NCBI RefSeq assembly: GCF_023702065.1
Contig: NZ_QFDM01000003.1
Coordinates: 310,001-374,000, forward strand
Length of the DNA stretch: 64,000 bases
Source: Methanoculleus oceani
Lineage (GTDB): Archaea > Halobacteriota > Methanomicrobia > Methanomicrobiales > Methanoculleaceae
Reading direction: 5' to 3'
Part shown: one piece after another, positions 1 to 64,000 of the stretch
How positions within the stretch are numbered: the stretch's first letter is position 1
Layout of the letters: every line of letters starts with the position of its first letter
Notes under the pieces: model-generated
Databases searched by the model: none
What the model saw: only the letters and a program-made list of their open reading frames with translations
What the model was told of the DNA's origin: nothing
Program-made: the position numbers and the translations under genes

Positions 1-1
1 C

Positions 2-412
2 TTTGCCCTCACGCTGCTTGCAGGGGCGGTCATCATCGGAACGGTCGCAATAAGCTTCGTCTCTCCGCTGTACGCTCCGGCGTACCTCGCCGTCGCCGCC
101 CTCCTCTCCGGGGCGGTCATCGCAGTCTTCTGCACGAAATGCCCGATGCGGGGGGAGGGGTGCATCCACTTCTTTCCCGGCAGAGTTGCAGCCCTCCTTC
201 CGGCCCGGCGGGGGAAGTATACGGCCGTCGAGATCGCCGCAGTCTCGGTTGCACTCCTCCTTATCGCCGCAGTTCCCCAGTACTGGCTGCTCTCGCAGAT
301 CCAACTGTTCGCACTCTTCTGGGTGCTTGCCGGCACGGGCATCTTCCTGATCCTTCGCCGCGTCTGCCCGGGATGCGACAACGCCTGCTGCCCGTTGCGG
401 CCGAAGGAGTGA
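2..412 (+). CDS. Membrane protein with cysteine clusters (5' end outside window)
   Basis: The frame is open from base 2 and ends in TGA at 410-412, giving the last 136 residues of a longer protein. Four hydrophobic segments are visible, two before and two after a cytosolic or external loop. The loop opens with a CTKCP motif followed by another Cys six residues later, and the C-terminus ends in a second Cys group (VCPGCDNACC). Two Cys groups of this kind suggest metal or Fe-S binding or disulfides, but this is inference. I do not recognise the family. The start codon lies upstream of the window. Confidence 0.6.
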   Translation, partial: FALTLLAGAVIIGTVAISFVSPLYAPAYLAVAALLSGAVIAVFCTKCPMRGEGCIHFFPGRVAALLPARRGKYTAVEIAAVSVALLLIAAVPQYWLLSQIQLFALFWVLAGTGIFLILRRVCPGCDNACCPLRPKE

Positions 413-510
413 TCCGTAGAGACCGACGGATTTTTAGCCCCATGCGGTCGTGAAATCCCTGCGTGCACAATCTTCTCGACCCCATTCGGGAATCGGGGGA
501 GAGATCCTTT

Positions 511-522
511 CCAAAATATCTT
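511..522 (+). promoter_or_regulatory. Putative TATA box for the drug exporter gene
   Basis: An A/T-rich element (AAAATATCTTAA) is centred about 30 bases before the ATG at 548 in otherwise GC-rich DNA. No Shine-Dalgarno sequence is seen before the ATG. The spacing fits an archaeal promoter giving a leaderless or very short-leader transcript. Confidence 0.45.
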
Positions 523-547
523 AATCCAAACAGCAAACACATTCAGT

Positions 548-2041
548 ATGCATCAGACGGACGGCAACGCCTCACAGCAGCGGTACACGCTGCTCATGGT
601 CTCGATCGCCCTTGCGATGTTCATGACGTCGCTTGACGGGACGATCGTGAACATCGCCCTCCCAACGATATCGACGATCTTCGACCTCCCTTCAACAACG
701 GTCAGCTGGGTTGCAACGACGTACCTGCTGGTGCTGACGGGCTCAATCCTCGTCTTTGGCAAGGTTGCCGACAGGATCGGTTTCAAGACCGTATTTCTCG
801 CCGGATTCGGTGTCTTCACAGCAGGCTCGTTCTTCTGCGGTTTCTTCCCGGAGGCCTTCGACTCGTTTGGGGTGCTGATCGGGGCAAGAGTGCTCCAGGC
901 AATCGGTGGAGCGATGATCGCCGCCATCGCACCGGCCCTGGTCGCGGCGTTTCTCCCGATGAAGATGAAAGGGAAGGCGATGGGAGTCGTGACGACGTTT
1001 GCAGCGTTCGGGACCGCGGCCGGCCCGATCCTCGGTGGAATCCTGACGCAGTACCTCTCCTGGAACTGGATCTTTTTCATCAACGTCCCGGTCGGGATCG
1101 CGGCCATCCTGCTCGGCTCATACGCGATACCGGCAGGCCGGACGGCAACCGGCACGCCCTCGCCGTTCGACCGGCTCGGTGCGGTCCTGATCTTCGTCGG
1201 GCTCGGATCCCTCATCTACGCCGTCAGCGAAGGGTCCGCGCTCGGCTGGACCGACCCGACGATTCTTGCGGCACTCGCGGCTGCAGGCGCCGCGCTCGGG
1301 TACCTCGTCCTTCACGAGCAGAAGACGGCCGACCCGCTGCTCGACTTCCGGCTCTTTGGGAACCGGAACTTCCTCTACGTCAACCTCATGCTCGCCCTCT
1401 CCTACTTCCTCTTCGGCGGCGTCAACTACCTCCTCCCGTTCTTCCTCGAACTGGTAAAGGGCTTTGACCCGTCGACCTCCGGGCTCGTCCTCACCGCGCT
1501 CTCGTTCGCCATGATGGCAAGCGGCTTCCTCTCCGGCATGCTCATAAACAGCATCGGGAACAGGAGGCTCTGTATTGCCGGCGCGCTCGCAGTCTCCGCC
1601 GGGTACCTGATGTTCCACTTCTTCTCGGCAGAGAGCACGATATACTACATCAGCGGCGCACTCGCCGCCGTGGGGTTCGGTCTCGGCCTCATGCTCTCGC
1701 CGGGCACGAACATGGTGATGAACATGGCTCCCCGCGACCGGCAGGGCATGATCTCGAGCCTCATCTCCGTGGAGCGCACCGGCCCGATAACCCTCGGCAT
1801 CTCCTTCATCAGCATGCTTTTTGTCCAGGCGATGCTCACGGTCGCGTCGCATCGCCACGTCACGGCGTCCTCTCCGGCCGAGATCAGGATAGAAGTGCTT
1901 TCGACGGGGTTCGATTTTGTCTTCGTCGCCGTCTTTGCGGTCTCGCTTGCCGTCGTCGTCCTCGCCATCTTAAGCCGCGACGAGGTTCACGCCGACAACC
2001 TCGAAGAGGAGACCTTCGGGGCTGCGGCCGTCGGGGCGTGA
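548..2041 (+). CDS. MFS drug exporter, DHA2 (EmrB/QacA) family, 14 TM
   Basis: Predicted proton-driven multidrug exporter in the cytoplasmic membrane. The 497-residue length and about 14 hydrophobic segments fit the DHA2 family. Family signatures are visible: LDGTIVNIALP in TM1 (the D-x-T-I-V-N motif), GKVADRIGFK after TM2 (motif A), GARVLQAIGGA in TM4 (motif B), and GPILGGIL in TM5 (motif C, typical of antiporters). The start at 548 follows a TATA element by about 30 bases. The gene stands alone; no TetR- or MarR-type regulator is adjacent. It converges on the PKD protein gene and shares a terminator hairpin with it. The substrate cannot be inferred. Confidence 0.93.
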   Translation: MHQTDGNASQQRYTLLMVSIALAMFMTSLDGTIVNIALPTISTIFDLPSTTVSWVATTYLLVLTGSILVFGKVADRIGFKTVFLAGFGVFTAGSFFCGFFPEAFDSFGVLIGARVLQAIGGAMIAAIAPALVAAFLPMKMKGKAMGVVTTFAAFGTAAGPILGGILTQYLSWNWIFFINVPVGIAAILLGSYAIPAGRTATGTPSPFDRLGAVLIFVGLGSLIYAVSEGSALGWTDPTILAALAAAGAALGYLVLHEQKTADPLLDFRLFGNRNFLYVNLMLALSYFLFGGVNYLLPFFLELVKGFDPSTSGLVLTALSFAMMASGFLSGMLINSIGNRRLCIAGALAVSAGYLMFHFFSAESTIYYISGALAAVGFGLGLMLSPGTNMVMNMAPRDRQGMISSLISVERTGPITLGISFISMLFVQAMLTVASHRHVTASSPAEIRIEVLSTGFDFVFVAVFAVSLAVVVLAILSRDEVHADNLEEETFGAAAVGA

Positions 2042-2095
2042 CCCCCGCCCCGTGTATATCGGAAACCGGGACGAATCCGGGCGCCTTCAGAAGAG

Positions 2096-2127
2096 GGCGG
2101 GGAGGTTCTTCTCCCCGCCGCTTTTTT
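2096..2127 (+). terminator. Hairpin plus T-tract terminator
   Basis: A perfect 9-bp inverted repeat (GGCGGGGAG / CTCCCCGCC) with a 6-base loop is followed by GC and six T residues. It lies between the convergent exporter and PKD genes and should end the exporter transcript. The PKD stop lies only a few bases downstream. Confidence 0.6.
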
Positions 2128-2133
2128 ACGAAT

Positions 2134-3696
2134 TTAGAAGACCACGAAGGCCTGGCTTGTCGCCTGGCACGTGTTCCCGTCGTCGAGCGTCACGACCAGC
2201 GTGACCGTATAGGTCCCTTCCGACGTGTAATCGTGGGTGACGTCCTGGCCGCTGCCGGTCGTTCCGTCGCCGAAGTCCCAGGCCCACGTCTGGACGTTGC
2301 AGTCACCCTGGATATCGACGTTGCCGCGGAACGAATTCCCGTCTGTCGTGATGCTTGCCGAGCAGGAGCAGGGCTCCGGAGGAGGAACCACCGTGACATC
2401 CGTCGTTGCCTGGCAGGTGGTGCCGTCGTCAAGCGTCGCCACCAGCGTAACCGTGTAGGTTCCTTCCGCTGCGTAGGCGTGACTGGCGGTCTCGCCCTCA
2501 CCGGTCGCTCCGTCGCCGAAGTCCCAGGCCCACGTCTGGACGTTGCAGTCCCCGTCGACCGTAGCCGAGCCCGTAAAGGCAACCGGTTGCTCGGGGTCGG
2601 CCTGTTCGCGGTCTTTCGCGATGCTTGCCGTGCAGGAGCAGTTCTCCTCCGGTGGCGGCGAGACGGTGACGTCGCGAGACGTGTTGCATGCTGTGCCGTC
2701 ATCGAGGGTCACGTTCAGCCTGACCGTGTAGGTTCCCTCCGCGGTGTAAGCGTGACCGGGGGTCTCGCCCTCACCGGTCGCCCCATCGCCGAAACTCCAC
2801 ACCCATGCCTGGATGGCGCAGTCCCCGTCGACCGATGTCTGGTCGGTGAAGTCGACCGTGTCGTTGACGCCGGGGCTCTGCGGGCTCCAGGTGAAGTCTG
2901 CCGTGCAGGAGCAGTTGTCGACGGGAAGCGGTGAGACACTGACGTTTTCGGACGCACTGCATCTCGTTCCGTCGTCGAGGGTCACGTTCAGTCTGACCGT
3001 GTAGGCTCCTTCCGCGGTGTAAGCGTGACTGACGGTCTCACCGTCGCCGGTTGCCCCGTCGCCGAAGTCCCAGGCCCATGTCCGGACATTGCAGTCTCCC
3101 GAGACCGTGGTATTGCCGGTGAAATTAACCGTGTTGTTGACGGCAGGGCTCTCCGGGTTCCAGGTGAAGTTCGCCCTGCAGGAGCAGTTGCCGGGCCCGG
3201 GCGTCGGAGTGGGTGCCTGAGTGGAGGTCGGAGTGGAGGTCGGCGGACAGACCACTCCCGCGGGACAGCCCGGCCGCCCCTCGTCGGGGCCCGTGCAGAC
3301 CTGGTAGGCTGCATCGTCACCGTGGAGTTTGAGGAGAACGAGGTCCCACGACCCGGTGGAGTTGTCATACCAGGCAACCAGGTCGCAGGATATCGTGGGG
3401 TTCATCTGGTCGTAGGAGTCGTTCGTGAGCTGGTACTCCCTGCCCGAAGTATGGTTGAACAGGAAGATGTCCCAGTTTCCGTTCCTATAGTCGCTATAGA
3501 CGATCCGATTGCCGGATATATCTGCATGTGAAAGGTTATTCGGGAAAACTTCAAGTGCTCTGGTGAGACCGGGCATGCCCGGCTCGCCGCTGGTCAAGGT
3601 TCCAGCCTGAGGAGCTGCAGTGGCGATCACGGCAATCGAGATGACCGCTACAATGAAAACTACCAGATAGGTTACAGGTAATCGGGGTTTTCTCAT
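2134..3696 (-). CDS. Secreted or surface protein: partial beta-propeller plus four PKD domains
   Basis: A 520-residue exported protein. Residues about 7-28 form a signal or anchor helix after an MRKPRL start. Next come two TolB/WD40-like blade repeats (about 40-115: GNRIVYSDYRNGNWDI and a second VAWYDN...WDLVL), a Thr/Pro linker, and four PKD modules of about 85 residues (roughly 165-520). Each PKD carries a WDFGDG- or WSFGDG-type motif and begins with a CSC pair. The domains are close copies of one another. The start at 3696 (not the in-frame ATG at 3738) puts the signal peptide at the N-terminus and fits a TATA box about 30 bases upstream. PKD arrays in methanogens are usually cell-surface adhesion or envelope proteins. 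A full propeller needs 5-7 blades, so this one is incomplete. Confidence 0.85.
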   Translation of the reverse strand: MRKPRLPVTYLVVFIVAVISIAVIATAAPQAGTLTSGEPGMPGLTRALEVFPNNLSHADISGNRIVYSDYRNGNWDIFLFNHTSGREYQLTNDSYDQMNPTISCDLVAWYDNSTGSWDLVLLKLHGDDAAYQVCTGPDEGRPGCPAGVVCPPTSTPTSTQAPTPTPGPGNCSCRANFTWNPESPAVNNTVNFTGNTTVSGDCNVRTWAWDFGDGATGDGETVSHAYTAEGAYTVRLNVTLDDGTRCSASENVSVSPLPVDNCSCTADFTWSPQSPGVNDTVDFTDQTSVDGDCAIQAWVWSFGDGATGEGETPGHAYTAEGTYTVRLNVTLDDGTACNTSRDVTVSPPPEENCSCTASIAKDREQADPEQPVAFTGSATVDGDCNVQTWAWDFGDGATGEGETASHAYAAEGTYTVTLVATLDDGTTCQATTDVTVVPPPEPCSCSASITTDGNSFRGNVDIQGDCNVQTWAWDFGDGTTGSGQDVTHDYTSEGTYTVTLVVTLDDGNTCQATSQAFVVF

Positions 3697-3723
3697 ACAA
3701 TTCCCGAGGGGGGTAAACTCAAC

Positions 3724-3736
3724 ATAATATATAAAC
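3724..3736 (-). promoter_or_regulatory. Putative TATA box for the PKD protein gene
   Basis: On the minus strand the sequence reads TTTATATATTAT, centred about 33 bases before the ATG at 3696. It supports the downstream start and suggests a very short leader. Confidence 0.5.
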
Positions 3737-3974
3737 ATTATTATAAAAGTGAGGCATACCCGGTCGCACCCGGGCGGATCCCGGTGAAGATCCCGGGCAA
3801 CTCTAAGTCGAAAAACGCCGGTGGCAGGCCGGATCGCTCCGGAGGTACCCTCGTAGAGCTACGGCGATAGGGGCGCCCCGACCGTGCCCTCAGTGGGATT
3901 CCGCTGCGGAAACGGTGCGGCGCAGGAGAGGGGTTTTGTCTCGTGCGGACACCGGAAGGCGCCAGGTTCGTGCA

Positions 3975-5468
3975 TCACGCTTCGGGGGCGGAGACGTCCG
4001 CCGGCCCCTCACCGCTGATGAGTCTGACGCGGACCATCTCCGCCAGGTCGTCCGTCGTCAGGAGGAGGAGCGTGTCCCCGGCTTCGATGATCGTGCTGCC
4101 GCCCGGGACAAAGCGTTCGTCCCCTTTCTGCATCAGGATGATGAGGGCGCCTTTCGGCAACCCGAGGTCGACGACCTGCTTTCCCACCGCCGGGGCGTCG
4201 GGAGGGATGACCAGCTCGAGCAGCTCGCTCGGCGTGTCGGGGTCCACCTCGAATTCCCGGGAGAGTCTCCGCGTCTCCTCAAGCGGGGCGGCGAGACCGA
4301 GCCAGCGGGCGACGGAGGGGATCGACGTCCCGTGAACAAGCGCCGAGACGAGGACGATGAAGAAGACGATATTGAAGATCGTCTCCGCGTTCGGCACGCC
4401 CGCAACAAGCGGATAGGTCGCGAGGATGATCGGGACGGCACCCCGCAGCCCCACCCAGGAGACCAGGGCCTTCTCGTTCATCGGCATCTTCCAGGGGAGC
4501 AGCGTGATCAGGACGGCAACCGGCCGTGCAACCAGGATCAGGAAGATGGCGGCGAGAAGGCCGGGAACGATCGCCGGTAGGAGCTCCGAGGGGAAGACAA
4601 GGAGGCCGAGCGCAAGGAACATCAGGATCTGCATCAGCCACGCGATCCCGTCGTGAAACCGGATCAGGCTCTTTTTATGAACGACGATGCTGTTGCCCAT
4701 GACAAGCCCGGCGATATAGACCGCAATGAACCCATTTCCTCCGACGGTGGCGGTCAGCCCGTAGGTCAGCAACACCATCGTGAGGGTGAGCACCGGGTAG
4801 AGTCCCTCGGACTCCAGTTTGAGACGGTTGAGGAGCCAGACGATGGCCTGTCCTATCCCGTAGCCGAGAAGGCCGCCGACTGCCATCTGCTGCACGAACA
4901 TCGGGATGAGAGTGAAGAACGATGAGCCCGGGATGAGGATCAGGCCGATGATACCGGTGGTGAGGAGGATCGCCATGGGGTCGTTGCTGCCCGACTCAAG
5001 CTCGAGGAACGGCCGCAGGTTTCCCTGAAGGCGCGCTCTTGCCGTTCTCAGGACCGAGAAGACCGCCGCCGCATCGGTGGACGAAACGACCGCGCCGAGG
5101 AGAAAGCCCGCAAGCGGGGGGAACCCGAGGACCAGGACGGCAAATGCGCCGAGCAGAATTGAGGTCAGGACAACGCCGAGCGTGGAGAGGGCGATACCCG
5201 GCCAGAGAACGGGCTGGATCTGCTCCCACCGGGTATCAAGACCGCCGGAGAAGAGGATGTATGCAAGGGCAATGATCCCGATGATCTGCGCAAGCGCCGG
5301 ATCGTCGAACGGGATGCCGCCCGGACCTTCCGAGCCCGCCAGCATCCCGACGATGAGAAAGATGAGGAGTGCGGGAACGCCGAGCCGCTCCGAGAACTTG
5401 TTTGCAACGATACTTATCAGGAAGAGCAACGCTATGCCGACAAGCAGGAGTTCGAGGGTGAGTATCAT
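3975..5468 (-). CDS. K+/H+ or Na+/H+ antiporter, NhaP2/CvrA type, with RCK_C domain
   Basis: Membrane cation/proton antiporter of the CPA1 group, 497 residues. Residues 1-385 hold about 12-13 TM segments with the CPA1 signatures (FSGGLDTRW, VSSTDAAAVFSVL, and ELESGSNDPMA with the conserved ND pair). Residues about 405-490 form a TrkA-C/RCK_C domain (PPDAPAVGKQVVDLGLPKG ... AGDTLLLLTT), the architecture of E. coli NhaP2 (CvrA). Such proteins export K+ or Na+ in exchange for protons, with the RCK_C part sensing a ligand. It is transcribed divergently from the AI-2E family gene across a 340-bp gap. A role in K+ or osmotic balance, opposite in sense to kdp further on, is likely. The ion is not determined by sequence alone. 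Confidence 0.9.
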   Translation of the reverse strand: MILTLELLLVGIALLFLISIVANKFSERLGVPALLIFLIVGMLAGSEGPGGIPFDDPALAQIIGIIALAYILFSGGLDTRWEQIQPVLWPGIALSTLGVVLTSILLGAFAVLVLGFPPLAGFLLGAVVSSTDAAAVFSVLRTARARLQGNLRPFLELESGSNDPMAILLTTGIIGLILIPGSSFFTLIPMFVQQMAVGGLLGYGIGQAIVWLLNRLKLESEGLYPVLTLTMVLLTYGLTATVGGNGFIAVYIAGLVMGNSIVVHKKSLIRFHDGIAWLMQILMFLALGLLVFPSELLPAIVPGLLAAIFLILVARPVAVLITLLPWKMPMNEKALVSWVGLRGAVPIILATYPLVAGVPNAETIFNIVFFIVLVSALVHGTSIPSVARWLGLAAPLEETRRLSREFEVDPDTPSELLELVIPPDAPAVGKQVVDLGLPKGALIILMQKGDERFVPGGSTIIEAGDTLLLLTTDDLAEMVRVRLISGEGPADVSAPEA

Positions 5469-5808
5469 CTATGAATACGAATCACGCTTGCGGCACTTTA
5501 ATACTGATCCTCCAATCATTCGGGCGGAGACTTTCCGCTGCCGGCCCTGCGAGACCTCATCGGCAACAGCACCGCCCGCAGCCCTTCGACGGTGGCGGGG
5601 ATGTCCCCTCGATCCGTGCCGGCGTCCCGGCAGAACCCGGCGTGAGCAATCGAGAGGACGGGTGCCGAAGTCCGCCGGCGACGGACGTCGTCCCGGCATC
5701 GGGGACGACGACGCAGATAAATGCGTCAACTGCCGGAGCTGTCGGTCCGGCAACCTCCGTTGCATTTCGCGGCATTAATATAGTTATCGCTAAAACACGT
5801 CACTCAGG
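5469..5808. other. Divergent intergenic region (340 bp)
   Basis: Lies between the divergent antiporter and AI-2E family genes. No convincing coding sequence or structured RNA is seen. The right end carries a TATA element for the plus-strand gene. Confidence 0.6.
5775..5783 (+). promoter_or_regulatory. Putative TATA box for the AI-2E family gene
   Basis: TTAATATAG centred about 30 bases before the ATG at 5809, with no Shine-Dalgarno before the ATG; fits a leaderless or near-leaderless transcript. Confidence 0.5.
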
Positions 5809-6894
5809 ATGGCAGACACTCCAATTCTCCCCCGGTCCGCGGGCACCATACTCCTGCTGACGGCAGCAGTATTCCTCATCATCGGAATCCAGGCGCTCGC
5901 ATATATCATCACCATCATCGTCGTATCGTTGATCCTCGCCATGATCGTCTATCCCGCGACGAAAGCGCTCCGGTCGAGGGGTCTGCCGGAGATCGCCGCC
6001 GTCGGTGCGGTCACCGTCATCGCCTGCGTTGCAGTCCTGCTGATCTGCTATCTCGTCTTCTTCTCATTTGAAAACCTGATATCGGCCCTCCCTCTCTACC
6101 AGCGGGAATTGACCGCCAGGCTATCCGAGATCCTCACACTCCTGGACAGGTACGGGATCGATACGGGCTCGTTCTCCCCTTCTTCGGTTAACCTGCAGGG
6201 ATTTGCCGGATTTCTCTCTTCGTCCGCCATAAGTATCGCGGACCTTCTCCTCTACCTCTTCTTCATAGCGGTAACGACAATCTTCACGCTCATCGAGGCA
6301 CCGCGAATGCCCGAGCGCATACGGAGGGTGACGAACAGACCGGAGAGTGTCGAGGGATTCTCCCGCATGAGCAGGTTCCTGATCGACTTCGTCATCGTCA
6401 GGACCGAGGCAAACCTCGTCCACGGTTTCCTCTTCGGCGCGTTCCTCTGGGTCACGGGGGTGCACGCAGCCGCACTCTGGGGAGTGCTGACGTTTCTGCT
6501 TGCTTACATCCCCTACATCGGCCTTATCGTCGCGGCACTCCCGGCGATCTTCTTTGCCTGGCTCCAGTTCGGGCTCTGGGGCGCGATCGCGGTGATTGCA
6601 GCCGTCGCAGTCCTGAACGCGCTGGTGGAGAACCCTATCTTCGCACACTTCGCATCGAGGCGCTTCGATATCCCCGCCCTCGTGGTCATTCTTTCGGTCA
6701 TCTTCTGGGGATGGGCTCTCGGCGTTGCCGGGATGATCTTCGCCGTTCCGCTCACCCTCATCGTCCTGATGATCCTCCAGTTCAGCGACGACTGGGCCTG
6801 GGTGAACACAATTCTGGGCGTCGACCACCTCTTTACGGGAGAACAAACGCCCCCGGCGGAGGGCAGGGAAGCCGAGGCCCCGCCGGTGAGGTAA
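5809..6894 (+). CDS. AI-2E family permease (PerM/TqsA-like)
   Basis: A 361-residue integral membrane protein with the AI-2E family layout: two early TM pairs (residues about 12-85), a poorly conserved external region (about 90-140), then a cluster of TM segments from about 140 to 330 ending in the family hallmark ENPIFAHFASR followed by PALVVILSVIFWGW. Members export varied small molecules or ions; some bacterial homologues act as Na+/H+ antiporters, and only a few are tied to AI-2. The acidic, Pro-rich tail (about 340-361) is probably cytosolic. It is monocistronic, with its own TATA box. Confidence 0.85.
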   Translation: MADTPILPRSAGTILLLTAAVFLIIGIQALAYIITIIVVSLILAMIVYPATKALRSRGLPEIAAVGAVTVIACVAVLLICYLVFFSFENLISALPLYQRELTARLSEILTLLDRYGIDTGSFSPSSVNLQGFAGFLSSSAISIADLLLYLFFIAVTTIFTLIEAPRMPERIRRVTNRPESVEGFSRMSRFLIDFVIVRTEANLVHGFLFGAFLWVTGVHAAALWGVLTFLLAYIPYIGLIVAALPAIFFAWLQFGLWGAIAVIAAVAVLNALVENPIFAHFASRRFDIPALVVILSVIFWGWALGVAGMIFAVPLTLIVLMILQFSDDWAWVNTILGVDHLFTGEQTPPAEGREAEAPPVR

Positions 6895-6979
6895 GAAAGC
6901 GGCCCGCGCATACGTTGCGGCACTACCGTGCCGGAAGGTTGATGTCCCCTCTTCACACCTTTTCTTCCGGGAACAGAAA

Positions 6980-7243
6980 ATGCTGCATACACGTGAGATC
7001 ATCCAGAAACTATGGGATGCACAGGGCTACGGGAACCTCGCCGTCTGGGGGGATGGAACGACCGCCGTCACCGCCCCGGGCGAGAACCCGGAAAAAGGCG
7101 GAAAATCGCCGCTCGTGATCTTCAAGCCCATTCCCCTCGTGGGGGGATTTTCGATGCTGGACTTTGCCACCCACGACACCGGTCTGCTGGAGCATATCGA
7201 GACGACGATCCGCGAGGCGGGCGGCGAGATCGAACGGAGCTGA
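6980..7243 (+). CDS. Small hypothetical protein (87 aa)
   Basis: Encodes a soluble 87-residue protein with no signal peptide or TM segment. The first 20 residues look helical (LHTREIIQKLWDAQ) and the rest alternates in a pattern consistent with a small alpha/beta fold. I do not recognise a family. Codon use resembles that of neighbours, which supports it being a real gene. It follows the AI-2E family gene in the same direction after 85 bases, so co-transcription is possible. Confidence 0.5.
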   Translation: MLHTREIIQKLWDAQGYGNLAVWGDGTTAVTAPGENPEKGGKSPLVIFKPIPLVGGFSMLDFATHDTGLLEHIETTIREAGGEIERS

Positions 7244-7369
7244 GGAGGTTTCACCGTTCGGGGAGATGCCTGCGGCGACTGCCCGATGGTCGGAAGGAGA
7301 ACCCGGGCGACACGACCCCGAAAGCAGCGGCCGAAAAAAAAGATTGTTTTTGAGCGGTGCGAGGAAAAG

Positions 7370-7771
7370 TTACTCCGTCGGCTTTCCGTCGTAGTGCTCT
7401 TCCCGGGCCATGGCCTCCTCGCGGGTCTTTCGCACGACCTTGTCCTGGTGCTCGGGCGGCGAGTAGATCGTATAGAGCTTGAGATTGGCGGTCTTTGACG
7501 TGTTCAGGACGTTGTGTTTCGCGCCGCTCGGCACGACCACGGCGCTGCCGTCCTTGACGGCGTGCTTCACATCGTCGATCACGACAGCTCCTTCTCCTTC
7601 CTCGAACCGGAAGAACTGGTCGACATCGTCGTGCACCTCCTCGCCGATCTCCTCGCCGGGCTTCAGGCTCATCAGCACGAGCTGGCTGAACTTCCCCGTA
7701 TAGAGGACTCTGCGGAAATCGGTGTTCTTTACCGTCTCAGTCTCGATATCTGCTACAAATCCTTTCTTCAT
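7370..7771 (-). CDS. Cupin-domain protein
   Basis: A 133-residue single-domain cupin. The first cupin motif is degenerate around residues 40-58 (GEEIGEEVHDDVDQFFRFEEG), and the second is around 75-90 (VVVPSGAKHNVLNTS), giving a partial His/Asp/Glu metal site. Small cupins of this kind (homologous to PF07883 proteins) bind metals or small ligands; some are isomerases or dioxygenases. The substrate is unknown. The start at ATG 7771 is preferred over the in-frame TTG six bases earlier because the purine-rich GGTAGG is 8 bases from the ATG but only 2 from the TTG. An A-tract at 7330-7337 would give a U-tract terminator on the minus strand. Confidence 0.8.
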   Translation of the reverse strand: MKKGFVADIETETVKNTDFRRVLYTGKFSQLVLMSLKPGEEIGEEVHDDVDQFFRFEEGEGAVVIDDVKHAVKDGSAVVVPSGAKHNVLNTSKTANLKLYTIYSPPEHQDKVVRKTREEAMAREEHYDGKPTE

Positions 7772-8120
7772 ATCCAAAACCTACCTGTGATTGGGGCTGA
7801 TTACCGGGTAGTGTTAACGTTTCAATGTGAAGCGCCGCAAGTATTTATCCTTTAGGTCACTGCAGGGAAGCCGGGGATGAATTGCCCCGAGGGCGATTCC
7901 CGGCGGGCAACGCAGGCTCCTCCCTATGCGACGCCGACGGCGATGATCCGGATGAAGACCTCGATGAACCCGGGAACCGGGACGACGGGCGGGCATCATA
8001 ATTTCATCCGCACATCGGAGATCCCGTTGACCCGGATCATAGGATACGGCAACAGAATACGCAGGAAAAAGGTTGAAGGGATACGCGGATCACCCGACGA
8101 TCACGGTGCCCGCTGGGTAT
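7772..8120. other. Intergenic region (349 bp)
   Basis: Contains the upstream region of the cupin gene (a minus-strand TATA-like GATAAATACT near 7840-7850) and the downstream region of the ferritin-like gene. No gene is seen. Confidence 0.5.
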
Positions 8121-8432
8121 CTATGCCTTTGCCCGGAGTTTCTCGATCTCCTCTTCGACCTCTTCCGCACCCCTCTGGTAGAACTCCTTCTCACGGGGGT
8201 CCAGTTCGATAAGCAGGCGATAGAACTCGCCGACGTGCACCTTCTCCTCATCGGCGATATCCCGCAGAACCTCGCGGGCCAGTTCATTGTCGGTTGCGTC
8301 GGCCATCTGGTTGTAGAGCTGAATGGCTTCGAACTCGGCGGCGATCGTGTAGCGCACGGCGCGGATGAGTTCGTTGTGGCTCATCATCCGGTCGATATTG
8401 TTTCCGGCAAACGGTTGTGCAAATTCAGGCAT
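8121..8432 (-). CDS. Ferritin-like protein resembling encapsulin cargo
   Basis: A 103-residue two-helix ferritin-like protein. It carries ExxH-type iron ligands: E in AAEFEAIQLY (about residue 33) and the pair in DEEKVHVGEF (about 62-66). The sequence from HNELIRAV to LIELDP closely matches, from memory, the N-terminal cargo domain fused to the Pyrococcus furiosus encapsulin shell, and it is the size of encapsulated ferritins. Such proteins form annular decamers with ferroxidase activity and normally work inside a shell. No shell protein gene is in this window. The Glu-rich C-terminus (EVEEEIEKL) is helical and may be the docking part. A clear SD (GAGGT) precedes the ATG. Annotation pipelines may call it rubrerythrin-like. 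Confidence 0.75.
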   Translation of the reverse strand: MPEFAQPFAGNNIDRMMSHNELIRAVRYTIAAEFEAIQLYNQMADATDNELAREVLRDIADEEKVHVGEFYRLLIELDPREKEFYQRGAEEVEEEIEKLRAKA

Positions 8433-8746
8433 GTAGTTACCTCACGAGAGTCGTTCCGGCCGCTGTAGCAAGGCCGGCAATGACTTGTTTGCTCAGAGGA
8501 GATATATGCAAGTCGGTTCTGGCATACGGCGTGAGGATAAAGGATATCCGACCCCGGCCGCTGTGACCGGCGGCACGATCTCACGGACAGGGAGCCCGAC
8601 GCGGACTTGCGCGCGTGTGCATCAGGGTTGTGGAGGCCGCAGGGATACCGGCCCGGAGGCACCCATTCAGGGAGCGGCCTCTCCCGTCCGGAACCTTGAT
8701 GGGCAGGCGGAAGAGACCTTGCAGGGAAGAGAAGACAGGAGTCGCC
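8433..8746. other. Intergenic region (314 bp)
   Basis: Divergent gap between the ferritin-like and glycosylase genes. No gene or strong repeat is seen; an in-frame upstream extension of the glycosylase to 8615 exists but lacks family sequence. Confidence 0.5.
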
Positions 8747-9337
8747 ATGATCCTTCCACCCTCGTTCTACGAACGCGATACCGTGACCGTTGCAAAGGAC
8801 CTGCTGGGGTGCCTGCTCGTGCACCGGGAGGAGACAACGACGATGGGATGGATCGTCGAGGTCGAGGCCTACCTCAGGGGGGACCCGGCGGCCCACTCGT
8901 ACCGGGGAGAGACGAAGAGGAACAGCGTCATGTTCGGCCCGCCGGGCCATGCTTACGTCTACCTGATCTACGGTCTGCACACCTGCGTCAACATCGTGAC
9001 CGGATCGGAGGGCGCGGGGGAGGCGGTCCTGATCCGGGCTCTCGAGCCGGCCATTGGGCTCGACCTGATACAGGAGAGGCGGGGGATGAACGACCCGGTC
9101 TCGCTCGCGAGCGGCCCGGGCAAGCTGACGCAGGCGCTCGACATCACCATGGACCTGAACGGGACCTCCCTGTACAACGGTCCTCTCCAGGTCGGATCGC
9201 CAGACAGCCTGCCCGGCCGCCGCCCTGAAGGATTCCCCGGGGAGATCGTGCAGACGACCCGGATCGGGATCACGAAGGCGGCGGACCTCCCCCTCCGGTT
9301 TTACCTGAAGGGGAGCCGGTACGTCTCGCGGCGGTGA
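8747..9337 (+). CDS. DNA-3-methyladenine glycosylase, AAG/MPG family
   Basis: Base-excision repair enzyme that removes alkylated purines. The 196-residue product matches the AAG family: the LPPSFYERDTVTVAKDLLG N-terminus, EVEAYLRGDPAAHSYRG with the catalytic Glu and DNA-binding residues, MFGPPGHAYVYLIYG with the intercalating Tyr region, and LIRALEP plus GPGKLTQAL. The start at 8747 has AGGAG five bases upstream and begins at the usual N-terminus; longer in-frame starts at 8615 and 8699 add nothing recognisable. Its 3' end overlaps the convergent ferredoxin gene by 68 bases. An AlkD-like alkylation repair gene lies about 4 kb downstream. Confidence 0.92.
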   Translation: MILPPSFYERDTVTVAKDLLGCLLVHREETTTMGWIVEVEAYLRGDPAAHSYRGETKRNSVMFGPPGHAYVYLIYGLHTCVNIVTGSEGAGEAVLIRALEPAIGLDLIQERRGMNDPVSLASGPGKLTQALDITMDLNGTSLYNGPLQVGSPDSLPGRRPEGFPGEIVQTTRIGITKAADLPLRFYLKGSRYVSRR

Positions 9338-10208
9338 GGTCGGACCCGTGACCCATCCCGGACCCCCGTCGCCCGATCGTCCTCTCCCCCTCCTCCGCAA
9401 CCCGCCCGCTGATCAGTATGGTGTGCTCCTTCACCGGGATCTCCTTTTCCGAGCGTTTCAGGGCCTCGTCCACGACATATCGCACCCCGCTGCAGCAGGG
9501 CACTTCCATATGCAGGACCGTGATCGACCGGATCGCGTGCTGCGAGAATATCTCCGCAAGCTTCGTGACGTACCCCTCGACATCCGCATCCAGTTTCGGG
9601 CAGAACAGGATCACGATCTTATCGCGCAGAAAGTCACGGTGGAAATCCGCGTATGCAAAAGGAACACAGTCCCCGGAGATGAGAAGATCTGCGTCGTCGA
9701 AGTATGAGGCTGCGGGGTTCAGGAGCTTCAACTGGATCGGCCACTGCCTCAGTTCCGACTCTATCCGGCCGGCACGCTCTCTCGCCGCAGTCTCCCCTCG
9801 CGGAAGGCTCACCGCGGCGGAACCCGGGCACGCAGCACGATCTGCCGCGGTGTCGTGTTGGGGGACCGGAATGCCGTTCGCGGTCAGGTACTCGATTGCC
9901 TCGCGGTACAGGTCCTCCTCCCCATGGCCGAGGAGGTGCTCGAGGTGCGCCCTGACGACCGCTTCTCCTTGCGGTGCGATCTTCGCCATCACGGCCTTCT
10001 CGTCATACGGCCCGGCCTCCCGCTCGACGACGCAGATCGCCCCCTCCGGGCACGTCCCGATGCAGGCGCCGAGCCCGTCGCAGAAGAGATCGCTCACGAG
10101 CCTTGCCTTCCCGTCGATGATCTGGAGCGCTCCTTCCGGGCAGTCCGGTATGCAGAGCCCGCACCCGGTGCATTTTTCCTCGTCGATCTCGATGATCTTT
10201 CGCTTCAT
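9270..10208 (-). CDS. Dicluster 4Fe-4S ferredoxin-domain protein with C-terminal domain
   Basis: A 312-residue protein of a family widespread in anaerobes. Residues 1-60 hold two 4Fe-4S motifs (CTGCGLCIPDCP and CDGLGACIGTCP). A middle region has a CPGSAA motif (about 125), then a conserved domain (about 150-265) with WPIQLKLLNP, DCVPFAYADFHRDFL, CPKLD and EVPCCSG; these extra Cys residues may bind a further cofactor. The reaction is unknown to me; electron transfer to a bound metal or flavin site is plausible. The start at 10208 has a GGGAGGT SD; the longer frame up to 10346 has no support. The low-complexity, Gly/Pro-rich C-terminal 35 residues, which overlap the glycosylase gene, look unlike the rest and may be read-through of an older stop. 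Confidence 0.8.
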   Translation of the reverse strand: MKRKIIEIDEEKCTGCGLCIPDCPEGALQIIDGKARLVSDLFCDGLGACIGTCPEGAICVVEREAGPYDEKAVMAKIAPQGEAVVRAHLEHLLGHGEEDLYREAIEYLTANGIPVPQHDTAADRAACPGSAAVSLPRGETAARERAGRIESELRQWPIQLKLLNPAASYFDDADLLISGDCVPFAYADFHRDFLRDKIVILFCPKLDADVEGYVTKLAEIFSQHAIRSITVLHMEVPCCSGVRYVVDEALKRSEKEIPVKEHTILISGRVAEEGERTIGRRGSGMGHGSDLTAARRTGSPSGKTGGGGPPPS

Positions 10209-10524
10209 CCGGGACCTCCCGCATCTATCTTCTAACCGCTTACCGCCCAAAAACGTTTGCAGCCCGGGGGTGAGCGGCAGCCCGCCGCACCCTTCATCCG
10301 GATAAGAGGGCGCGGCAGCAGCAACACAGGCTATTGAGCATATCACCCGAGATCACCACTTATAAGCATACAGATCGGTTATCAGGCCAATCAGACCTCT
10401 TTCAGGAGCCCGATACTGGAGAGGTCCCATTCCGGGAACTTCGCCTGACGTCTTCCGTTCCGTTGACGGCCCCGGGTATCCGGGACGAAAGCAGTTATCC
10501 CGGAACAGAGAGACAGTTAGTGTA
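10209..10524. other. Intergenic region (316 bp)
   Basis: Divergent gap. A TATA-like ACTTATAAGC lies at about 10356-10365, but it is about 160 bases from the next plus-strand start, so it would give a long leader. No gene is seen. Confidence 0.4.
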
Positions 10525-11823
10525 ATGCGCCCCTCCCCAATCCGCCATCCCGCACCCGCCTTCGACGTCTTCAACGTCTATTTTGAGCGCATCTACGATC
10601 CGACGATGCACGTCGTCTTTACACTCGACGGCGAAGTCGACGTAGGGGCCATGAGGGAGGCGACGAAGAGGCTGATCGAGTCCGACCCCTACCTCCGGTC
10701 GAAGTACGCGGAGGTTGACGGCCGGCCCGTCTGGGAGGAGATCCCGGAGGAACTGTGGGAGGGAGCGTTCGTCCTCGCCCCGGCCGGGGAGGCTGAGAAC
10801 CTGCTCCCGCCGCCGCTCGACGTCCGCTCCGGGCCGCAGGTGCGGGTCAGCCTCTACCGGAGGAGGGAGGGGGATATCGTGACCGTCAACTGCCACCACG
10901 GCTTCTGCGACGCCACCGGCGCCCTCACCCTTGCCCGGGACCTCTTTGCGGCCTACCGGGGGATCGTGGACGACCCGGACTTCCGGCCGGTCCCCCGCGC
11001 CCCTTACGACCGGAGCACGGACAGGGTCCTCGCGCTCCACTCCGAAGAAGAGCGGCAGCAGGCGCTCGCGGAGGAGGAGCCCTTCGTCGACCGGTGGCGC
11101 TTCCCCATCAAGCGGACCGGGAGGGGCACGCCCCGGGCGGCCTCCCGGACGCTCTCTCCCGGGAGGCTCGGGCGCATAAAGGCGTTCGGGAGAGAGCACG
11201 GGGCCACGGTGAACGACGTCCTCATCGGTGCGTTCTTCCTTGCGTTCCAGAAGATCCGGAACGACCCCTCCGACCGGGAGGAGCCCCGCTCGTTCCTGAC
11301 CTCGGCCGATCTGCGGAGGAGGTATCCCGGCCTCTACGAGGACTGCCCGCTCACGAACCTCTCCATCGCCTACGAGGTCACCCTCTTCGCCGGGGAGGGG
11401 GCGCAGTTAGAGGATATCATCGCCCGGGTGACGGCAATAACAGCCCGCAAAAAGGCAGGGAGCCTCGGCCTCGCGGCCATCCTCTTCTACGAAGAGATCA
11501 TGACGGGCGGGATGCCGGCGGTGCGGGCGTTCTTCGACGACATGATCGAGCGGTACCGGACATCCGGCATGAAAAACCCGGTCTTCTCGAACCTCGGGGT
11601 CTTCGACCCCGGCGATTACCTTCCGGTCCCCGGAAAGGACGGCACCGAGCTCGGCCTCCTGGACGTCCGGTACCTCCCCTGCGTCTGCTGGCCGTACGGG
11701 TTTCTGGTGATCGTCTCCACGTTCCGCGACTGCCTGACCATCGCCACGGCCTACGAGGAAGGACCCTACTCGACGGCTGTCGTGGAGCGGTTCCTCGAGT
11801 ACGTGGACGGGTATCTTCCGTAA
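10525..11823 (+). CDS. Condensation/alcohol acyltransferase-like protein (HHxxxD)
   Basis: A 432-residue protein of the CoA-dependent acyltransferase superfamily (NRPS condensation, WS/DGAT and alcohol acetyltransferase folds). The N-terminal half carries the catalytic CHHGFCDATGA motif at about residue 130 (HHxxxD). The second half has TVNDVLIGAFFLAF (about 228-242) and a FLTSADLRRRYPG segment that resembles the second-lobe signature of WS/DGAT and AATase proteins. It should join an acyl donor to an alcohol or amine. No carrier protein, adenylation domain or polyketide gene is nearby, so it is not part of a visible assembly line. In methanogens such proteins are usually left as hypothetical; substrates are unknown. 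Confidence 0.72.
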   Translation: MRPSPIRHPAPAFDVFNVYFERIYDPTMHVVFTLDGEVDVGAMREATKRLIESDPYLRSKYAEVDGRPVWEEIPEELWEGAFVLAPAGEAENLLPPPLDVRSGPQVRVSLYRRREGDIVTVNCHHGFCDATGALTLARDLFAAYRGIVDDPDFRPVPRAPYDRSTDRVLALHSEEERQQALAEEEPFVDRWRFPIKRTGRGTPRAASRTLSPGRLGRIKAFGREHGATVNDVLIGAFFLAFQKIRNDPSDREEPRSFLTSADLRRRYPGLYEDCPLTNLSIAYEVTLFAGEGAQLEDIIARVTAITARKKAGSLGLAAILFYEEIMTGGMPAVRAFFDDMIERYRTSGMKNPVFSNLGVFDPGDYLPVPGKDGTELGLLDVRYLPCVCWPYGFLVIVSTFRDCLTIATAYEEGPYSTAVVERFLEYVDGYLP

Positions 11824-12039
11824 GATCTTCTGTACAGGGGCGGCGTCGAGAGACGCAAAGAACTCGTGCAGGAGACCGGTGGTTCGTGCAACAATTCCAT
11901 GATTCGCCGCGTTTGCCGGCGAAGCCCCGCAATTCGACGATATCACGGTCGTCGTGCTGCGGGTATCGGGCGAGGCCTGACGGCGCCGCACCCTGTCCGA
12001 CCGCGAGGCCTATCATCCCCGGCGCCCAACGCCGGTCCC

Positions 12040-12921
12040 ATGCCCGCGACGAGGGTACTCGCATTCAGCGATCTCTCCTGGGGGACGAGGGAGCGGGACT
12101 CAACCGGCGGCCGGAAGGTCGACAAAACCTCATTCCTCCGACCGGTCGAGGAAACCGACCCGGATATCGTCGTCTTCGCCGGCGACGCCGCCTACGACCG
12201 GTGCTCGCGCTCAGGGCTCGACGAGACGGAACTCTTCCTCGGCCTCCTCGGAGGGATTGCATCGGCGGGAAGGCGCTGCATCGTCGTCGAGGGGAACAAC
12301 GACGACACGATGGGCACCTACGGCCGGGTCCGGGACGCGGCAGAGGCGAACCCTTACATCCACGAGATCTCTGGGGAGGCGCGGGAGGTCTGCGGCATAC
12401 GCTTCCTCGGTGTTCCCACCGGGAAGGAGAAGAGGATGGCCCGGTCGGCCGAAGGGCCGGTCGATATCGTGGTGGCCCACGCACCTCTCGCGAACCGGGT
12501 CTGGCTCTTTGACCTCCCGGCGGCGTGCATCGTCACCGGCCACTACGGCATGATGACGGCCGTGGTCGCCGGGAAGGCGTATGTCGCCCTCGACTGCTCC
12601 CCGGCCTCCTGGGCGGTTATCGACTGGGAGAAGGGATGGCGGCGGATCGAATTCGTTGCCGGGGCATGCCGGATCACCATGCGCCCGGAGGAGGGGATCG
12701 TTGCGGCCGGGTGCGACCCGGCCCTCCTCCGGAATCTGATGGAAGGGCGCGGCCCGCTCCCGTATCCTGACGAAGTCGAGGCGCTGCGGAGGGCGAAACA
12801 GGAGATCGCGATCGAAGAGCGGGAGGAGGTCCTTGAGCGCCTGCTCGGGATGGGGATAAAAAAGACACATGTCGAACGGTATCTCGGGAGACAGGGGTTG
12901 CCGGGCCGCCGGGCACGGTAG
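12040..12921 (+). CDS. Calcineurin-like metallophosphoesterase
   Basis: A 293-residue two-metal phosphoesterase. The ordered motifs are visible: FSDLSWG near residue 8 (D-x-H variant with Ser in place of His), VVFAGDAAYD (GD), VEGNNDD (GNxD/E, Asn in place of the usual His), VVAHAPL (H) and VTGHYG (GH). The substitutions in the first and third motifs are unusual and may change the metal. The C-terminal 60 residues are charged and helical and are not part of the core fold. The start at 12040 was chosen because upstream in-frame sequence is Arg/Pro-rich without family features. The substrate is unknown; cyclic nucleotide or nucleotide pyrophosphate hydrolysis is possible. Confidence 0.78.
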   Translation: MPATRVLAFSDLSWGTRERDSTGGRKVDKTSFLRPVEETDPDIVVFAGDAAYDRCSRSGLDETELFLGLLGGIASAGRRCIVVEGNNDDTMGTYGRVRDAAEANPYIHEISGEAREVCGIRFLGVPTGKEKRMARSAEGPVDIVVAHAPLANRVWLFDLPAACIVTGHYGMMTAVVAGKAYVALDCSPASWAVIDWEKGWRRIEFVAGACRITMRPEEGIVAAGCDPALLRNLMEGRGPLPYPDEVEALRRAKQEIAIEEREEVLERLLGMGIKKTHVERYLGRQGLPGRRAR

Positions 12922-12980
12922 CGGATCGCTTATCGCTCACCCCCGCGGAGGTATGGATACGATAGGCGAGGCTCATAGGA

Positions 12981-13478
12981 ATGGAGTTTATCATACGGGA
13001 GATGACCGCCGCCGACCGGGAAGACGTCCGCCGGATCTACCTCGAGGGGATCGCCACCGGCAACGCGACGTTTGAGTCGGAGGCACCTTCATGGGAGCGC
13101 TGGGACACGGGCCACGTCAGGTCCTGCCGCCTCGTTGCGGCCAACGGCGAGAGGATCTTCGGCTGGGCGGCGCTCAGTCCCTCTTCCGGGCGCCCGGCCT
13201 ACGCCGGTGTCGCCGAGGTCAGCATCTACGTCGAGAACGACGTCCGGGGGCTGGGGGTCGGGAGCGCGCTCCTTGCCGCACTCATCGCCGCATCGGAGCA
13301 GGAAGGGTTCTGGACGCTCCAGGCGGGCATCTTTCCGGAGAACGAAGCGAGCCTCGCCCTCCATGCGAAGCACGGTTTTTGCGTCATCGGCCGCCGCGAA
13401 CGTCCGGGCCGGATGAAGGACGGCAGATGGCGGGACGTGCTGCTTCTCGAGCGGAGGAGCAGAGAGGTAGGCCTCTGA
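12981..13478 (+). CDS. GNAT N-acetyltransferase (phosphinothricin/ArsN type)
   Basis: A 165-residue single GNAT domain. The acetyl-CoA site is seen as VRGLGVGSALLAALI (Q/R-x-x-G-x-G/A). FESEAPSWERW near residue 32 and the C-terminal NEASLALHAKHGF ... GRWRDVLLLER are characteristic of the Pat/ArsN1 subfamily, which acetylates phosphinothricin, methionine sulfone or similar amines. The natural substrate here is unknown. It stands alone 59 bases after the phosphoesterase gene. Confidence 0.88.
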   Translation: MEFIIREMTAADREDVRRIYLEGIATGNATFESEAPSWERWDTGHVRSCRLVAANGERIFGWAALSPSSGRPAYAGVAEVSIYVENDVRGLGVGSALLAALIAASEQEGFWTLQAGIFPENEASLALHAKHGFCVIGRRERPGRMKDGRWRDVLLLERRSREVGL

Positions 13479-13538
13479 CCCGCGCCGGGACGCCCCCGAT
13501 CCTGATCGTTTATCCGTCACCCCTTCCTAGATCTCCCC

Positions 13539-14252
13539 ATGGATCCAGTCGTCGAAGCGATACGGCAGGAGTTCGCGGCGCACGCAGACCCCGAGATCTG
13601 CGAGAAAGGCCAGCGGTTCTTCAAGGAGGAGGTCCGGTGCTACGGGATGAAGACGGCAACCGCAGTCTCGATCGCAAAGAAATACTGGAAGGAGGTCAAA
13701 ACCCGTGAGAAAAAGGAGATCTTCGCTCTCTGCGAGGAACTCTATTCGTCGGGGATGATGGAGGAGGCGTTCGTGGTCTCCCAGTGGGCCCAGCAACTCG
13801 CCGACCGCTACGAACCCGGCGACATCATTGTCTTCCGGCACTGGATCGGGACCTATATCACCAACTGGGCCACCTGCGACGGCCTCTGCAACCACGCCGT
13901 CGGGGACTATATTCTCCGGTTCCCGGAGCAGGTTGCGGAGCTGAAACGCTGGACGCAGTCGGAGAACCGCTGGATGCGGCGTGCGGCGGCGGTCTCGCTG
14001 GTCGTGCCGGCGAAACGCGGGGAGTTCCTCGACGAGGCGCTTGAGATCGCCGATCTCCTCCTGACCGATACGGACGACATGGTCCAGAAAGGCTACGGGT
14101 GGCTCTTAAAAGAGGCGAGCCGGAAGCACACGGACGAGGTCTTCTCCTACGTCATGGCGAACAAGAGAGTCATGCCCCGGACGGCTTTGCGGTATGCCAT
14201 CGAGTTGATGCCGAAGGGCCTGAAGGCCGAGGCGATGAAGAAGGACTGGTAA
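13539..14252 (+). CDS. DNA alkylation repair protein, AlkD-like HEAT repeat
   Basis: A 237-residue all-helical protein of the AlkC/AlkD superfamily. Family features include GMKTATAVSIAKKYW (about 36-50), FRHWIGTYITNWATCDGLC (about 104-122) with the Trp-Ala-x-Cys-Asp active-site segment, and ENRWMRRAAAVSLV (about 146-160). AlkD proteins remove bulky or cationic alkylated bases without base flipping, using the Trp and Asp of this site. Together with the AAG-family glycosylase at 8747 it gives the locus two unrelated alkylation repair glycosylases. It is followed by a DUF3795 gene 13 bases downstream, so the two may share a transcript. Confidence 0.88.
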   Translation: MDPVVEAIRQEFAAHADPEICEKGQRFFKEEVRCYGMKTATAVSIAKKYWKEVKTREKKEIFALCEELYSSGMMEEAFVVSQWAQQLADRYEPGDIIVFRHWIGTYITNWATCDGLCNHAVGDYILRFPEQVAELKRWTQSENRWMRRAAAVSLVVPAKRGEFLDEALEIADLLLTDTDDMVQKGYGWLLKEASRKHTDEVFSYVMANKRVMPRTALRYAIELMPKGLKAEAMKKDW

Positions 14253-14265
14253 GTCATCCCGGGTG

Positions 14266-14673
14266 ATGAAGATGGTCCAGACAGTCTACCCGGACTCAGT
14301 CGGGATGTGCGGCGTGAACTGCGCTCTCACCCCCTGTCTCCGGAACGGGAGGTGCCGCGGCTGCCGTTCCGAAGACCCTCGCCAGAAGCGCACCTCAAAG
14401 TGGAAGTGCCGGATCCGGAGATGCGTCCTGGAGCGGCAACTCAACCACTGCGGCGAATGCCCGGAGTTCCCCTGCCCGACCCGGGGGTCTCTCGATAAAC
14501 TCTATCGTGGCCGATACCGGATCGACCTTACGGAGAATATCAGGAGACTCACCGCTCTCGGGCCCGAAGAGTGGGGACGGCAGGTGCAGGCCGATTACAC
14601 GTGCCCGTCGTGCGGGGGGTGCATCGACCCCTACCGGCGGACGTGTTCCGCCTGCGGGAGAACGATGGACTGA
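14266..14673 (+). CDS. DUF3795 Cys-rich zinc-binding protein
   Basis: A 135-residue protein with 14 or so cysteines. Family-typical features are MCGVNCALTPC, CRGCRSEDP, CRIRRCVLER, HCGECPEFPC (DUF3795) and a C-terminal zinc-ribbon-like CPSCGG ... CSACG. It probably binds one or more zinc ions; the function is unknown. Three closely spaced in-frame starts exist (GTG 14263, ATG 14266, ATG 14272). GGTGAT at 14262-14267 can pair with the 16S 3' end and favours 14272, but the choice is not settled. It lies just downstream of the AlkD-like gene. Confidence 0.75.
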   Translation: MKMVQTVYPDSVGMCGVNCALTPCLRNGRCRGCRSEDPRQKRTSKWKCRIRRCVLERQLNHCGECPEFPCPTRGSLDKLYRGRYRIDLTENIRRLTALGPEEWGRQVQADYTCPSCGGCIDPYRRTCSACGRTMD

Positions 14674-14730
14674 TCTTCGCGCTCCCGGCATCCCATAAAG
14701 GACGGGAGTGTTCCTCCTGGTCCAGGGTAC

Positions 14731-15159
14731 CTAGAACCTGACCCGCGGCGCTTCGGCTTCCCGCATGTTCTGTTCCAGCGTCCAGAAGTACGCCTCGCCG
14801 TGGGCCACGCGGAATACGGCGAGATGCGGGTCGTTCGGCCCGGAGACCCCGATCTGGAGAAGCCACGGCCGCTCTTTGACGAGCCGCTCTTTCAAGGCCG
14901 CATCCTCGACGAACTCGACCGCTCCCGCGACCCGCATCATCATGCCTTTACCCCCGGGATTGTAGAAGCAGAGCTCGACCTTCGGGTTCTTTACGAGCTG
15001 CTGCCAGACGGCCTTCGGGGTTCCGGTATGGTAGTAGAACCCGGTCGAATCGGCAAACCACATGGCAAACGCCCGGACCCGGGGCTGGTCGCCGTCCATT
15101 GTCGCGATGTAGGTCACGGGGTTTTCGTTTGCGAATTTCACGCAGCCGGAAAAGTCCAT
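14731..15159 (-). CDS. Pyridoxamine 5'-phosphate oxidase-family flavoprotein
   Basis: A 142-residue single split-barrel domain of the PNPOx-like FMN/F420-binding superfamily. Typical segments are NPVTYIATMDGDQPRVRAF near the N-terminus, a central TGTPKAVWQQLVKNPKVELCF, and a C-terminal FRVAHGEAYFW. In methanogens such proteins may bind FMN or coenzyme F420; the substrate is unknown. GAGGAAGG precedes the ATG. It probably does not act in vitamin B6 synthesis because it lacks the dimer-specific extension of true PdxH. Confidence 0.85.
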   Translation of the reverse strand: MDFSGCVKFANENPVTYIATMDGDQPRVRAFAMWFADSTGFYYHTGTPKAVWQQLVKNPKVELCFYNPGGKGMMMRVAGAVEFVEDAALKERLVKERPWLLQIGVSGPNDPHLAVFRVAHGEAYFWTLEQNMREAEAPRVRF

Positions 15160-15214
15160 TTTCCTTCCTCATCCATCAATACGGAGAGGAAGTAAAAAAT
15201 GTTTCCGGGCCGCC

Positions 15215-15817
15215 TCAGGCGGAATCGGACGGGAATACCTCACGGGCCAGCCTCCGCGCCTCGTCGAGCCAGGCCCTGCGCTGCCCGTCGGTGCTCGTGA
15301 CCACAACAGAGAACATCCGGCGGTGAACGACCGGGATCCCGCAGAACGCGCAGATACAGTCCTTCCAGAGCCGTTCGAGGGGATCGCCGAAGACCTCGAG
15401 TTCCCTCTCTTGGGGCGTGTTCGAGGTATTGAAGACGAGCGCCGCTTTCGCCCTGAGCAGGCCCACCGGAACGCCTTCCCCGGCGTCTCCTTCCAAAAAC
15501 CGGTATGCGACGCCCGGGCGCAGGACCCGGTCGATCCAGCCTTTCAGGATCGCGGGGGGCATCCCCCACCAGTCCGGGTGAATCACCACAAGACCGTCGG
15601 CGGCAGCAATCTCTACGCAGTGCGCGGCAACGGAGGGGGGGAGCGGTGCGTCACGGGGTATCTCGTCGTACGGCAGCAGGGGGTCGAAATTCTCGGCATA
15701 GAGGTCATGGAATGCAACGACATGCCCGCATTCCTCGAGGGCGGCGATGATCGTCTCCGTTATCGCATGGTTGAAACTTCCCCGGTGGGGGTGTGCGAGT
15801 ACGACGGATATGAGCAC
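15215..15817 (-). CDS. NAD(P)H-dependent oxidoreductase, flavodoxin fold (KefF/MdaB type)
   Basis: A 200-residue flavodoxin-like quinone reductase. VVLAHPHRGSFNHAI near the N-terminus is the phosphate-binding loop, VIHPDWWGMPPAILKGWIDRVL (about 88-110) is the hallmark of this family, and NTSNTPQERE follows. It should be a cytosolic FMN/FAD two-electron reductase of quinones or similar acceptors. The start is a GTG at 15817, with a perfect AGGAGG six bases upstream; the ORF extends to 15904 but that part lacks family sequence. It is transcribed in the same direction as the PNPOx-like gene 55 bases downstream, so the two flavoproteins may form an operon. Confidence 0.87.
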   Translation of the reverse strand: MLISVVLAHPHRGSFNHAITETIIAALEECGHVVAFHDLYAENFDPLLPYDEIPRDAPLPPSVAAHCVEIAAADGLVVIHPDWWGMPPAILKGWIDRVLRPGVAYRFLEGDAGEGVPVGLLRAKAALVFNTSNTPQERELEVFGDPLERLWKDCICAFCGIPVVHRRMFSVVVTSTDGQRRAWLDEARRLAREVFPSDSA

Positions 15818-15875
15818 TTGAAGCCTCCTTTCTGACCACGTTCTCCCCGTTGCCTTAAATACAGCACGGTTGACG

Positions 15876-16322
15876 TCAGGTCCCGGTTTTTGCGTTCTCC
15901 CCATGCCAGCGCGCCATATGCTCCGCGTGGGTGCGCAGGTAGGCCCCCTCCGTGAAGAACCGGTCGTAGAACTCGAGATCGAGGTGATGGGCCTGCAGGT
16001 GCGTGAGCAGGACGACCGAGGGTGCGGTGCCCGGGAACTTGCCGAACCGGTCGTAGACGTACTGCGCCATCATCGAGACGCACCCGATGAACTCCTCGCC
16101 GTGCACCTCCGCGCTGCCCCGGACAAGCCCGCTCTCCTTCCAGGGACCCGGGGTTGTGGGGTAGCGGGCTTTATCCGCGACAGGATTGACGGGCCGCCGG
16201 AGTTGGTTCCGGTACTGCAAAAGATAGGAGAACTCTTCCGAAGGCAGTTTTCGGGGTGCTGGAAAAGCCAGAAAAGAAACGGATTTTCGCAACGAGTAAA
16301 AAATTATGCAGTAAAACACCAA
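15876..16322 (-). pseudogene. Probable 5'-truncated gene fragment
   Basis: The 148-codon frame has two parts. From about residue 40 (NPVADKARYP) to the end, the sequence is protein-like with balanced composition and conserved-looking motifs (KESGLVRGSAEVHGEEF, LLTHLQAHHLDLEFYDRF). The first 30 or so residues come from AT-rich DNA and read like non-coding sequence. This suggests the C-terminal half of a larger protein whose start has been lost. I do not recognise the family. It could instead be an intact short gene with a start inside the frame. Confidence 0.4.
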
Positions 16323-16357
16323 TTAGAGTGTAAAAAGTTTCCACACATTTAGAAACA

Positions 16358-16367
16358 TTTAAATTTT
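16358..16367 (+). promoter_or_regulatory. Putative TATA box for the sensor protein gene
   Basis: TTTAAATTTT lies in a strongly AT-rich stretch. The predicted transcript start about 25 bases on falls just before GGAG at 16388-16391, which can serve as the ribosome site for the TTG at 16402. Confidence 0.45.
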
Positions 16368-16401
16368 CTTTCAATTATAGTCTCGAACGGAGTTGTGTTT
16401 T

Positions 16402-16956
16402 TTGACGGAGCAATACGTTCTGATCAAACTAGCGGCCAGTACCATCGCCCTGATCCTCGTAATAGCAGGCCTTGTTTTTGTATATTCGTCCGGAGGAAAC
16501 GGATTTGTCACGGAAGGGACCACGCAGGACGAGTTGAAGGCCCTTGCAGCGAGTATTGCGGCCCGGATCGACGGTGACGCCCTCGCAGAACTCCAGCCGG
16601 GAGATGAAGCTACCCCGGAGTTCATCGCCATTCGCGACCAGCTCAATGCCTTCCGGGCCTCCAACCCCGAGATCCTCTACATCTATACGATGCGCAAAGT
16701 AGGGAATGCCACCGAGTACATCGTGGATGCAGACTACGGTATCGACGACGGAGTCGCGATAGGCGAGGTCTACTATCCTACGGACCTGGACACCGATTTC
16801 CTCGCCGGGTTTGTTGAACCCTCGGCCGAACCTGAGTATTACACCGAACAGTGGGGCAACGCCACAGCGACCATCATCTCCGGGTATGCTCCCGTGAAGG
16901 ATTCGACCGGCACCATCGTCGGGATGGTGGGCATCGATCTGGGGCACTCAGAGTGA
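16402..16956 (+). CDS. Stand-alone membrane-anchored Cache/PDC-like sensor domain
   Basis: A 184-residue protein with one TM segment (about 8-27, LAASTIALILVIAG) followed by an extracellular domain. The domain resembles the PDC/Cache ligand-binding domains at the N-terminus of methanogen sensor kinases: EILYIYTMRKVGNATEYIVDAD, GEVYYPTD, a Trp-Gly before the final strands, and SGYAPVKDSTGTIVGMVGIDL. It stops right after that last strand, where a kinase would re-enter the membrane, so it has no second TM and no output domain. The chosen start is TTG 16402, with GGAG 10 bases upstream; a TTG at 16393 is too close to it. It precedes the radical SAM gene by 261 bases. Confidence 0.68.
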   Translation: MTEQYVLIKLAASTIALILVIAGLVFVYSSGGNGFVTEGTTQDELKALAASIAARIDGDALAELQPGDEATPEFIAIRDQLNAFRASNPEILYIYTMRKVGNATEYIVDADYGIDDGVAIGEVYYPTDLDTDFLAGFVEPSAEPEYYTEQWGNATATIISGYAPVKDSTGTIVGMVGIDLGHSE

Positions 16957-17217
16957 TCGACCGGTAAAATCCCATCGTCGCCTTCCCCGTTGCCGGGAGG
17001 TTCATTCACCCTTCTCGCGGCGGGGATCACCCGGGAGATCGCCGCCGCCCGAAGAGGTCTCGCGGTCGACAGCGCGATCGATTCTTTTCCGGATAGGCCA
17101 CGTCGATCCCCTAACTTTGCAGGAAGGCTTTGCTTATCCAGACGGACCCCCGCCAGAGCCCCGGGTCCGGGCCGGTATGAATAGGTTTTAACATCTTCGA
17201 AGAGAAGCTCGGTACGA

Positions 17218-18375
17218 ATGAAGAGCCCTTTCCATATCATGATCATACCCACGCTCGGTTGTCCGTCAAAATGCCATTACTGCTGGAGTTCTGATGAAGG
17301 GTCTCCGAAGATGAGTATCGAAACGGTCCGGGCGGTAACGGACTGGCTCAAAGACTACCGGTCCGACCAGGTCACCATCACCTTCCACGGAGGAGAGCCG
17401 CTCCTTGCAGGCGCGAATTTTTACCGGCAGGCCCTGCCGATCCTCTCCGAGGGGCTCGCCCATCTTGCACCGACGTTCGCCCTGCAGAGCAACCTCTGGA
17501 GGCTCACCCCGGAGATGGCCCGGATATTTGCAGAATACCATATTCCCATCGGTTCCAGCATCGACGGCCCCGAGGAGATCAACGACCTGCAGAGAGGGAA
17601 GGGCTACTTTGAAAAGACCATGCGGGGCTATGAGATCGCGACGGAGAACGGGCTTGAGGTCAGGTTCATCTGCACGTTCACCTGCCGGTCGGTCGAGCAT
17701 AAGGAGGAGATCTTCAACTTCTTCCTGCAGAGCGGGTTCCCTCTCAAACTCCACCCGGCGCTGCCGTCTCTCCGGAGCGAGGACCCGAAAGAATGGGCGC
17801 TTGAACCGGAGGCGTACGGGGAGCTGCTGGTGTATCTCCTCGACAAGTACCTCGAGAACCTGGGGAAGGTCGAGATCATGAACATCAACGACCTCTGCAA
17901 GTGCATCTTTACCCGACACGGCACCGTCTGCACGTTCGTGGACTGCATGGGAAACACCCTTGCCATCGGGCCGGACGGGAGCATCTACCCCTGCTACCGC
18001 TTTGTCGGGATGCCGGAGTACATTATGGGCAACGTCTACGACCGTCCCACAGCGGAAGACCTCGCCCGGTCGGACGCCTGGAAACTCATGCACGCGTTCA
18101 AGGATTACGTCGATCGCGAGTGCGGAGAATGCCCCCATATCAAGTACTGCCGTGGCGGATGCCCCTACAACGCGATAGCGCCCACGAACGGCGAGATCCG
18201 GGGCGTCGATCCCCATTGTATCGCGTACAAGCGGATATTCGACGAGATCACCGACCGGCTGAATAACGAGATGTACGGTTCTCCGGATATGGAGATGGGC
18301 GGGTTCGGTTCGCGGTCCCGGAGGAAGGCAAAACCCGGGATCATGTCGATCCTGCAGGCGATGGCGACAAAATAG
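17218..18375 (+). CDS. Radical SAM/SPASM peptide-modifying enzyme, methanogen family
   Basis: A 385-residue radical SAM enzyme. The SAM-binding 4Fe-4S motif is CPSKCHYC (residues 15-22), followed by FHGGEPLL (GGE motif). The C-terminal SPASM domain carries the auxiliary-cluster cysteines: CTFVDCMG ... YPCYRF (about 240-262), then CGECPHIKYCRGGCPYNA and DPHC (about 302-340). The sequence agrees with the putative peptide-modifying family known from methanogens (Mhun_1560-like, TIGR04083), which is thought to act on a Cys-rich ribosomal peptide. No Cys-rich short ORF is seen in the 260 bases upstream or the 115 bases downstream. A final basic tail (RSRRKAK) is unusual. Confidence 0.85.
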   Translation: MKSPFHIMIIPTLGCPSKCHYCWSSDEGSPKMSIETVRAVTDWLKDYRSDQVTITFHGGEPLLAGANFYRQALPILSEGLAHLAPTFALQSNLWRLTPEMARIFAEYHIPIGSSIDGPEEINDLQRGKGYFEKTMRGYEIATENGLEVRFICTFTCRSVEHKEEIFNFFLQSGFPLKLHPALPSLRSEDPKEWALEPEAYGELLVYLLDKYLENLGKVEIMNINDLCKCIFTRHGTVCTFVDCMGNTLAIGPDGSIYPCYRFVGMPEYIMGNVYDRPTAEDLARSDAWKLMHAFKDYVDRECGECPHIKYCRGGCPYNAIAPTNGEIRGVDPHCIAYKRIFDEITDRLNNEMYGSPDMEMGGFGSRSRRKAKPGIMSILQAMATK

Positions 18376-18491
18376 GTGCCCGGACTGCTCTTCCGTCCTG
18401 CGCCCGTTAACAGGGATCCGGACACTCCCCGACGACCGGCATGATCGGGCGTGTGTGGGAACTATGAAGGAGGAGACTCCATCTATCCAGC

Positions 18492-19097
18492 ATGCGCAGA
18501 ATAGATCTCACGATCAGCAGCCGGACGATTGCAGGAGTGCTGCTCTTCCTGCTCCCGGTTCAGTTCATGACCGCCCTCATGGTCGGCGCGGCCATAGCAC
18601 CCGGGTACAGCATCAGCGCAAACGCGATCAGCGATCTCGGCGTGATCGACGCGACGGCATGGCTCTTCAACTCCTCCCTGTTCATCGCAGGCCTCTTAAA
18701 CAGCATCGGCGGCTACTTCCTCTACCGTACCTACGGCAAAGGCTGGATTCTCCCCGTCTTCGTCCTCGCGGGTATCGGAGCACTGGGTGCCGCAACCTTT
18801 ACGCTGGACATCCCCGGAATCCACGGTCTCTTTGCGCTTCTGGCTTTTATCTTCTTCAATATCCAGGCCATCGCAGGTGCCGCCCTGGTCCGGGGGCCCT
18901 TAAAGGCGATCTCGATCATCGCCGGTGCTATCGGCCTCGTCTTTCTCGTGACCCATGCCGCGAGCGATTTCGGCATCATGAGCCTTTACGGCCCTATCGG
19001 CCACGGCGGGTCGGAGAGAATGATCGTGTACCCCGCACTGCTCTGGCTCACGGCATTCGGGGGATACCTCATGGCGCCGTTTACGAAGAAGCGGTGA
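18492..19097 (+). CDS. DUF998 membrane protein
   Basis: A 201-residue integral membrane protein with about six TM segments. DUF998 features include the NAISDLG motif after TM1 (about 40-46) and the conserved FNSSLFIAGLL. A conserved HAASDFG (about 155) and GGSERMIVYP (about 172) follow. The function of DUF998 is unknown. The nearest AGGAGG lies about 19 bases before the ATG, farther than usual, with no better start in frame. Confidence 0.82.
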   Translation: MRRIDLTISSRTIAGVLLFLLPVQFMTALMVGAAIAPGYSISANAISDLGVIDATAWLFNSSLFIAGLLNSIGGYFLYRTYGKGWILPVFVLAGIGALGAATFTLDIPGIHGLFALLAFIFFNIQAIAGAALVRGPLKAISIIAGAIGLVFLVTHAASDFGIMSLYGPIGHGGSERMIVYPALLWLTAFGGYLMAPFTKKR

Positions 19098-19114
19098 GCG
19101 GGGTCCCCGCCCGG

Positions 19115-19918
19115 TCACTTCCTTCCCGTCGCCTTGAAAAACGTGTAGCAGAAGACCCCGTCCGGCCGGGAAGTGCGGTAGAGGTCGCGTATCCCCTGCT
19201 CCCAGTCCTCCCGGCTCATCATGCCCCGGCTCACCGCGTCTTCCCCGACGCCCTCGACCATGGCGGTGAAGGTCAGTCTCGTGAACCCTCGAACAAGGTC
19301 CGGCCGGGTCGCATCCACGTAGACCATCCGCGGAGAGACGCGGACGTCGCGGTACCCGGCACCGGCGACGAGCGGGTAGAGTTCTCTCCCGATCAGGGCA
19401 TTGCCGCCCATCTCCCGCTGGAGGTCGACGAGGCACCCGATCGCACGGCGGGCATGGGCGCTGTCCGGGTGGAAGTAGGCCGAGCCGTGGTCCCCCTCGA
19501 TCACCGTGATCGTCCCCCCCTCCCGAAGCAGCGGGCGAAGGCGTTCGAGCGCACGGCGGGGCTCTGAGAGGTGTTCGAGGACGAAACAGAGGAAGATGTG
19601 GTCGAAGCTCCCCGGCTCGTAGCAGAGATCGAAGATATCGCCGGCCTCGAACGTGACGTTCGTGATGCCTTCGTCCCGCACGCGCACTTTTGCCTCCTCA
19701 AGCGAGACTTCGGAGATGTCGACCGACGTGATCAGCGCCTCCGGACTGTTGCGTGCCAGGATGACCGTCTGGGCGCCGGTGCCGCAACCGGCCTCGAGCA
19801 CCCTTGAGCCCGCCGGATACCGGGTGTCGTCGTGGAGGAGCCCGGTCAGGGTCTGTGCCTGGTCGCTCAACCGCTCCGCTTCCCGCTCTGTGTAGCCGTG
19901 GACATACTTGCCGCTCAT
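19115..19918 (-). CDS. Class I SAM-dependent methyltransferase
   Basis: A 267-residue methyltransferase. Motif I is VLEAGCGTGAQTVIL (about 38-52), the acidic residue of motif II is in SVDISEVSLEEA, motif III-like FEAGDIFDL follows, and motif IV/V is FDHIFLCFVLEHL and ALERLRPLLREGG. The opening MSGKYVHGYTEREAERL is characteristic of a bacterial and archaeal family annotated only as methyltransferases; the substrate is unknown. Its 3' end meets the DUF998 gene tail to tail 17 bases apart. Confidence 0.85.
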   Translation of the reverse strand: MSGKYVHGYTEREAERLSDQAQTLTGLLHDDTRYPAGSRVLEAGCGTGAQTVILARNSPEALITSVDISEVSLEEAKVRVRDEGITNVTFEAGDIFDLCYEPGSFDHIFLCFVLEHLSEPRRALERLRPLLREGGTITVIEGDHGSAYFHPDSAHARRAIGCLVDLQREMGGNALIGRELYPLVAGAGYRDVRVSPRMVYVDATRPDLVRGFTRLTFTAMVEGVGEDAVSRGMMSREDWEQGIRDLYRTSRPDGVFCYTFFKATGRK

Positions 19919-20243
19919 CTGGTTCCCGCAGATCTATAGCATGAGTCCGGTATTAAGGACACCTGCGATGACCGGGTAGCCCTGAGCCCGGGCCACCGAG
20001 CCCTTCCCGGCAGCGCAGGCCGCAGGTCGGGGCAGGGCCCTTGAGCGGACCCATATCTTCAAGACGAGCGTAATCTGCTCCGATTCCGTCCATATGAAGT
20101 CTTCCGGACAAGACGGAATGCAAAACTCCTTAATGAGGATAATGTAAATATAGACGCAACAGCCCTGTAACGAGGTCTCGCGGGAACAGGGAACAGAGCG
20201 GGCAGGCCAGGAAAAACCGGACGATGCAATGGTGTGAGCGACC
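19919..20243. other. Divergent intergenic region (325 bp)
   Basis: Separates the methyltransferase and kinase genes. A TATA-like stretch (AATGTAAATATAG) lies at about 20142-20154, some 90 bases before the kinase start. No gene is seen. Confidence 0.45.
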
Positions 20244-22034
20244 GTGTCTGATATCTTCACGAATCTCTTTCCAATACTGGTCGGTTCCTGCGTCATCTCG
20301 GCACTCATCACCTACGGTCTCGGGACATATGTTTTTGCACAGAACCCCTCATCGGCAGTCAACCGCCTCTTCCTCGCGGTAACGCTCTCGGCAACCTACT
20401 GGGCCCTGGGCGAATTCTTCATCTGGTATTCGGCCGGTTACGACGGCTGCCTGTTCTGGCTGAAGGCCAGTTCGTTCTGGCCCCTTGTCTTCGCGCTCAC
20501 GGTCCATTTCACGCTTGCCTTCACCGATCACCCCCTCGCACAGGAGAAAAAGCACGGCATCATCTTCGCCGCCCTATACCTGCCGGCCCTCCTCTTTGCC
20601 CTGATCGGGCTCTTCACCGACCTGATCTACGTAGTTACGTTCCGGTCCGGAATGGGGTATGTCTACCTGCCGGCATCCGTAAACCCCGTCTACCTGGCTG
20701 AGAGGGCTTACTGCGTCCTGGTAATAGTCTGGGCGGTATACGCCGGCATCTCGTCCTGGCAGAGAGCGCCTCCGGGAAGAGTCCGGCACCAGAACCGGCT
20801 CTTCTGTATCGGCATCGTGACTGTCGTCGGTTTCGGAACTCTCTCCGGACTGGTTCTCCCGGCACTCGGAATCTACACCGTCAACTTCGTCTTCATCGGG
20901 ATCGTCGTTTTCTGTCTCCTCATCGCCTACGCCGTCCACCGGCACGGGCTGTTTACCCTGAGCCCCCAGACAGCGGTCCCGGATATCATCAGGACGATGC
21001 CCGACGGTCTGGTCCTTGCCGACATGGACGGCAGGATCATCGCGGCGAATGCATCGGCCGCGGAGGTCTTCGGCGTGACCGAAACGGATCTTCCCGGGCA
21101 GTCAGTCGGGAGGTTCATCCCCGAAGCGGCATATGCCTCGATCAGGACCGCCGTCATGGAGCAGGGAACGTTTTCGGACATGGAGGCGGCACCCGACGGC
21201 AGGGAAGGCAGTGTCGTCAGTATCGCCGGAGCACTTGTAAGGGACCCGGATAGGGAGCCTGCCGGCATCGTCCTGATCATCAGGGACATCACCGCCCGGA
21301 AAGCGGCGGAAACGGCACTCCGGACGGCCAACCAGAAGTTATCCCTCTTATCCCAGTTGACCTGCCACGATATCGGCAACGATGTCACGGGCCTCTCCTG
21401 GTACCTGCACCTCCTTTCGGAGGACAGAATGCATCCCGATGCCGACGTGCACCTCTCGCGGTCGGTCGAGGCCGTAGAGAAGATCAAGAAGCATCTCCTG
21501 TTCTCCCGCGATTACCAGATGATCGGCGTGTATCAGCCGGTCTGGCAGCCGCTCGAGGCGATGATCGCCCATGCCGCCAGCACCATCCCCAACTCTGGAG
21601 TTGCGATCTCCACCCGGGTAATCCCGGCGGAGATCTATGCCGACCCGCTTTCACCGAAAGCCATGTACAACCTGCTCGAGAACGCACTCCGACACGGGGG
21701 AGAAGTCACCGCGATCCGTATAACGACCACAGAGCAGGCTGATGGGACGCTCGCTCTGGCATTCGAGGACAACGGCACGGGAGTCCGCGATGAGGAGAAG
21801 GGGAAGATCTTCGGCTACGGTTACGGGAAGAACACCGGTTTCGGGCTGACGTTCTCCCGGGATATCCTGTCGGTAACCGATATCGGGATACGCGAGACCG
21901 GGACAGCAGGCAAGGGGGCCCGGTTCGAGATCCTTATTCCTCCCCGGGCGTGGCGGCCGATTGCAGGGGGAGAGCCCGGCCCGGACCCGACGGATAATCC
22001 GTGCCGGGGGCAGGAGAGCGTCGAGGAAGGCTGA
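20244..22034 (+). CDS. Membrane histidine kinase: 7TM sensor, PAS, HisKA-like, HATPase
   Basis: A 596-residue sensor kinase. Residues 1-232 hold about seven TM segments of the histidine-kinase 7TM type. A PAS domain follows at about 243-355, closing with IVLIIRDITARK. The phosphoacceptor is H375 in LTCHDIGNDV, a variant H-box common in methanogens. The HATPase domain has an N box (YNLLENALRHG, about 475), a G1 box (EDNGTGV) and a degenerate G2 (GYGKNTGFGLTFS). The start is GTG 20244. No response regulator is adjacent, so its partner must lie elsewhere or the kinase acts through other kinases. The signal is unknown. Confidence 0.88.
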   Translation: MSDIFTNLFPILVGSCVISALITYGLGTYVFAQNPSSAVNRLFLAVTLSATYWALGEFFIWYSAGYDGCLFWLKASSFWPLVFALTVHFTLAFTDHPLAQEKKHGIIFAALYLPALLFALIGLFTDLIYVVTFRSGMGYVYLPASVNPVYLAERAYCVLVIVWAVYAGISSWQRAPPGRVRHQNRLFCIGIVTVVGFGTLSGLVLPALGIYTVNFVFIGIVVFCLLIAYAVHRHGLFTLSPQTAVPDIIRTMPDGLVLADMDGRIIAANASAAEVFGVTETDLPGQSVGRFIPEAAYASIRTAVMEQGTFSDMEAAPDGREGSVVSIAGALVRDPDREPAGIVLIIRDITARKAAETALRTANQKLSLLSQLTCHDIGNDVTGLSWYLHLLSEDRMHPDADVHLSRSVEAVEKIKKHLLFSRDYQMIGVYQPVWQPLEAMIAHAASTIPNSGVAISTRVIPAEIYADPLSPKAMYNLLENALRHGGEVTAIRITTTEQADGTLALAFEDNGTGVRDEEKGKIFGYGYGKNTGFGLTFSRDILSVTDIGIRETGTAGKGARFEILIPPRAWRPIAGGEPGPDPTDNPCRGQESVEEG

Positions 22035-22114
22035 CCGCAGGCATGTGCGGGGACGTTCCCGCTGTCCATCCTCGAGGGCATATCTCCCGCACGCGGCACC
22101 GTCCTCACACCCCG

Positions 22115-22672
22115 TCATACCCCGGGCCCAGACAGACGAACCGGCTCCTGCGGCCGGATGACATACTCTTCGATGAGCCTCCAGGACCCGTCCTCCGTCA
22201 TGATCTCGTTCATCCAGATGATTGCACGCGGATCGGCCGCATCCCAGATGAAGCGTAAGGAGACCGCCGGCTCCATGGACTCCATGATGAGCCGGTCACC
22301 CTCGAGCCTCCCTCGAAACATCATGGAGATGCCGTTGCTGTCGACGGCCATGCCCCGGTACTCCTTCGTCCTCGCATCCCATCCCGCAATCCAGTGAGCC
22401 TTCCAGGTGACCACCTTCTCTCCTGCGACGAACTGGTCCTGCTCGAACCTGCAGGAACGCCAGAGGCCGTTTATGATCCACTCGCAGTCCGCCCTGCCTC
22501 TGGCCTCCATCTCGGGCGACCCGGGACCCATGCCGTCCGCCTGCACCGTGCCCGTCCAGGTTCCGTTCGGATGAAACCGGGCAAGCGCCTCGGTTTCGGG
22601 TCCGGGTTTGCGCACCGTGGGCTCCCACCGGGCAGTCGTTTCCGCCGGAGTTTCTCTCTCGGTCATTCGCAT
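22115..22672 (-). CDS. DUF1579-like protein
   Basis: A 185-residue soluble protein with alternating Trp-rich strands (TWTGTVQADGMG, WIINGLWRSC, WKAHWIAGWDARTKEYRG, WNEIMTEDGSWRLIEEY) typical of the lipocalin-like DUF1579 fold. Function unknown; the fold often binds small hydrophobic ligands. The start at 22672 (or 22666) follows GGTG and discards an upstream in-frame stretch that overlaps the RsgA gene on the other strand. The gene is divergent from RsgA. Confidence 0.65.
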   Translation of the reverse strand: MRMTERETPAETTARWEPTVRKPGPETEALARFHPNGTWTGTVQADGMGPGSPEMEARGRADCEWIINGLWRSCRFEQDQFVAGEKVVTWKAHWIAGWDARTKEYRGMAVDSNGISMMFRGRLEGDRLIMESMEPAVSLRFIWDAADPRAIIWMNEIMTEDGSWRLIEEYVIRPQEPVRLSGPGV

Positions 22673-22858
22673 CACCGCCCGGAGACGGGATCGTCCGCCC
22701 ATATAAAGATCTGCCCGGACCCCGTGCCGCCGGAACTGACTTCTCTTCCTCGTGCCCCTTCCCCTGCTGAACGGGGCTTGCGGCATGCGGTCGGCAACCG
22801 CGACCGCAAAGCACTTGGCGCTTCGCATGCCACCCATTTTACGGAGTTTGATCATCAT

Positions 22859-23953
22859 ATGAGCCAGTCCACTTCCCGATGCGGACACCAGCAGCCCTGT
22901 ACGCTCGAAGACCTCGGGTGGACGGAAGAGCACGATGCGGCATTCTCGAAGTACACCGGCCCGTATCTCCCCGGCCGCGTGGCCTGCCGGCAGAAGACCG
23001 TATGGGACGTGCTCATCAGCGGCGGATCGGTCACGGCCGGGATCTCCGGAACACTGCGAAAACTCGGCCGCTTTCCCGCTGTGGGGGATTTCGTCGTATT
23101 ACTCGACCAGCCGGAAGCCGGCGCCTCGACGATCGTTGATATCCTCCCACAGAAGACCCGCTTTGCGCGGGGAACACCGGGACACGAAGGCGCCGACCAG
23201 GTGATTGCGGCGAATATCGATACGGTCTTTATCGTGACCGCCGCCGGCCGTGACCTCAACGCCCGCCGGATCGAACGCTTTCTCGCGATCACCCATGCGT
23301 CCGGCGCCCGCCCGGTCATCGTCATCAACAAGTCCGATCTGGCGGACGACCCTGCAACGCTCGCCGACGAGATCGCTTCAGTCTCCCCCGGCATACCGGT
23401 GATTCCGATCAGCGCCGTGAGCGGTGAGGGAGTCGACCGGCTCGACCCGTATCTGTCGGCGGGAACGACGATCGCCCTCATCGGCTCGTCGGGTGTCGGC
23501 AAATCCACCCTGATCAACCGGCTCATGGGCAGTCCGGTGCAGGATACCTCGCATACCCGGGACTACGACGATAAAGGGCGGCACACCACGACCGTCCGCC
23601 AGCTCTTCGTCCTCGCCGGCGGGGCGCTCATGATCGACAACCCCGGCCTGCGGGAGGTCGGCATCGGTACGGCATCCGCCGGTATCGCCGGTACATTCCC
23701 CGACATTCTCGAACTGGCGGAGAACTGCAGGTTCTCGGACTGCAGGCACGAAGAGGAGCCGGGCTGCGCGGTCCGGGCGGCCGTCGCAGCCGGAACCCTC
23801 TCTGCGGCACGGCTGGAGAGTTTTCAGAGGCTCGTGCAGGAGCTCGCGTTCGAACAGGACAAAGCGGAGATCGGGCTTGTCCGGCTCGAGAAGAAGCGCT
23901 GGAAACCGATCGGGAAGCTCCAGAGGGATATCGGGAAGACAAAGGGGAGGTGA
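22859..23953 (+). CDS. rsgA: Ribosome small-subunit-dependent GTPase RsgA
   Basis: A 364-residue circularly permuted GTPase that checks late 30S assembly in bacteria. An OB fold occupies about residues 35-110 (VTAGISGTLRKL, GDFVVLLDQPE). GTPase motifs appear in permuted order: G4 INKSD, G5 ISAVSGEG, G1 GSSGVGKSTLIN, G2 with the HTTT segment, and G3 DNPGLRE. The C-terminal zinc site is CRFSDCRHEEEPGC. The length fits RsgA. RsgA is mainly bacterial; it also occurs in some methanogens, so ancient lateral transfer is likely. The ATG at 22859 follows an AT-rich stretch and leaves a normal-length N-terminus. Confidence 0.93.
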   Translation: MSQSTSRCGHQQPCTLEDLGWTEEHDAAFSKYTGPYLPGRVACRQKTVWDVLISGGSVTAGISGTLRKLGRFPAVGDFVVLLDQPEAGASTIVDILPQKTRFARGTPGHEGADQVIAANIDTVFIVTAAGRDLNARRIERFLAITHASGARPVIVINKSDLADDPATLADEIASVSPGIPVIPISAVSGEGVDRLDPYLSAGTTIALIGSSGVGKSTLINRLMGSPVQDTSHTRDYDDKGRHTTTVRQLFVLAGGALMIDNPGLREVGIGTASAGIAGTFPDILELAENCRFSDCRHEEEPGCAVRAAVAAGTLSAARLESFQRLVQELAFEQDKAEIGLVRLEKKRWKPIGKLQRDIGKTKGR

Positions 23954-23980
23954 AAACAGCCATCCGCGGGGCGGGGTGGC

Positions 23981-24730
23981 TCACCCCTTCTTTTGCAGAA
24001 TGAAGAACTCGTAGCCGTACTCGTCGGCATGCTCCCGGTAGACGGCGGTCTCCCGCTCGGCGAACTCAATCTGAGCCTCCGCCTCGGGATTGCCGGCGAC
24101 TTTCGGCCGCAGGTCTTCTATCCGCTTGAGGACCGGTACATAGTAATTCTCCCACCACACGGACTTCGGGAGCGGAAAGGTCGCGATGACCTCGTAGCCG
24201 GCACTCTCGGCGATCGCGCGGTTTGCCGGGACCGTCGTTATAGCCGGGTAGCAGTCGTTCCAGAACGCCGCCGCCTCCGGCGAGGGATTTTCGGTGAACC
24301 AGGCGGCCTCGGTGAGGCAGAGATAGCCCCCTGGCCGTAGCAGCCGCCTCCACGAGACGAGCCCCTCCCGAAATCCCACGATGAAGATCGAGCCCTCCGC
24401 CCAGAGGGCGTCGAACGATGCGTCGGGGAACGGCAGGTCGTCCATGGAGGCGCGGACGGTGGTTATCCGCTCGCCCACCCCGGCCGATGCCGCGCTCCGG
24501 GCGAGGTCGTCGAGGAACGGCTGGTGGACGTCGACGGCGGTGATACGGCAGCCGGAGCAGGTCCGGGCAAGTTCGACCGTCTGCATCCCTGCCCCGCACC
24601 CGATATCCAGGATCTCAGGTTGGGTGGGAAGATCGTCGAGCATCGAGAAGGCCTTCCGGGTGCACTCGTTGCTCCCCGGCCCCTGGCGGGGCAGGCCCTC
24701 GTGCATGGTAAAAATGAAAGGGGTTTCCAT
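23981..24730 (-). CDS. Class I SAM-dependent methyltransferase
   Basis: A 249-residue methyltransferase. Motif I is ILDIGCGAGMQTVEL (about 40-54), motif II ends in AVDVHQPFLDDL, motif IV is FDALWAEGSIFIVGF and motif V includes RLLRPGGYLCLTEAAW. The C-terminal 80 residues, with WWENYYVPVLKRIEDL, look like a substrate-specific helical lid. The substrate is unknown. It converges with RsgA, tail to tail 27 bases apart. Confidence 0.85.
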   Translation of the reverse strand: METPFIFTMHEGLPRQGPGSNECTRKAFSMLDDLPTQPEILDIGCGAGMQTVELARTCSGCRITAVDVHQPFLDDLARSAASAGVGERITTVRASMDDLPFPDASFDALWAEGSIFIVGFREGLVSWRRLLRPGGYLCLTEAAWFTENPSPEAAAFWNDCYPAITTVPANRAIAESAGYEVIATFPLPKSVWWENYYVPVLKRIEDLRPKVAGNPEAEAQIEFAERETAVYREHADEYGYEFFILQKKG

Positions 24731-24905
24731 GACAGGATAATGCGTCGTGCGGCTCTATAACCCATACGGTCGGAATTGCTTCCATCGTCGCGAGATTGTG
24801 TCCGTGCCGAGCCCGGGGTTATGCAGAAGGGTTACGGGGCCACCATCCCCATGACCGGGAGGGGATCGGGGCGCCCCCAACTGCCAGAACCCGTATCCCG
24901 TCAGA

Positions 24906-24915
24906 GCTAAATACC
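24906..24915 (+). promoter_or_regulatory. Putative TATA box for the M24 peptidase gene
   Basis: GCTAAATACC sits about 26 bases before the ATG at 24936, in GC-rich surroundings, with no SD. This favours a leaderless transcript starting at 24936 rather than the in-frame ATG at 24927. Confidence 0.4.
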
Positions 24916-24935
24916 ACCACCGCCCAATGATCCGT

Positions 24936-26129
24936 ATGGAGCATAAGACCCCCGCCTCAGAGCTCCGGGACCGCATGGAGCGGTTCCGGCTCCGTATGGA
25001 CGCGGAGAACCCGTCGTGGGAGCTTGCAGCGATCTTCGGGCGGACAAACCAGTTCTACTTCACCGGGACGATGCAGGACGGGGTCCTCCTCATCCCCCGC
25101 AACGGCGAAGCCGTGCTCTGGGTGCGCCGGAGCCTCGAACGAGCAGAGGACGAGTCGCACTTCCCCGACATCCGGCCGATGAAGAGTTACCGGGATGCGG
25201 CGGGCGCAATGGGGACGTGTCCGGCGACGGTCCATGTGGAGAAAGAGGCGGTGCCCCTCGCGCTGCTCGAGCGGTTCCGGAAGTACTTCTCCTTTACGGA
25301 AACGGCGTCGCTCGATACGCAGGCGGCGAAGGTCCGGTCGGTCAAAAGCACCTACGAACTCTCGATCATGGAGAGAGCCGGGAAGATTCACCGCCACGTG
25401 CTCGAGGACTGCGTTCCCGGGATGCTCCGCGAGGGGATGAGCGAGGCGGAACTCGGGGGCGAGGTCTTCTCACGCCTGGTCCGGGAAGGGCATCATGGGA
25501 TTGCACGGTTCGGGATGTTCGGGACGGAGATGATACTCGGGCAGCTCGGCTTTGGAGAGAGTTCCATCTACCCGACCGGTTTCGACGGGCCGGGCGGGTG
25601 CCTCGGAGCGGCTCCCGGCGCACCGGTGCTCGGCAGCCATGACAGGACGCTCGGAATAGGGGATCTGGTCTTCGTCGACTGCGCATGCGGGGTGCGGGGT
25701 TACCACACCGACAAGACGGTGACGTATATCTTCAGGGGATCCCTCCCCGAAGAAGCGATCGAGGCGCATCGCCGGTGCGTTGAGGTCCAGGACGAGACGG
25801 CGTCCATGCTGCGGCCCGGGATCGCACCCTCGGAGATCTACGCGACGATAATCGACGGTCTGGAGCCCGCATTCCTCGAGAACTTCATGGGCTACGGGAA
25901 GCGGCGAGTGCAGTTCCTGGGCCACGGCGTCGGCCTGCAGGTGGACGAGATGCCGGTGATCGCCCGCGGTTTCGACGAGCCGCTCGAGGAGGGGATGGTG
26001 ATCGCCCTCGAACCCAAGAAGGGAGTCCGGGGCGTCGGGATGGTCGGGATCGAGAACACCTTCGTGGTCGCCCCCGGGGGCGGCAGGTGCATCACCGGGA
26101 CGAACCCCGGGCTGATCCTGGTATACTGA
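24936..26129 (+). CDS. M24 family metallopeptidase (Xaa-Pro dipeptidase-like)
   Basis: A 397-residue two-domain protein. The creatinase-like N-domain (1-145) includes [16 protein letters not shown]. The catalytic pita-bread domain (about 150-397) carries all five metal ligands in context: [17 protein letters not shown] (two Asp), [10 protein letters not shown] (His), IALEPKK (Glu) and GIENTFVV (Glu). It is predicted to be a cytosolic aminopeptidase or dipeptidase acting on Xaa-Pro bonds. The gene is followed by a membrane-anchored protein gene after three bases, so the two are probably co-transcribed. Confidence 0.9.
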
Positions 26130-26132
26130 GTT

Positions 26133-26975
26133 ATGGCGAAACACGCAAAAGTTCTCAGGAACCTGCTCATCGTCGCAGGCATCATCGCTGCAATCCTCTT
26201 CGTATTTATAGCGCTGACCGCAGTAATTCTCGGCCAGTCCTCAGCGGAGAGTTTCATGTCGACATATCACTACGAGCTGACGATCTCGACGACGGGCCCC
26301 ATCGAAGACGCGGTCCTCCTGATCCCCCTTCCTTCCCGGTACGACCCGGAGACCGGAACGAACGTTACGCCCGTCGATCTCTCCCGGGCAAGTTTCAGCA
26401 ACTTCGACAGCGATATATCGGTAAGGATCGAGAACGTCGACGGCGTTCCCATGTTAAACATCTCGGCCGACCGGATCGATCCCATCTATAAAAGCCGCAT
26501 CGAGCCGATTCCGATCATGCCGGGGCAGAACGAGTCGGAACTTCCAAAACCAACCCACATCTACTCCGACAGGTACTCGGAAGAGACGCCGGTGCTCGTC
26601 GAGATGGAACTTTACATGCTCGACACCAGCCCCGGCCGCGAGATCGACACCCGAACGCCGATTGGAGCCGAGCCCCTTTTTGCGCCCTACCGGATCGCCG
26701 GCAACCTCACCGGTTCCGGCGGACCCGCCGACGACTACTACGTGAGCCCGGGGTCTACCGGGTATGTCGTCGAGGTCCCGTTCATCCTCTCGTTCGACGC
26801 CGGGGACGAGAACGTCCTCACCATCTCCTCCAGGTTCCAGGGGGCGAACCAGTGGTGGATTCTCGGCTGGCAGTCGAATTCGTACAACGAGAGATTACGC
26901 CACGAGTTCACGGGCCCGTGCAACGGCACTTACCCGGTGAGGGGCATTCTCGTAACCGGGGAGGGCGTGTACTGA
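26133..26975 (+). CDS. Membrane-anchored extracellular protein of unknown function
   Basis: A 280-residue protein with an N-terminal TM anchor (about 11-33) after a basic start (MAKHAKVLR). The outside part is Ser/Thr- and Tyr-rich with beta-like composition and several N-glycosylation sequons (for example NVT, NIS, NLT, NGT). No domain is recognised. It starts three bases after the M24 peptidase stop, so both probably share one transcript, but a functional link is not obvious. Confidence 0.65.
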   Translation: MAKHAKVLRNLLIVAGIIAAILFVFIALTAVILGQSSAESFMSTYHYELTISTTGPIEDAVLLIPLPSRYDPETGTNVTPVDLSRASFSNFDSDISVRIENVDGVPMLNISADRIDPIYKSRIEPIPIMPGQNESELPKPTHIYSDRYSEETPVLVEMELYMLDTSPGREIDTRTPIGAEPLFAPYRIAGNLTGSGGPADDYYVSPGSTGYVVEVPFILSFDAGDENVLTISSRFQGANQWWILGWQSNSYNERLRHEFTGPCNGTYPVRGILVTGEGVY

Positions 26976-27211
26976 TGCTTCGGAGTCCTCTTTTCCCATA
27001 GAAGTGCTTCTTCGTCCCGGGATCCAGGCATCCGGTCATCGAGTCCGGCTCTTCCCGCGCTTATTCTCTCTGCGAACACCTGCCCCGGCCCTGGAGATCG
27101 AGAAGAACGCTGTTCGGATACGGTAGTGGAATCCTCCCTGCACCGGGGGCAGAGATGGCCACGGGGTCGATCGATACGTTTCCGCCAGAGCAGTTCTGCC
27201 GGTGAAGCGCC

Positions 27212-27598
27212 TCAGCTGCGCAGCATCGGGGAGTCGAACCAGAGCCCGGAGAGCTGGTGCGATTCGTCGCCCTTCCGGAAGACGAACCGGAGAGCAACGC
27301 CGTCCTCCCGCTCGAAGTTCGCCCTGTAGGTCACGGTGATATACTCGCCCCTCTCCGTAACGACGGGGTTATCTCTGGAGACATAGAGCCCTAACCTGGA
27401 TGTGACGAATTCGCGGTACATCGTATAGTTGCCTTCACCGAAGCCTAAAAGAACGTTGTCGGCGATCGGGTCCGCATACTCAAGCACCCGCGCCTTCTCC
27501 TCATCGGACACCACGGTCTCCTGGCTCATGCAGCCGCATGTAGAGACCCCGACAAGGATGACCAGAACGGCAAGCGACAATACCCGAGGGAGACCCAT
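27212..27598 (-). CDS. DUF3887-like lipoprotein with internal deletion
   Basis: A 128-residue exported protein with a hydrophobic signal ending in a Cys (VGVSTCGCMSQ), typical of a lipid-anchored protein. The mature part (EKARVLEYADPIADNVLLGFGEGNYT ... FRKGDESHQLSGLW) matches DUF3887-type domains. It is a close paralogue of the gene at 42146-42592 but lacks about 20 residues after GNYTMY, including the helix that in the other copy reads RDFSAEMRQGL. The deletion is in frame. Upstream flanks of the two copies are also alike around the start. The ATG at 27598 is aligned with the paralogue start. Confidence 0.7.
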   Translation of the reverse strand: MGLPRVLSLAVLVILVGVSTCGCMSQETVVSDEEKARVLEYADPIADNVLLGFGEGNYTMYREFVTSRLGLYVSRDNPVVTERGEYITVTYRANFEREDGVALRFVFRKGDESHQLSGLWFDSPMLRS

Positions 27599-27866
27599 CA
27601 TACAGAGTCGAACCGGGGGGTGATTAATTTGCGGGTCGGAACGCCGAGGGGTCGCATTCGGAGGGGACGGCGCCACATTAACGACAGGAGATTTCCTGAC
27701 CCCCTTCAAAGCGCATTGAATAACTCTTAACGGACAGCCATCCCTTCGACATAAAACACCTCTTTTTAATCCACCACCGTGGAAGATCTATCATGAGCGA
27801 AACCCTGAGCGGGCAGAGGCTTTCGTATCCTGCAGCCCTATACCTGCCCCCGGAGGAGAGGCAGCC

Positions 27867-28397
27867 ATGACGAACCGGGATACCGCCTCGCCCGACGCAC
27901 CGCCCGTACCGCCGCGAGCCTCGCGAACCGAATGGTACATGAATATCGCGGTCGAAACCGCCCGGCGGTCGACCTGCATCCGGCGGTGCTACGGCGCGGT
28001 CGTGGTCAATTCTGCGGGGGAGATCGTCTCTACCGGGCACAACGGGGCACCGCGGGGAGAGGCGCACTGCGACGAGTTGAACACCTGCATCCGCAGGCAG
28101 TACAACATCCCTTCCGGCGAACGTTACGAGTTCTGCCGCTCGGTGCACGCGGAGATGAACGCGCTCCTGCAGGCGGGGAGGGCTGCTGCCGGGTGTACGA
28201 TGTACCTGGCCGGGTTCGAACGCCTGACGGGAGCGCCCTCGTACGACCCGCCCTGCCTGATGTGCTCGAAGATGCTGGTGAATGCCGGCATCGGCAGGGT
28301 GGTCGTCAGGACACCGGAAGGGCTGCGGGAACTCGACCCGCAGGTGCTCTACCGGAAGCACCTGGACAGCGTGATTGCAAAGGTTTCGGGGAAGTAG
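27867..28397 (+). CDS. dCMP deaminase / cytidine deaminase family
   Basis: A 176-residue zinc deaminase. The zinc site is formed by the His in HAEMNALLQ (HAE, about 92-94) and the cysteines in PPCLMCSKML (PCxxC, about 131-135). Further Cys residues in CDELNTCIRRQ and the insertion before HAE are typical of deoxycytidylate deaminases, which convert dCMP to dUMP for thymidylate synthesis. Start ATG 27867 with GGAGGAGAGG upstream. An allosteric dCTP/dTTP site is likely but not proven from sequence. Confidence 0.85.
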   Translation: MTNRDTASPDAPPVPPRASRTEWYMNIAVETARRSTCIRRCYGAVVVNSAGEIVSTGHNGAPRGEAHCDELNTCIRRQYNIPSGERYEFCRSVHAEMNALLQAGRAAAGCTMYLAGFERLTGAPSYDPPCLMCSKMLVNAGIGRVVVRTPEGLRELDPQVLYRKHLDSVIAKVSGK

Positions 28398-28456
28398 TAT
28401 ACAGGAAGGCGCCGGAACAGACCTGATGGGCGGGCCTAAAAGAAAGATCGGAGCCC

Positions 28457-29530
28457 CTACGGCTCCACGATGACGACCGGTTTGATCAGGTCCCGGGGCT
28501 TCTCCTTCATCAGGAGAAGGGCCTCTTCCAGCTTATCGAAACCCCTGAAGACGTGCGTCGCCATCAGCGACGGGTCCATGCGCCCGTGCATCACCACTTC
28601 GGCCAGCCTCTCCATCCTCACCCTTCCGCCGGGGCAGAGCCCGGTCATGATGTTCTTGTCCGCCATCCCGAACCCCCAGCCCACGCGGGGAAGGGGGATG
28701 ATGTCCTGATCGCCCATTCCCTGGCCGAAGTAGTTGATGTTCGAGATCACCGAACCGGGTCTGGCCATCCGGATCGCATCCATCATAACCTCGGCACCGC
28801 CGCCGGCAACGATCACGGCGTCGACGCCCGCTCCGCCTGTTTTGTTCTGGATCTGTTCTGCGGTGTCTCCCTCCTTGTAGTTGATGATATCCGTCGCGCC
28901 GTACTCTTTCGCCACTTTGACGGCGGCAGGCCTCGTGCCGACGGCAAAGATCCTCCCGGCACCCCGCAGTCTTGCACCGGCGACGGCGGAGAGGCCGACC
29001 GGCCCAATCCCCAGGACCGCCACGGTAGCCCCGAACTCGATCTTAGCGTTCTCGGCGCCCATGAAACCGGTACTGAGCATATCCGGGAGCATGACCCCTG
29101 CTTCGAGAGACATGCCCTCCGGCAGGTGCGCGAGGTTGTAGTCCGCCAGGTTCACGTGGAAGAACTCGCCGAAGACGCCGTCTTTGAAGTTCGAGAACTT
29201 CCAGCCCCCGAGCGGGCCGCCGGTCTGCGAGGGATACCCGCGCTGTGCGGCTTCCGTCTCCCAGTCGGGGGTGATCGCCGGTACGATGACCCTGTCGCCG
29301 GGCTTGAAGTCCCGGACTTCGCTTCCCACTTCGTCCACCACCCCGAGCGCCTCGTGTCCCAGGATGAGGTCATGCCGATCCCCGATTGCTCCCTCCCAGA
29401 CGGTGTGGACATCGGAAGTGCACGGAGCGAGCGCCAGCGGTTTGACGACGGCATCTCTCGGACCGCAAGCCGGTCTCTCCTTTTCTATCCACCCGATCTC
29501 GCCAATCTTGAGCATTGCCAGGCCTTTCAT
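28457..29530 (-). CDS. NADP-dependent secondary alcohol dehydrogenase
   Basis: A 357-residue zinc alcohol dehydrogenase that oxidises secondary alcohols such as 2-propanol to ketones. The sequence follows the Clostridium beijerinckii and Thermoanaerobacter brockii enzymes closely, from MKGLAMLKIGEIGWIEKERP to PRDLIKPVVIV. The catalytic zinc ligands Cys37, His59 and Asp150 fall at exactly the same residue numbers. NADP-specific residues G198, R200 and Y218 are conserved, with Thr for Ser at 199. The structural zinc lobe is absent, as in that group. In hydrogenotrophic methanogens this enzyme supplies electrons from 2-propanol or 2-butanol. A clear SD (GGAGGG) precedes ATG 29530. Confidence 0.93.
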   Translation of the reverse strand: MKGLAMLKIGEIGWIEKERPACGPRDAVVKPLALAPCTSDVHTVWEGAIGDRHDLILGHEALGVVDEVGSEVRDFKPGDRVIVPAITPDWETEAAQRGYPSQTGGPLGGWKFSNFKDGVFGEFFHVNLADYNLAHLPEGMSLEAGVMLPDMLSTGFMGAENAKIEFGATVAVLGIGPVGLSAVAGARLRGAGRIFAVGTRPAAVKVAKEYGATDIINYKEGDTAEQIQNKTGGAGVDAVIVAGGGAEVMMDAIRMARPGSVISNINYFGQGMGDQDIIPLPRVGWGFGMADKNIMTGLCPGGRVRMERLAEVVMHGRMDPSLMATHVFRGFDKLEEALLLMKEKPRDLIKPVVIVEP

Positions 29531-29944
29531 ATTCTACCCTCCTTCTGATCGGGGTCAGAGGGGGAGATCCTATAAAAGTACCGGGGGTCGTCGCCGACTG
29601 CCGACGATCGCGCGTGACCGGGAGGAGCCGGGAGCACCGGGTGAACGCTGCGCCGGTGACGGTACGGGCTGTTCAGGCAGGGTGAGAACCTGTTCTGACA
29701 GTGGGGGGACAGGTGTCCCGAAGCAACCGGGAGCGAGAGAACCTGCCGGTCATTCACCGGTCCGCTCCGTCATCTCGCATGACGCTTCCCGGTTAATCTT
29801 ATTTCATAACCATCGGCCCAATGTGGACATAAAGGCGTTTCCCCACCGTAATCCAGGAGATCCTGCATAGCCCGGTAGCGCTACCGTTAATACTGCTGAT
29901 GTGAAACTCACTGTACCTGCTTTTAATAGGAGCCGCCACATCAG
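29531..29944. other. Divergent intergenic region (414 bp)
   Basis: Between the alcohol dehydrogenase and the PAS-rich kinase genes. No gene is seen. The distinct element is a 14-bp perfect palindrome at 29873-29886. Confidence 0.5.
29873..29886. repeat. 14-bp perfect palindrome, possible operator
   Basis: CGGTAGCGCTACCG is fully self-complementary and lies about 60 bases upstream of the kinase start. It is followed by AT-richer sequence that may hold the promoter. It could bind a dimeric regulator; it is too short to claim more. Confidence 0.35.
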
Positions 29945-32374
29945 ATGCCAGCGCCCCCAGAAACTCCACGGAGGAAGTCTGATCCCGCCGAACGGGATGA
30001 GGTTCCACAGGGCATCCCTGCCGAGACCGAACGGCTCGTCGAAGAGCCGATCCGGGAGCTCCAGGCAGAGATTGATGCCCTTCGCCGGGAGAATGCAGAA
30101 CTCAGGCTGGCCGAGACCGAACGCAGGAGAGACGAGGAGGCGCTGCGCAAGGAGAAGGATAGAGTAGGTGCCATTCTCTCCGCGCTCGACACGGGGCAGT
30201 CCCTTGTCGACCCGGATATGACGATCGTGTGGGTCAACCAGGAGGCCCGTGACATACTTCCCGAACAGGAGCCCATCGGCCAGAAGTGTTACCGCTATTT
30301 CGAAAGCCTGAACGAACCGTGCGAAGTGTGTGCAGCACAGCGCGTCTTTGCAACGGGCGAGGTTACAAGAGTAGAGAAGTGCGTCCCGCGCCGTGGGCGC
30401 TGGATGAATATCGTTGCCCAGCCGGTGAAAGATGCATCCGGCCGGGTAACACATGTTCTCGAGAGTTTCACCGACATCACCGAGCAGAAGCAGGCGGAAG
30501 AAGCCCTGCGGGAGAGCGAGGCCAAGTACCGAACCCTGGTGGAGACCGCTCTCGACATCGTACTCATCCACGACAGTGAGAAGATTCTCTATATCAACTC
30601 AACCGGGGTGAACCTTCTTGGCGCAGCCTGTCCGGATGAGATCCTCGGCAGGAACTTCCTCGAGATCGTCCATCCCGACTTCCGCGACCGTATCCGGGAG
30701 AACGTTGCGATGGATCTCCTGGGCGAATCTTCGCCGATCACCCAGCTCCAGCTCCTCCGGCTGGATGGAACCGCCTTCTGGGTGGAGGGGAGAGGCGTGA
30801 TGACCTTCATTGCCGGCACCCCTGTCGTCCAGGTGATCATGCGGGACATCACCGAGCGCAAGCAGGCCGAAGAGACGTTGCGGGAGAGCGAGAAGAAGTA
30901 CCGGCAGCTCTTCGAGTCGATGGGCGAAGGATTCGTACTCCACGAGATGGTCTATGATGATGAGGGGCGGCCAGTCGATTATCTCGTCCTCGACATCAAC
31001 CCTGCATATGAGAAGATTACCGGTCTCCGGCGCGAAGATGTCATAGGAAAAGGCATTACCGAGATTATCCCCGTTATCGAGCCAGTCTGGTTTGAGCGGT
31101 ACGACGGGGTCGTACGTCTCGGCAGAGCGATGCGGTTTGAGGACTACAACGCGGGGCTTGACCGATGGTACGGCGTCTACACGTTCCCGGTGCGCAAGAA
31201 GAACCAATTCGCCGTAATTTTCACCGACATCACCGAGCGCAAGCAGGCCGAGGCGAAAATCCATGCTGTCATGGAAAGGGAGCATTTGAGAGCCACAGAA
31301 CTGGATGCGACTCTTATATCGATTGCATCTGGCGTCATCATCTACGATACCACCGGGGCTATTGTTCGGGTGAACGAAGCGGTGCGTAAGATGATCGACA
31401 GAACGGCGATATCTTTTGATCCAATCCACTTCGAGGAGCGCCAGGCGGGTTTTGGAGTCCTGCGGAAGGATGGGACGCCGCTCTCTCTCAAGGCGACCCC
31501 CTTCTACCGGGCGTTGCACGGAGAGACCGTGCAGGGAGAAGAGGTGATGGTTACCTGCCTGGACCGGGAACCGCTCTGGGTGGACACGTCGGCAGCTCCT
31601 ATCCGCGATGGCGGCGGTGCCATCGTGGGGGCCATTGCCATCCTCACGGATATCACCGAGCGCAAACGTGCGGAAGAAGCGCTCATACGCCATACTGAGG
31701 AGCTCACCCGGCTTCACTGCGAACTGGAAGCCGCGAACCGGGAGGCGAACCTCTACCTGGACATTCTCACCCACGATATCGGCAACACCGAGAACGTCTC
31801 CAGGCTTTATGCCGATCTGCTGCTCGAGACACTCGACGGCGAAGCCGCCGGATACATGGGGAAACTGAAGCGGAGCATCAACAAGAGCATCGAGATTCTG
31901 GGCACCGTCTCAACCATCCGCCGGATTCATCAGGCTTCGCCGGAGATCAAAGAGACGGACCTCGACAGGGCAATCCGGGGAGCGATCGAAGTGTTCCCCA
32001 CCAGCACCATCCGCTATACCGGGACTAACCATCAGGTCCGGGCAGACGACCTTCTCCCGGTGGTCTTCAACAACCTCATCGGCAATGCCGTCAAGCACGG
32101 CGGTCCTGATGTCAGGGTCACGGTCCGGGTTGAAGGGGTGAACGGTGAGGTGCAAATCTCGGTCGAGGATACCGGTCCGGGCGTGCCGGATGCGGACAAG
32201 GAGGCAATCTTCCACCGGTACGAGCAGCACAAACGGGGCGTCGGCGAAGGGCTCGGACTCTACCTGGTGCAGATCCTCGTGGAACGGTACGGCGGCAAGA
32301 TCTGGGTCGATGACCGGGTGCCGGGTCGCCCGGGGGAAGGCGCAGCGTTCCGGTTCACACTGAAGAAGGCGTGA
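29945..32374 (+). CDS. Soluble PAS-rich histidine kinase (four PAS domains)
   Basis: An 809-residue kinase without TM segments. A Glu/Arg-rich coiled coil (about 30-80) is followed by four PAS domains ending at ITEQK, ITERK, ITERK and ITERK (about 75-190, 198-310, 318-430, 445-570). The first PAS has a C-x(10)-C-x2-C pattern (KCYRYFESLNEPCEVC). A second coiled coil (about 575-600) leads to H~610 in LTHDIGNTENV, then a HATPase with N box (NLIGNAVKHGG), G1 (EDTGPGVP) and G2 (GEGLGLYLV). The kinase core is nearly the same as in the kinase at 52669. No response regulator is near. The ligand of the PAS array is unknown; redox or heme sensing is possible. Confidence 0.9.
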   Translation: MPAPPETPRRKSDPAERDEVPQGIPAETERLVEEPIRELQAEIDALRRENAELRLAETERRRDEEALRKEKDRVGAILSALDTGQSLVDPDMTIVWVNQEARDILPEQEPIGQKCYRYFESLNEPCEVCAAQRVFATGEVTRVEKCVPRRGRWMNIVAQPVKDASGRVTHVLESFTDITEQKQAEEALRESEAKYRTLVETALDIVLIHDSEKILYINSTGVNLLGAACPDEILGRNFLEIVHPDFRDRIRENVAMDLLGESSPITQLQLLRLDGTAFWVEGRGVMTFIAGTPVVQVIMRDITERKQAEETLRESEKKYRQLFESMGEGFVLHEMVYDDEGRPVDYLVLDINPAYEKITGLRREDVIGKGITEIIPVIEPVWFERYDGVVRLGRAMRFEDYNAGLDRWYGVYTFPVRKKNQFAVIFTDITERKQAEAKIHAVMEREHLRATELDATLISIASGVIIYDTTGAIVRVNEAVRKMIDRTAISFDPIHFEERQAGFGVLRKDGTPLSLKATPFYRALHGETVQGEEVMVTCLDREPLWVDTSAAPIRDGGGAIVGAIAILTDITERKRAEEALIRHTEELTRLHCELEAANREANLYLDILTHDIGNTENVSRLYADLLLETLDGEAAGYMGKLKRSINKSIEILGTVSTIRRIHQASPEIKETDLDRAIRGAIEVFPTSTIRYTGTNHQVRADDLLPVVFNNLIGNAVKHGGPDVRVTVRVEGVNGEVQISVEDTGPGVPDADKEAIFHRYEQHKRGVGEGLGLYLVQILVERYGGKIWVDDRVPGRPGEGAAFRFTLKKA

Positions 32375-32473
32375 GAAGAAGGGCTGAGCGCTGCCGTTAC
32401 AGCCGCGAGGCCCCACGCCGGAGCAGATCTTATAGGAGGCACCCCGGATGACGTGGAGCCCGGCAGGCGTCTA

Positions 32474-33046
32474 TCAGTTCTTCCGCGCGGCGATAACCGA
32501 GAACCCGGCCCTCGAGTCGATCTCCGTCACGCGAAACCCGGTGTGTCCGAGGAACTCCCGGATGTCGCCCGATGAATAAAACCGGGCGCGGGAAAGGAAC
32601 CTGTGTTTTCCCTTCTCGTGCAGGTATCTCCGGGCAATCTCTCCTTCGCGTTCGATGAACCCGAGGACGAGCGAGCCCTCCGGGACGAGGACCCGGCGGA
32701 TCTCCTCAAATGCCGTAACCGGGTCGTCCAGGAAACAGATGACCGTCACCATCAGGACGGACGAACACGACCCGTCCCCGAGCGGGATCGATTCCGCCCG
32801 GCCGCGGATCACCTCGATCCCCTGCCGGCGTGCCATCCGGCCGAGGGCGCGCGAGGGCTCAATCCCGAGCGTGATCCCGAGGGGAGCGGCAAACCTCCCG
32901 GAACCGACCCCAATCTCGACGGCACGGGAGTCCGGGCACGGGAGGAGACGCCGGATCCGGGCGAGTTCTGCATGGTACTCGGCGCGGTGCTCCTCGAACC
33001 ACCGGTCATAATCTTCTGCAAATCGTTCGAACACGTCCCAGGGCAT
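32474..33046 (-). CDS. Class I SAM-dependent methyltransferase
   Basis: A 190-residue methyltransferase. Motif I is AVEIGVGSGRFAAPLG (about 42-57). The segments GIEPSRALGRMARRQG, GRAESIPLGDGSCSSVLMV and RRVLVPEGSLVLGFI are typical of the Methyltransf_11 family. The N-terminal FAEDYDRWFEEHRAEY is common in small archaeal members. It is the last of three minus-strand genes headed by cysteine desulfurase, nine bases after the preceding gene. The substrate is unknown. Confidence 0.83.
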   Translation of the reverse strand: MPWDVFERFAEDYDRWFEEHRAEYHAELARIRRLLPCPDSRAVEIGVGSGRFAAPLGITLGIEPSRALGRMARRQGIEVIRGRAESIPLGDGSCSSVLMVTVICFLDDPVTAFEEIRRVLVPEGSLVLGFIEREGEIARRYLHEKGKHRFLSRARFYSSGDIREFLGHTGFRVTEIDSRAGFSVIAARKN

Positions 33047-33055
33047 TTTTCCCCC

Positions 33056-33424
33056 TTAATGCCCATACAGGTGTTCTCTCACCCGTTTCCCGACCGCCTG
33101 CTCCCTCTGCTTCAGCACCGAGAGGTTCACCGATTCCTCCCGGTAGGAGGAGAAGAGGAGATAGAGGAAATCCACCGTCAGGTGCATGACCTCCTTTTTG
33201 AACCTGACCTCAACGGTGGTATCCCCGGCAAGGCCTTTGATGGAGAACCAGTCGGGCTTCTCGAACCTGTAGAACCCCTTGCCGAGGTTGGGGAGCGCCT
33301 CAACCCCCCCGAAGTTCTCCAGGTAGGCAAAGAACCCCGCCGGTACCGGGTCACTGAGGAGGAACTCCTTCATGAACGAGCCGTCGGCGCAGGACTTATG
33401 ACGAACCGAACGAAGAATTCGCAT
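33056..33424 (-). CDS. Conserved-looking hypothetical protein in cysteine desulfurase operon
   Basis: A 122-residue soluble protein with no recognised domain. It begins MRILRSVRHKS and continues with alternating charged and hydrophobic segments (FRFKKEVMHLTVDFLYLLF). The ATG at 33424 has GGAG ten bases upstream and overlaps the end of the cysteine desulfurase gene by 29 bases, which suggests translational coupling; an internal ATG at 33373 lacks an SD. Operon position points to a job linked to sulfur or to the methyltransferase, but this is a guess. Confidence 0.6.
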   Translation of the reverse strand: MRILRSVRHKSCADGSFMKEFLLSDPVPAGFFAYLENFGGVEALPNLGKGFYRFEKPDWFSIKGLAGDTTVEVRFKKEVMHLTVDFLYLLFSSYREESVNLSVLKQREQAVGKRVREHLYGH

Positions 33425-34562
33425 TTCGTGCAATCTCCTTTACTGCTTTTGCGGCGGTCCGGCACTCTTCGTCCGTGGTGAACCAGGAGAGACTGAGCCG
33501 CACGCAGCCTTTCCCCCCGTCGATCGTCCTGTGCACGAGAGGTGCACAGTGCAGCCCCGTACGGGCGACGATCCCGTAGGCCCGGGCCAGGATGAACCCC
33601 ACGTCGTCGTTCTCCATCCCATGGATGTTGAAGGAGACGATCGGAAGGGCAGGCGACTCGTTGTAGATCGTTATGTTCGGCTCCTCCTTCAACTCCCCGA
33701 TAAGAAACGCCGTCTGGCGCTCCGCTTTCTCTGCGATGGCCTCTACCCCGATGGAGGCGATGTAGTTCACCCCGGCAGCGAGGGCCGCAAGGCCGGGATA
33801 GTTGTGCGTTCCGGACTCGAACCGCTCCGGCATCTCCCGGGGCTGGAAGAGCGAGGAGGAGTCCGTCCCGGTCCCCCCGTAACGGACGGGAGCGATCGAT
33901 TCCGGATCCCGCAGGTAGAATCCGCCGGTACCGGGGACCCCGAGGAGGCCCTTATGGCCGGTGAAGACGTAGGCGTCGACCGGGAGTTTCCGGAGGTCGA
34001 CGGGTATGTGGCCGGCGGTCTGTGCTCCGTCGACGATGAAATAGACGCCGTGATCGTGCAGAACTTCCCCGATCCGGGCGACGTCCTGCACCGACCCGAG
34101 CACGTTGCTCCCGTGGGCCGTGACCATGAGCCGTGTATCAGGCGTGATGGCCGCGCGAGCGGCATCGGGGCGAACAGCGCCGTTCTCGAAGGGGAGAACC
34201 GTCAGCCGGATACGGCCCTGCCGCTCGAGCTCGTGAAGCGGCCGCAGAACCGAGTTGTGGTCGAGTTCGGTCGTGAGGACGTGGCACCCGGCCTCTCCGG
34301 CAAGAAATCCCTGGATGAGGATGTTTAAGGAATCGGTCGCATTCTGGGTGAAGACCACGTGCTCCGGCGGATCTGCGGCGAGGAGGTCCGAGAGCGCCTC
34401 CCGCGCCAGCGTGATGTAGTCCTCGCCCTGGCTCCCGGTGGTCCTCCCCGACCCGAAAACGGGGAGGGCAAGGGATAGTCTCGCGGCCTCCAGCACCTCC
34501 GGGGGTTTCGGCCAGGTCGTGGCGGCGTTGTTCAAGTAGATGATCGGCGGGTTATCTGCCAT
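33396..34562 (-). CDS. Cysteine desulfurase-like PLP enzyme (class V aminotransferase)
   Basis: A 388-residue PLP enzyme of the SufS/CsdA-like group. The N-terminus IIYLNNAATTWPKPPEV is the group's signature. PLP contacts are TELDHNSVLRP, HGSNVLGSVQD and VDGAQTAGHIPVD (Asp to the pyridine nitrogen). The Schiff-base lysine is in FTGHKGLLGVPG. The active-site Cys lies in RTGLHCAPLVH near residue 338. It should take sulfur from cysteine as a persulfide for Fe-S clusters or tRNA thiolation. The start at 34562 begins at the family's usual N-terminus; the frame extends to 34655 without family sequence. A J-domain gene is divergent from it. Confidence 0.87.
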   Translation of the reverse strand: MADNPPIIYLNNAATTWPKPPEVLEAARLSLALPVFGSGRTTGSQGEDYITLAREALSDLLAADPPEHVVFTQNATDSLNILIQGFLAGEAGCHVLTTELDHNSVLRPLHELERQGRIRLTVLPFENGAVRPDAARAAITPDTRLMVTAHGSNVLGSVQDVARIGEVLHDHGVYFIVDGAQTAGHIPVDLRKLPVDAYVFTGHKGLLGVPGTGGFYLRDPESIAPVRYGGTGTDSSSLFQPREMPERFESGTHNYPGLAALAAGVNYIASIGVEAIAEKAERQTAFLIGELKEEPNITIYNESPALPIVSFNIHGMENDDVGFILARAYGIVARTGLHCAPLVHRTIDGGKGCVRLSLSWFTTDEECRTAAKAVKEIARNANSSFGSS

Positions 34563-34660
34563 AAGACTCGTTTTCAGTGAATCTATCGTCTGCGGCCAAA
34601 AAGAGATCGCTCTGGGCACTTCGCAACGCTTATCCTGCTGGCACAGTACACGCATCTTTG

Positions 34661-34972
34661 ATGGCCAGAGTAACCGCCGGGCGGGTGAGGGAGGCGGCAG
34701 AACTGCTCGGCATCCGGGACCGGGCCAGCCTCAATGAGATTCGCGTGCGCTACGCCGAGAGGATCAAGGAGTGGCATCCCGACGTGTCGCGAAAAGACCC
34801 GGCGGAGTCCCACGAGATGACGATACGCCTAAAAGAGGCTTACGACCTCCTGGTCGACTACTGCATGAACCGTCCCGTCTCGTTCAGGCTCGAAGATCTC
34901 GAAAAGGACCTGGCGCAGAGCCCCGCCGACTACTGGATGGACCGGTTCGGCGACGACCCGATCTGGGGCTGA
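34661..34972 (+). CDS. Minimal J-domain protein
   Basis: A 103-residue protein with an N-terminal J domain (about 8-70) with the HPD tripeptide in KEWHPDVSRKD and the helix IV segment RLKEAYDLLVDYC. No Gly/Phe region or zinc-binding domain follows. The 30-residue tail (LEDLEKDLAQSPADYWMDRFGDDP) is acidic. It should recruit DnaK/Hsp70 to a specific client. It is divergent from the cysteine desulfurase gene, recalling HscB-type J proteins that serve Fe-S assembly, but it lacks the HscB scaffold-binding domain. Start ATG 34661. Confidence 0.8.
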   Translation: MARVTAGRVREAAELLGIRDRASLNEIRVRYAERIKEWHPDVSRKDPAESHEMTIRLKEAYDLLVDYCMNRPVSFRLEDLEKDLAQSPADYWMDRFGDDPIWG

Positions 34973-34980
34973 CGGTCCTG

Positions 34981-36246
34981 TTACGAACCGCGCCGCCTCT
35001 GTACGAGATATACCGGTATGCCCGCCAGCATGACCGCGCTCCCGATGCCGACGACCATGGCCGGCAGCGTAAAAGCAAGCAGCAGGCACCCCAGAATACC
35101 CAGTATCGCGAGATTTCTGCTGTACAGCCTCTCCTGCTCCGTTAAGGTGTATGCAGAGAGGTTCGTGACCGCGTAGTACAGCAGCACGGTAAAAGCACTG
35201 AACTCTATCGCCGCACGAAGGTCCGCGAGCAGCACCACCGCGACCAGGATCACGCCGACCGTCAGTTCGGCAAGGTGCGGAACCCTGTGCACCGGGTGAA
35301 CCCGGACCAGGTATGAAGGCATTTTACGATCCGCCGCCATGGCAAAGAGCATCCGGCTGATGCCCGTCATCAAAGAGAGCAGCACCCCGAGTGTCGCGAA
35401 GGTCGAACCGACCCTGATGACCCACTGCCACGATTGAAAACCCGCCCCGGCGAGCGCCGTCACCAGGGGCGCGTCGGACCGGGCGAGAGCAGCAGGCCCG
35501 ACGAGGAGCAGCGCCGAGAAGACGACGGCGGCGTAGACGAAGAGCGTGATGCCGAGACCGAGCACGATTGCCCGTGGGATGGACGTCTCCGGGTCTTCGA
35601 CCTCTTCGCCCAGGGTGGCGATCCTCGAATATCCCGCAAACGCGAAGAACCAGATCCCTGCCGACTGCAGAATCCCATAGAAGCCGTTCGAACCAAGAAT
35701 CGGGCGCAGGTTGCCGATATCCGGCTCGCCGACGAAGACGAGGGCAACAATCGCAGAAAGAGAAAGCAGGACCACCACGACAATGATCTTCGTGGCGCTG
35801 GCGGTCTTTTCTATCCCGAAGAAGTTCAACGCCGTGAACGCGATCACCGCCCCCGCAGCAAGGAACCGTGCATATTCCGGAGCCAGGTAGTAACCGAAAG
35901 TGAGCGCGACGGCAGAGCAGCTGGCGAGTTTGCCGACCACGAACCCCCAGCCCGCAACCCAGGCCCAGAACTCGTTCAACCGTTCTCGTGCATATACGTA
36001 GGTGCCGCCCGATGCGGGGTAGAGGCGGGCAAGCTGTGCGGATGAGGAGGCGTTGCAGTACGCAACAGAGGCCGCAAGCGCGAGGCCGAAGAGCAGCCCT
36101 GCCCCGGCCGCGGCCGCCGCCGGTGCAAGAGCCGTGAAGATGCCGGCCCCGATCATGGAGCCGAGCCCGATGAAGACGGCATCCCCCGTATTCAGTCTTC
36201 GCGAGAGCCTGCTTGCCTTGATTCCGCCGCGAGGTCTCTGTGCCAT
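34981..36246 (-). CDS. APC superfamily amino-acid permease
   Basis: A 421-residue transporter with about 12 TM segments. GLGSMIGAGIFTAL in TM1 and the TM6 segment WFFAFAGYSRIATLGEEV are the substrate-binding motifs of the APC family. LYPASGGTYVYARE follows TM2, as usual. It should import an amino acid or polyamine by proton or sodium coupling; the substrate is not predictable. It is divergent from the heme operon across 276 bases. Confidence 0.88.
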   Translation of the reverse strand: MAQRPRGGIKASRLSRRLNTGDAVFIGLGSMIGAGIFTALAPAAAAAGAGLLFGLALAASVAYCNASSSAQLARLYPASGGTYVYARERLNEFWAWVAGWGFVVGKLASCSAVALTFGYYLAPEYARFLAAGAVIAFTALNFFGIEKTASATKIIVVVVLLSLSAIVALVFVGEPDIGNLRPILGSNGFYGILQSAGIWFFAFAGYSRIATLGEEVEDPETSIPRAIVLGLGITLFVYAAVVFSALLLVGPAALARSDAPLVTALAGAGFQSWQWVIRVGSTFATLGVLLSLMTGISRMLFAMAADRKMPSYLVRVHPVHRVPHLAELTVGVILVAVVLLADLRAAIEFSAFTVLLYYAVTNLSAYTLTEQERLYSRNLAILGILGCLLLAFTLPAMVVGIGSAVMLAGIPVYLVQRRRGS

Positions 36247-36522
36247 ACGTCCTGCTCACGACCGTCGGGAACTATACGGTCGACGCGATAGTTAACCGTT
36301 CTGTCGACGCGAGAGCGGCGTTCCCCGGAGCCCCGACAACACGAGCAAACGCGAGGATTTGAGGAGAAATTCCCGGACCGTACAAAAGAACCTCTGCAGG
36401 GGAGATAACCTGAAAACCTGCTATTCTGCCGGAATTCCCGACACATTGATATAGAATTATCCGGGTATAGCCCTCTTCTCTCTGCCCGGGGGAGTGCATA
36501 CCGGGATTCTGGTGATCGCGTG

Positions 36523-37584
36523 ATGTCGCATGGTGAGGGAGACGGCGGGAAGAGCGGATATAAACCCGCCCTTATCTCATGGAACGTCACCTACCGGTGC
36601 AATCTGCGGTGCGCCCACTGCTACATGGATGCCGGGGACGGGGGAGGGGCTCCGGAACTCTCCACCAGTGAAGCAAAGATGCTCATCGACCAGGTTGCGC
36701 AGGTAGGCTCCCCGGTGATGATCCTCAGCGGCGGAGAGCCCCTGCTACGGGACGATATCTTCGAGATCGCCGAATATGGGACGCGCCGGGGGCTCAGGAT
36801 GGTCATCGGAACGAATGGGACCCTGATCGACGACCGCACCGCGGTGCGGCTCGCCGGGGCGGGCATCAGGAAAGCGGCGATAAGCCTGGACTCTGCCGAT
36901 CCGGGAGTTCACGACCGGTTCAGGGGGGTTCGGGGTGCCTGGGAGCGTGCCGTCGCGGGCATCGGGGCCTGCAGGGATGCCGGTATTCCCGTCCAGGTGC
37001 ACACGACGGTAACCCTGCAGAACCACCGCGAGCTGGAGGCTATCGCGGAATTCGGGGAAAAACTCGGGGTGCACGACTTCCAGTTCTTCTTCCTCGTCCC
37101 CACGGGGAGGGGAAAGGAGGTCGTCGACATCTCCCCGGAGATGTACGAAGCCCTGATCCGGGAGATTCTCCGGCTGAGGGCGGAGAGGGACCTCTTCATC
37201 CGCCCGACGTGCGCCCCGCAGTACGTGCGGATTGCATCAACGATGGGTCTCCCCGTAGCACAGGGGGAGCGGGGATGCATCGCCGGCATACGGTACTGCA
37301 GGATAGACCCAACAGGCGAGGTTACCCCCTGCCCCTACCTCCCCCTGAGTCTTGGGAATATCCGCACAACCTCGTTTGCAGAGATCTGGAACGGGTCGGA
37401 GATCTTTACAAACCTCCGCTCCGGCGAGGCTTTGATGGGGAAATGCGGCAGGTGCGAGTACCGCTCCACCTGCGGGGGGTGCCGTGCGCGGGCATACGGG
37501 CTTACGGAAGTGGTATCGCACGCCGGCGATTACCTGGCACAAGACCCCTGGTGCCTGTACGAGCCGGGGGAGAGGGTGAGGTGA
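36523..37584 (+). CDS. ahbD: Fe-coproporphyrin decarboxylase AhbD (heme b synthase)
   Basis: A 353-residue radical SAM/SPASM enzyme for the last step of the siroheme-derived pathway: two oxidative decarboxylations turn Fe-coproporphyrin III into heme b. The SAM cluster motif is CNLRCAHC (about 27-34), then ILSGGEPLL. AhbD-specific features are VPTGRG, RPTCAPQYVRI, and GCIAGIRYCRIDPTGEVTPCPYLPL. The auxiliary cluster Cys are in CGRCEYRSTCGGCRARA and DPWC. I call it AhbD rather than AhbC because the CAPQY segment and the C-terminal half agree with AhbD. The start at ATG 36523 has GGTGATC five bases upstream. It is first in a four-gene operon. Confidence 0.85.
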   Translation: MSHGEGDGGKSGYKPALISWNVTYRCNLRCAHCYMDAGDGGGAPELSTSEAKMLIDQVAQVGSPVMILSGGEPLLRDDIFEIAEYGTRRGLRMVIGTNGTLIDDRTAVRLAGAGIRKAAISLDSADPGVHDRFRGVRGAWERAVAGIGACRDAGIPVQVHTTVTLQNHRELEAIAEFGEKLGVHDFQFFFLVPTGRGKEVVDISPEMYEALIREILRLRAERDLFIRPTCAPQYVRIASTMGLPVAQGERGCIAGIRYCRIDPTGEVTPCPYLPLSLGNIRTTSFAEIWNGSEIFTNLRSGEALMGKCGRCEYRSTCGGCRARAYGLTEVVSHAGDYLAQDPWCLYEPGERVR

Positions 37585-38076
37585 ATGCAACTCGATCCGC
37601 GTGACCGGGTGCTTCTCCAGCAGGTGCAGGACAACTTCCCCCTCGACCCCCGGCCGTACAGGGTTCTCGGCGAAGTGCTCGGGATGCCGGAGCGGGAGGT
37701 GATGGGGCGGCTGACCGGCCTCTCCCGCCGGGGGGTGATCAAGCATATCGCACCGATCCTCGAACCCGGAAGCGTCGGCATCCGCGCCTCCACGCTCGTT
37801 GCAATGCGGGTGCCGGAAGAGCGGATTCACGAGGTCGCGGCGATCGTGAACGAGTACGACAGCGTGTCCCACAACTACCGCCGCGACGACGACTACAACC
37901 TCTGGTTCACCATCGCCGCGGCAGACGAAGAGGAACTTCTCGGGATACTCGAGGAGATCATGCGACGGTCGATGATCCCTCCCGGGGATATCCTGAACCT
38001 CCCGATGGTGCGGAGGTTCAAACTCGACGTCCGGTTCCGGTTTCTCGCGGAGGATGACGATGATGGACGAGGTTGA
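37585..38076 (+). CDS. ahbA: Siroheme decarboxylase subunit (AhbA-like)
   Basis: A 163-residue Lrp/AsnC-fold protein. An N-terminal winged-helix region (LDPRDRVLLQQVQDNFPLDPRPYRVLGEVLG) is followed by an effector-type alpha/beta domain with GIRASTLVAMRVPEERI and SHNYRRDDDYNLWFTIAA. AhbA and AhbB together decarboxylate the acetate side chains of siroheme at C12 and C18 to give 12,18-didecarboxysiroheme; despite the fold they are enzymes, not regulators. The ATG follows the ahbD stop directly, with AGGTGA upstream, showing tight coupling. Assignment as A versus B is from memory of homologues and could be reversed. Confidence 0.8.
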   Translation: MQLDPRDRVLLQQVQDNFPLDPRPYRVLGEVLGMPEREVMGRLTGLSRRGVIKHIAPILEPGSVGIRASTLVAMRVPEERIHEVAAIVNEYDSVSHNYRRDDDYNLWFTIAAADEEELLGILEEIMRRSMIPPGDILNLPMVRRFKLDVRFRFLAEDDDDGRG

Positions 38077-38557
38077 TAGGGAACTACTCAGATTGACACA
38101 GGACGGCATCGGGCTTGAGGAGAGGCCGTTTCTCCATGCGGCAAGGAGACTTCGGATCAGCGAAGAGGAGGTCGTCGCCCGGCTGCGAAGGCTCAGGCAG
38201 ACCGGTGTCGTCCGCCGGTTCGGGACGAGGATCAATCCCCGGAAGGCCGAACTGGTGGCGAACGCCATGGTGGTCTGGAGCGTTCCTTCGGATCGTATCG
38301 CCGGGATCGGAGCCGTCATGGCAGAGAGCCCCGATGTAACCCATTGCTACGAACGCCGCACCATCCCCGGCCACTGGGAGTACAACCTCTACACCGTGCT
38401 CCACTGCCGCGATAGGGAGGACGCGCACCGCAGGGTCGCGGCCCTCTCCCGGGCGACCGGTGCCGTCGATTACCGGGTTCTCTTCAGCACCGAGGAGTTC
38501 AAGCGGCGGCCGAGCGGCCGCATCGAGCCTGCAAAAGAGCCGGAGCGTCTGCAATGA
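38060..38557 (+). CDS. ahbB: Siroheme decarboxylase subunit (AhbB-like)
   Basis: A 165-residue partner of the preceding subunit, with the same Lrp/AsnC fold. Features are VVRRFGTRINPRKAELVANAMVVW, SHCY-like THCYERRTIPGHWEYNLYTVLH and a C-terminal DYRVLFSTEEFKRR, which match the second siroheme decarboxylase subunit. ATG 38060 has GGAGG six bases upstream and overlaps the end of ahbA by 17 bases, so both are translated together. In place of the Trp-Pro-Tyr-Asn of many homologues it has Trp-Glu-Tyr-Asn. Confidence 0.8.
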   Translation: MMDEVDRELLRLTQDGIGLEERPFLHAARRLRISEEEVVARLRRLRQTGVVRRFGTRINPRKAELVANAMVVWSVPSDRIAGIGAVMAESPDVTHCYERRTIPGHWEYNLYTVLHCRDREDAHRRVAALSRATGAVDYRVLFSTEEFKRRPSGRIEPAKEPERLQ

Positions 38558-39750
38558 ACCGGATCACGAGATACATCCATGCAAAAGGCACGGTCAGCGA
38601 GGTGCTCCGACACCGTGCCGGCGAGAGAACACCGAGCGGAATGCTCGCATTCTCCGATATCCGCCGGCCGGTCGTCTTCTGGAATATCACGAACCGGTGC
38701 AACCTGCTCTGCTCTCACTGCTACATCCGGGCAGGGCCGGGACAGCAGCGGGGGAATGAGCTGACGACTGAGGAGGCGCTCGATCTAATCGACGACCTTG
38801 CAGCGATGCGGGTCCCGCTCCTGCTCTTCTCCGGGGGCGAGCCGCTGATCCGGGAGGATTTCTGGGAACTCGCCGGGCACGCGAAGGATCGCGGCCTTAC
38901 CACCGCCCTGAGCACCAACGGCACGCTGATCACGCCCGCCGCTGCACGGCGGCTCCGCGATGCGGGGGTGGAGTACGCGGGGGTATCGCTCGACGGGGCG
39001 ACTGCACGGACGCATGACGGCATGCGAAACGTCCCGGGGAGCTTTGACCTGGCCGTCTCGGCGCTCAAAAACTGCAGGTCCGCCGGGCTGAAGTGCGGGG
39101 TCCGGGTGACCGCAACCAGGGAGAACCGCACCGAGATCCCCGCCCTCATCGACCTCTCCCAGGACGTCGGGGCGGAACGGTTCTGCGTCTACTGGCTGGT
39201 CCCGAGCGGCCGGGGAAGCGAGGGCTACGACGCCCTGCAACTCCGATCCCACGAGGTTGTTGATCTGCTCGACCTGCTCATCAAGAGGGCGCACGATGTG
39301 GACCCGTCAGCCATGGAGTTTCTCACGGTCGACGCGCCCCAGGACGCCGTATACCTGCTCGAGAGATTGCAGGAGGAGAACCCGCCGGTATACGAGAATA
39401 TGTGCACGCTCCTCGCACGCTCCGGTGTCGGGTGCAGCGCAGGGGACCGCATTGCAAACATCGATCCGTCCGGCGACGTTTACCCCTGCCAGTTCGCCCA
39501 GGTGGACGAACTCAAGGTAGGGAGCATCAGGGAGAAGCCCTTCAGCGCCATCTGGAACGATTCGAAAAACCGCATCCTTGCCGACTTCCGGAGAAAGAAG
39601 GACCTGGTCGGGGGGTCCTGCGGAAGATGCTCCTACCGCGACCGCTGCGGCGGGGGGTGCAGGGTTCGTGCATTTGCCGATACCGGCGATCTCTGGGCTG
39701 AAGACCCGCTCTGCCCCATCCGCCGCGAGGAGCCCCGGGGCCGGCCGTGA
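38554..39750 (+). CDS. ahbC: 12,18-didecarboxysiroheme deacetylase AhbC (NirJ-like)
   Basis: A 398-residue radical SAM/SPASM enzyme that removes the two acetate chains at C2 and C7 to give Fe-coproporphyrin III, the AhbD substrate. The N-terminus RPVVFWNITNRCNLLCSHCY carries the cluster, then LFSGGEPLI. GRGSEGYDALQLRSHE and EFLTVDAPQDAVYLLERLQEENP match the AhbC/NirJ group. SPASM cysteines are in GVGCSAGD ... YPCQF and CGRCSYRDRCGGGC. Its ATG overlaps the ahbB stop (ATGA). NirJ of heme d1 synthesis is the closest alternative, but no other nir genes are present. Confidence 0.85.
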   Translation: MNRITRYIHAKGTVSEVLRHRAGERTPSGMLAFSDIRRPVVFWNITNRCNLLCSHCYIRAGPGQQRGNELTTEEALDLIDDLAAMRVPLLLFSGGEPLIREDFWELAGHAKDRGLTTALSTNGTLITPAAARRLRDAGVEYAGVSLDGATARTHDGMRNVPGSFDLAVSALKNCRSAGLKCGVRVTATRENRTEIPALIDLSQDVGAERFCVYWLVPSGRGSEGYDALQLRSHEVVDLLDLLIKRAHDVDPSAMEFLTVDAPQDAVYLLERLQEENPPVYENMCTLLARSGVGCSAGDRIANIDPSGDVYPCQFAQVDELKVGSIREKPFSAIWNDSKNRILADFRRKKDLVGGSCGRCSYRDRCGGGCRVRAFADTGDLWAEDPLCPIRREEPRGRP

Positions 39751-39952
39751 CCCGGAACGCCTGGCGGTGCAAAAACCCGGGTATCTCCAGAAGTCGATTT
39801 TACAGACGCTCCTGGCTGCAAAGTCCGTTCTGAACATCCGTTTCCAGCACGCAGTTACTTTTATGATGACCAACCGGGATGTGGGGGCACGCCCGCCGGG
39901 GAGAGCAGCGGTGTATGACCGGCCGGGGCGAGAGGATTGCAGGTGAGGGCGT

Positions 39953-42076
39953 ATGGATCAGAGAAGAAAGATAGATGAGAAGAGCAAGCAGGAACAGCTC
40001 GACGAATTCCGCCAGGACCCGGAGCAGGAGTACCTGACGACAAACCAGGGGGTTCGCGTAAGCCATACCGACGACGCGTTAAAAGCGGGGGAGCGGGGGC
40101 CGACGCTCCTCGAGGACTTTCACTTCCGCGAGAAACTGACGCATTTCGACCACGAGCGGATTCCCGAGCGAGTCGTCCACGCCCGGGGCTCGGGTGCTCA
40201 CGGTTACTTTCAGGTCTACGAACCGATGACCGAGTACACGAGCGCGGCGTTTCTCCAGGATCCGGGGAAGAAGACGCCGGTCTTCGTCCGGTTCTCGACC
40301 GTCGTGGGATTTCGGGGGTCCGCCGACACGGTCAGGGACGTCCGGGGGTTCGCGACGAAATTCTACACCGAAGAGGGGAACTACGACCTCGTCGGCAACA
40401 ACATGCCGATCTTCTTCATCGTGGACGCGATCAAGTTCCCCGATCTCGTCCACGCCATCAAACCGGAGCAGCACCACCAGATGCCGCAGGCCTCCGCCGC
40501 CCACGACACGTTCTGGGACTTTGTGGGGAACCTGCCTGAGATCACCCACATGATCATGTGGGTCCTCTCGGACCGTGCGCTCCCGCGGAGCTACCGGATG
40601 ATGGAGGGGTTCGGGGTCAACACCTTCCGGTTCGTCAACGCCGAAGGGAAGGCGCGGTTCGTCAAGTTCCACTGGCGGCCGCTGCTCGGCGTCCATTCGC
40701 TCGTCTGGGACGAGACACAGAAGATTGCCGGAAAAGACCCGGATTTCAATCGCCGCGACCTCTGGGAGGCGATCGAGATGGGGGACTACCCGGAGTTCGA
40801 GTTCGGGGTGCAGCTGATCGAGGAGGCGGACGAACACAACTTCGACTTCGATATCCTGGACGCGACGAAGATCTGGCCCGAGGAGGAGGTGCCGATCCGG
40901 TGGATCGGGAAGATGACCTTAAACCAGAACCCGGACAACTTCTTCGCCGAGACCGAGCAGGTCGCCTTCTGTCCGGCGAACGTCGTGCCGGGGATCGACC
41001 TCTCAAACGACCCGCTCCTCCAGGGCCGGCTCTTCTCATACCTGGATACCCAGTTGATACGCCTTGGCGGTCCGAACTTCCAGGAGATCCCGATCAACCG
41101 GACGCTCGCGCCCGTCGCGAACAACCAGCGGGAAGGCTACAACCGGATGACGATCAACATGGGCGAGAGCAGTTACTTCCCGAACGCCCTCGGCGGGAAC
41201 AAGCCCCGGCCGGCAACGGCGAAGGAGGGCGGCTTCGTCCACTACCAGGAGAAGATCGAGGGCAAGAAGATCCGTGCACGGAGCGAGAAGTTCAACGACC
41301 ACTTCAGCCAGGCGAAGCTCTTCTGGAACAGCATGTCGGATGCAGAGAAGGAGCATATCGTCAAGGCCTTCCACTTCGAGCTCGGGAAGGTCTCCGATGC
41401 GGGGGTCCGCAAAAGGGTGGTGGACCTCATGAACAACGTCGACGGTGATCTCGCAATACGGATCGCCGAAGGGATCGGGGTGCCGGGCCCGGCAGAGAAG
41501 GGCGGGTCCTCCGGGACGAAGAAGTCCCCGAACCTCAGCCAGGAGAGGACCGTCAAAGACACCATCAAGAGCAGGAAGGTCGCGATCCTCGCCATGGAGG
41601 GCTACAACCACGATGAGGTGATGCGGGTCAAGAAAGCGCTCAAAGATGCCGGAGCCCATCCGCAGATCATCTCGCAGTTCCACGGCAAGATCAAGTCCGC
41701 CGACGGTAAAGAGATGGAGGTGGACAAGAGTTACGTCACCACCACCTCCGTCGTGTACGACGCCGTGTATGTCCCGGGCGGGATGCATGCAGAGACCCTG
41801 AAGAACCAGGGGTATGCTATCCACTTCGTCAACGAGGCCTTCAAGCACTGCAAGCCGATCGGGGCGATGGGAGAAGGCATCGAGCTGCTGAAGGCATCGG
41901 ACATCAAGGGCGTGACCTTTGCCGATGCCGGCTCCGGAGGAGAGGCCGTCTCCGAGATGGGGGTCGTGACCTGCGGGAGCCAGGGGAACGTGAACTCGTT
42001 TGCCGAACAGTTCAAGACGGCCATTGCCCGGCACCGCCACTGGGACCGGGAGAAGAAGGAGCAGGTGCCTGCCTGA
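39953..42076 (+). CDS. katE: Large-subunit heme catalase (KatE/HPII type)
   Basis: A 707-residue clade 2 catalase that breaks down hydrogen peroxide. The core (about 25-490) holds the distal His76 in RVVHARGSGAHGYF, the Asn pair N149-N150 in DLVGNNMPIFF, and the proximal heme Tyr363 in GRLFSYLDTQLIRLGGPNF. A C-terminal class I glutamine-amidotransferase-like domain (about 560-700; KVAILAMEGYNHDEV, YVPGGMH) lacks an obvious Cys-His pair, as in HPII. An AGGTGA precedes the ATG by six bases. It lies 202 bases after ahbC in the same direction, so heme supply and heme use are neighbours. A weak TATA (CTTTTATGAT, about 39856) may give it a separate promoter. Confidence 0.93.
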   Translation: MDQRRKIDEKSKQEQLDEFRQDPEQEYLTTNQGVRVSHTDDALKAGERGPTLLEDFHFREKLTHFDHERIPERVVHARGSGAHGYFQVYEPMTEYTSAAFLQDPGKKTPVFVRFSTVVGFRGSADTVRDVRGFATKFYTEEGNYDLVGNNMPIFFIVDAIKFPDLVHAIKPEQHHQMPQASAAHDTFWDFVGNLPEITHMIMWVLSDRALPRSYRMMEGFGVNTFRFVNAEGKARFVKFHWRPLLGVHSLVWDETQKIAGKDPDFNRRDLWEAIEMGDYPEFEFGVQLIEEADEHNFDFDILDATKIWPEEEVPIRWIGKMTLNQNPDNFFAETEQVAFCPANVVPGIDLSNDPLLQGRLFSYLDTQLIRLGGPNFQEIPINRTLAPVANNQREGYNRMTINMGESSYFPNALGGNKPRPATAKEGGFVHYQEKIEGKKIRARSEKFNDHFSQAKLFWNSMSDAEKEHIVKAFHFELGKVSDAGVRKRVVDLMNNVDGDLAIRIAEGIGVPGPAEKGGSSGTKKSPNLSQERTVKDTIKSRKVAILAMEGYNHDEVMRVKKALKDAGAHPQIISQFHGKIKSADGKEMEVDKSYVTTTSVVYDAVYVPGGMHAETLKNQGYAIHFVNEAFKHCKPIGAMGEGIELLKASDIKGVTFADAGSGGEAVSEMGVVTCGSQGNVNSFAEQFKTAIARHRHWDREKKEQVPA

Positions 42077-42097
42077 CACAGTTTGTTGCAAGAAGAG

Positions 42098-42127
42098 CCG
42101 GGGAAGGCCTCCCCGGAGATTCTTTTT
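42098..42127 (+). terminator. Hairpin plus T-tract terminator after katE
   Basis: A perfect 7-bp stem (CCGGGGA / TCCCCGG) with a 5-base loop is followed within seven bases by five T. It lies between convergent katE and the DUF3887-like gene and probably ends the catalase transcript. Confidence 0.55.
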
Positions 42128-42145
42128 CCGTTCAGGTAAAACGCT

Positions 42146-42592
42146 TTAGCTGCGCAGCTTCGGCGAGTTGAACCAGAGCCCATAGAGCCTGTGCGATTCG
42201 TCGCCCTTTCTGAAGACGAACCGGAGAGCAACGCCGTCCTCCTGCTCGAACTCCCCCTTGTAGGTTACGGCGATGTATTCGCCGGTCTCGGTGACGACAG
42301 GATCTCTTCTGGATTCGTAGAGCCCGATCCGGGATGTAACATGTTCGCGGTTCTGCTCGAACGCGGCCTCGTCGAGGCCCTGTCTCATCTCTGCGCTGAA
42401 GTCGCGGGAGTAGATCGTGTAGTTGCCTTCGTTGAAGCCCTGCATGAGGTTGTCGGCGATCGGGTCTGCATATGCAAGCACCTCCGCCTTCACTTCCTCG
42501 GATACCACGGTCTCCTGGCTCATGCAGCCGGATGCAGCGACCGCGGCGAGAGCCACAAGAACGGCAAGAAACGAGACGTGAGAGAGACTCAT
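42146..42592 (-). CDS. DUF3887-like lipoprotein (full-length copy)
   Basis: A 148-residue exported protein. The signal peptide ends at a lipobox-like AASGC (Cys23). The mature domain includes EVLAYADPIADNLMQGFNEGNYT, YSRDFSAEMRQGLDEAAF, EYIAVTYKGEFEQEDG and FRKGDESHRLYGLWFNSP, matching DUF3887. It is the most complete of three copies in the window (the others are at 27212 and 58760). Function unknown; in bacteria DUF3887 domains occur in secreted proteins, sometimes beside hydrolases. The start at 42592 is placed at the signal peptide; an ORF extends upstream without family sequence. Confidence 0.75.
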   Translation of the reverse strand: MSLSHVSFLAVLVALAAVAASGCMSQETVVSEEVKAEVLAYADPIADNLMQGFNEGNYTIYSRDFSAEMRQGLDEAAFEQNREHVTSRIGLYESRRDPVVTETGEYIAVTYKGEFEQEDGVALRFVFRKGDESHRLYGLWFNSPKLRS

Positions 42593-42802
42593 AATAGAGT
42601 GTCGAACCGGCGGATGATGAATATTGGGGTCGGACCGTCGGGGGAGAGGCAGGACGCAGACGGAAGGGAGAACCGCAGAGGCTACCGGAACGATGCAGGG
42701 GTTGTCGGGAGCGGATATCCGTCCGGGGCATCTCGTCGCTCTCCCCCGGTCCCCGACTTGGACCCTGTGCCAATCGGGTACGCGAGACAGGTATGCACCC
42801 CA

Positions 42803-42810
42803 TTTTATAA
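42803..42810 (+). promoter_or_regulatory. Putative TATA box for the PAS protein gene
   Basis: TTTTATAA is centred about 24 bases before a GTG at 42830. This spacing fits a leaderless archaeal transcript and was used to place the start of the PAS gene. Confidence 0.5.
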
Positions 42811-42829
42811 CGTCCCTGGTCATCTCGGA

Positions 42830-43528
42830 GTGACTGGACCCGATGAACCCGCATCCCCGCTCCCGCCAGAACTGCAATCCACGCTGGCCATACTTGACGC
42901 GCTCGACGAGGGGATATTCCTCGTCGATCGGAGCAACAGGGTGATCTCGGTCAACCGCTGGCTCGCGTCTTTTTTTGGCCTCGATCGAGACGCCCTCGCC
43001 GGGATCGATATCGACTGTTTCATGCGCCGGTACCTCCCGGCGTGCGTTGCGGACGACGAACGGACGGCGAGGATAACAGCATCGTTCCCGGATTGGCAGG
43101 ACTTCCCCGATACCCCCTGCACCATCCGCACCCCGGGGGCTGAGGAGCGCGAACTCCTCATCTCCGGCAACCGGATCGAGGACGGGCGGCTCGAGGGCAT
43201 GGGGATCGTCCGGTTCCGGGAGATCACCGGGGAGATGCGTGCAAAACAGGAACTGCTGGCGTGCACGGCGAAGTACAGAACCATATTCGATTCCCTCGAC
43301 GCAGGGTTCTCTATCATCGAGATGATCTTTCATGCCGGTGACAGACCGGCCGACTACCGCTTCATCGAGACTAACCGGGCGTTCGAGAGGCTGACGGGGA
43401 TGCACGATGTAGCGGGAAAGACGATGCGGGAACTTGCCCCGGGCCACGAAGAGCACTGGTTCGAGATCTTCGGCGCCGTTGCCAGGACCGGTGAGGCCAG
43501 ACGCTTCGTCCAGACGGCAAAATGCTAG
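42830..43528 (+). CDS. Truncated PAS sensor protein (no kinase domain)
   Basis: A 232-residue protein with one full PAS domain (about 12-130; LDALDEGIFLVDRSNRVISVN, MGIVRFREITGE) and most of a second (about 140-232; FDSLDAGFSIIEMIF, NRAFERLTGMHDV). It stops in the middle of the second PAS, at the point where homologous kinases continue with the last strands, so it looks like the front end of a sensor kinase that lost the rest. The downstream 270 bases carry no recognisable kinase sequence. The start GTG 42830 is set by the TATA box. It may still make a soluble PAS protein, or be a pseudogene. Confidence 0.6.
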   Translation: MTGPDEPASPLPPELQSTLAILDALDEGIFLVDRSNRVISVNRWLASFFGLDRDALAGIDIDCFMRRYLPACVADDERTARITASFPDWQDFPDTPCTIRTPGAEERELLISGNRIEDGRLEGMGIVRFREITGEMRAKQELLACTAKYRTIFDSLDAGFSIIEMIFHAGDRPADYRFIETNRAFERLTGMHDVAGKTMRELAPGHEEHWFEIFGAVARTGEARRFVQTAKC

Positions 43529-43740
43529 ACCTCCTCGGGCATTCCCGACGCCCGGTACGAGGAGAAAAGGTGGACGAAGATGAGACATTTGCCGAAGAGA
43601 TCAAAGGGACTGCTAGAACAGCATACGGATCGCTGCCCCCACTCCCCGAACGCCGGCGTTCGTTCGATGTTCCATTGTCGCCCTCTTCACCCGGAATGAC
43701 AGGACCGGGACAGTACGACAAACACCGCTTCGCAGAGGCG

Positions 43741-43755
43741 TTATATTTATATTGG
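43741..43755 (+). promoter_or_regulatory. Putative TATA box for kdpABC
   Basis: TTATATTTATATTGG, with a second A/T block (TATATAT) at 43780-43786, lies 45-60 bases before the kdpA ATG. The first would give a leader of about 25 bases. In other organisms kdp is induced by low potassium; no operator is evident here. Confidence 0.45.
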
Positions 43756-43798
43756 TAGGAAGCGTCTTTCCATAACAATATATATCGGACGGCATACG

Positions 43799-45508
43799 AT
43801 GGCACAACCTGAGCCGTTCCTCGATGGGTTACTCTTCATCGCGTTCCTCGCAGCAGTCACCGTCGCAGGGGTGCTCTTTGGCCGGTACATGGCGCACGTG
43901 TTCTCCGGGGGCTACTCCCGCGGCATCCCCGGAGCACTGGAGGCCCGGCTCTTTCGCTTTGTCGGCACGTCTGCCGACGAGGAGGAGGATTGGAAGGGAT
44001 ACGCACGGGACATGCTCATCTTCAACGGCATCGGATTTCTTGCTCTCCTCGCGCTTCTCCTGCTGCAGGGGTATCTTCCGTTCAACCCGGAAGGCTTCGG
44101 CGCATTCGACCCCGTCACGGCGCTCCACACGGCGGCGAGCTTCGTCACCAACACCAACTACCAGATATACGCAGGAGAGGTCTCCGCGAGTTACCTGACC
44201 CAGATGGCCGGCTTTACCGTCCAGAACTTCCTCTCGGCCGCCACCGGGATCTGCATCGCCGTCGCGGTGATGCGGGGAGTCACCCGCCGGTCGACCGACC
44301 GGATCGGCAACTTCCGGGTGGACGTGACCCGGTGCGTCCTCTACATACTCCTCCCGGTTGCATTCGCCGCCGCCCTCCTGCTCGTCTCGCAGGGGGTCAT
44401 CCAGAACGTCGACCCTTACGTGCATGCCGCGGGGTACGGCCCGGCCGGACCGCAGACGATCGCCATGGGGCCTGTCGCCTCCCAGGAAGCCGTCAAGGAG
44501 TTCGGCACGAACGGGGGCGGGTTCTTCAACGCCAACTCCGCCCACCCCTACGAGAACCCGACACCGTTCACCAACCTCGCAGAGATCTTCCTGATCCTGC
44601 TGATCCCGGTCTCGCTGCCCTTTGTCTTCGGGCGGATGGCCGGGTCCATGCGGCAGGGGTGGGCCATCTACGCCGTCATGCTCGTGCTCTATCTCGCCGC
44701 CCTCGGCATGCTCTATGCTGCGGAACTGGGCGGCAACCCGCTCGCGGGGCAGTTCGGCGTGACCGGGATCTCGATGGAGGGAAAAGAAGTCCGTTTCGGG
44801 CTCGGCGGCACCGCCCTCTTTGCCGCCTCCACCACCGCGACGTCCTGTGGGGCGGTCAACGCCATGTTTGACTCCTTCATGCCGATTGCGGGCATGATAC
44901 CGATGTTCCTGATCCTGCTCGGCGAAGTCGTCTTCGGCGGGGTGGGATCGGGGTTCTATACCTTCATAGGTTTTATCGTGCTCGCCGTCTTCATCGCCGG
45001 TCTGATGATTGGGAGATCCCCCGAGTATCTCGGAAAGAAGATCGAGGTCCAGGAGATGCGCATGGCCGCTCTCACGGTCCTGGTGCCGGGCGTGCTCGTC
45101 CTCATCCTCACGGGGATCGCCCTGCTCCTCCCCGGCACGGCCGGAGCGATGCACAATCCGGGTCCGCACGGCCTTTCCGAACTCGTCTACACGCTTGCCT
45201 CCCAATCAAACAACAACGGGAGCGCATTTGCCGGGTTCGATGCTTCAGGGATGTTTTATGCACTTACCGGCGCCGTCGCGATGGCCATCGGGCGGTTCGT
45301 CCCGGCGGTCGCAATGCTTGCCCTCGCCGGATCGATAGCACAGAAGAAGACCGTCCCGCCGGGACCCGGGACTCTGCCCACCGCATCGGCAACATTCACC
45401 GTCTGGACGATCCTGGTGATCCTGATCGTCGGGGCGCTCACGTTCTTCCCCCTCTTCGCCATGGGGCCGATCGCCGACCACCTGCTACTGCTCTCCGGGG
45501 GCGGATGA
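43799..45508 (+). CDS. kdpA: K+-transporting ATPase, KdpA subunit
   Basis: Channel-like K+-binding subunit of the high-affinity Kdp pump, 569 residues and about ten TM segments. The four selectivity-filter regions are visible: [45 protein letters not shown] and [11 protein letters not shown]. Length and order fit the family. It heads kdpA-kdpB-kdpC-kdpD, with four bases before kdpB. No kdpF-like short ORF is seen before kdpA. Confidence 0.96.
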
Positions 45509-45512
45509 CCCG

Positions 45513-47576
45513 ATGGCCAGAAAACGGTATCCCCGGTTCGGCGCTTTCGAACCCGGTCTCGTCCGCGAAGCGCTCGTCGGGAGCGTGCTCAAACTGGATC
45601 CGCGCAGGCAGATCAAGAACCCCGTGATGCTGGCGGTGGAGATCGGGGGTTTCGTCACAACGGTAGGTTTCTTCATCGCTCTTTCGGCTGCCACCGGGGA
45701 ACAGGCGCTGTTCACCGGGCTCGTCTCCCTCTGGCTCTGGTTGACGGTGCTCTTCTCCAACTTCGCAGAGTCCCTCTCCGAGGGGCGGGGAAAAGCGCGG
45801 GCGGCGTCTCTCCGGCAGTCCCGCACCAGCGTGCCCGCGCGCCGCCTCACGAGAGAGACGTTCGATGCGCCGGCCGAAGAGGTCGCCTCTTCCGACCTCC
45901 GGCCGGGCGACCTCGTCCTGGTGAGAGCAAACGAGATCATTCCCGGCGACGGGGAGGTGGTCAGGGGAGCCGCCCTCGTCAACGAAGCCGCCATCACCGG
46001 AGAGTCCGCCCCGGTGGTGCGCGAGGCGGGCGGGGACCGCAGCGCGGTTACGGGAGGAACAACGGTGCTCGCGAACGAGATCATCATCCGGGTAACCACG
46101 GAGCCCGGCCGGACCTTCCTCGACCGCATGATCGCCATGGTCGAGGGTGCCGAACGGCGCAAGACGCCCAACGAGGTCGCGCTCGAACTCCTGCTCCTGG
46201 CGCTGACCGCCGTCTTCCTGGCGGTCGTCGGCAACATATACCCGGTATCCGCCTACAGCGTCTCGTTCTCCGGTTCGGGCGCTCCTGCGAGCCTCACGGT
46301 GCTGGTCGCACTCTTCGTCTGCCTGGCCCCGACGACCATCGCGGCCCTCCTCCCGGCGATCGGGATCGCCGGAATGGACCGGCTCTTCCAGCGCAACATC
46401 GTCGCACTCTCCGGCCGGGCGATCGAGGCGGCAGGCGACGTCAATGTCCTGCTCCTCGACAAGACCGGGACGATCACCCTTGGAAACCGTCAGGCGGCGG
46501 AGTTCGTTCCGGTGGAGGGGCAGTCCCGGGACGAACTGATGCAGGCCTCCCTTCTCTCCTCGTATGCAGATGAGACGCCGGAGGGCAGGAGCATCCTTGC
46601 CCTTGTCCAGGAGAAGACCGGCACCGCACCGGCCTGCCCCCCGGATGCCAGGTTCATCCCGTTCTCGGCCGCCACCCGGGTGAGCGGCGCCGAGTGCGGC
46701 GGGACTTCGTACCTGAAGGGAGCCGCCGATGCGATCACGAGGATCGTCCCCGAGCGCGGAGGAGCGGTACCCCCGGACCTGGCGGCAAAAGTGAACGGGA
46801 TTGCATCGGCAGGAGGGACGCCGCTCGTGGTAGCCAAGAACGAGACGGTCCTCGGCGTGATCTTCCTCAAGGATATCTTAAAGACCGGTATCCGGGAACG
46901 GTTTGCCGACCTCCGCCGGATAGGAATACGGACGGTCATGATCACGGGCGACAACCCGCTCACCGCGGCGGCAATCGCAGCGGAAGCAGGTGTGGACGAT
47001 TACCTGGCCGAGGCGAAGCCGGACGACAAGCTGAGGCTGATCCGCGAGACGCAGGAAGAGGGCTACATGGTCGCCATGACCGGCGACGGGACCAACGATG
47101 CACCCGCTCTTGCCCAGGCCGACGTGGCGGTGGCCATGAACAACGGGACCCAGCCAGCGCGGGAGGCGGCCAATATCATCGATCTGGACAGCGATCCCAC
47201 CAAACTGCTGGATATCGTCGAGATCGGCAAAGAGATCCTGATGACCCGCGGAGCCCTCACCACGTTCTCCATAGCAAACGACATCGCCAAGTACTTCGCC
47301 ATCATTCCGGCCGCGCTGGTCGGGATCTACCCGCAGCTCGTCGTCCTGAACATCATGGACCTTGCTACCCCGCAGTCTGCCATCCTCTCCGCGGTCATCT
47401 TCAACGCCCTGGTCATCCCGCTCCTGATACCGATCGCGCTTGCCGGGGTGAAGTTCAAACCGATGCCGGCATCGAGGCTCTTTGCCTACAACCTGATCAT
47501 CTTCGGCCTCGGGGGCCTCGTCGCTCCGTTCATCGGCATCAAAGCACTCGACCTCCTGATCGCCGGAGTCCTGTAG
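45513..47576 (+). CDS. kdpB: K+-transporting ATPase, KdpB subunit
   Basis: The P-type ATPase that powers K+ uptake, 687 residues. Motifs are ITGESAPV (actuator TGES), LLDKTGTIT (phosphorylated Asp near residue 315), KGAADAI (nucleotide site), and [26 protein letters not shown] (hinge). It has about seven TM segments, as expected for KdpB, including the APTT segment in TM4 ([14 protein letters not shown]). It lies between kdpA and kdpC with small gaps. Confidence 0.96.
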
Positions 47577-47586
47577 AGGTATACTC

Positions 47587-48171
47587 ATGACAGAGATCTG
47601 GAAGGCAGCAAAAAGCAGTCTGTTCCTCTTCCTCGTCCTCTTCGTCATCACGGGGTTCGTCTACCCCCTGGCGGTAACGCTCATCGCCGGGGCGGCATTC
47701 CCGTACCAGGCGCACGGGAGCCTGGTCGTCGACGACCAGGGCCGGGTGATCGGTTCGGACCTGATCGGCCAGAACTTCAGTGCACCGTTCTACTTCCAGG
47801 GCCGCCCCTCGGAGACGCCGATCACCGCCTACAACGCCTCCTCCTCCGGCGGGTCGAACCTTGCACCCGGAAATCCCTTGCTCGTCGAGCGGATTGCAGA
47901 ACGGGTGAGGTCTCTCCGGGACGCCGACGTGCAGGGCCAGATCCCGTCCGATCTCGTCATGGCTTCGGGGAGCGGACTTGACCCCGCGATCAGCCTGGAT
48001 GCCGCGCTGGTGCAGGTCCCCGTCGTCGCAGAGGCACGCGGTCTCCCGGAGGGCGAGGTCCGTGCGCTCGTTCTCGCCCGGGCGGAGAGCCTGCCGGTCC
48101 CGTTCGTAGAGCCCTATGTCAATGTCCTCTCACTCAACCGTGAGCTGGATCGCCTGGACGGGAGGGACTGA
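47587..48171 (+). CDS. kdpC: K+-transporting ATPase, KdpC subunit
   Basis: The 194-residue single-TM subunit of Kdp (TM about 11-33, FLFLVLFVITGFVYPLAVT). The external part has the typical SDLIGQNFSAPFYFQGRPS, YNASSSGGSNLAPGNPLL and SGSGLDPAISLDAALVQVP. It ends at 48171 with GGAGGGA just before the stop, which may serve translation of kdpD. Confidence 0.95.
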   Translation: MTEIWKAAKSSLFLFLVLFVITGFVYPLAVTLIAGAAFPYQAHGSLVVDDQGRVIGSDLIGQNFSAPFYFQGRPSETPITAYNASSSGGSNLAPGNPLLVERIAERVRSLRDADVQGQIPSDLVMASGSGLDPAISLDAALVQVPVVAEARGLPEGEVRALVLARAESLPVPFVEPYVNVLSLNRELDRLDGRD

Positions 48172-50108
48172 ACACGGCAGAAAGGACCGCTGAGGAAGGC
48201 CGCCCCCTGCCTGAAGATCTGCTTGTCGTTGCAGAGCGGGCGGAACAGAGAGCCGGGAAAGGGCAACTGACGATCTACCTGGGTTACGCCGCTGGCGTCG
48301 GGAAGACCTACGCGATGCTGGAGAATGCGCTCAGCCGCCGGAGCGACGGACTCGACATCGCGATCGGGTACGTGGAGACGCACGGCAGGGCAGAGACGGA
48401 TGCGCTCGCCGCAAGGCTCGAAGTTATCCCCCCGATCTCCGTCGATTACCAGGGGTTGATGCTACGGGAGCCGGATCTCGATGCGATCCTCAAGCGGCAC
48501 CCGCAAATCGTCCTCATCGACGAGCTTGCGCATACCGATGCTCCGGGAAGCCGTCACGCCAAACGCTACCAGGACATCGAGGAGATCCTTCACGCGGGGA
48601 TATCGGTCTATACCACCGTCAACATCCAGCACATCGAGAGCCAGAACGACATCGTCGCCCAGATCACGGGCATCCGCGTCGCGGAAACAGTGCCGGACAC
48701 GTTCTTCTACGATGCCGATGAGATCCGCCTGATGGACATCCCGCCGGAAGAACTCCGGATCCGCCTCCGTGCCGGAAAGGTCTATGTGCGGGATATGGCC
48801 GAGCAGGCCGTCCGGCGGTTCTTCAGCGTGGAGAACCTGCTGGCACTCCGGCAGATTGCCCTCCGGTTTATGGCGCAGGTCACCGACCGGCAGATGCTCA
48901 CCCGCATGCGGGCCAGGGCCATCCCGGGACCATGGCCTGCCGGGGAAAGGCTCCTCGTGGGGATACGCCCCGGCCCGACGGCGGACCAGATGGTCCGTGC
49001 GGCGTACCGCCTTGCGGACAGGTTCCGTGCGGACTGGATCGTGATCTCCATCGGGACCGAGGAGGAGCAGAACCTCACGGACCAGGAGCGGCGGTGGCTC
49101 AACGACGCGATGGAGACGGCAAGGAGCCTCGGAGGGCGGGTCGTCCGCTACCGCGGGGGAGACATTCCGGGCGAACTGATCCGGTACGCCCGGCAGCACA
49201 ACGTCACCATGATCATGCTCGGCAAACCCCGTGGGCTGGACATCTTCTACTCTCCCGTGTACCGCACCATGGTCCGGTCGAAGGGGATCGATATCTTCCT
49301 CTACGAACCCAAAGCGGCGGTAAGCATCCCTATCCACAGGCAGCTGCCGCAGTTTGTGAGCCCAAACCTCATCGTCAGCGCGGTACTCATCACACTCGTG
49401 ACAATCGCGAATTACTTCCTGCGAAACGTCATCAGTCCGTCAAACCTGCTCATCATCCAGCTGATCCCGGTGGTGGCGGCAGCGCTCTTCTTCCGGCGAA
49501 GGACAGCGATCATTACCGCTATCGCAAGCATCCTGGTCTTCGACTTTGCGTTTGTGGTGCCTTATTACACGCTTACAATCGACGACTGGGAGTTCTTCAT
49601 CTCGTTTGTGGGATATGTGGTCATCGCGTTCATCATCAGCAGTCTCGCAACAAGGCTCCGCTATCTGCTCCCGCAGATACGAAGGAGCGAGGCAAAGGTT
49701 GAGGCCGTCGCCGTCCTCTCCCGGGACCTGGTGAACGTCGCGCACCGCCAGGAGATCTTCGATACGCTTTACCGTCATATGAAGCAGTTCAGCGAGGGTG
49801 CATTTGCCATTTTTACGCCGGGTGTGGGGGGGCTTTTCATGAGCGTAGGGGATCCAGATTATCCGCTCACCCAGAAAGAGCGGATGATCGCCCAATGGGC
49901 ATTCGAGAACTGCCGGACAGCGGGCAGAGGCACCGAAACACTTCCAACAGGCGTAGGGCACTATGTTCCGATGAGGGCGTTTGCCGTTACGTTCGGCGTC
50001 CTGGCGTTCGCGTTCAAGAACCCGGATGAGGTGCTTACACCGGAGAATAAAGATATTCTCCAGACCATGGCATACCTTGGGGCTCTGGCTCTGGAACAGG
50101 TAGAGTGA
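48168..50108 (+). CDS. kdpD: KdpD-like sensor lacking the kinase domain
   Basis: About 646 residues. The N-terminal KdpD domain has the P-loop GYAAGVGKTYAML, DELAHTD and VNIQHIESQ. A USP-like domain (about 250-370) follows, then the four-TM DUF4118 (about 400-500) and a GAF-like domain (about 520-640). It ends there: no H-box or HATPase domain is present, and no KdpE gene follows. The ORF lacks ATG, GTG or TTG upstream of the P-loop; the first ATG in frame (48315) would cut off the P-loop. Possible starts are CTG 48168, overlapping the kdpC stop, or ACG 48174, six bases after GGAGGGA; a sequence error is another option. It may regulate KdpABC directly. Confidence 0.8.
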   Translation: MNTAERTAEEGRPLPEDLLVVAERAEQRAGKGQLTIYLGYAAGVGKTYAMLENALSRRSDGLDIAIGYVETHGRAETDALAARLEVIPPISVDYQGLMLREPDLDAILKRHPQIVLIDELAHTDAPGSRHAKRYQDIEEILHAGISVYTTVNIQHIESQNDIVAQITGIRVAETVPDTFFYDADEIRLMDIPPEELRIRLRAGKVYVRDMAEQAVRRFFSVENLLALRQIALRFMAQVTDRQMLTRMRARAIPGPWPAGERLLVGIRPGPTADQMVRAAYRLADRFRADWIVISIGTEEEQNLTDQERRWLNDAMETARSLGGRVVRYRGGDIPGELIRYARQHNVTMIMLGKPRGLDIFYSPVYRTMVRSKGIDIFLYEPKAAVSIPIHRQLPQFVSPNLIVSAVLITLVTIANYFLRNVISPSNLLIIQLIPVVAAALFFRRRTAIITAIASILVFDFAFVVPYYTLTIDDWEFFISFVGYVVIAFIISSLATRLRYLLPQIRRSEAKVEAVAVLSRDLVNVAHRQEIFDTLYRHMKQFSEGAFAIFTPGVGGLFMSVGDPDYPLTQKERMIAQWAFENCRTAGRGTETLPTGVGHYVPMRAFAVTFGVLAFAFKNPDEVLTPENKDILQTMAYLGALALEQVE

Positions 50109-50385
50109 GCGAACCGTCCCGGCCGCCGGTGCCCACTGTCGAGAGCCGCTGCAGGTCAAAGCCCGATACGGCAGGTGATGCCGGGAAGTAAACCAGATTC
50201 TGGAGAGGTATGGACGATCTGAGACGCAACCTCTTCATTCCGGAACCCCGTAGGCCCCGCGGGCGCCGATCCCGGTAGATCCGGGCCCTACGGCCAAGGA
50301 AGACGACATCCCCCCAATCAGAAAGAGATACTGCTTTTTCTGGAGTATTACCGCCAAACAGGAGGGGGGTGCGCATTCAGCCGGG

Positions 50386-50862
50386 TTACCGCACCGTTGC
50401 GATCATCTCGATCTCGACCCTCGCCCCTTTCGGGAGGCCGGCGACCTGCACCGTCGCCCGTGCGGGGTAGGGCTCGTTGAAGTACCCGGCGTAGACGGCG
50501 TTGACCGTATCGAAGTCCGCGAGATCTGTGAGGTAAATCCGGGCCTGGACGACGTCCGCGAAGTCGAGGCCGGCTTCGAGCAGCACGGCCCGCAGGTTCT
50601 CCATCGCCTGCCTCGCTTCACCGTCGACGGTATCGGAGAGGTTGCCGGTGGCCGGGTCGAGACCGATCTGCCCCGAGATAAAGAGGTAGTCCCCGCACTG
50701 CACGGCCTGGCTGTACGGCCCGATGGGCTCCGGCGCGTTCTCCGTGTAGAGAGCTGCGTGTACCGGAACGGGCGGGGCGGAGGATACGATCGCGTATATG
50801 CCAAATCCTGCAAGGAGGCCGCATGCAAAAATGAGGACCGGGATTATCGTGCTGCCGTCCAT
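50386..50862 (-). CDS. Membrane-anchored RidA (YjgF/UK114) protein
   Basis: A 158-residue protein with an N-terminal TM helix (about 5-27, IIPVLIFACGLLAGFGIYAIV), a short linker, then a complete RidA domain (about 38-158). RidA hallmarks are APEPIGPYSQAV, FISGQIGLDPATG, the catalytic Arg in PARATVQVAGLPKGARVEIEMIA, and the final Glu. RidA deaminates reactive enamine/imine intermediates from PLP enzymes in the cytosol. The N-terminal anchor would place the domain outside if N-in, which is unusual for this family. The stretch is confidently coding. Confidence 0.85.
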   Translation of the reverse strand: MDGSTIIPVLIFACGLLAGFGIYAIVSSAPPVPVHAALYTENAPEPIGPYSQAVQCGDYLFISGQIGLDPATGNLSDTVDGEARQAMENLRAVLLEAGLDFADVVQARIYLTDLADFDTVNAVYAGYFNEPYPARATVQVAGLPKGARVEIEMIATVR

Positions 50863-51496
50863 AACCTATCTATCCTGTCTGCCCGGGACCGGAGCGTCCA
50901 TATGAGGTGTTCGATGCGCCGATACGTATACCTTTGGAGGAGAGCGGGGGGCTGGTGCCGGGAGACAGGATGAAAAGCATGCGCCCGCATACTTACACGC
51001 TGAACAAAAAGCAAATAAGAAACGGCAGGTGTCTGGTATCACTCCTGAACAGATCTTAATAACTGTGGTGGGCTGCTATCTCAATGTAAGCCCCTGCTAT
51101 GGCAATCTTCGGTCGGGTTCATCCCGAAGTGCTGATGGTCGGCCGGAGCCCATGAAGTAACTATATTATACCCATCAGTGTTTTTAGATACAGTAGCAAT
51201 CAGCGGCATTGATCGGCACTGGTTTTACCAGGGGCTACCTGTGAAAAAATCGCTGGCGTTCCAATAGGTTTCAATCGCAATCTTATGCGCAGGATCACTG
51301 TATGGGATCTCTCAAGCATTATGGCAGAGCCGTCAACTCCATCCGGGCCGACCAGATCAACGAGCGCCCGGGCGACGGTGGGCGCATCCGGCCCGCGCAA
51401 AGAGGGCAGTTGCCGTGCAACGTGGCGATCTGTAGAAACGGTCGGGCTGGCACTCATCCGGCGACGGCAGGAAAGCCCTCGAGACCGCTCGGATCG
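50863..51496. other. Intergenic region with gene remnants
   Basis: About 630 bases with no intact gene. It includes AT-rich patches (for example AACTATATTATACC near 51160-51175) that could be promoters, but nothing follows in a suitable place. The right edge continues into a decayed binding-protein end. The region looks like decaying sequence. Confidence 0.45.
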
Positions 51497-51607
51497 GCAC
51501 AGTGGATGATTGTGAATAGCCCGACGAACGCAACTGCAATCCCCGGTCTGGAGATTTCCATCTCCACGAACGGTACTGAGACAGTCAAACATGAAGGCAG
51601 CGCGGAT
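51497..51607 (+). pseudogene. Remnant of a substrate-binding protein C-terminus
   Basis: In one frame the translation (QWMIVNSPTNATAIPG ... ISTNGTETVK) aligns with the C-terminal end of the binding protein at 51655 (RWMIANNLTNATNIPD ... ISTESLSSVK). DNA also matches in blocks such as GTGGATGAT and ATCTCCACG. No family sequence is found further upstream and no start is evident. It is probably what is left of a tandem duplicate of the downstream gene. Confidence 0.55.
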
Positions 51608-51654
51608 CACTCGCCGGCGGGAAGTGTCATGAAGGACACCTCCGGAGCACGGCT

Positions 51655-52662
51655 ATGAAGAAGATCACCGGTATACTCGCCGTGATTGTGCTGCTGGTGG
51701 GGTCTGGCGCATGGTTTTGGGGCATCCAGGAGCCCGGACCGGAAGAGATGGATTCCATCATCGTAGCGTATTCGCCGTTTGAGTCAACCGCGCTTTTCTG
51801 GATCGCCGAAGACCGGCACTTTTTCGAGGAGAACGGCATCGATATAACCCTGCGTGAATACGATTCCGGAGCGGCTTCGCTGGCCGGGGTGGTGAACGGT
51901 GAAGCGGACATTGCCGTGGGGGTATCCGAGTTCCCCCTTGTCCGGAAGGCGTTCCAGAACGCAAACATAAGTGCGATAGGAAACATCGACAAGGGTGAGT
52001 TCATCTATCTTGTCGCACGGCAAGACCGGGGAATCACGAATGTATCCGACCTTAGGGGTAAACGAGTCGGGACCACGATAGGGACCGTATCGGAATTCCA
52101 TCTCGGAAGGCTTCTCATGCTGCATGGCATGACGATGCAGGACATAACCCTCATTGACATCGAAACTCCGGCAGGGTGGGTGAACGCTGTTGCGGACGGA
52201 GATATCGATGCCATTTCAACCGCCCAGCCGTATGCTAATGCGGCCGGAGACCGGTTGGGCGCGAACGCTGTTGTCCTGCCGGCGCAGGGTAGCCAGCCCG
52301 TCTTCGGGCTGATCGTCTCCACCGATGACTGGATAAGAGATCATCCCGACCTCGCGGTCAGGTTTCTTATGTCATTGGCACAGGCTGAGGAATACATCCA
52401 CACTCATCCGGCCGAATCCCGGGCTATCGTGCAGAACCGGTTGAACCTCGATGCCGGGTACATAGATACGGTCTGGCAGCAGAACCAGTTCACACTCTCG
52501 CTTGACCAGTCGCTCATCACCGCGATGGAGGGCGAGGCACGGTGGATGATAGCCAATAACCTCACGAATGCAACGAATATCCCGGATTTCCACGATTATA
52601 TCTCCACGGAGAGCCTTTCAAGCGTGAAACCGGCATCGGTGAACATCATCGGAATACAGTGA
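51655..52662 (+). CDS. ABC-type substrate-binding protein (NMT1/SsuA-like), paired with a kinase
   Basis: A 335-residue exported binding protein. The N-terminal signal or anchor (about 4-24) is followed by a two-lobe type 2 periplasmic fold of the nitrate/sulfonate/taurine/thiamine precursor group (IIVAYSPFESTALFWIAED, FFEENGIDITLREYDSG, VNGEADIAVGV, DLRGKRVGTTIGTVSEF, ADGDIDAISTAQPY). There is no lipobox Cys, so it may stay tethered by the N-terminal helix. No permease or ATPase gene is adjacent. The next gene, six bases on, is a membrane histidine kinase, so a sensing role is more likely than transport. The ligand is unknown. Confidence 0.82.
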   Translation: MKKITGILAVIVLLVGSGAWFWGIQEPGPEEMDSIIVAYSPFESTALFWIAEDRHFFEENGIDITLREYDSGAASLAGVVNGEADIAVGVSEFPLVRKAFQNANISAIGNIDKGEFIYLVARQDRGITNVSDLRGKRVGTTIGTVSEFHLGRLLMLHGMTMQDITLIDIETPAGWVNAVADGDIDAISTAQPYANAAGDRLGANAVVLPAQGSQPVFGLIVSTDDWIRDHPDLAVRFLMSLAQAEEYIHTHPAESRAIVQNRLNLDAGYIDTVWQQNQFTLSLDQSLITAMEGEARWMIANNLTNATNIPDFHDYISTESLSSVKPASVNIIGIQ

Positions 52663-52668
52663 GCGACC

Positions 52669-54147
52669 ATGAAGATCAGGACACAGTTGATCATCAGCAC
52701 CGTGGTTTTCGGGCTGGTTTTGCTCATCATCGCCGTTTCGGTGGTCATCACGGACCAGCAGCTCGATCACCTCAACCGGCAGGAGCAGATCGCAAGCAAA
52801 CTTGCCCAGGGAGCGAACGATCTCAGCTATCTCTCAACCGAATACCTCCTCTACCGTGAGGATTTGCAGCGCACGCGGTGGGAATCGGTGTATACCTCGT
52901 TCTCATCCGATCTCTCGGAGCTCGACCCCCAGACTCCGGAACAGCAGGCACTGGTCGTCAATATCCGGGGCAACCAGAACCGGCTCAAGGAAATCTTTGA
53001 CAGCGTGGCCCAGGTCTATGCGACCTTCCCCGCATCGCCTGATCCGGCAACGGAACCTGTTCTGCAGGTATTGTGGAGCCGGATGGCCGTTCAGACGCAG
53101 GGTATGGGTGCCGACGCCACGCAGCTCGCGCGCATCCTGCACCAGGAGAGGGTGCAACTGGAACAGGCCAACACCCTCCTGATCTTCGCCCTGATGGGCA
53201 CTTTCGCCGCGTATATCTTCACCAGCTACATCCTCTTCTACCGGCGCACTCTGGTGGCGATCGAGAGTCTCCAGAAGGGAGCACGAATCATCGGGTCCGG
53301 CAACCTCGATTACGCCATCGTCGAGACCACCGATGACGAGATCAGTGATCTGTCACGCTCGTTCAACCGGATGGCCGCAGATCTCAAAGGGGTCACCGCT
53401 TCGAAAGCGGATCTCGAACGAGAAGCTGCCGAGCGCAAGCAGGCCGAGGAGGCTCTCCAACGCCAGACCGAAGACCTCGCCCGGCTGAACCGGGATCTCG
53501 AGTCCGCTCACCGGGAGACGAACCTTTACCTGGATATCCTGACCCACGACATCGGGAACACCGAGAATGTCTCGAACCTCTACGCCGACCTGCTCATCGA
53601 CTCCGTGGAGGGGGAGGCGGCCGGGTATGCAGAGAAACTCCGGCGGAGCGTCAGGAAGAGCATCGAGATCCTGGGCACAGTCTCAACCATCCGGAGGATT
53701 TACCGGGGACCGCCTGAACTCCGGGCGACCGAACTCGACGCAGTCATCCGGGAGGAGATCGGCCACTATCCCAACAGCAGCATCCGTTACGAGGGCGCTC
53801 CATACCTGGTGCAGGCCGATGACCTCCTGCCGGAAGTCTTCGGAAACCTGATCGGCAACGCGGTCAAGCACGGGGGTCCCGACGTCGCAATCACCGTCCG
53901 GACCGAGGAGGAGAACGGGTTCGTGCAGGTAACGGTCGAGGATACCGGCCCCGGCGTACCGGATGCGGACAAGCAGGCGATCTTCCACATCTACGAGCAG
54001 AAGAAGCGGGGCGTCGGCGAAGGCCTCGGCCTCTACCTGGTGCAGATCCTGGTCGAACGCTACGGCGGCAGGGTCTGGGTCGAGGACCGGGTGTCCGGCC
54101 GTCCGGAGGAAGGGGCGGCGTTCCGGTTCACGCTCAGAAAGGCGTGA
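52669..54147 (+). CDS. Membrane histidine kinase with HAMP, partner of the binding protein
   Basis: A 492-residue kinase. TM1 (about 7-28), an extracellular helical domain (about 30-170), TM2 (about 171-192), HAMP (about 192-245), a coiled coil with ERKQAEEAL, then H293 in LTHDIGNTENV and a HATPase with NLIGNAVKHGG, EDTGPGVP and GEGLGLYLV. The last 205 residues are near-identical in layout to the kinase at 29945, showing recent module reuse. It is six bases after the binding-protein gene, so the two probably form a ligand-sensing pair. No response regulator is adjacent. Confidence 0.9.
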   Translation: MKIRTQLIISTVVFGLVLLIIAVSVVITDQQLDHLNRQEQIASKLAQGANDLSYLSTEYLLYREDLQRTRWESVYTSFSSDLSELDPQTPEQQALVVNIRGNQNRLKEIFDSVAQVYATFPASPDPATEPVLQVLWSRMAVQTQGMGADATQLARILHQERVQLEQANTLLIFALMGTFAAYIFTSYILFYRRTLVAIESLQKGARIIGSGNLDYAIVETTDDEISDLSRSFNRMAADLKGVTASKADLEREAAERKQAEEALQRQTEDLARLNRDLESAHRETNLYLDILTHDIGNTENVSNLYADLLIDSVEGEAAGYAEKLRRSVRKSIEILGTVSTIRRIYRGPPELRATELDAVIREEIGHYPNSSIRYEGAPYLVQADDLLPEVFGNLIGNAVKHGGPDVAITVRTEEENGFVQVTVEDTGPGVPDADKQAIFHIYEQKKRGVGEGLGLYLVQILVERYGGRVWVEDRVSGRPEEGAAFRFTLRKA

Positions 54148-54498
54148 GATCCGACCTGGAGTAAAGGGTCTCCGATTATTCAACGAATTGATCGGGGACT
54201 CATAAAAATACGATAGCCATGCAAACCGAATCTTCTTGAATCAGGCGCTTTTAGGACATCGCTCTCTAATCAGGGCATTATCTCCCGGATCTCCATCTTT
54301 GTACCCGGTGCTGTGACCATCGTGGAATGCCCGGTTAACCGGATCTCAGACAACTGTTTCGGATGAATTATATAGGTTAAAATTGATTATATAATATTTT
54401 CCATTTGGAAAAATCTTTGATTCGGTGTGATCAGTGATTCCAAACGAAATATTGTTCAGATTGTTAAAACAGCCGGATTTCCGGGGTGTTAAGTTACA
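54148..54498. other. AT-rich regulatory region (351 bp)
   Basis: No gene. The stretch 54360-54420 is very AT-rich, with TATA-like TTATATAGGTTAAAAT and ATTATATAATATTTT. A perfect 7+2+7 inverted repeat (TTTTCCA TT TGGAAAA) lies at 54397-54412. Any transcript starting here would have a leader of 70 bases or more before the ATG at 54499. Confidence 0.5.
54397..54412. repeat. Inverted repeat beside TATA region, possible operator
   Basis: TTTTCCA and TGGAAAA arms are separated by TT and overlap the right edge of the TATA-like block. A repressor bound here could block transcription of the two-gene locus downstream. Confidence 0.35.
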
Positions 54499-55503
54499 AT
54501 GACAGATACCGACAAACTAAACAAAATTCTAGATAGATGCAAAGATGTTGCGTCTGTCGCCGCCGATAAGGCAACCGTAATGGCCGACTCCGCATCAGCC
54601 AGTGTTTCAGCAGGTATCAAGGAGATGCGCGAGGAATCTGCAGCATCTTCGCGTACGGACGACGGCAACTGTTCCCGGGACGGCGATGCTCGCGCAGCGG
54701 CGAAGGCGGGGGAGTGCGTCCTCTCCGGCGAGCTGGCCGTGTCTGGTGCGGCGGAAGATGCACCGGAGATAACGGTCAGGCATTCTGCGGGCGAGGTCGT
54801 GAAAGGATGCGTGCACAAGAGAATCGACGGATTCAAGAGCGGCCTGCAGAATAAAAAACTCCTGATGACCGCAGGAACCATGGCCCTGGTCTGGCTGGCT
54901 CTTACCATACTTCCGGCCATAGGGTTCAATCCGGCGCCCGTGCAGTCCCTCTCCTTCCTGACCTTCGCGCGGGGAGGGCTCTCCGGCGGCGTGCCCGGGT
55001 TTATCGGCGGCCTCATCGGAAAGGGCCTGATCGCCTACTTCGTGACGCTGCTCGTCGTCGGAGGGATATCCGGCGAGAGCATCATGTCGAATGTCCGGTC
55101 AATTGCCGGACAGTTCTCCGGAGGAAAGTGGGATCTGGCGGCGATCTCCCCGCTTCTCGTCGGCGGCGGGGCGGCTCTCTTCGTCTACAACTTCCTCGCG
55201 GGGACGTCGACGATCATGAATTGCATGGTGGGAATCGTGGCGTTCCTCATCGCGGCCCGGGCGCTGGCGAACAAAGCGGGATGCGTGCGGCAGGTCTTTG
55301 CCGCGGTCTTTGCGAAAAACGGCAGGGCCGACTCCGGGCTGGTCACGAAGGTGATGGCGGGATGGGCCGGAGGGTTCGCTCTCGGCGTCATCCTCTCCGT
55401 CTTCGGGGGGTACACCTGTTACATCGCCGGATTCGTCCTCCTGGTGGTCGGTGCCGTCCTCATGGTTACCGTTCAGAAGCAGGCGGGAGGCGTCCCGGCA
55501 TGA
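54499..55503 (+). CDS. Multi-TM protein of unknown function (first gene of two-gene locus)
   Basis: A 334-residue protein. Residues 1-110 are soluble, hydrophilic and Ala/Ser/Glu-rich with helical stretches (KLNKILDRCKDVASVAADKA) and three Cys. Then come about six TM segments (near 121-143, 168-190, 212-236, 240-258, and two in 290-330) with Gly-rich turns. No family is recognised. Its stop overlaps the next gene start by four bases (ATGA), which shows coupled translation with the 1060-residue exported protein. It could be a membrane anchor or export partner for that protein. The upstream region has a strong AT-rich promoter. Confidence 0.7.
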   Translation: MTDTDKLNKILDRCKDVASVAADKATVMADSASASVSAGIKEMREESAASSRTDDGNCSRDGDARAAAKAGECVLSGELAVSGAAEDAPEITVRHSAGEVVKGCVHKRIDGFKSGLQNKKLLMTAGTMALVWLALTILPAIGFNPAPVQSLSFLTFARGGLSGGVPGFIGGLIGKGLIAYFVTLLVVGGISGESIMSNVRSIAGQFSGGKWDLAAISPLLVGGGAALFVYNFLAGTSTIMNCMVGIVAFLIAARALANKAGCVRQVFAAVFAKNGRADSGLVTKVMAGWAGGFALGVILSVFGGYTCYIAGFVLLVVGAVLMVTVQKQAGGVPA

Positions 55504-58500
55504 GGCCGATGGCGAAACTGCTGCTCGTGCTCCTTGCAGCCTCACTGCTCTCGGGAACCGCGGCTGCAAGCTACTCGCTCACCGATACCAACAGCTACGA
55601 CTACAAACTGGCGAGCAAGTACATCCACAGCATGGAAGGCGACGAATACGTCGTCGAGATGCCGATCGATGTCTACAGGAAAGGGACGGACGACCTTCTT
55701 GCAACCGAAAACACCCTGCTGATCATCGGCAACCTCGGGAGGGTAGACCCCGAAGCGGAGCGGCTTGTCCTGACCGAGATCCCGACAGACGTTTACAGCT
55801 ACACCTACCAGGGCGACGCAGGCGGCGGCGAGATCAGGCAGATTACGGGAAAAGTCACCGCCGGCCGCTACATGTTCACCGAGTTCGGGATAAACCTGAA
55901 GTACAAGACGGCGGGGGAGTATGCCGCCTACCTGAAGACCGAACTGGAAAAATCGGTTGAGACTTCCAGCGCAAATATCGAGTACGTGGATACGACCATA
56001 AACGGACACCGCGTCGTCGGTGTGCGCGAGTTGACGGACGACCTCAACTGGGCGGCCGGCGGCGACGTCTCGGACAATCACCTGGAGAACACGTTCACCT
56101 ACTACGTGATCCGTGAGGACTTCTACCCGGCGGGTTCGGGGCTTGCCTACTTCAAGATACGGGGCCATGTCGGTCTCGAGCATGACAACGGCCGGAGTTT
56201 GACGTATGATCCGCTTCCCTCGGAGAGCCAGGTGGCTACGGCACGCTCCGAGATGAGTAAGGCTTACCAGGAAGCGAACCAGGTCGTGGACTCGGTTATC
56301 GCCGATGCGGCGAACGCAAAACCAACGCTTATCGTCGGGAACTATGAAGAGGTCTTCGGCGGCTACGGCGCCGGCTCGTTCACCATCAACACTCCGGGCG
56401 GGGGCGCCGGCGAGACCGAATACGGCATACCGCTCGTGGTCGTGACCGGTATCTTCTCCGCGGGGGCCGCGGTTGCGGGCGCTGCAGCGGCGGCCGGCGG
56501 CGGCAAAGGCGGCAGCGAGACGGAGCGCACCAGCACCTACAAGATGAGGATCCGCAAAGACTTTGAGGATTACATCGTCTGCGGGAAGAGCCCCGAGACC
56601 ATATACGCCCAGATGGTCGAGATCACCGCGGAAGGCGAGACGATCGAGAGGGACGACCTTACCGCGACGCTCTCGATAACCTCCGGCGGCGGGCTCCGGG
56701 TCGAAGACCCGGCGCTCGCCGGCAGCTACATGGGAGCCTTCGTATCTGCGGATGAGAACGAGCTCGCGGAAGAGGGCATCGTCAGGGTGGCCTACACAGG
56801 AAAGGGCGGATCGTTCACGAACAACATCCATTTCCGGATCATCGGCGAGCCGAGAGTCACGTTCCCCGAGCAGGGAGAGGCCATGGACATGCGGCTGAAC
56901 GTCCTCTACGGCGACGGCAAGACCTACGATGTCGAGGTCGAACTCGTCGACTTCATAGAGCCACCGAAGGAGGTCACGATCACTCAAGCCGACGAGGCGC
57001 CGTTCACGAGCTCCTTAGAGAAGATCGACGAGACGCACTATGTTGCAAAGATCGTCAACACGAGCCCGTTGCCCGAGAAGGGAGCGCCGGTGACGAGATA
57101 CGGTGCGAGAGTCATCGCCACCCGCGAGGATGACGAGGTCGTCGAGGAAGCGTTCACGGTGATCTTCTACCCCGAGGGTCTCAGCGTCACCGACGTCGTC
57201 TACGACAAAGAGGGACACGCCCAGTTTGCGGCCTACGACGATCGGGACACGGAAGAGGACGACGTTGCAGTGACCGGGTTCATCGTGAACCTCGCCGTCA
57301 GGGTGACCGAGAACGGGAAGGAAGTGGTGAAACTCCTGGACGGGACCGAGTACGCGCCCGAGTTCGGCGAGATCAAGGGAACCGAACCGAGAACGGAGGT
57401 CCTTGCCTCGAAGTTTAAGTACACCATCGAGAAGAAGCCGGACAACACCAACAAGGCCTACAAGTTCACCCCTGCCCAGCAGATCGGTGAGGACGAGAGG
57501 AACCCGTACTTCCTGGAACTCCCGATCACCTGCGAGTACGGTGACGAGACCTACGAGCTCGATCTCCCCATCCGACTCATCGGGGATAAACTCGGGGTGC
57601 GCAAGGACCGCGAGACCGAACTTGCGAACCTGAAGAAGAGGATCCAGAAGTTCGGCATCAATCCGGACACCGCCCGGTTCCTGCGGGAGAACGTGCAGAA
57701 CTTCACTGCCGCCGAGCTCCGCCTGATGAGCAAGAAGATCGTTTACGACTCGATCGTCTACTACACCCAGGAGTCGGCGGACTTCATGGAGACCGCCCAG
57801 ACCATGGACGACTGGATCACCTTCCTCTCCGTCGTCAAGTGGTTCGGCGACCAGGCGTTCTCGTACCTCATGACCATCTACACGGGGCCTGCGGGAGAGG
57901 CGATCCTCACCCCCACAAAGGAGCTTACGGTCGAACTGATCGGCGAGATGTCGGCCGACCTCTTCATGGGTAACGGGGTGAGCTGGGACCAGATCAAGGT
58001 CGGTACGCACATCTCCGAGATGATCGAGAACTACACCAAGTCGTGCTTCGAGGATCTGGCGACAGCGAACCCGAAGAAGCTCGCCCAGGTGATCGCGGGG
58101 CTCTGCGTCTTCAACCTGGTGCGCCACTACACCTTCGATCTCGACGAGAACGGGAAACGCAGCCTGTACAATGCGATCATCTCGTCGTTCTCCGACATCT
58201 CGCTCGAGTTCTTCAAGAACAAGTTCTCGGGCTTCCTCAAGGGCAAGGTCAACGACCCGAATTCGAGCATCTCCAAGCTCCTGAACTCGTCGGCGGCCAG
58301 GATGCTCGAGGACATGATGCCGGAGGGGAAACTCGCGGTTCCGGGCGTGAACACCCTCACGGAAGACGTAGCGGTAGGCCCCATCCTCCAGAAGTACGTG
58401 GAGGAGATCTTCGGCTTCGGTGCGTCCTACGTGACGCAGGAGTTAGGAACGGCGGCTGCCGAGACCCTCTATGTGAAGGTGAAGGTCGGCGTCCCCAATT

Positions 58501-58682
58501 CGGACCGGGAGATCGACTGGTACGTCTTCATAGACCCGATCAAAGCGGCCGACAAACTCCTGGATTACATCTTCACGTCGCTCTACGAGAAGTTCCCGTT
58601 CCCGACCGCGGAGCCGGGAGAAGCCTGCAAACCTCGCGACCCGCTCTACATGGACCCGTCGACCAACCAGCGGATCGGATGA
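55500..58682 (+). CDS. Large exported protein of unknown function (1060 aa)
   Basis: Begins with a signal peptide (about 1-23, KLLLVLLAASLLSGTAAA). Residues 25-300 form an external domain rich in Tyr and charged residues. A hydrophobic Ala/Gly segment (about 308-335) is probably a TM helix. From about 340 to 690 come repeated beta-rich stretches resembling Ig-like folds. From about 700 to the end the protein is helical and less polar (LKKRIQKFGINPDTARFLREN, FMETAQTMDDWITFLSVVKWFGDQAF). No domain is recognised. The start is fixed by the signal peptide; the reading frame extends upstream inside the previous gene. It is translationally coupled to that gene. Confidence 0.75.
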   Translation: MRPMAKLLLVLLAASLLSGTAAASYSLTDTNSYDYKLASKYIHSMEGDEYVVEMPIDVYRKGTDDLLATENTLLIIGNLGRVDPEAERLVLTEIPTDVYSYTYQGDAGGGEIRQITGKVTAGRYMFTEFGINLKYKTAGEYAAYLKTELEKSVETSSANIEYVDTTINGHRVVGVRELTDDLNWAAGGDVSDNHLENTFTYYVIREDFYPAGSGLAYFKIRGHVGLEHDNGRSLTYDPLPSESQVATARSEMSKAYQEANQVVDSVIADAANAKPTLIVGNYEEVFGGYGAGSFTINTPGGGAGETEYGIPLVVVTGIFSAGAAVAGAAAAAGGGKGGSETERTSTYKMRIRKDFEDYIVCGKSPETIYAQMVEITAEGETIERDDLTATLSITSGGGLRVEDPALAGSYMGAFVSADENELAEEGIVRVAYTGKGGSFTNNIHFRIIGEPRVTFPEQGEAMDMRLNVLYGDGKTYDVEVELVDFIEPPKEVTITQADEAPFTSSLEKIDETHYVAKIVNTSPLPEKGAPVTRYGARVIATREDDEVVEEAFTVIFYPEGLSVTDVVYDKEGHAQFAAYDDRDTEEDDVAVTGFIVNLAVRVTENGKEVVKLLDGTEYAPEFGEIKGTEPRTEVLASKFKYTIEKKPDNTNKAYKFTPAQQIGEDERNPYFLELPITCEYGDETYELDLPIRLIGDKLGVRKDRETELANLKKRIQKFGINPDTARFLRENVQNFTAAELRLMSKKIVYDSIVYYTQESADFMETAQTMDDWITFLSVVKWFGDQAFSYLMTIYTGPAGEAILTPTKELTVELIGEMSADLFMGNGVSWDQIKVGTHISEMIENYTKSCFEDLATANPKKLAQVIAGLCVFNLVRHYTFDLDENGKRSLYNAIISSFSDISLEFFKNKFSGFLKGKVNDPNSSISKLLNSSAARMLEDMMPEGKLAVPGVNTLTEDVAVGPILQKYVEEIFGFGASYVTQELGTAAAETLYVKVKVGVPNSDREIDWYVFIDPIKAADKLLDYIFTSLYEKFPFPTAEPGEACKPRDPLYMDPSTNQRIG

Positions 58683-58695
58683 TCCCCGGTCGATC

Positions 58696-58703
58696 TTTTT
58701 TTT
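58696..58703 (+). terminator. T-tract terminator after the two-gene locus
   Basis: Eight T residues follow 14 bases after the stop codon, in GC-rich DNA. T-runs alone can end archaeal transcripts. No strong hairpin precedes it. Confidence 0.45.
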
Positions 58704-58759
58704 GCGACTGTTCGCCCGGGGTCGTTCGGCTCCGGGGTTGCACCGGATTTCGGATCGGT

Positions 58760-58945
58760 TCATGAGGCCGTCATAGAGTTGCCTTCGTTGAAGTCCAGAA
58801 AGAGGTTGCCGGCGATCGGGTCCGCGTATGCAGGCACCCGCGCCTTCACGTCGTCGCATACCGCTGATTCCTCGGTCATGCAGAGACTCCGGCAAGGAGG
58901 GGCAGGGCGGCGAGGAACGGGATCCGGGGGAAACTCAGAGGATAG
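58760..58945 (-). pseudogene. Decayed third copy of the DUF3887-like lipoprotein
   Basis: Minus-strand sequence from 58945 first encodes a signal-like LSFPRIPFLAALPLLAGVSA in one frame, matching the other copies' signal peptides. A frameshift at the lipobox then moves to the frame reading CMTEESAVCDDVKARVPAYADPIAGNLFLDFNEGN, which matches CMSQETVVS...YADPIADN...FNEGN of the copy at 42146. After GN it stops at TGA without the C-terminal two thirds. So it has a frameshift and a truncation. Confidence 0.65.
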
Positions 58946-59006
58946 AGCCGGGTCGGGGATGGTTAAGGTATGGGTTGGAGATGGGTCAAAGAGCGGCGAC
59001 CGGCCT

Positions 59007-60041
59007 CTATCCATTGCCTTCCCGCAGCAGGGTGGAGATGTCTTTCTCGGTCCTGCAGAGGCGCACCATCGATTGTGCAATCCGGTAAGGGTCAACCTCT
59101 TCCCCGAAGAAGAACTGAAGCCTCGTCCATCCGAACGGGTCGGTAACCAGCTCGACCCGTTGCGTATCCGGGATCGCTGTGGAAAGATGATCGCGGAGTC
59201 CGGGCAGGAAGTCCGCAACCTTCGGGTACTCTCTGTGTCTGACCTGTATCTCGATACTGATCGAATCCTTCCAGTCGCCAAACTCGTAGTGCACCGCTGC
59301 CGGCCACCCTTCGCGGTATACGCGGACGTTCTCCCTGGTCGCATGCGTTGAGAATATGGGCGGCTTTAACTTCGAGAACTTCTCGACGATCAACCGGAGC
59401 CGCAACCTCTGTCTCTTTATCTCCGGATCCGCCTCTCCCGATACCAGGAAGCGAGAATGGTAGAAGTACTCGTGCCTGCTGAGCCGGTAGCGCTCGACCA
59501 CCAGCAACCGCAGATCGAGATCGCTGTGTTCGTTGAGGTAACTGAACTCCCGGATAAGGTCGTTCGGGGCAGCGTCGAGGACGATGATGCCCCGGATCTG
59601 CCCGGCTCTCAAATACGAGGCAACGTTGCTCTTCAGCAGGGCGAGCCGATCTTCGGGATTCTCTTCTCCTTCTGCGCCGGCCATAGATTGCAATGCTTCT
59701 TCGAGAAGGCCTGCAGATCTCTCGTTCACCTCGTCGGGCGTAAGTCTGCCCATTGCAGAGAGGTAGTCGCAGAGCCGGCCGACTGCTTCACGCCGCGACT
59801 CCTCGTTGCGGGACAGTTTCACCTCGACGATGACCGGCAGCCCATTGCTGTCGATGAGAAGGATATCGGCGAATCCGCCTTCGAACGGAAACTCCCGGCT
59901 GATCGTGACGAGCGCGGAATCGCCCCGGTCGACGAGGAGCACCGGATGCCCGGCCAGGATCTCCTGCAGTTCGTACTCGTTCCTGAAGGGTTCCGGCTGC
60001 TGGGCCAGCTCGCTCCCTTCGCCTATTCGTATCGCAGGCAT
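59007..60041 (-). CDS. PD-(D/E)XK nuclease-like protein
   Basis: A 344-residue protein. Residues 50-95 carry a PD-(D/E)XK-type core: FEGGFADILLIDSNG (Asp on a strand), then VIVEVKLSRNEESRREAVGRL (the ExK and the following helix), as in NucS/DUF91-like and restriction-like nucleases. EYELQEILAGHPVLL before the core is also typical of these families. The C-terminal 170 residues (HSRFLVSGEADPEIK, SISIEIQVRHREYP) are unlike any family I know. Activity is predicted on DNA, perhaps in repair or defence. GGAG lies five bases before the ATG. It belongs to an accessory-looking stretch next to a nucleotidyltransferase gene on the same strand. Confidence 0.7.
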   Translation of the reverse strand: MPAIRIGEGSELAQQPEPFRNEYELQEILAGHPVLLVDRGDSALVTISREFPFEGGFADILLIDSNGLPVIVEVKLSRNEESRREAVGRLCDYLSAMGRLTPDEVNERSAGLLEEALQSMAGAEGEENPEDRLALLKSNVASYLRAGQIRGIIVLDAAPNDLIREFSYLNEHSDLDLRLLVVERYRLSRHEYFYHSRFLVSGEADPEIKRQRLRLRLIVEKFSKLKPPIFSTHATRENVRVYREGWPAAVHYEFGDWKDSISIEIQVRHREYPKVADFLPGLRDHLSTAIPDTQRVELVTDPFGWTRLQFFFGEEVDPYRIAQSMVRLCRTEKDISTLLREGNG

Positions 60042-60161
60042 CGAATCTCCATAGCGAATATGGCGGGAGAGGTTGATATGTTTATCAATAGAACGGGTAT
60101 CGCGTCATTCGCGTATCAGGCAGCGCCATCGCGAAGTTACCGCCCGCGCTCCTGCTCGATC

Positions 60162-60455
60162 TCATGCAACAAGGAGATCCCGGGTAACCGATCTCCGGAT
60201 CTCCGGGCGGAGTGCCGCCTCCGGCACGACGTCCACGCCGGACCCGAGTTTTTCTTCGAGGTACTGTGACAACCCGACGAAGTCGAAGAGATCCGCACCG
60301 GAACCGAACTCGACAAGTACGTCGATATCGCTGCCCTCCTCCTGTTCCTCACGGGCATACGACCCGAAGAGAGCGATACGCTCGACATGATAGCGCTCTC
60401 TGAGTTCGGCCTTCAGGGAGCGGAGGATCTCGAGGACTTCGGTGCGGGTTTTCAT
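60162..60455 (-). CDS. Minimal nucleotidyltransferase (MNT), orphan
   Basis: A 97-residue MNT-domain protein. The signature GS-x10-DxD is complete (GSYAREEQEEGSDIDVLVE), and a second Asp (VDVVPEAAL) completes the site. Such proteins (MntA type) usually act as antitoxins that AMPylate a HEPN toxin encoded next door. The downstream 120 bases on this strand hold no HEPN gene, so it is an orphan. ATG 60455 has GGAG ten bases upstream; GTG 60464 is too close to it. Confidence 0.8.
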   Translation of the reverse strand: MKTRTEVLEILRSLKAELRERYHVERIALFGSYAREEQEEGSDIDVLVEFGSGADLFDFVGLSQYLEEKLGSGVDVVPEAALRPEIRRSVTRDLLVA

Positions 60456-60529
60456 GTGCGTCACGCTCCTGCTGTATGTCCTCTTACGCTCGCGGATTGG
60501 TTTAATCTATTGTTCTCCGTGGGAGCATC

Positions 60530-60958
60530 GGCCCCGGCCACCTCCCGAACAATCTGACAGTGGCAAAAATCCGGGCTGGTAACTCCAATATCAGGAATCC
60601 GATCCTGGCATCGTACGTCGCAAAGGGGCTGCTGCCATACCGCGGCCTCGGCTCCGGCATCAAACGGGCACTCGAAGACTGGCCCGAGATCGACTTTGCC
60701 GATGACCGGGACGGCTGTCTCTTCACCGTCACTGTTCACCGAAAGGAGGAGAAAAGTTCGGAGAAAAGTTCGGAGAAAAGTTCGGAGAAAATCCTCGCGC
60801 TCCTGAAGGCAGAACCCCGGCTGGCAGCCAGAGAGGTCGCAGAAAGGCTGGAAATCACGCAGAGAGCGGTTGAAAAGCAGATCGCCAAACTTCGTGAAGA
60901 TGGTCGGCTCCGTCGCATCGGCCCTGCCCGGGGCGGCCACTGGGAGGTGCTGGAATGA
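60530..60958 (+). pseudogene. C-terminal remnant of an AlbA/AAA_4-type transcriptional regulator
   Basis: The open frame starts in the middle of a recognisable family: GPGHLPNNLTVAKIRAGNSNIRNPILASY and LLPYRGLGSGIKRALED are internal sequences of AlbA_2/HATPase_c_4 (RecG-like) regulators. A SSEK-repeat linker and a C-terminal winged helix (REVAERLEITQRAVEKQIAKL) follow. The N-terminal 300 or so residues are missing and a TAA closes the frame just before at 60503. It could still produce a short DNA-binding protein from GTG 60560. Confidence 0.7.
60752..60791 (+). repeat. Three perfect 12-bp tandem repeats (SSEK linker)
   Basis: The unit AAAAGTTCGGAG occurs three times in a row followed by AAAA, in frame inside the regulator remnant. 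It encodes repeated SSEK residues, a flexible charged linker. Copy number could vary by slippage. Confidence 0.7.
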
Positions 60959-61227
60959 CCTTCACCGAAGCAAGCCTCATCCCCGGGACAGGTGAGCCGC
61001 CACATAATCGAGGGGAAAGACCGGCTCCGTGAGGAGATGTTGCCCGGGTTACCTGAACCTGCTCGTGACACGGGAGTAAAACAAAAGAACAAACTACCGT
61101 CCCACAACGGAACGGTAGCGAGTATAACAGGTACACATACTGCACAATCTCATAAGTGGTTTTTGGTGTCACCGATCCAGAATGCGCCGTTATAGGCAAG
61201 TGAAAAAATGAGACGTTCTCCCCGCCA

Positions 61228-61611
61228 TCACTGCGCCGCCTTCTTCTCCTGAACCGGGGGATTCTTGATCGTAACATCGACCGACTTCGAGTTCTTCCCG
61301 CGAACCTCCACCTTGTACGTCCCCGGCGCCGGGAACTTGTGCGCGAAGAACGTGTAGGTCTGCGGGCCGCCGGCCGAGAGATCCTGCTTCTTGTTGACCA
61401 TCTCGCCGTTGATCCACAACTGCGCCTTGAAGTGCGTGTTCCAGTCCGAGGAGGGGATGCCCTCGTTGTCGAACCAGTAGCCGATGCTCACCGAAACGTT
61501 CGGGAAGAAATACACGTTGCCCTTCTCGTCGCGGCCGCCGCCCGTGCTGCCGCTGACCGTGGCAGTCGCTTCGACGGAGTTGATGGTTGCATCCCGATAT
61601 GTAGGAGCCAT
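61228..61611 (-). CDS. Small beta-rich protein of unknown function
   Basis: A 127-residue protein without signal peptide or TM. The composition (Tyr, Gly, Asn, Val) and the segments FFPNVSVSIGYWFDNEGIP, FKAQLWINGEMV and GTYKVEVRGKNSKSVDVTIKNP suggest a single Ig-like or CARDB-like sandwich. The C-terminus is Lys-rich. A GAGGGGG SD precedes the ATG. It lies in a lower-GC stretch upstream of a membrane protease operon on the same strand, and is separately promoted. Function unknown. Confidence 0.55.
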   Translation of the reverse strand: MAPTYRDATINSVEATATVSGSTGGGRDEKGNVYFFPNVSVSIGYWFDNEGIPSSDWNTHFKAQLWINGEMVNKKQDLSAGGPQTYTFFAHKFPAPGTYKVEVRGKNSKSVDVTIKNPPVQEKKAAQ

Positions 61612-61631
61612 GCCCCCTCATTTATAAAAGT

Positions 61632-61643
61632 AGTATAATAAAT
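61632..61643 (-). promoter_or_regulatory. Putative TATA box for the small beta-rich protein gene
   Basis: Minus-strand TTTATTATAC is centred about 27 bases before the ATG at 61611; a second A/T block (TTTTATAA) is nearer to the start. Confidence 0.4.
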
Positions 61644-61857
61644 TACCTCTCTGCCGCATTACTGCTCGCAGGTCCGTCAATACCGCGTGCGGGATCGTTT
61701 TGCCGCTATCCGGATTCGCATGCGGATGTTGAGCACTCTTGAGATTCGCAATCGTAAATTCCGGATACGAGGAATATGAAAAAATCGTGTTAGTGTTGAT
61801 CTAGGGTGGGGTCGTATACTGAGGCTGTTATGGGCGGACTATAGACCAGAAGTACCG

Positions 61858-63213
61858 CTACGTGAGTAAAGTGCCCGTTAAGAGTACGGCTAGAATGAGC
61901 GTAATTATCCCGCCCATGAGATGCGCTCTCTTCCACAGGAGAAGACTACTATTATCCTCATCGGACGGCAACCCATGCAGGAATCTCACGATGAAAGGCC
62001 ACAGCAGGACACTTACGCCGACGAATAAAAGGGATGTTGCGGTAATGATAGTCACCCCCGGGAGGATACGTGTTGCGGTGGAGACTGATCGTGGAGCGGT
62101 CAAGAGAAGCCCTAGATCGAATGTGGCGTAATACAGGACCGTAATAAGCATAGATACGACCACAGCGGCTGGAAAAAACAAAATGAGCAATAACATGTGA
62201 ATGAAAGGCGCAGAGACTCGTTGTAACATAAACAACCGAAGCCTTGTAGGAGGATGTGTCATACGTGCGAGGAGCCACCTCCATCGGGAAACCGGCATGG
62301 AATACAAACTTAACGCTCTGACAAGTGGTGCCGATGCCCCTTGGCACCGGGCTGCAACACAGTCGGCCGCAAGTTCCGAATACCAGAGGGCTGCCAGTGG
62401 TAAGAAGATAATACTCGCAACCCACATCAGGGATGTCAGCAAAATTATGAATAGCCCCGGGAGAGCTATGAATAGAAAATTACGATGTATCACTAGAAGC
62501 CATGCAAATATATTGATAATAAATTCCCCGGGCGGCATCGATCCAGAGAGTTCGATGAACATTGGCTGAAATGAAGTCACGAGGGCTACGATGAAAAACG
62601 GGACAACGACCGTAACAACAAAGAGGACGGGCCAGAAGTTGAGCAGGATTCGAAAACCGCTTCCCGCACCGGTGATCAGGGTGTCACCGTTTCGGACATG
62701 GGCGATCTCATGAAGGAGGACTCCGCGAGCACTCTCGTTATCCGTTTTCCAGAGTTTCATCACACCCCCCATGAGGCCCATACCCGCCTTTTGAAAACTG
62801 CTGGGATAGATGAAAACTACCTGATCCGTGCGCATCGGGTTGTTCAATATGGAAACATCGGGCAGGTAGTTCCGGATAAACGCGGAAATCTCTGGGATGG
62901 TTGCGATCTGAACTTCGTCTGTAAGGCCATATTTCCGCCGTATGTACGATCGTCTGATAGACGGAGCTACAAGAGAAAGAACGCCGATGATTATGATCAG
63001 CAGTGGGAAAATCTCAAAAAAATTTGCTAATCGAAAAAGAAATCCAAACGGAACGAGCTCCTCGCCTGGAAGAGGGGTCGTAGAAAGCATGTCGGAAAGC
63101 AATATCAGGAGAAAATTCAGGTTAAAACGAAAGGTTGCTATAAAGATTATAAGCCATATCCAGAGATAAGGAGGGAGGAGGTATAGTTTTCCTTCCTCTG
63201 GAACAATATTCAT
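61858..63213 (-). CDS. M48-like membrane zinc metallopeptidase
   Basis: A 451-residue membrane protein with about eight TM segments. The catalytic zinc site is HEIAH at about residue 169 (GVLLHEIAHVRNGD), with the third ligand in SELAADCVAA at about 281-285, as in M48 (HtpX/Ste24) proteases. The catalytic part lies between TM pairs, then four more TM segments fill residues 320-451. The layout resembles the sensor proteases of the BlaR1/M56 type less than it does M48. Codon use and GC are lower than the surrounding genes. The ATG overlaps the preceding gene stop by four bases (ATGA), so the pair is co-translated. Confidence 0.8.
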   Translation of the reverse strand: MNIVPEEGKLYLLPPYLWIWLIIFIATFRFNLNFLLILLSDMLSTTPLPGEELVPFGFLFRLANFFEIFPLLIIIIGVLSLVAPSIRRSYIRRKYGLTDEVQIATIPEISAFIRNYLPDVSILNNPMRTDQVVFIYPSSFQKAGMGLMGGVMKLWKTDNESARGVLLHEIAHVRNGDTLITGAGSGFRILLNFWPVLFVVTVVVPFFIVALVTSFQPMFIELSGSMPPGEFIINIFAWLLVIHRNFLFIALPGLFIILLTSLMWVASIIFLPLAALWYSELAADCVAARCQGASAPLVRALSLYSMPVSRWRWLLARMTHPPTRLRLFMLQRVSAPFIHMLLLILFFPAAVVVSMLITVLYYATFDLGLLLTAPRSVSTATRILPGVTIITATSLLFVGVSVLLWPFIVRFLHGLPSDEDNSSLLLWKRAHLMGGIITLILAVLLTGTLLT

Positions 63214-63752
63214 GTACTTTCCTTAAGGCGCCCGATAGCCTCCATGGTTCCGTCAGGCTGTTCCAATAGTGCGCGGATTATCCGATATGCGATGCAGCCA
63301 CGCTCTTCTTCCGGAAGAGGGATATCTTTCAGTTGTTCATCGATGATCGATACTACCTGCCTGAGTGAGTAAATCGGTTCTTGCACCCGATCTGCACCTT
63401 GCTGAAGTTCGGGTTCGACAAGAACCTCTTTTGTCCGGTCATGTAGCGAGAGGATATTACAGACCGTCGTCAGGGTGTTGTTTATTGATGCCGTCGAACC
63501 CAGGAGGTTGAGAATGTATGGAACTGCGGCAAAAATTCCCGCAAGAACGTGGGGAAGAAGAAAGACCATTCCCCCGGGCACAAACGAGCCTTCAGGGGCG
63601 TTATCCGTCTTGAAAAGTGCCTCCCGCTGTTTCCCCCCGGCGATAAAAGCACTGACAAGCAACGGGGCGAAATCAGACTCGTCGGGTATCGCATTCTCGG
63701 CAAGATGAATCGACCACAGTTGAAGTGACGACGACAGCTGTTCAGGCGCCAT
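63210..63752 (-). CDS. Unknown partner of the M48-like protease
   Basis: A 180-residue protein: an N-terminal soluble region, a hydrophobic segment (about 75-100, VFLLPHVLAGIFAAVPYILNLL), then an acidic helical C-terminus (VSIIDEQLKDIPLPEEERG). No family is recognised. Start ATG 63752 is preferred over 63791 because GGTGAGAAGG lies just before it and the TATA-like TTTTATATG (about 63799-63806) would leave a 20-odd base leader. The overlap of its stop with the protease start suggests they form a complex; the partner may be a regulator or substrate. Confidence 0.65.
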   Translation of the reverse strand: MAPEQLSSSLQLWSIHLAENAIPDESDFAPLLVSAFIAGGKQREALFKTDNAPEGSFVPGGMVFLLPHVLAGIFAAVPYILNLLGSTASINNTLTTVCNILSLHDRTKEVLVEPELQQGADRVQEPIYSLRQVVSIIDEQLKDIPLPEEERGCIAYRIIRALLEQPDGTMEAIGRLKEST

Positions 63753-63885
63753 ACCCTTCTCACCCAGCTTCAGCGGGGCACTAGAGTACATATGAGCATA
63801 TAAAATTATGGAATAAAACAAGGCAATGATCTCATGGTGAAAAAACGCAGAAAAGCGCCTTGTCTGGCCGGGGCTCACTTTGTTT

Positions 63886-63917
63886 GCCCCGACCACCTCC
63901 CGAACAACCTGAATGTG
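63886..63917 (+). pseudogene. Short remnant of an AlbA/AAA_4-type regulator
   Basis: Translation CPDHLPNNLNV matches the internal GPGHLPNNLTV of the remnant at 60530-60562. The 32-base DNA segment GCCCCGACCACCTCCCGAAC... differs from 60531-60562 in only a few positions. It is too short to be functional. Confidence 0.5.
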
Positions 63918-63941
63918 CGGGGATATAACCCAAATTCCAGA

Positions 63942-64000
63942 TGCGAGGGATGGGATTCGAACCCATGGACCCCTGCGGGAGTGGATCTTAAGTCCACCGC
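63942..64000 (-). tRNA. tRNA-Leu (UAA anticodon), 5' part outside window
   Basis: On the minus strand the visible 3' part includes a seven-base anticodon loop CTTAAGA (anticodon TAA) between GTGGA/TCCAC arms, a long variable arm (class II, as in Leu), the T arm with GGTTCGAATCCC and an acceptor strand ending CCCTCGC plus discriminator A at 63942. The CCA end is not encoded. The 5' half lies beyond base 64000. Confidence 0.88.

Follow-up and report, generated by a model that had tools for sequence, protein, structure and literature searches.

The window, a 64,000-nucleotide stretch of the Methanoculleus oceani genome (2.455 Mb in 3 contigs), carries two adjacent genes on the forward strand. 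Based on ORF, Pfam, AlphaFold2, and structure-match results, the first gene (51655..52662, +) encodes a 335-amino acid SsuA/TauA-like protein (Pfam NMT1) with a predicted type 2 periplasmic-binding fold. The second (52669..54147, +), read from its ORF, Pfam, AlphaFold2, and motifs, encodes a 492-amino acid histidine kinase with a transmembrane segment, a predicted external four-helix bundle, a second transmembrane segment, a HAMP domain, a candidate phosphoacceptor histidine, and a HATPase domain. ORF reading placed 6 bases between the stop codon of the binding-protein gene and the ATG of the kinase gene; the first-pass annotation, which described a binding protein directly 5' of a HAMP kinase, had located the pair exactly. 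kdpB, kdpC, and a KdpD-like gene lie 5' of the pair. Since the last of these genes stops at 50108 and the stretch between holds a Rid-family (L-PSP) gene on the opposite strand, they have no link to the pair, and a joint operon was rejected. The KdpD-like protein (48315-50108) contains sensor, DUF4118, Usp-like, and GAF-like parts, and Pfam detected no kinase domain in it. On the 3' side (54499-58682), two long ORFs (334 and about 1059 amino acids) had no Pfam match at E ≤ 0.001. A Pfam scan found no receiver protein among the flanking ORFs, and the pair has no response regulator gene beside it in the window; a receiver gene does come after the pair in genome G001 (L089). No RNA elements were found in 50000-55000 at the gathering score, and promoter and terminator pattern counts, obtained with bacterial consensus sequences only, were not above those of shuffles.

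The binding protein matched NMT1 (PF09084) with E = 6e-26 and 92.1 bits, above the gathering score of 20.5. Its best NCBIfam model was SsuA_fam (TIGR01728; 122.1 bits, under the curated cut-off of 163.5), and PF12974 scored 23.1 bits, below its cut-off of 27. The AlphaFold2 model (pLDDT 84, pTM 0.80; residues 1-28 unreliable) had SsuA as its best solved match (2x26; Z 30.1, rmsd 2.6, 283 aligned), followed by TauA (6ssy; Z 27.3). The Pfam match and the likeness to SsuA bear out the type 2, NMT1/SsuA-like fold proposed at first pass. Judging from this fold, sulfonate-type compounds would be a first guess for the ligand. Relatives of the fold also include enzymes (Thi5, DszB, MqnD), which raises the idea that the protein works outside the cytoplasm as an enzyme or scavenger and that its gene shares only regulation with that of the kinase. 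We consider this hardly credible for a protein whose predicted fold is closest to sulfonate and taurine binders and whose best NCBIfam model is the SsuA subfamily.

Residues 4-24 (51664..51726, +) form a putative N-terminal hydrophobic anchor without a lipobox. All 28 full-length kinase-linked binding proteins had a hydrophobic N-terminal stretch and none had a lipobox (0/28). A lipobox-like Gly-Cys was recognized by eye in 8 of 8 ABC-type NMT1 proteins of the same genomes (L110, L112, L113, L114, L115, L116, L118, L121); these eight are mutually close relatives and thus reflect few independent events, and L118, seen without a permease, is a fragment. The uncleaved-looking helix described earlier was confirmed as a hydrophobic segment without lipobox, also in 27 homologues, and by its sequence it may yet be cleaved by an archaeal signal peptidase. 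Profile and alignment conservation also marked a C-terminal segment, residues 274-332 (52474..52650, +; W274, L283, Q285, R296, W297, P326). We rejected this motif as a marker of kinase linkage because bacterial relatives linked to ABC genes carry it too, in a looser form.

The kinase contains a HAMP domain at residues 190-240 (53236..53388, +; PF00672, 2.3e-10) and a HATPase_c domain with N, G1, and G2-like motifs at residues 386-491 (53824..54141, +; PF02518, 5.7e-22). Pfam HisKA did not match, so the candidate phosphoacceptor His293 (53545..53547, +) was assigned by its THDIGN motif. The external domain spans residues 29-166 (52753..53166, +). When residues 1-264 were compared with Pfam at E ≤ 0.1, HAMP alone was found and the external bundle had no family match; a sensor profile likewise gave no significant match against PDB sequences. 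AlphaFold2 predicted four helices (residues 2-62, 65-84, 90-119, and 130-209), with pLDDT of about 84-97 in the bundle outside one loop, in line with the short helical bundle suggested from the first reading. Among the fold families listed by VIA-align, the top rank was LytSN of XylFII-LytSN (5xsj_L; Z 16.4, rmsd 1.8, 121 aligned), followed by a designed bundle (Z 15.6), 4HB chemoreceptor domains (13-14), TorS (3o1i, Z 12.5), and NarQ (about 12.5). Foldseek with the sensor model yielded no match at E ≤ 0.001, with NarQ leading. The four-helix-bundle fold class is well supported by the model, and the resemblance to LytS in particular is no more than suggestive, as the LytSN score is just modestly above those of unrelated helical bundles, which match one another easily. 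The predicted fold is of a kind that receives binding proteins (LytSN, TorS). Among 28 sensors, E51, L52, Y54, L55, N57, D58, Y59, W71, W136, S137, Q142, and Q144 were conserved. Placed by helix order, the patch E51-Y59, W71, and W136-Q144 would lie towards the membrane-distal half, within reach of a docking partner, and part of these residues may simply be core.

We analyzed the conservation of the pair across archaeal genomes. The first query was the N-terminal 264 residues of the kinase, chosen without regard to the binding protein. In 120 genomes of the order, 15 matches reached back to the first residues, and each of those fetched lay no more than 370 bases 3' of a binding-protein homologue (L035, the nearest named relative, is from a Methanomicrobiales archaeon). 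We built profile A2 from these 15 sensor (transmembrane and external) regions and profile A1 from the binding proteins. Because all A2 source kinases came from pairs, more diverged partnerless sensors could be missed. A2 found 30 places among 232 order genomes (26 with a match) and 12 among 392 phylum genomes (11 with a match), 33 distinct places in total. An A1 binding protein stood directly upstream on the same strand at 31 of them; the two exceptions were G529, cut by a contig end, and G532, with no binding protein within 1500 bases upstream. The stop-to-start distance varied between a 4-base overlap and a 367-base gap and was at most 30 bases in 28 of 31 pairs. Three pairs (G415, G136, G145) belong to two families of the phylum that are not part of the order, and the pair persisted even where sensor-region identity falls to about 23-30%. 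This adjacency is far beyond chance. In G415 (L196:3005-7136), STAS and RsbU_N-PAS-kinase-receiver genes, a stressosome-like set, are found directly 5' of the pair.

Applying A1 at E ≤ 1e-40, we identified 37 places among the 232 order genomes, spread over 27 of them, and 13 among the 392 phylum genomes, spread over 11. These 11 are exactly the phylum genomes that A2 matched; this co-occurrence and the pairing of the sensor places answer the question of conservation raised with the first-pass annotation. Within the order, both proteins occurred in 25 genomes, the sensor alone in one (G532), and the binding protein alone in two (G056, G528). A sensor followed 34 of 40 distinct binding-protein places, comprising the 31 partners and three first tandem copies (G115, G108, G493). 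Three places were cut by contig ends (G056:C130, G529:C218, G077:C111) and three had no adjoining sensor (G056:C139, G528:C5, G529:C186). In the incomplete genome G056, the binding protein at C139 is followed by a receiver protein, and the gene at G528:C5 is broken by a frameshift. The partner distances correlated (r = 0.73; permutation maximum 0.28 in 2000), with species kinship left uncontrolled in this value. Nearest neighbours agreed between the two distance tables in just 10 of 28 cases, so the argument for co-inheritance rests on adjacency and co-occurrence, not on fine tree matching.

These counts also bear on whether the bundle senses a signal of its own, as NarX/NarQ or 4HB chemoreceptor domains do, with the binding protein merely modulating or quenching. 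The likeness of the bundle to NarQ and 4HB ligand-binding domains would suit such a kinase, as would the G532 sensor, which stands without a binding protein. However, adjacency and co-occurrence are nearly strict over deep divergence, and the rare unpaired cases fall in one genus, g30 (G528, G529, G532), or in the incomplete genome. We therefore consider direct sensing by the bundle unlikely.

Subsequently, we examined the transport context. No permease lies next to the pair, as had been stated at first pass; within the genome, PF00528 comes closest at C3:386538, some 22 kb off, where it accompanies an NMT1-type binding protein of its own (C3:385191). The genome holds three PF09084 places: the query, C3:385191, and a weak match at C3:396829, which spans the same profile positions as a G053 match inside a HisG-like ORF (L117). 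The C3:385191 protein (23% identity) has a lipobox, is permease-linked, and belongs to the genome's only NMT1-type ABC system. Across 15 pair-bearing genomes, none of the 143 PF00528 places over the cut-off (10 in this genome and 133 in 14 others, with one more below the cut-off) lay within 10 kb of a pair on the contig sequence available, which for some pairs ends only a few kb away. Of all these places, the one nearest to a pair, in G108, is about 13 kb from it and beside its own NMT1 protein.

In a maximum likelihood tree of 54 proteins, a branch with 74/74 support, present in 72% of bootstrap trees, set the 33 archaeal pair-type proteins apart, with none of the 16 sampled ABC-linked proteins on their side; the branch is weakly supported, the ABC rows are a chosen sample, and the Yoonia row is a long branch. 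Seven archaeal ABC-linked proteins were far off, within a 99/97 group. Bacterial signalling-linked proteins (Limnobacter and two Vibrio) grouped together at 100/98, beside six bacterial ABC-linked proteins at 95/84, and this ABC-linked group is closer to the pair proteins than the genome's own ABC protein. Given their position next to ABC-linked proteins in the tree, recruitment of the bacterial signalling proteins may have been a separate event. Using the PF00528 matches and this tree, we looked for a permease and ATPase elsewhere that pair with the window protein by phylogeny, the observation that the first-pass annotation regarded as contrary to its proposal, and found none.

The protein might instead be an orphan ABC import component serving a permease elsewhere, with the kinase regulating uptake without touching it. 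Its fold is that of transport proteins (SsuA, TauA), and distant bacterial relatives lie in ordinary ABC operons (two more by ORF reading). Of 8 plasmid records examined among the 30 listed, two had a signalling layout and six had ABC operons, four by annotation and those of Cupriavidus and Allorhizobium from ORF reading. Nevertheless, the only NMT1-type ABC system of the genome has its own lipobox binding protein, the tree separates the pair proteins from the ABC-linked sample, and PF00528 is absent within 10 kb of the pair in the 15 pair-bearing genomes. Import by this protein is, in our estimate, decidedly unlikely.

We propose, with a probability of roughly 0.8, that the two genes encode a binding-protein-dependent sensor kinase, for which we infer the docking, the direction of control, the ligand, and the regulator. 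The SsuA/TauA-type binding protein would be held at the outer membrane face by its uncleaved N-terminal helix, in which case a lipid anchor would be unneeded, and would catch a small ligand. In its ligand-bound (or ligand-free) state it would dock on the kinase's external four-helix bundle, in the manner of XylFII and LytS. The movement of the helices, transmitted by HAMP, would then set autophosphorylation at His293, and the phosphate would go to a response regulator encoded elsewhere. The first-pass annotation had suggested such a tethered receptor signalling through the kinase. Pair conservation, the branch apart from ABC-linked proteins, and the presence of an ABC system with its own lipoprotein-like binding protein support it as the best reading, in which physical interaction and control of the kinase by ligand are inferred. 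Against it we counted the partnerless G532 sensor, the three unpaired binding proteins, a G006 kinase without HATPase, and the limited neighbour agreement (10/28). The gene pair, its conservation and co-occurrence, the N-terminal anchor, the predicted folds, and the lack of a permease nearby are observations. The unit is real and conserved, and as a receptor it is functionally plausible.

Several known systems share parts of this arrangement. In XylFII-LytS of Clostridium beijerinckii, a binding protein likewise acts on a kinase with an external four-helix bundle, and LytSN was our top structural match. XylFII differs in being a XylF-like, type 1 D-xylose binder, whereas the window protein is SsuA/TauA-like and type 2. 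XylFII docks on helices H3/H4 of LytS, according to the portion of PMC9769921 consulted. In AioX-AioS, ArxX, and ArrX, which serve arsenic oxyanion sensing, a type 2 binding protein encoded beside a kinase is used for signalling only (PMC5908839, in part). This is the same use of a type 2 protein, but AioX is PhnD-like with Cys106 and the window protein contains no cysteine. CuaD-CuaS-CuaR (Ruminiclostridium), TorT-TorS, and LuxP-LuxQ share the three-component logic of binding protein, kinase, and regulator; CuaD, TorT, and LuxP come from families other than that of the window protein. CuaD is predicted to be lipid-anchored, as given in an excerpt of PMC10384115. A response regulator is encoded alongside in AioXSR and CuaDSR, though not in every system, and the window pair has none. 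The receptors of BasB-BasT and CosB-CosT, the latter a further such Halobacterium couple, are chemotaxis transducers, whereas the window receptor is a histidine kinase. BasB-BasT of Halobacterium is an archaeal example of a membrane receptor acted on by a binding protein (Kokoeva 2002, as cited in sections of PMC11113362 and PMC9602780). NMT1 domains fused to transmembrane-PAS proteins also use NMT1 as sensory input, but as a single polypeptide. One such fusion, of a different NMT1 type and not among the A1 matches at E 1e-40, was seen at G077:C47 (L093; NMT1 with transmembrane and PAS domains).

Kinases, cyclases, and chemoreceptors activated by binding proteins are established in the sections drawn on here (PMC11113362, PMC9602780, PMC5908839, PMC10384115, PMC9769921), in which the archaeal case cited is binding-protein-mediated chemotaxis. 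Neighbouring genes of this kind are not always functionally linked: the AgtS and AruS pairs of Pseudomonas showed no interaction (PMC11113362, in part). Most kinases of Methanosarcina acetivorans are orphans (PMC11784639, in part), and a term search of the portions available of PMC5847659, PMC6944256, and PMC11784639 for substrate-binding or binding-protein partners returned nothing relevant. Our literature searches listed no report of an archaeal binding-protein/kinase pair. The mechanism is known in kind, mainly from bacteria, and the protein family, domain of life, and domain composition are new as far as we have seen. With this pair, the range of binding-protein-dependent kinases would come to include archaea and the NMT1/SsuA family. 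Its external bundle is a domain without a Pfam match here that goes together with the binding protein. The signals perceived by archaeal histidine kinases are largely obscure, and a conserved ligand-binding partner offers a direct handle, as ligands can be screened on the binding protein alone.

Next, we compared what lies behind HAMP in seven proteins. HisKA and HATPase followed in G001, HisKA_2 with PAS and GAF in G047, PAS-rich regions in G053 and G077, and HATPase without HisKA in the window and G115. Because these outputs vary, the binding protein and bundle look like a portable input module. In G119, a 652-amino acid protein outside the pair is 77% identical to residues 255-492 of the window kinase. 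No HATPase domain was detected in the pair-type kinase of G006 (L085:9053-10468; HAMP and PAS), which may be truncated or a pseudokinase.

Related layouts were found in bacteria. Limnobacter sp. (L037) has a pair-type binding protein (A1 E 3.5e-62) whose gene overlaps the start of the next one, encoding a hybrid kinase (HAMP-HisKA-HATPase-receiver); the N-terminus of this kinase matched A2 weakly in a single-sequence search (E 1.2e-7, 17.5 bits). On Vibrio plasmids, a diguanylate cyclase adjoins the binding protein; it is annotated in V. nigripulchritudo and was read from GGDEF motifs in Vibrio sp. THAF191d, for which no genes are listed. A2 matched neither Vibrio neighbour, so both cases rest on position and layout. 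It is tempting, though doubtful, to see in the tethered SsuA-type binding protein and its four-helix-bundle co-receptor one portable module common to archaea and bacteria, with interchangeable outputs (kinases of the HisKA, HisKA_2, and methanogen types, a hybrid kinase, and a diguanylate cyclase). If so, it would represent the first histidine kinase of methanogens that depends on a binding protein, and the signal might be a shared cofactor or nutrient of sulfonate-like kind, for instance coenzyme M.

Some copies appear to be decaying. In genus g30, we observed a frameshifted binding protein (G528, L191), a sensor alone (G532, L192), and a binding protein without kinase (G529, L193), each close to a similar, functionally unassigned gene, and the pair seems to be breaking up there. 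In the window, a profile match (iE 0.0037; profile positions 296-328) and DNA alignment with genus relatives revealed a remnant of a second, upstream binding-protein copy (51494..51592, +). The corresponding remnant in G052 and G119 is about 150 bases longer (positions 196-330). This upstream tandem copy (51494-51592 in the window; L075:7692-8090; L091:278-631) shows graded decay in the genus, being half-length in G052 and G119 and fragmentary in G100 and the window. In G115, G108, and G493, tandem binding proteins precede one kinase, suggesting that two receptors may serve one kinase.

What the first reader, a model, noticed from the sequence alone, without database searches (positions are those of the whole stretch)
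54499..58682. Unrecognised coupled two-gene locus: multi-TM protein plus 1060-residue exported protein
The two genes overlap by ATGA and follow a distinct AT-rich promoter with an inverted repeat, then end in a T-tract. The first protein has a Cys-containing soluble head and six TM segments; the second has a signal peptide, a mid TM helix, a long beta-rich region and a helical end. Neither resembles a family I know. The size and coupling imply a two-component envelope structure or an export/anchor pair.
Basis: partly seen in the sequence, partly recalled or inferred. Interest (0 to 1): 0.65.

Follow-up and report, generated by a model that had tools for sequence, protein, structure and literature searches.

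The report
Relocating two-gene membrane module of methanogens
Two always-paired genes of unknown family, found in some methane-making archaea and a few bacteria, encode a six-span membrane protein and a large partner that most likely sits mainly inside the cell, and in this genome the pair appears to have moved to a new chromosomal place, which makes it a candidate accessory surveillance or conflict system.

Summary
In detail: P1 (54499-55503, 334 aa, six membrane spans) and P2 (55500-58682, 1060 aa) overlap by ATGA, with a conserved TATA/palindrome upstream and a T-tract downstream. Neither matches a known family above cut-off. The pair is real and obligate: 19 of 19 Methanomicrobiales genomes with P1 have P2, under purifying selection. 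Distant pairs with the same ATGA overlap occur in three Bacillota genomes, where P1 starts with a zinc ribbon. In Acetoanaerobium the P1 domain is fused to a large ecto-TM-cytoplasmic protein. The reading 'exported envelope protein' is probably wrong: cysteines, charges and the fusion put the last ~720 residues of P2 inside the cell. That part is conserved from archaea to bacteria; the outside domain is not. The pair is accessory. Most other carriers in the genus keep it beside an M13 peptidase gene; here that site lacks the pair, and two relatives show the window site without it. Flanks are richer in defence-type genes than control segments, but not at every site. Most likely it is a two-subunit accessory membrane module for surveillance or conflict. 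Function is inferred, not shown.

The parts
54149..58770 (.). segment absent from the corresponding place in a relative without the pair; outer limits of the relocated cassette
   Evidence: G070 aligns to window 51498-54148 and again from 58771 with only 425 bp between; G059 to 54000-54149 and from 58995. No target-site duplication seen.
54367..54412 (+). TATA-like stretch and palindrome TTTTCCATTTGGAAAA (54397-54412): probable promoter/operator
   Evidence: kept in most genus relatives
54499..55503 (+). P1, 334 aa: soluble head aa 1-115, six membrane spans aa 121-325
54499..54843 (+). P1 head, predicted cytoplasmic; a zinc ribbon stands here in bacterial relatives
54859..55473 (+). P1 six-span domain with the conserved SxLTFAxG...IGGxxGK and NF motifs
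55500..58682 (+). P2, 1060 aa
55500..55571 (+). P2 signal peptide (aa 1-24)
   Evidence: (span 4-22) and the TAAA-SYS cleavage context
55572..56414 (+). P2 ectodomain aa 25-305; mixed alpha/beta; no detectable relation to the bacterial ectodomains
56433..56489 (+). P2 transmembrane span aa 312-330
56532..57599 (+). P2 beta-sandwich region aa 345-700, predicted cytoplasmic
57600..58679 (+). P2 helical region aa 701-1060 with conserved KxFGDQAFSYLxTxY
58696..58703 (+). T-tract, probable archaeal terminator

Best explanation
P1 and P2 are two subunits of one membrane complex encoded by a compact cassette with its own promoter and terminator. P1 is a six-span partner with its N-terminus in the cytoplasm. 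P2 is a receptor-like, single-span subunit: a lineage-specific domain outside, and a conserved beta-sandwich plus helical body inside, beside P1. The outer domain most likely senses or binds something at the cell surface and the inner body gives the response. The module is accessory (lost, decayed and relocated between close relatives) and most likely serves surveillance or conflict (virus or rival) rather than a structural role. Shown computationally: pairing, divergence pattern, distribution, empty and vacated sites. Inferred: physical complex, topology, relocation within the genome rather than loss plus regain, sensing and conflict role.
For: Co-occurrence 19/19 in 232 order genomes, with only decayed pieces of P2 found alone. 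ATGA junction kept from archaea to Bacillota. P1-domain fusion in Acetoanaerobium. Post-span part of P2 homologous between phyla (hhalign E 4.5e-68) while the ectodomains are not (E 0.7, identity as in shuffles). Topology cues: charge flanks, cysteines, fusion. Purifying selection, median dN/dS 0.19-0.29. Most genus carriers have M13 then the pair, several with FecR-like downstream; in G000 M13 and FecR-like remain at C1:63-67 kb without the pair and the window site lacks the pair in G070 and G059. Trees and dS fit inheritance within the lineage. Flank proteins hit 79 PADLOC families (R-M, Fic, Cas1, candidate systems) against 6 in equal-sized control sets; one Bacillota pair lies beside a type I restriction subunit and PDC-M33A/B.
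Against: Some pairs lie among housekeeping genes (G111/G110, G030, G949). No PADLOC hit and no convincing phage-family hit for either protein. No recognisable catalytic domain. Vicinity of defence genes may reflect shared variable regions only; the flank comparison counts redundant families, not independent genes. Tandem Ig-like folds are usually extracellular, which speaks against the inside placement. The structure model of P1 failed (pLDDT 44).
Confidence: 0.42

Rival explanations
1. Exported envelope structure or anchor pair: P2 is mostly outside, P1 anchors or exports it.
For: Clear signal peptide; model hits of the beta region are tandem beta-sandwich ectodomains such as cadherins, though with low TM-scores.
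Against: Second span with basic C-flank in all four proteins checked, cysteine distribution, eight-span fusion.
Confidence: 0.13
2. Envelope-stress or lipid-homeostasis module that is useful only in some habitats, without a role in conflict.
For: Purifying selection, presence in housekeeping neighbourhoods in G111 and G949, co-located secreted M13 and FecR-like genes.
Against: Patchy presence, decay in G071 and G054, relocation, defence-rich flanks in several loci.
Confidence: 0.22
3. Peptide export, processing or immunity apparatus working with the neighbouring M13 metallopeptidase.
For: In the genus M13 occurs in 14/14 carriers against 3/21 non-carriers (Fisher p 3e-7, inflated by linkage and ancestry); an M13 gene also lies upstream of the G949 pair.
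Against: M13 is interrupted or fragmentary in G050, G052, G053, G057 and G077 while the pair is intact (contig ends may explain some); in G000 the two are on different contigs; no M13 match listed for G030, G085, G110, G111.
Confidence: 0.1
4. Selfish or neutral cargo that spreads with variable regions and has no useful cell function.
For: Relocation, patchy presence, decay.
Against: No recombinase, transposase or terminal repeats found in or at the ends of the segment; dN/dS 0.19-0.29 over five regions.
Confidence: 0.06

Closest known systems
Membrane-associated modules of archaeal 'dark matter islands' (Makarova et al. 2014, PMC4158269)
   Same: Uncharacterised, patchily distributed membrane and secreted protein pairs in variable regions near defence genes; that paper predicts roles in defence, secretion and microbial conflict.
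   Different: Methanoculleus and Methanomicrobiales are not named in its main text, membership of a named arCOG was not tested, and this pair is strongly conserved rather than fast-evolving.
Zinc-ribbon membrane proteins (Pfam Zn_ribbon_3 / Zn_Ribbon_1)
   Same: Bacterial P1 relatives begin with CxxC...CxxC (P0003: best E 4.5e-4, below the curated cut-off).
   Different: The archaeal P1 does not have it; the six-span domain has no family.
Acetoanaerobium noterae 1576-aa protein (L092:8806-13536)
   Same: Has the P1 six-span domain (hhalign E 3.6e-19) followed by span, ectodomain, glycine/alanine-rich span and long C-terminal part: the P1+P2 layout in one chain.
   Different: Its ectodomain and C-terminal part show no detectable relation to P2.
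Pfam DUF5305
   Same: Weak hit over the P2 span and the following residues (E 0.0017, 18.3 bits).
   Different: Below the 29-bit cut-off and limited to the span region; not a member.

Membership tests
Known anti-phage defence protein families (PADLOC-DB 2.0.0) | profile hit of P1 or P2 to a listed defence family | tested here: not met
   no hit at E <= 1 for archaeal and bacterial P1 and P2
Known anti-phage defence protein families (PADLOC-DB 2.0.0) | location beside defence genes | tested here: inconclusive
   defence-type families richer in flanks than in control segments (79 against 6) and beside the G763 pair, but several loci are in housekeeping contexts
Known anti-phage defence protein families (PADLOC-DB 2.0.0) | protection of a host against virus | not testable with these tools
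   needs an infection assay
Pfam-A / NCBIfam families | score above the curated cut-off | tested here: not met
DUF5305 | whole-domain match above 29 bits | tested here: not met
   18.3 bits, positions 113-178 of 217 only
Zinc-ribbon membrane proteins | N-terminal CxxC...CxxC in P1 | tested here: not met
   absent in the window protein; present in the bacterial relatives
Autonomous mobile element | own recombinase or transposase, terminal repeats or target-site duplication | tested here: not met
   only P1 and P2 lie in the segment; no duplication seen on comparison with the site without the pair
Virus or plasmid gene | relatives in viral, phage or plasmid collections | tested here: not met
   no match in IMG/VR scans, INPHARED or PLSDB; the single PLSDB hit is a 2.63-Mb record, probably a chromosome

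The most novel reading that the evidence does not exclude
An undescribed membrane-bound immune or conflict system shared by archaea and bacteria, in which interchangeable outer domains detect a threat at the cell surface and a conserved inner body, working with a six-span partner, triggers the response; it is spread as a compact cassette that relocates between chromosomal sites.
Probability: 0.2. Interest if true: 0.75.

Novelty: new variant of a known kind. Interest (0 to 1): 0.48.

Why it matters
It defines a two-gene membrane module with no family assignment yet kept as a pair across two domains of life, with a clear division into a constant inner part and a replaceable outer part. The relocation and the sites without the pair give natural comparisons for its function. 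If it is a surveillance or conflict system, it would be a membrane-based type without a described counterpart known to me, in methanogens that matter for biogas and methane emission.

Tried and rejected
Weak matches to P2 residues 325-440 in many Methanomicrobiales genomes (E about 1e-4) fall in an ORF that I recognise as McrC; dismissed as chance. The P1 hit in G165 lies in another hydrophobic frame, recognised from memory as an isoprenoid-lipid synthesis protein. Foldseek matches to cadherins have query TM-scores near 0.1 and say only 'tandem beta-sandwiches'. PDB sequence searches found nothing relevant. The P1 structure model was too poor to search. A Mog1/PsbP-like fold for the ectodomain was suspected from memory and could not be tested. 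FecR-like neighbour as a third component: absent from many carriers and on another contig in G000. G122 (another family, P1 83% identical) as evidence of transfer: its contig is only 6.6 kb in a MAG with 4% contamination, so mis-binning is possible. A direct repeat CGGATGA at both cassette ends was noticed, but the right copy is the conserved coding end of P2, so it is no evidence. Papers: no report on this pair found in four searches.

Full report
Observation. P1 (54499-55503) and P2 (55500-58682) are present as described and overlap by ATGA. The promoter palindrome TTTTCC-N4-GGAAAA (54397-54412) is unique in the window (0.01 expected), lies within an AT-rich TATA-like stretch kept in most genus relatives, and the T-tract after P2 is kept in all ten relatives aligned. 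P1 has six spans; P2 has a signal peptide and one further span at 312-330.

Known families. Neither protein reaches a curated cut-off in Pfam or NCBIfam; PADLOC gives nothing, PHROGs and PDB sequences nothing convincing. The best weak hit is DUF5305 over the span region of P2, 18.3 bits against a cut-off of 29.

Distribution. In 232 genomes of the order, 19 carry P1 and the same 19 carry P2 (in G076 and G122 P2 is cut by a contig end). G071 and G054 keep only pieces of P2 (residues 779-1060 and 797-868), without P1, which I read as decay. Other hits in those searches were chance. In the genus 14 of 35 genomes have the pair. A 393-genome sample of the phylum gave no match outside the order.

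Bacterial relatives. A genome-wide scan found a relative in an Acholeplasmataceae MAG (L076), 27% identical over P2 residues 292-1045, preceded by a 298-aa P1 relative with the same four-base overlap. Two more Bacillota genomes, G763 (L099) and G949 (L113), have the pair, again with ATGA. They are rare: two real hits in 344 sampled genomes of that phylum. The bacterial P1 proteins begin with a zinc-ribbon motif. The G949 P1 is interrupted by an assembly gap.

Fusion. In Acetoanaerobium noterae the six-span domain (residues 13-244, hhalign E 3.6e-19) opens a 1576-aa protein that continues with a seventh span, an ectodomain, a glycine/alanine-rich span and a long C-terminal part. That later part is not detectably related to P2. 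The fusion supports the idea that the six-span domain works together with an ecto-TM-cytoplasmic partner.

Topology and modularity. After a cleaved or anchoring signal peptide, the second span should bring the P2 C-terminus inside. Its N-flank is acidic and its C-flank basic in the archaeal protein and three bacterial ones. Among 15 archaeal P2 proteins, 13 have no cysteine in the ectodomain while all have 4-6 after the span. The part from the span onward is homologous between archaea and bacteria (hhalign E 4.5e-68), but the ectodomains are not (E 0.7; 25% identity, within the range of shuffled sequences). Within the genus all regions are under purifying selection, median dN/dS 0.19 to 0.29, lowest in the beta region. 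So the inside part is the constant part and the outside part is replaceable. This is prediction; Ig-like folds inside a cell are unusual.

Movement. In most genus carriers examined an M13 peptidase gene precedes the pair, and in six of them (G049, G051, G052, G053, G056, G057) a FecR-like gene follows (M13 is only a remnant in G053 and G057). In the window genome M13 and FecR-like are still neighbours on contig C1 (about 63-67 kb), with 1.5 kb of other sequence between them and no trace of the pair, while the pair is on contig C3. At the window site, relative G070 aligns up to 54148, the end of a histidine kinase gene, and again from 58771, with 425 bp between; G059 likewise lacks the pair and has a methyltransferase-like ORF there. 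dS of the pair against genus relatives (mostly 0.2-0.4) is near that of M13, the kinase and the downstream gene (0.31-0.52), and the P1 and M13 trees both place G000 near G063 (M13 support 0.71), so there is no sign of recent import. Relocation within the genome is the simplest reading; loss plus regain from a close relative is not excluded. No recombinase, terminal repeat or target-site duplication was found.

Neighbourhood. Ninety-two proteins within 8 kb of the pair in ten archaeal loci were scanned against PADLOC, and 92 from one 16-kb control segment of each of the same ten genomes. The flanks hit 79 families at E <= 1e-10, including type II restriction and methylation, Fic, Cas1 and candidate systems; the controls hit 6, mostly generic by name. 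Several families describe the same protein, so 79 against 6 overstates the difference; about eight differently named kinds are visible in the shown list. The alignment used for this scan was only a list of unrelated proteins. The G763 pair lies beside a type I restriction subunit and PDC-M33A/B. Against this, the pair in G110/G111 is next to ribosomal and translation genes, and the G030 and G949 contexts are not defence-like.

M13 association. In the genus M13 occurs in 14 of 14 carriers and 3 of 21 non-carriers (Fisher p 3e-7), but physical linkage and common ancestry inflate this. In five carriers M13 is interrupted or only a fragment while the pair is intact, so M13 is unlikely to be required.

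Mechanism. I propose a two-subunit membrane complex: outer domain of P2 as receptor, inner beta and helical body as output, P1 as six-span partner. Pairing, conservation pattern and relocation evidence are computed; complex formation, topology and function are inferred. Conflict or surveillance is my leading function (about 0.4 including the structural claims), envelope stress the main rival. Archaeal variable regions rich in such membrane modules have been described in general (PMC4158269), which is why I call this a new variant of a known kind and not a categorically new system.

Noticed in passing
window 57600-58679: Synonymous divergence falls to about 0.07-0.19 in the last third of P2 against 0.15-0.65 in the rest of the pair, in three comparisons; recombination between species or strong codon constraint could explain it.
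   Followed up: partly
window 54148-58771; L133:172-1113; L134:6640-7065: The spot after the histidine kinase stop codon holds different content in three genomes (the pair, a methyltransferase-like ORF, a short stretch): a variable insertion site.
   Followed up: partly
L116:6993-11356 (G000 contig C1): Vacated home site between M13 and FecR-like genes now holds a small PEGA-like lipoprotein ORF (8669-9139).
   Followed up: partly
L054:6171-6884 and L062:15210-15866: Short ORFs that look like the C-terminal part of Cas1 lie near the pair; Cas1 profiles are among the flank hits, but which protein matched was not shown.
   Followed up: no
L113:2519-4420: An M13 peptidase gene lies upstream of the pair in a bacterial genome as well, with three genes between.
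   Followed up: partly
window 59007-60958: Downstream of the pair: a DUF91/NucS-like gene (weak PDC-S11), a small nucleotidyltransferase (PDC-S09) and a 132-aa ORF that looks like a truncated ATP-binding/helicase protein.
   Followed up: no
L092 (NZ_CP154629.1): This 2.63-Mb 'plasmid' record of Acetoanaerobium noterae carries only 4 annotated features and is probably a chromosome.
   Followed up: no
L060 (G122:C75): A 6.6-kb contig binned in another family carries a P1 83% identical to the window's; transfer or mis-binning.
   Followed up: no
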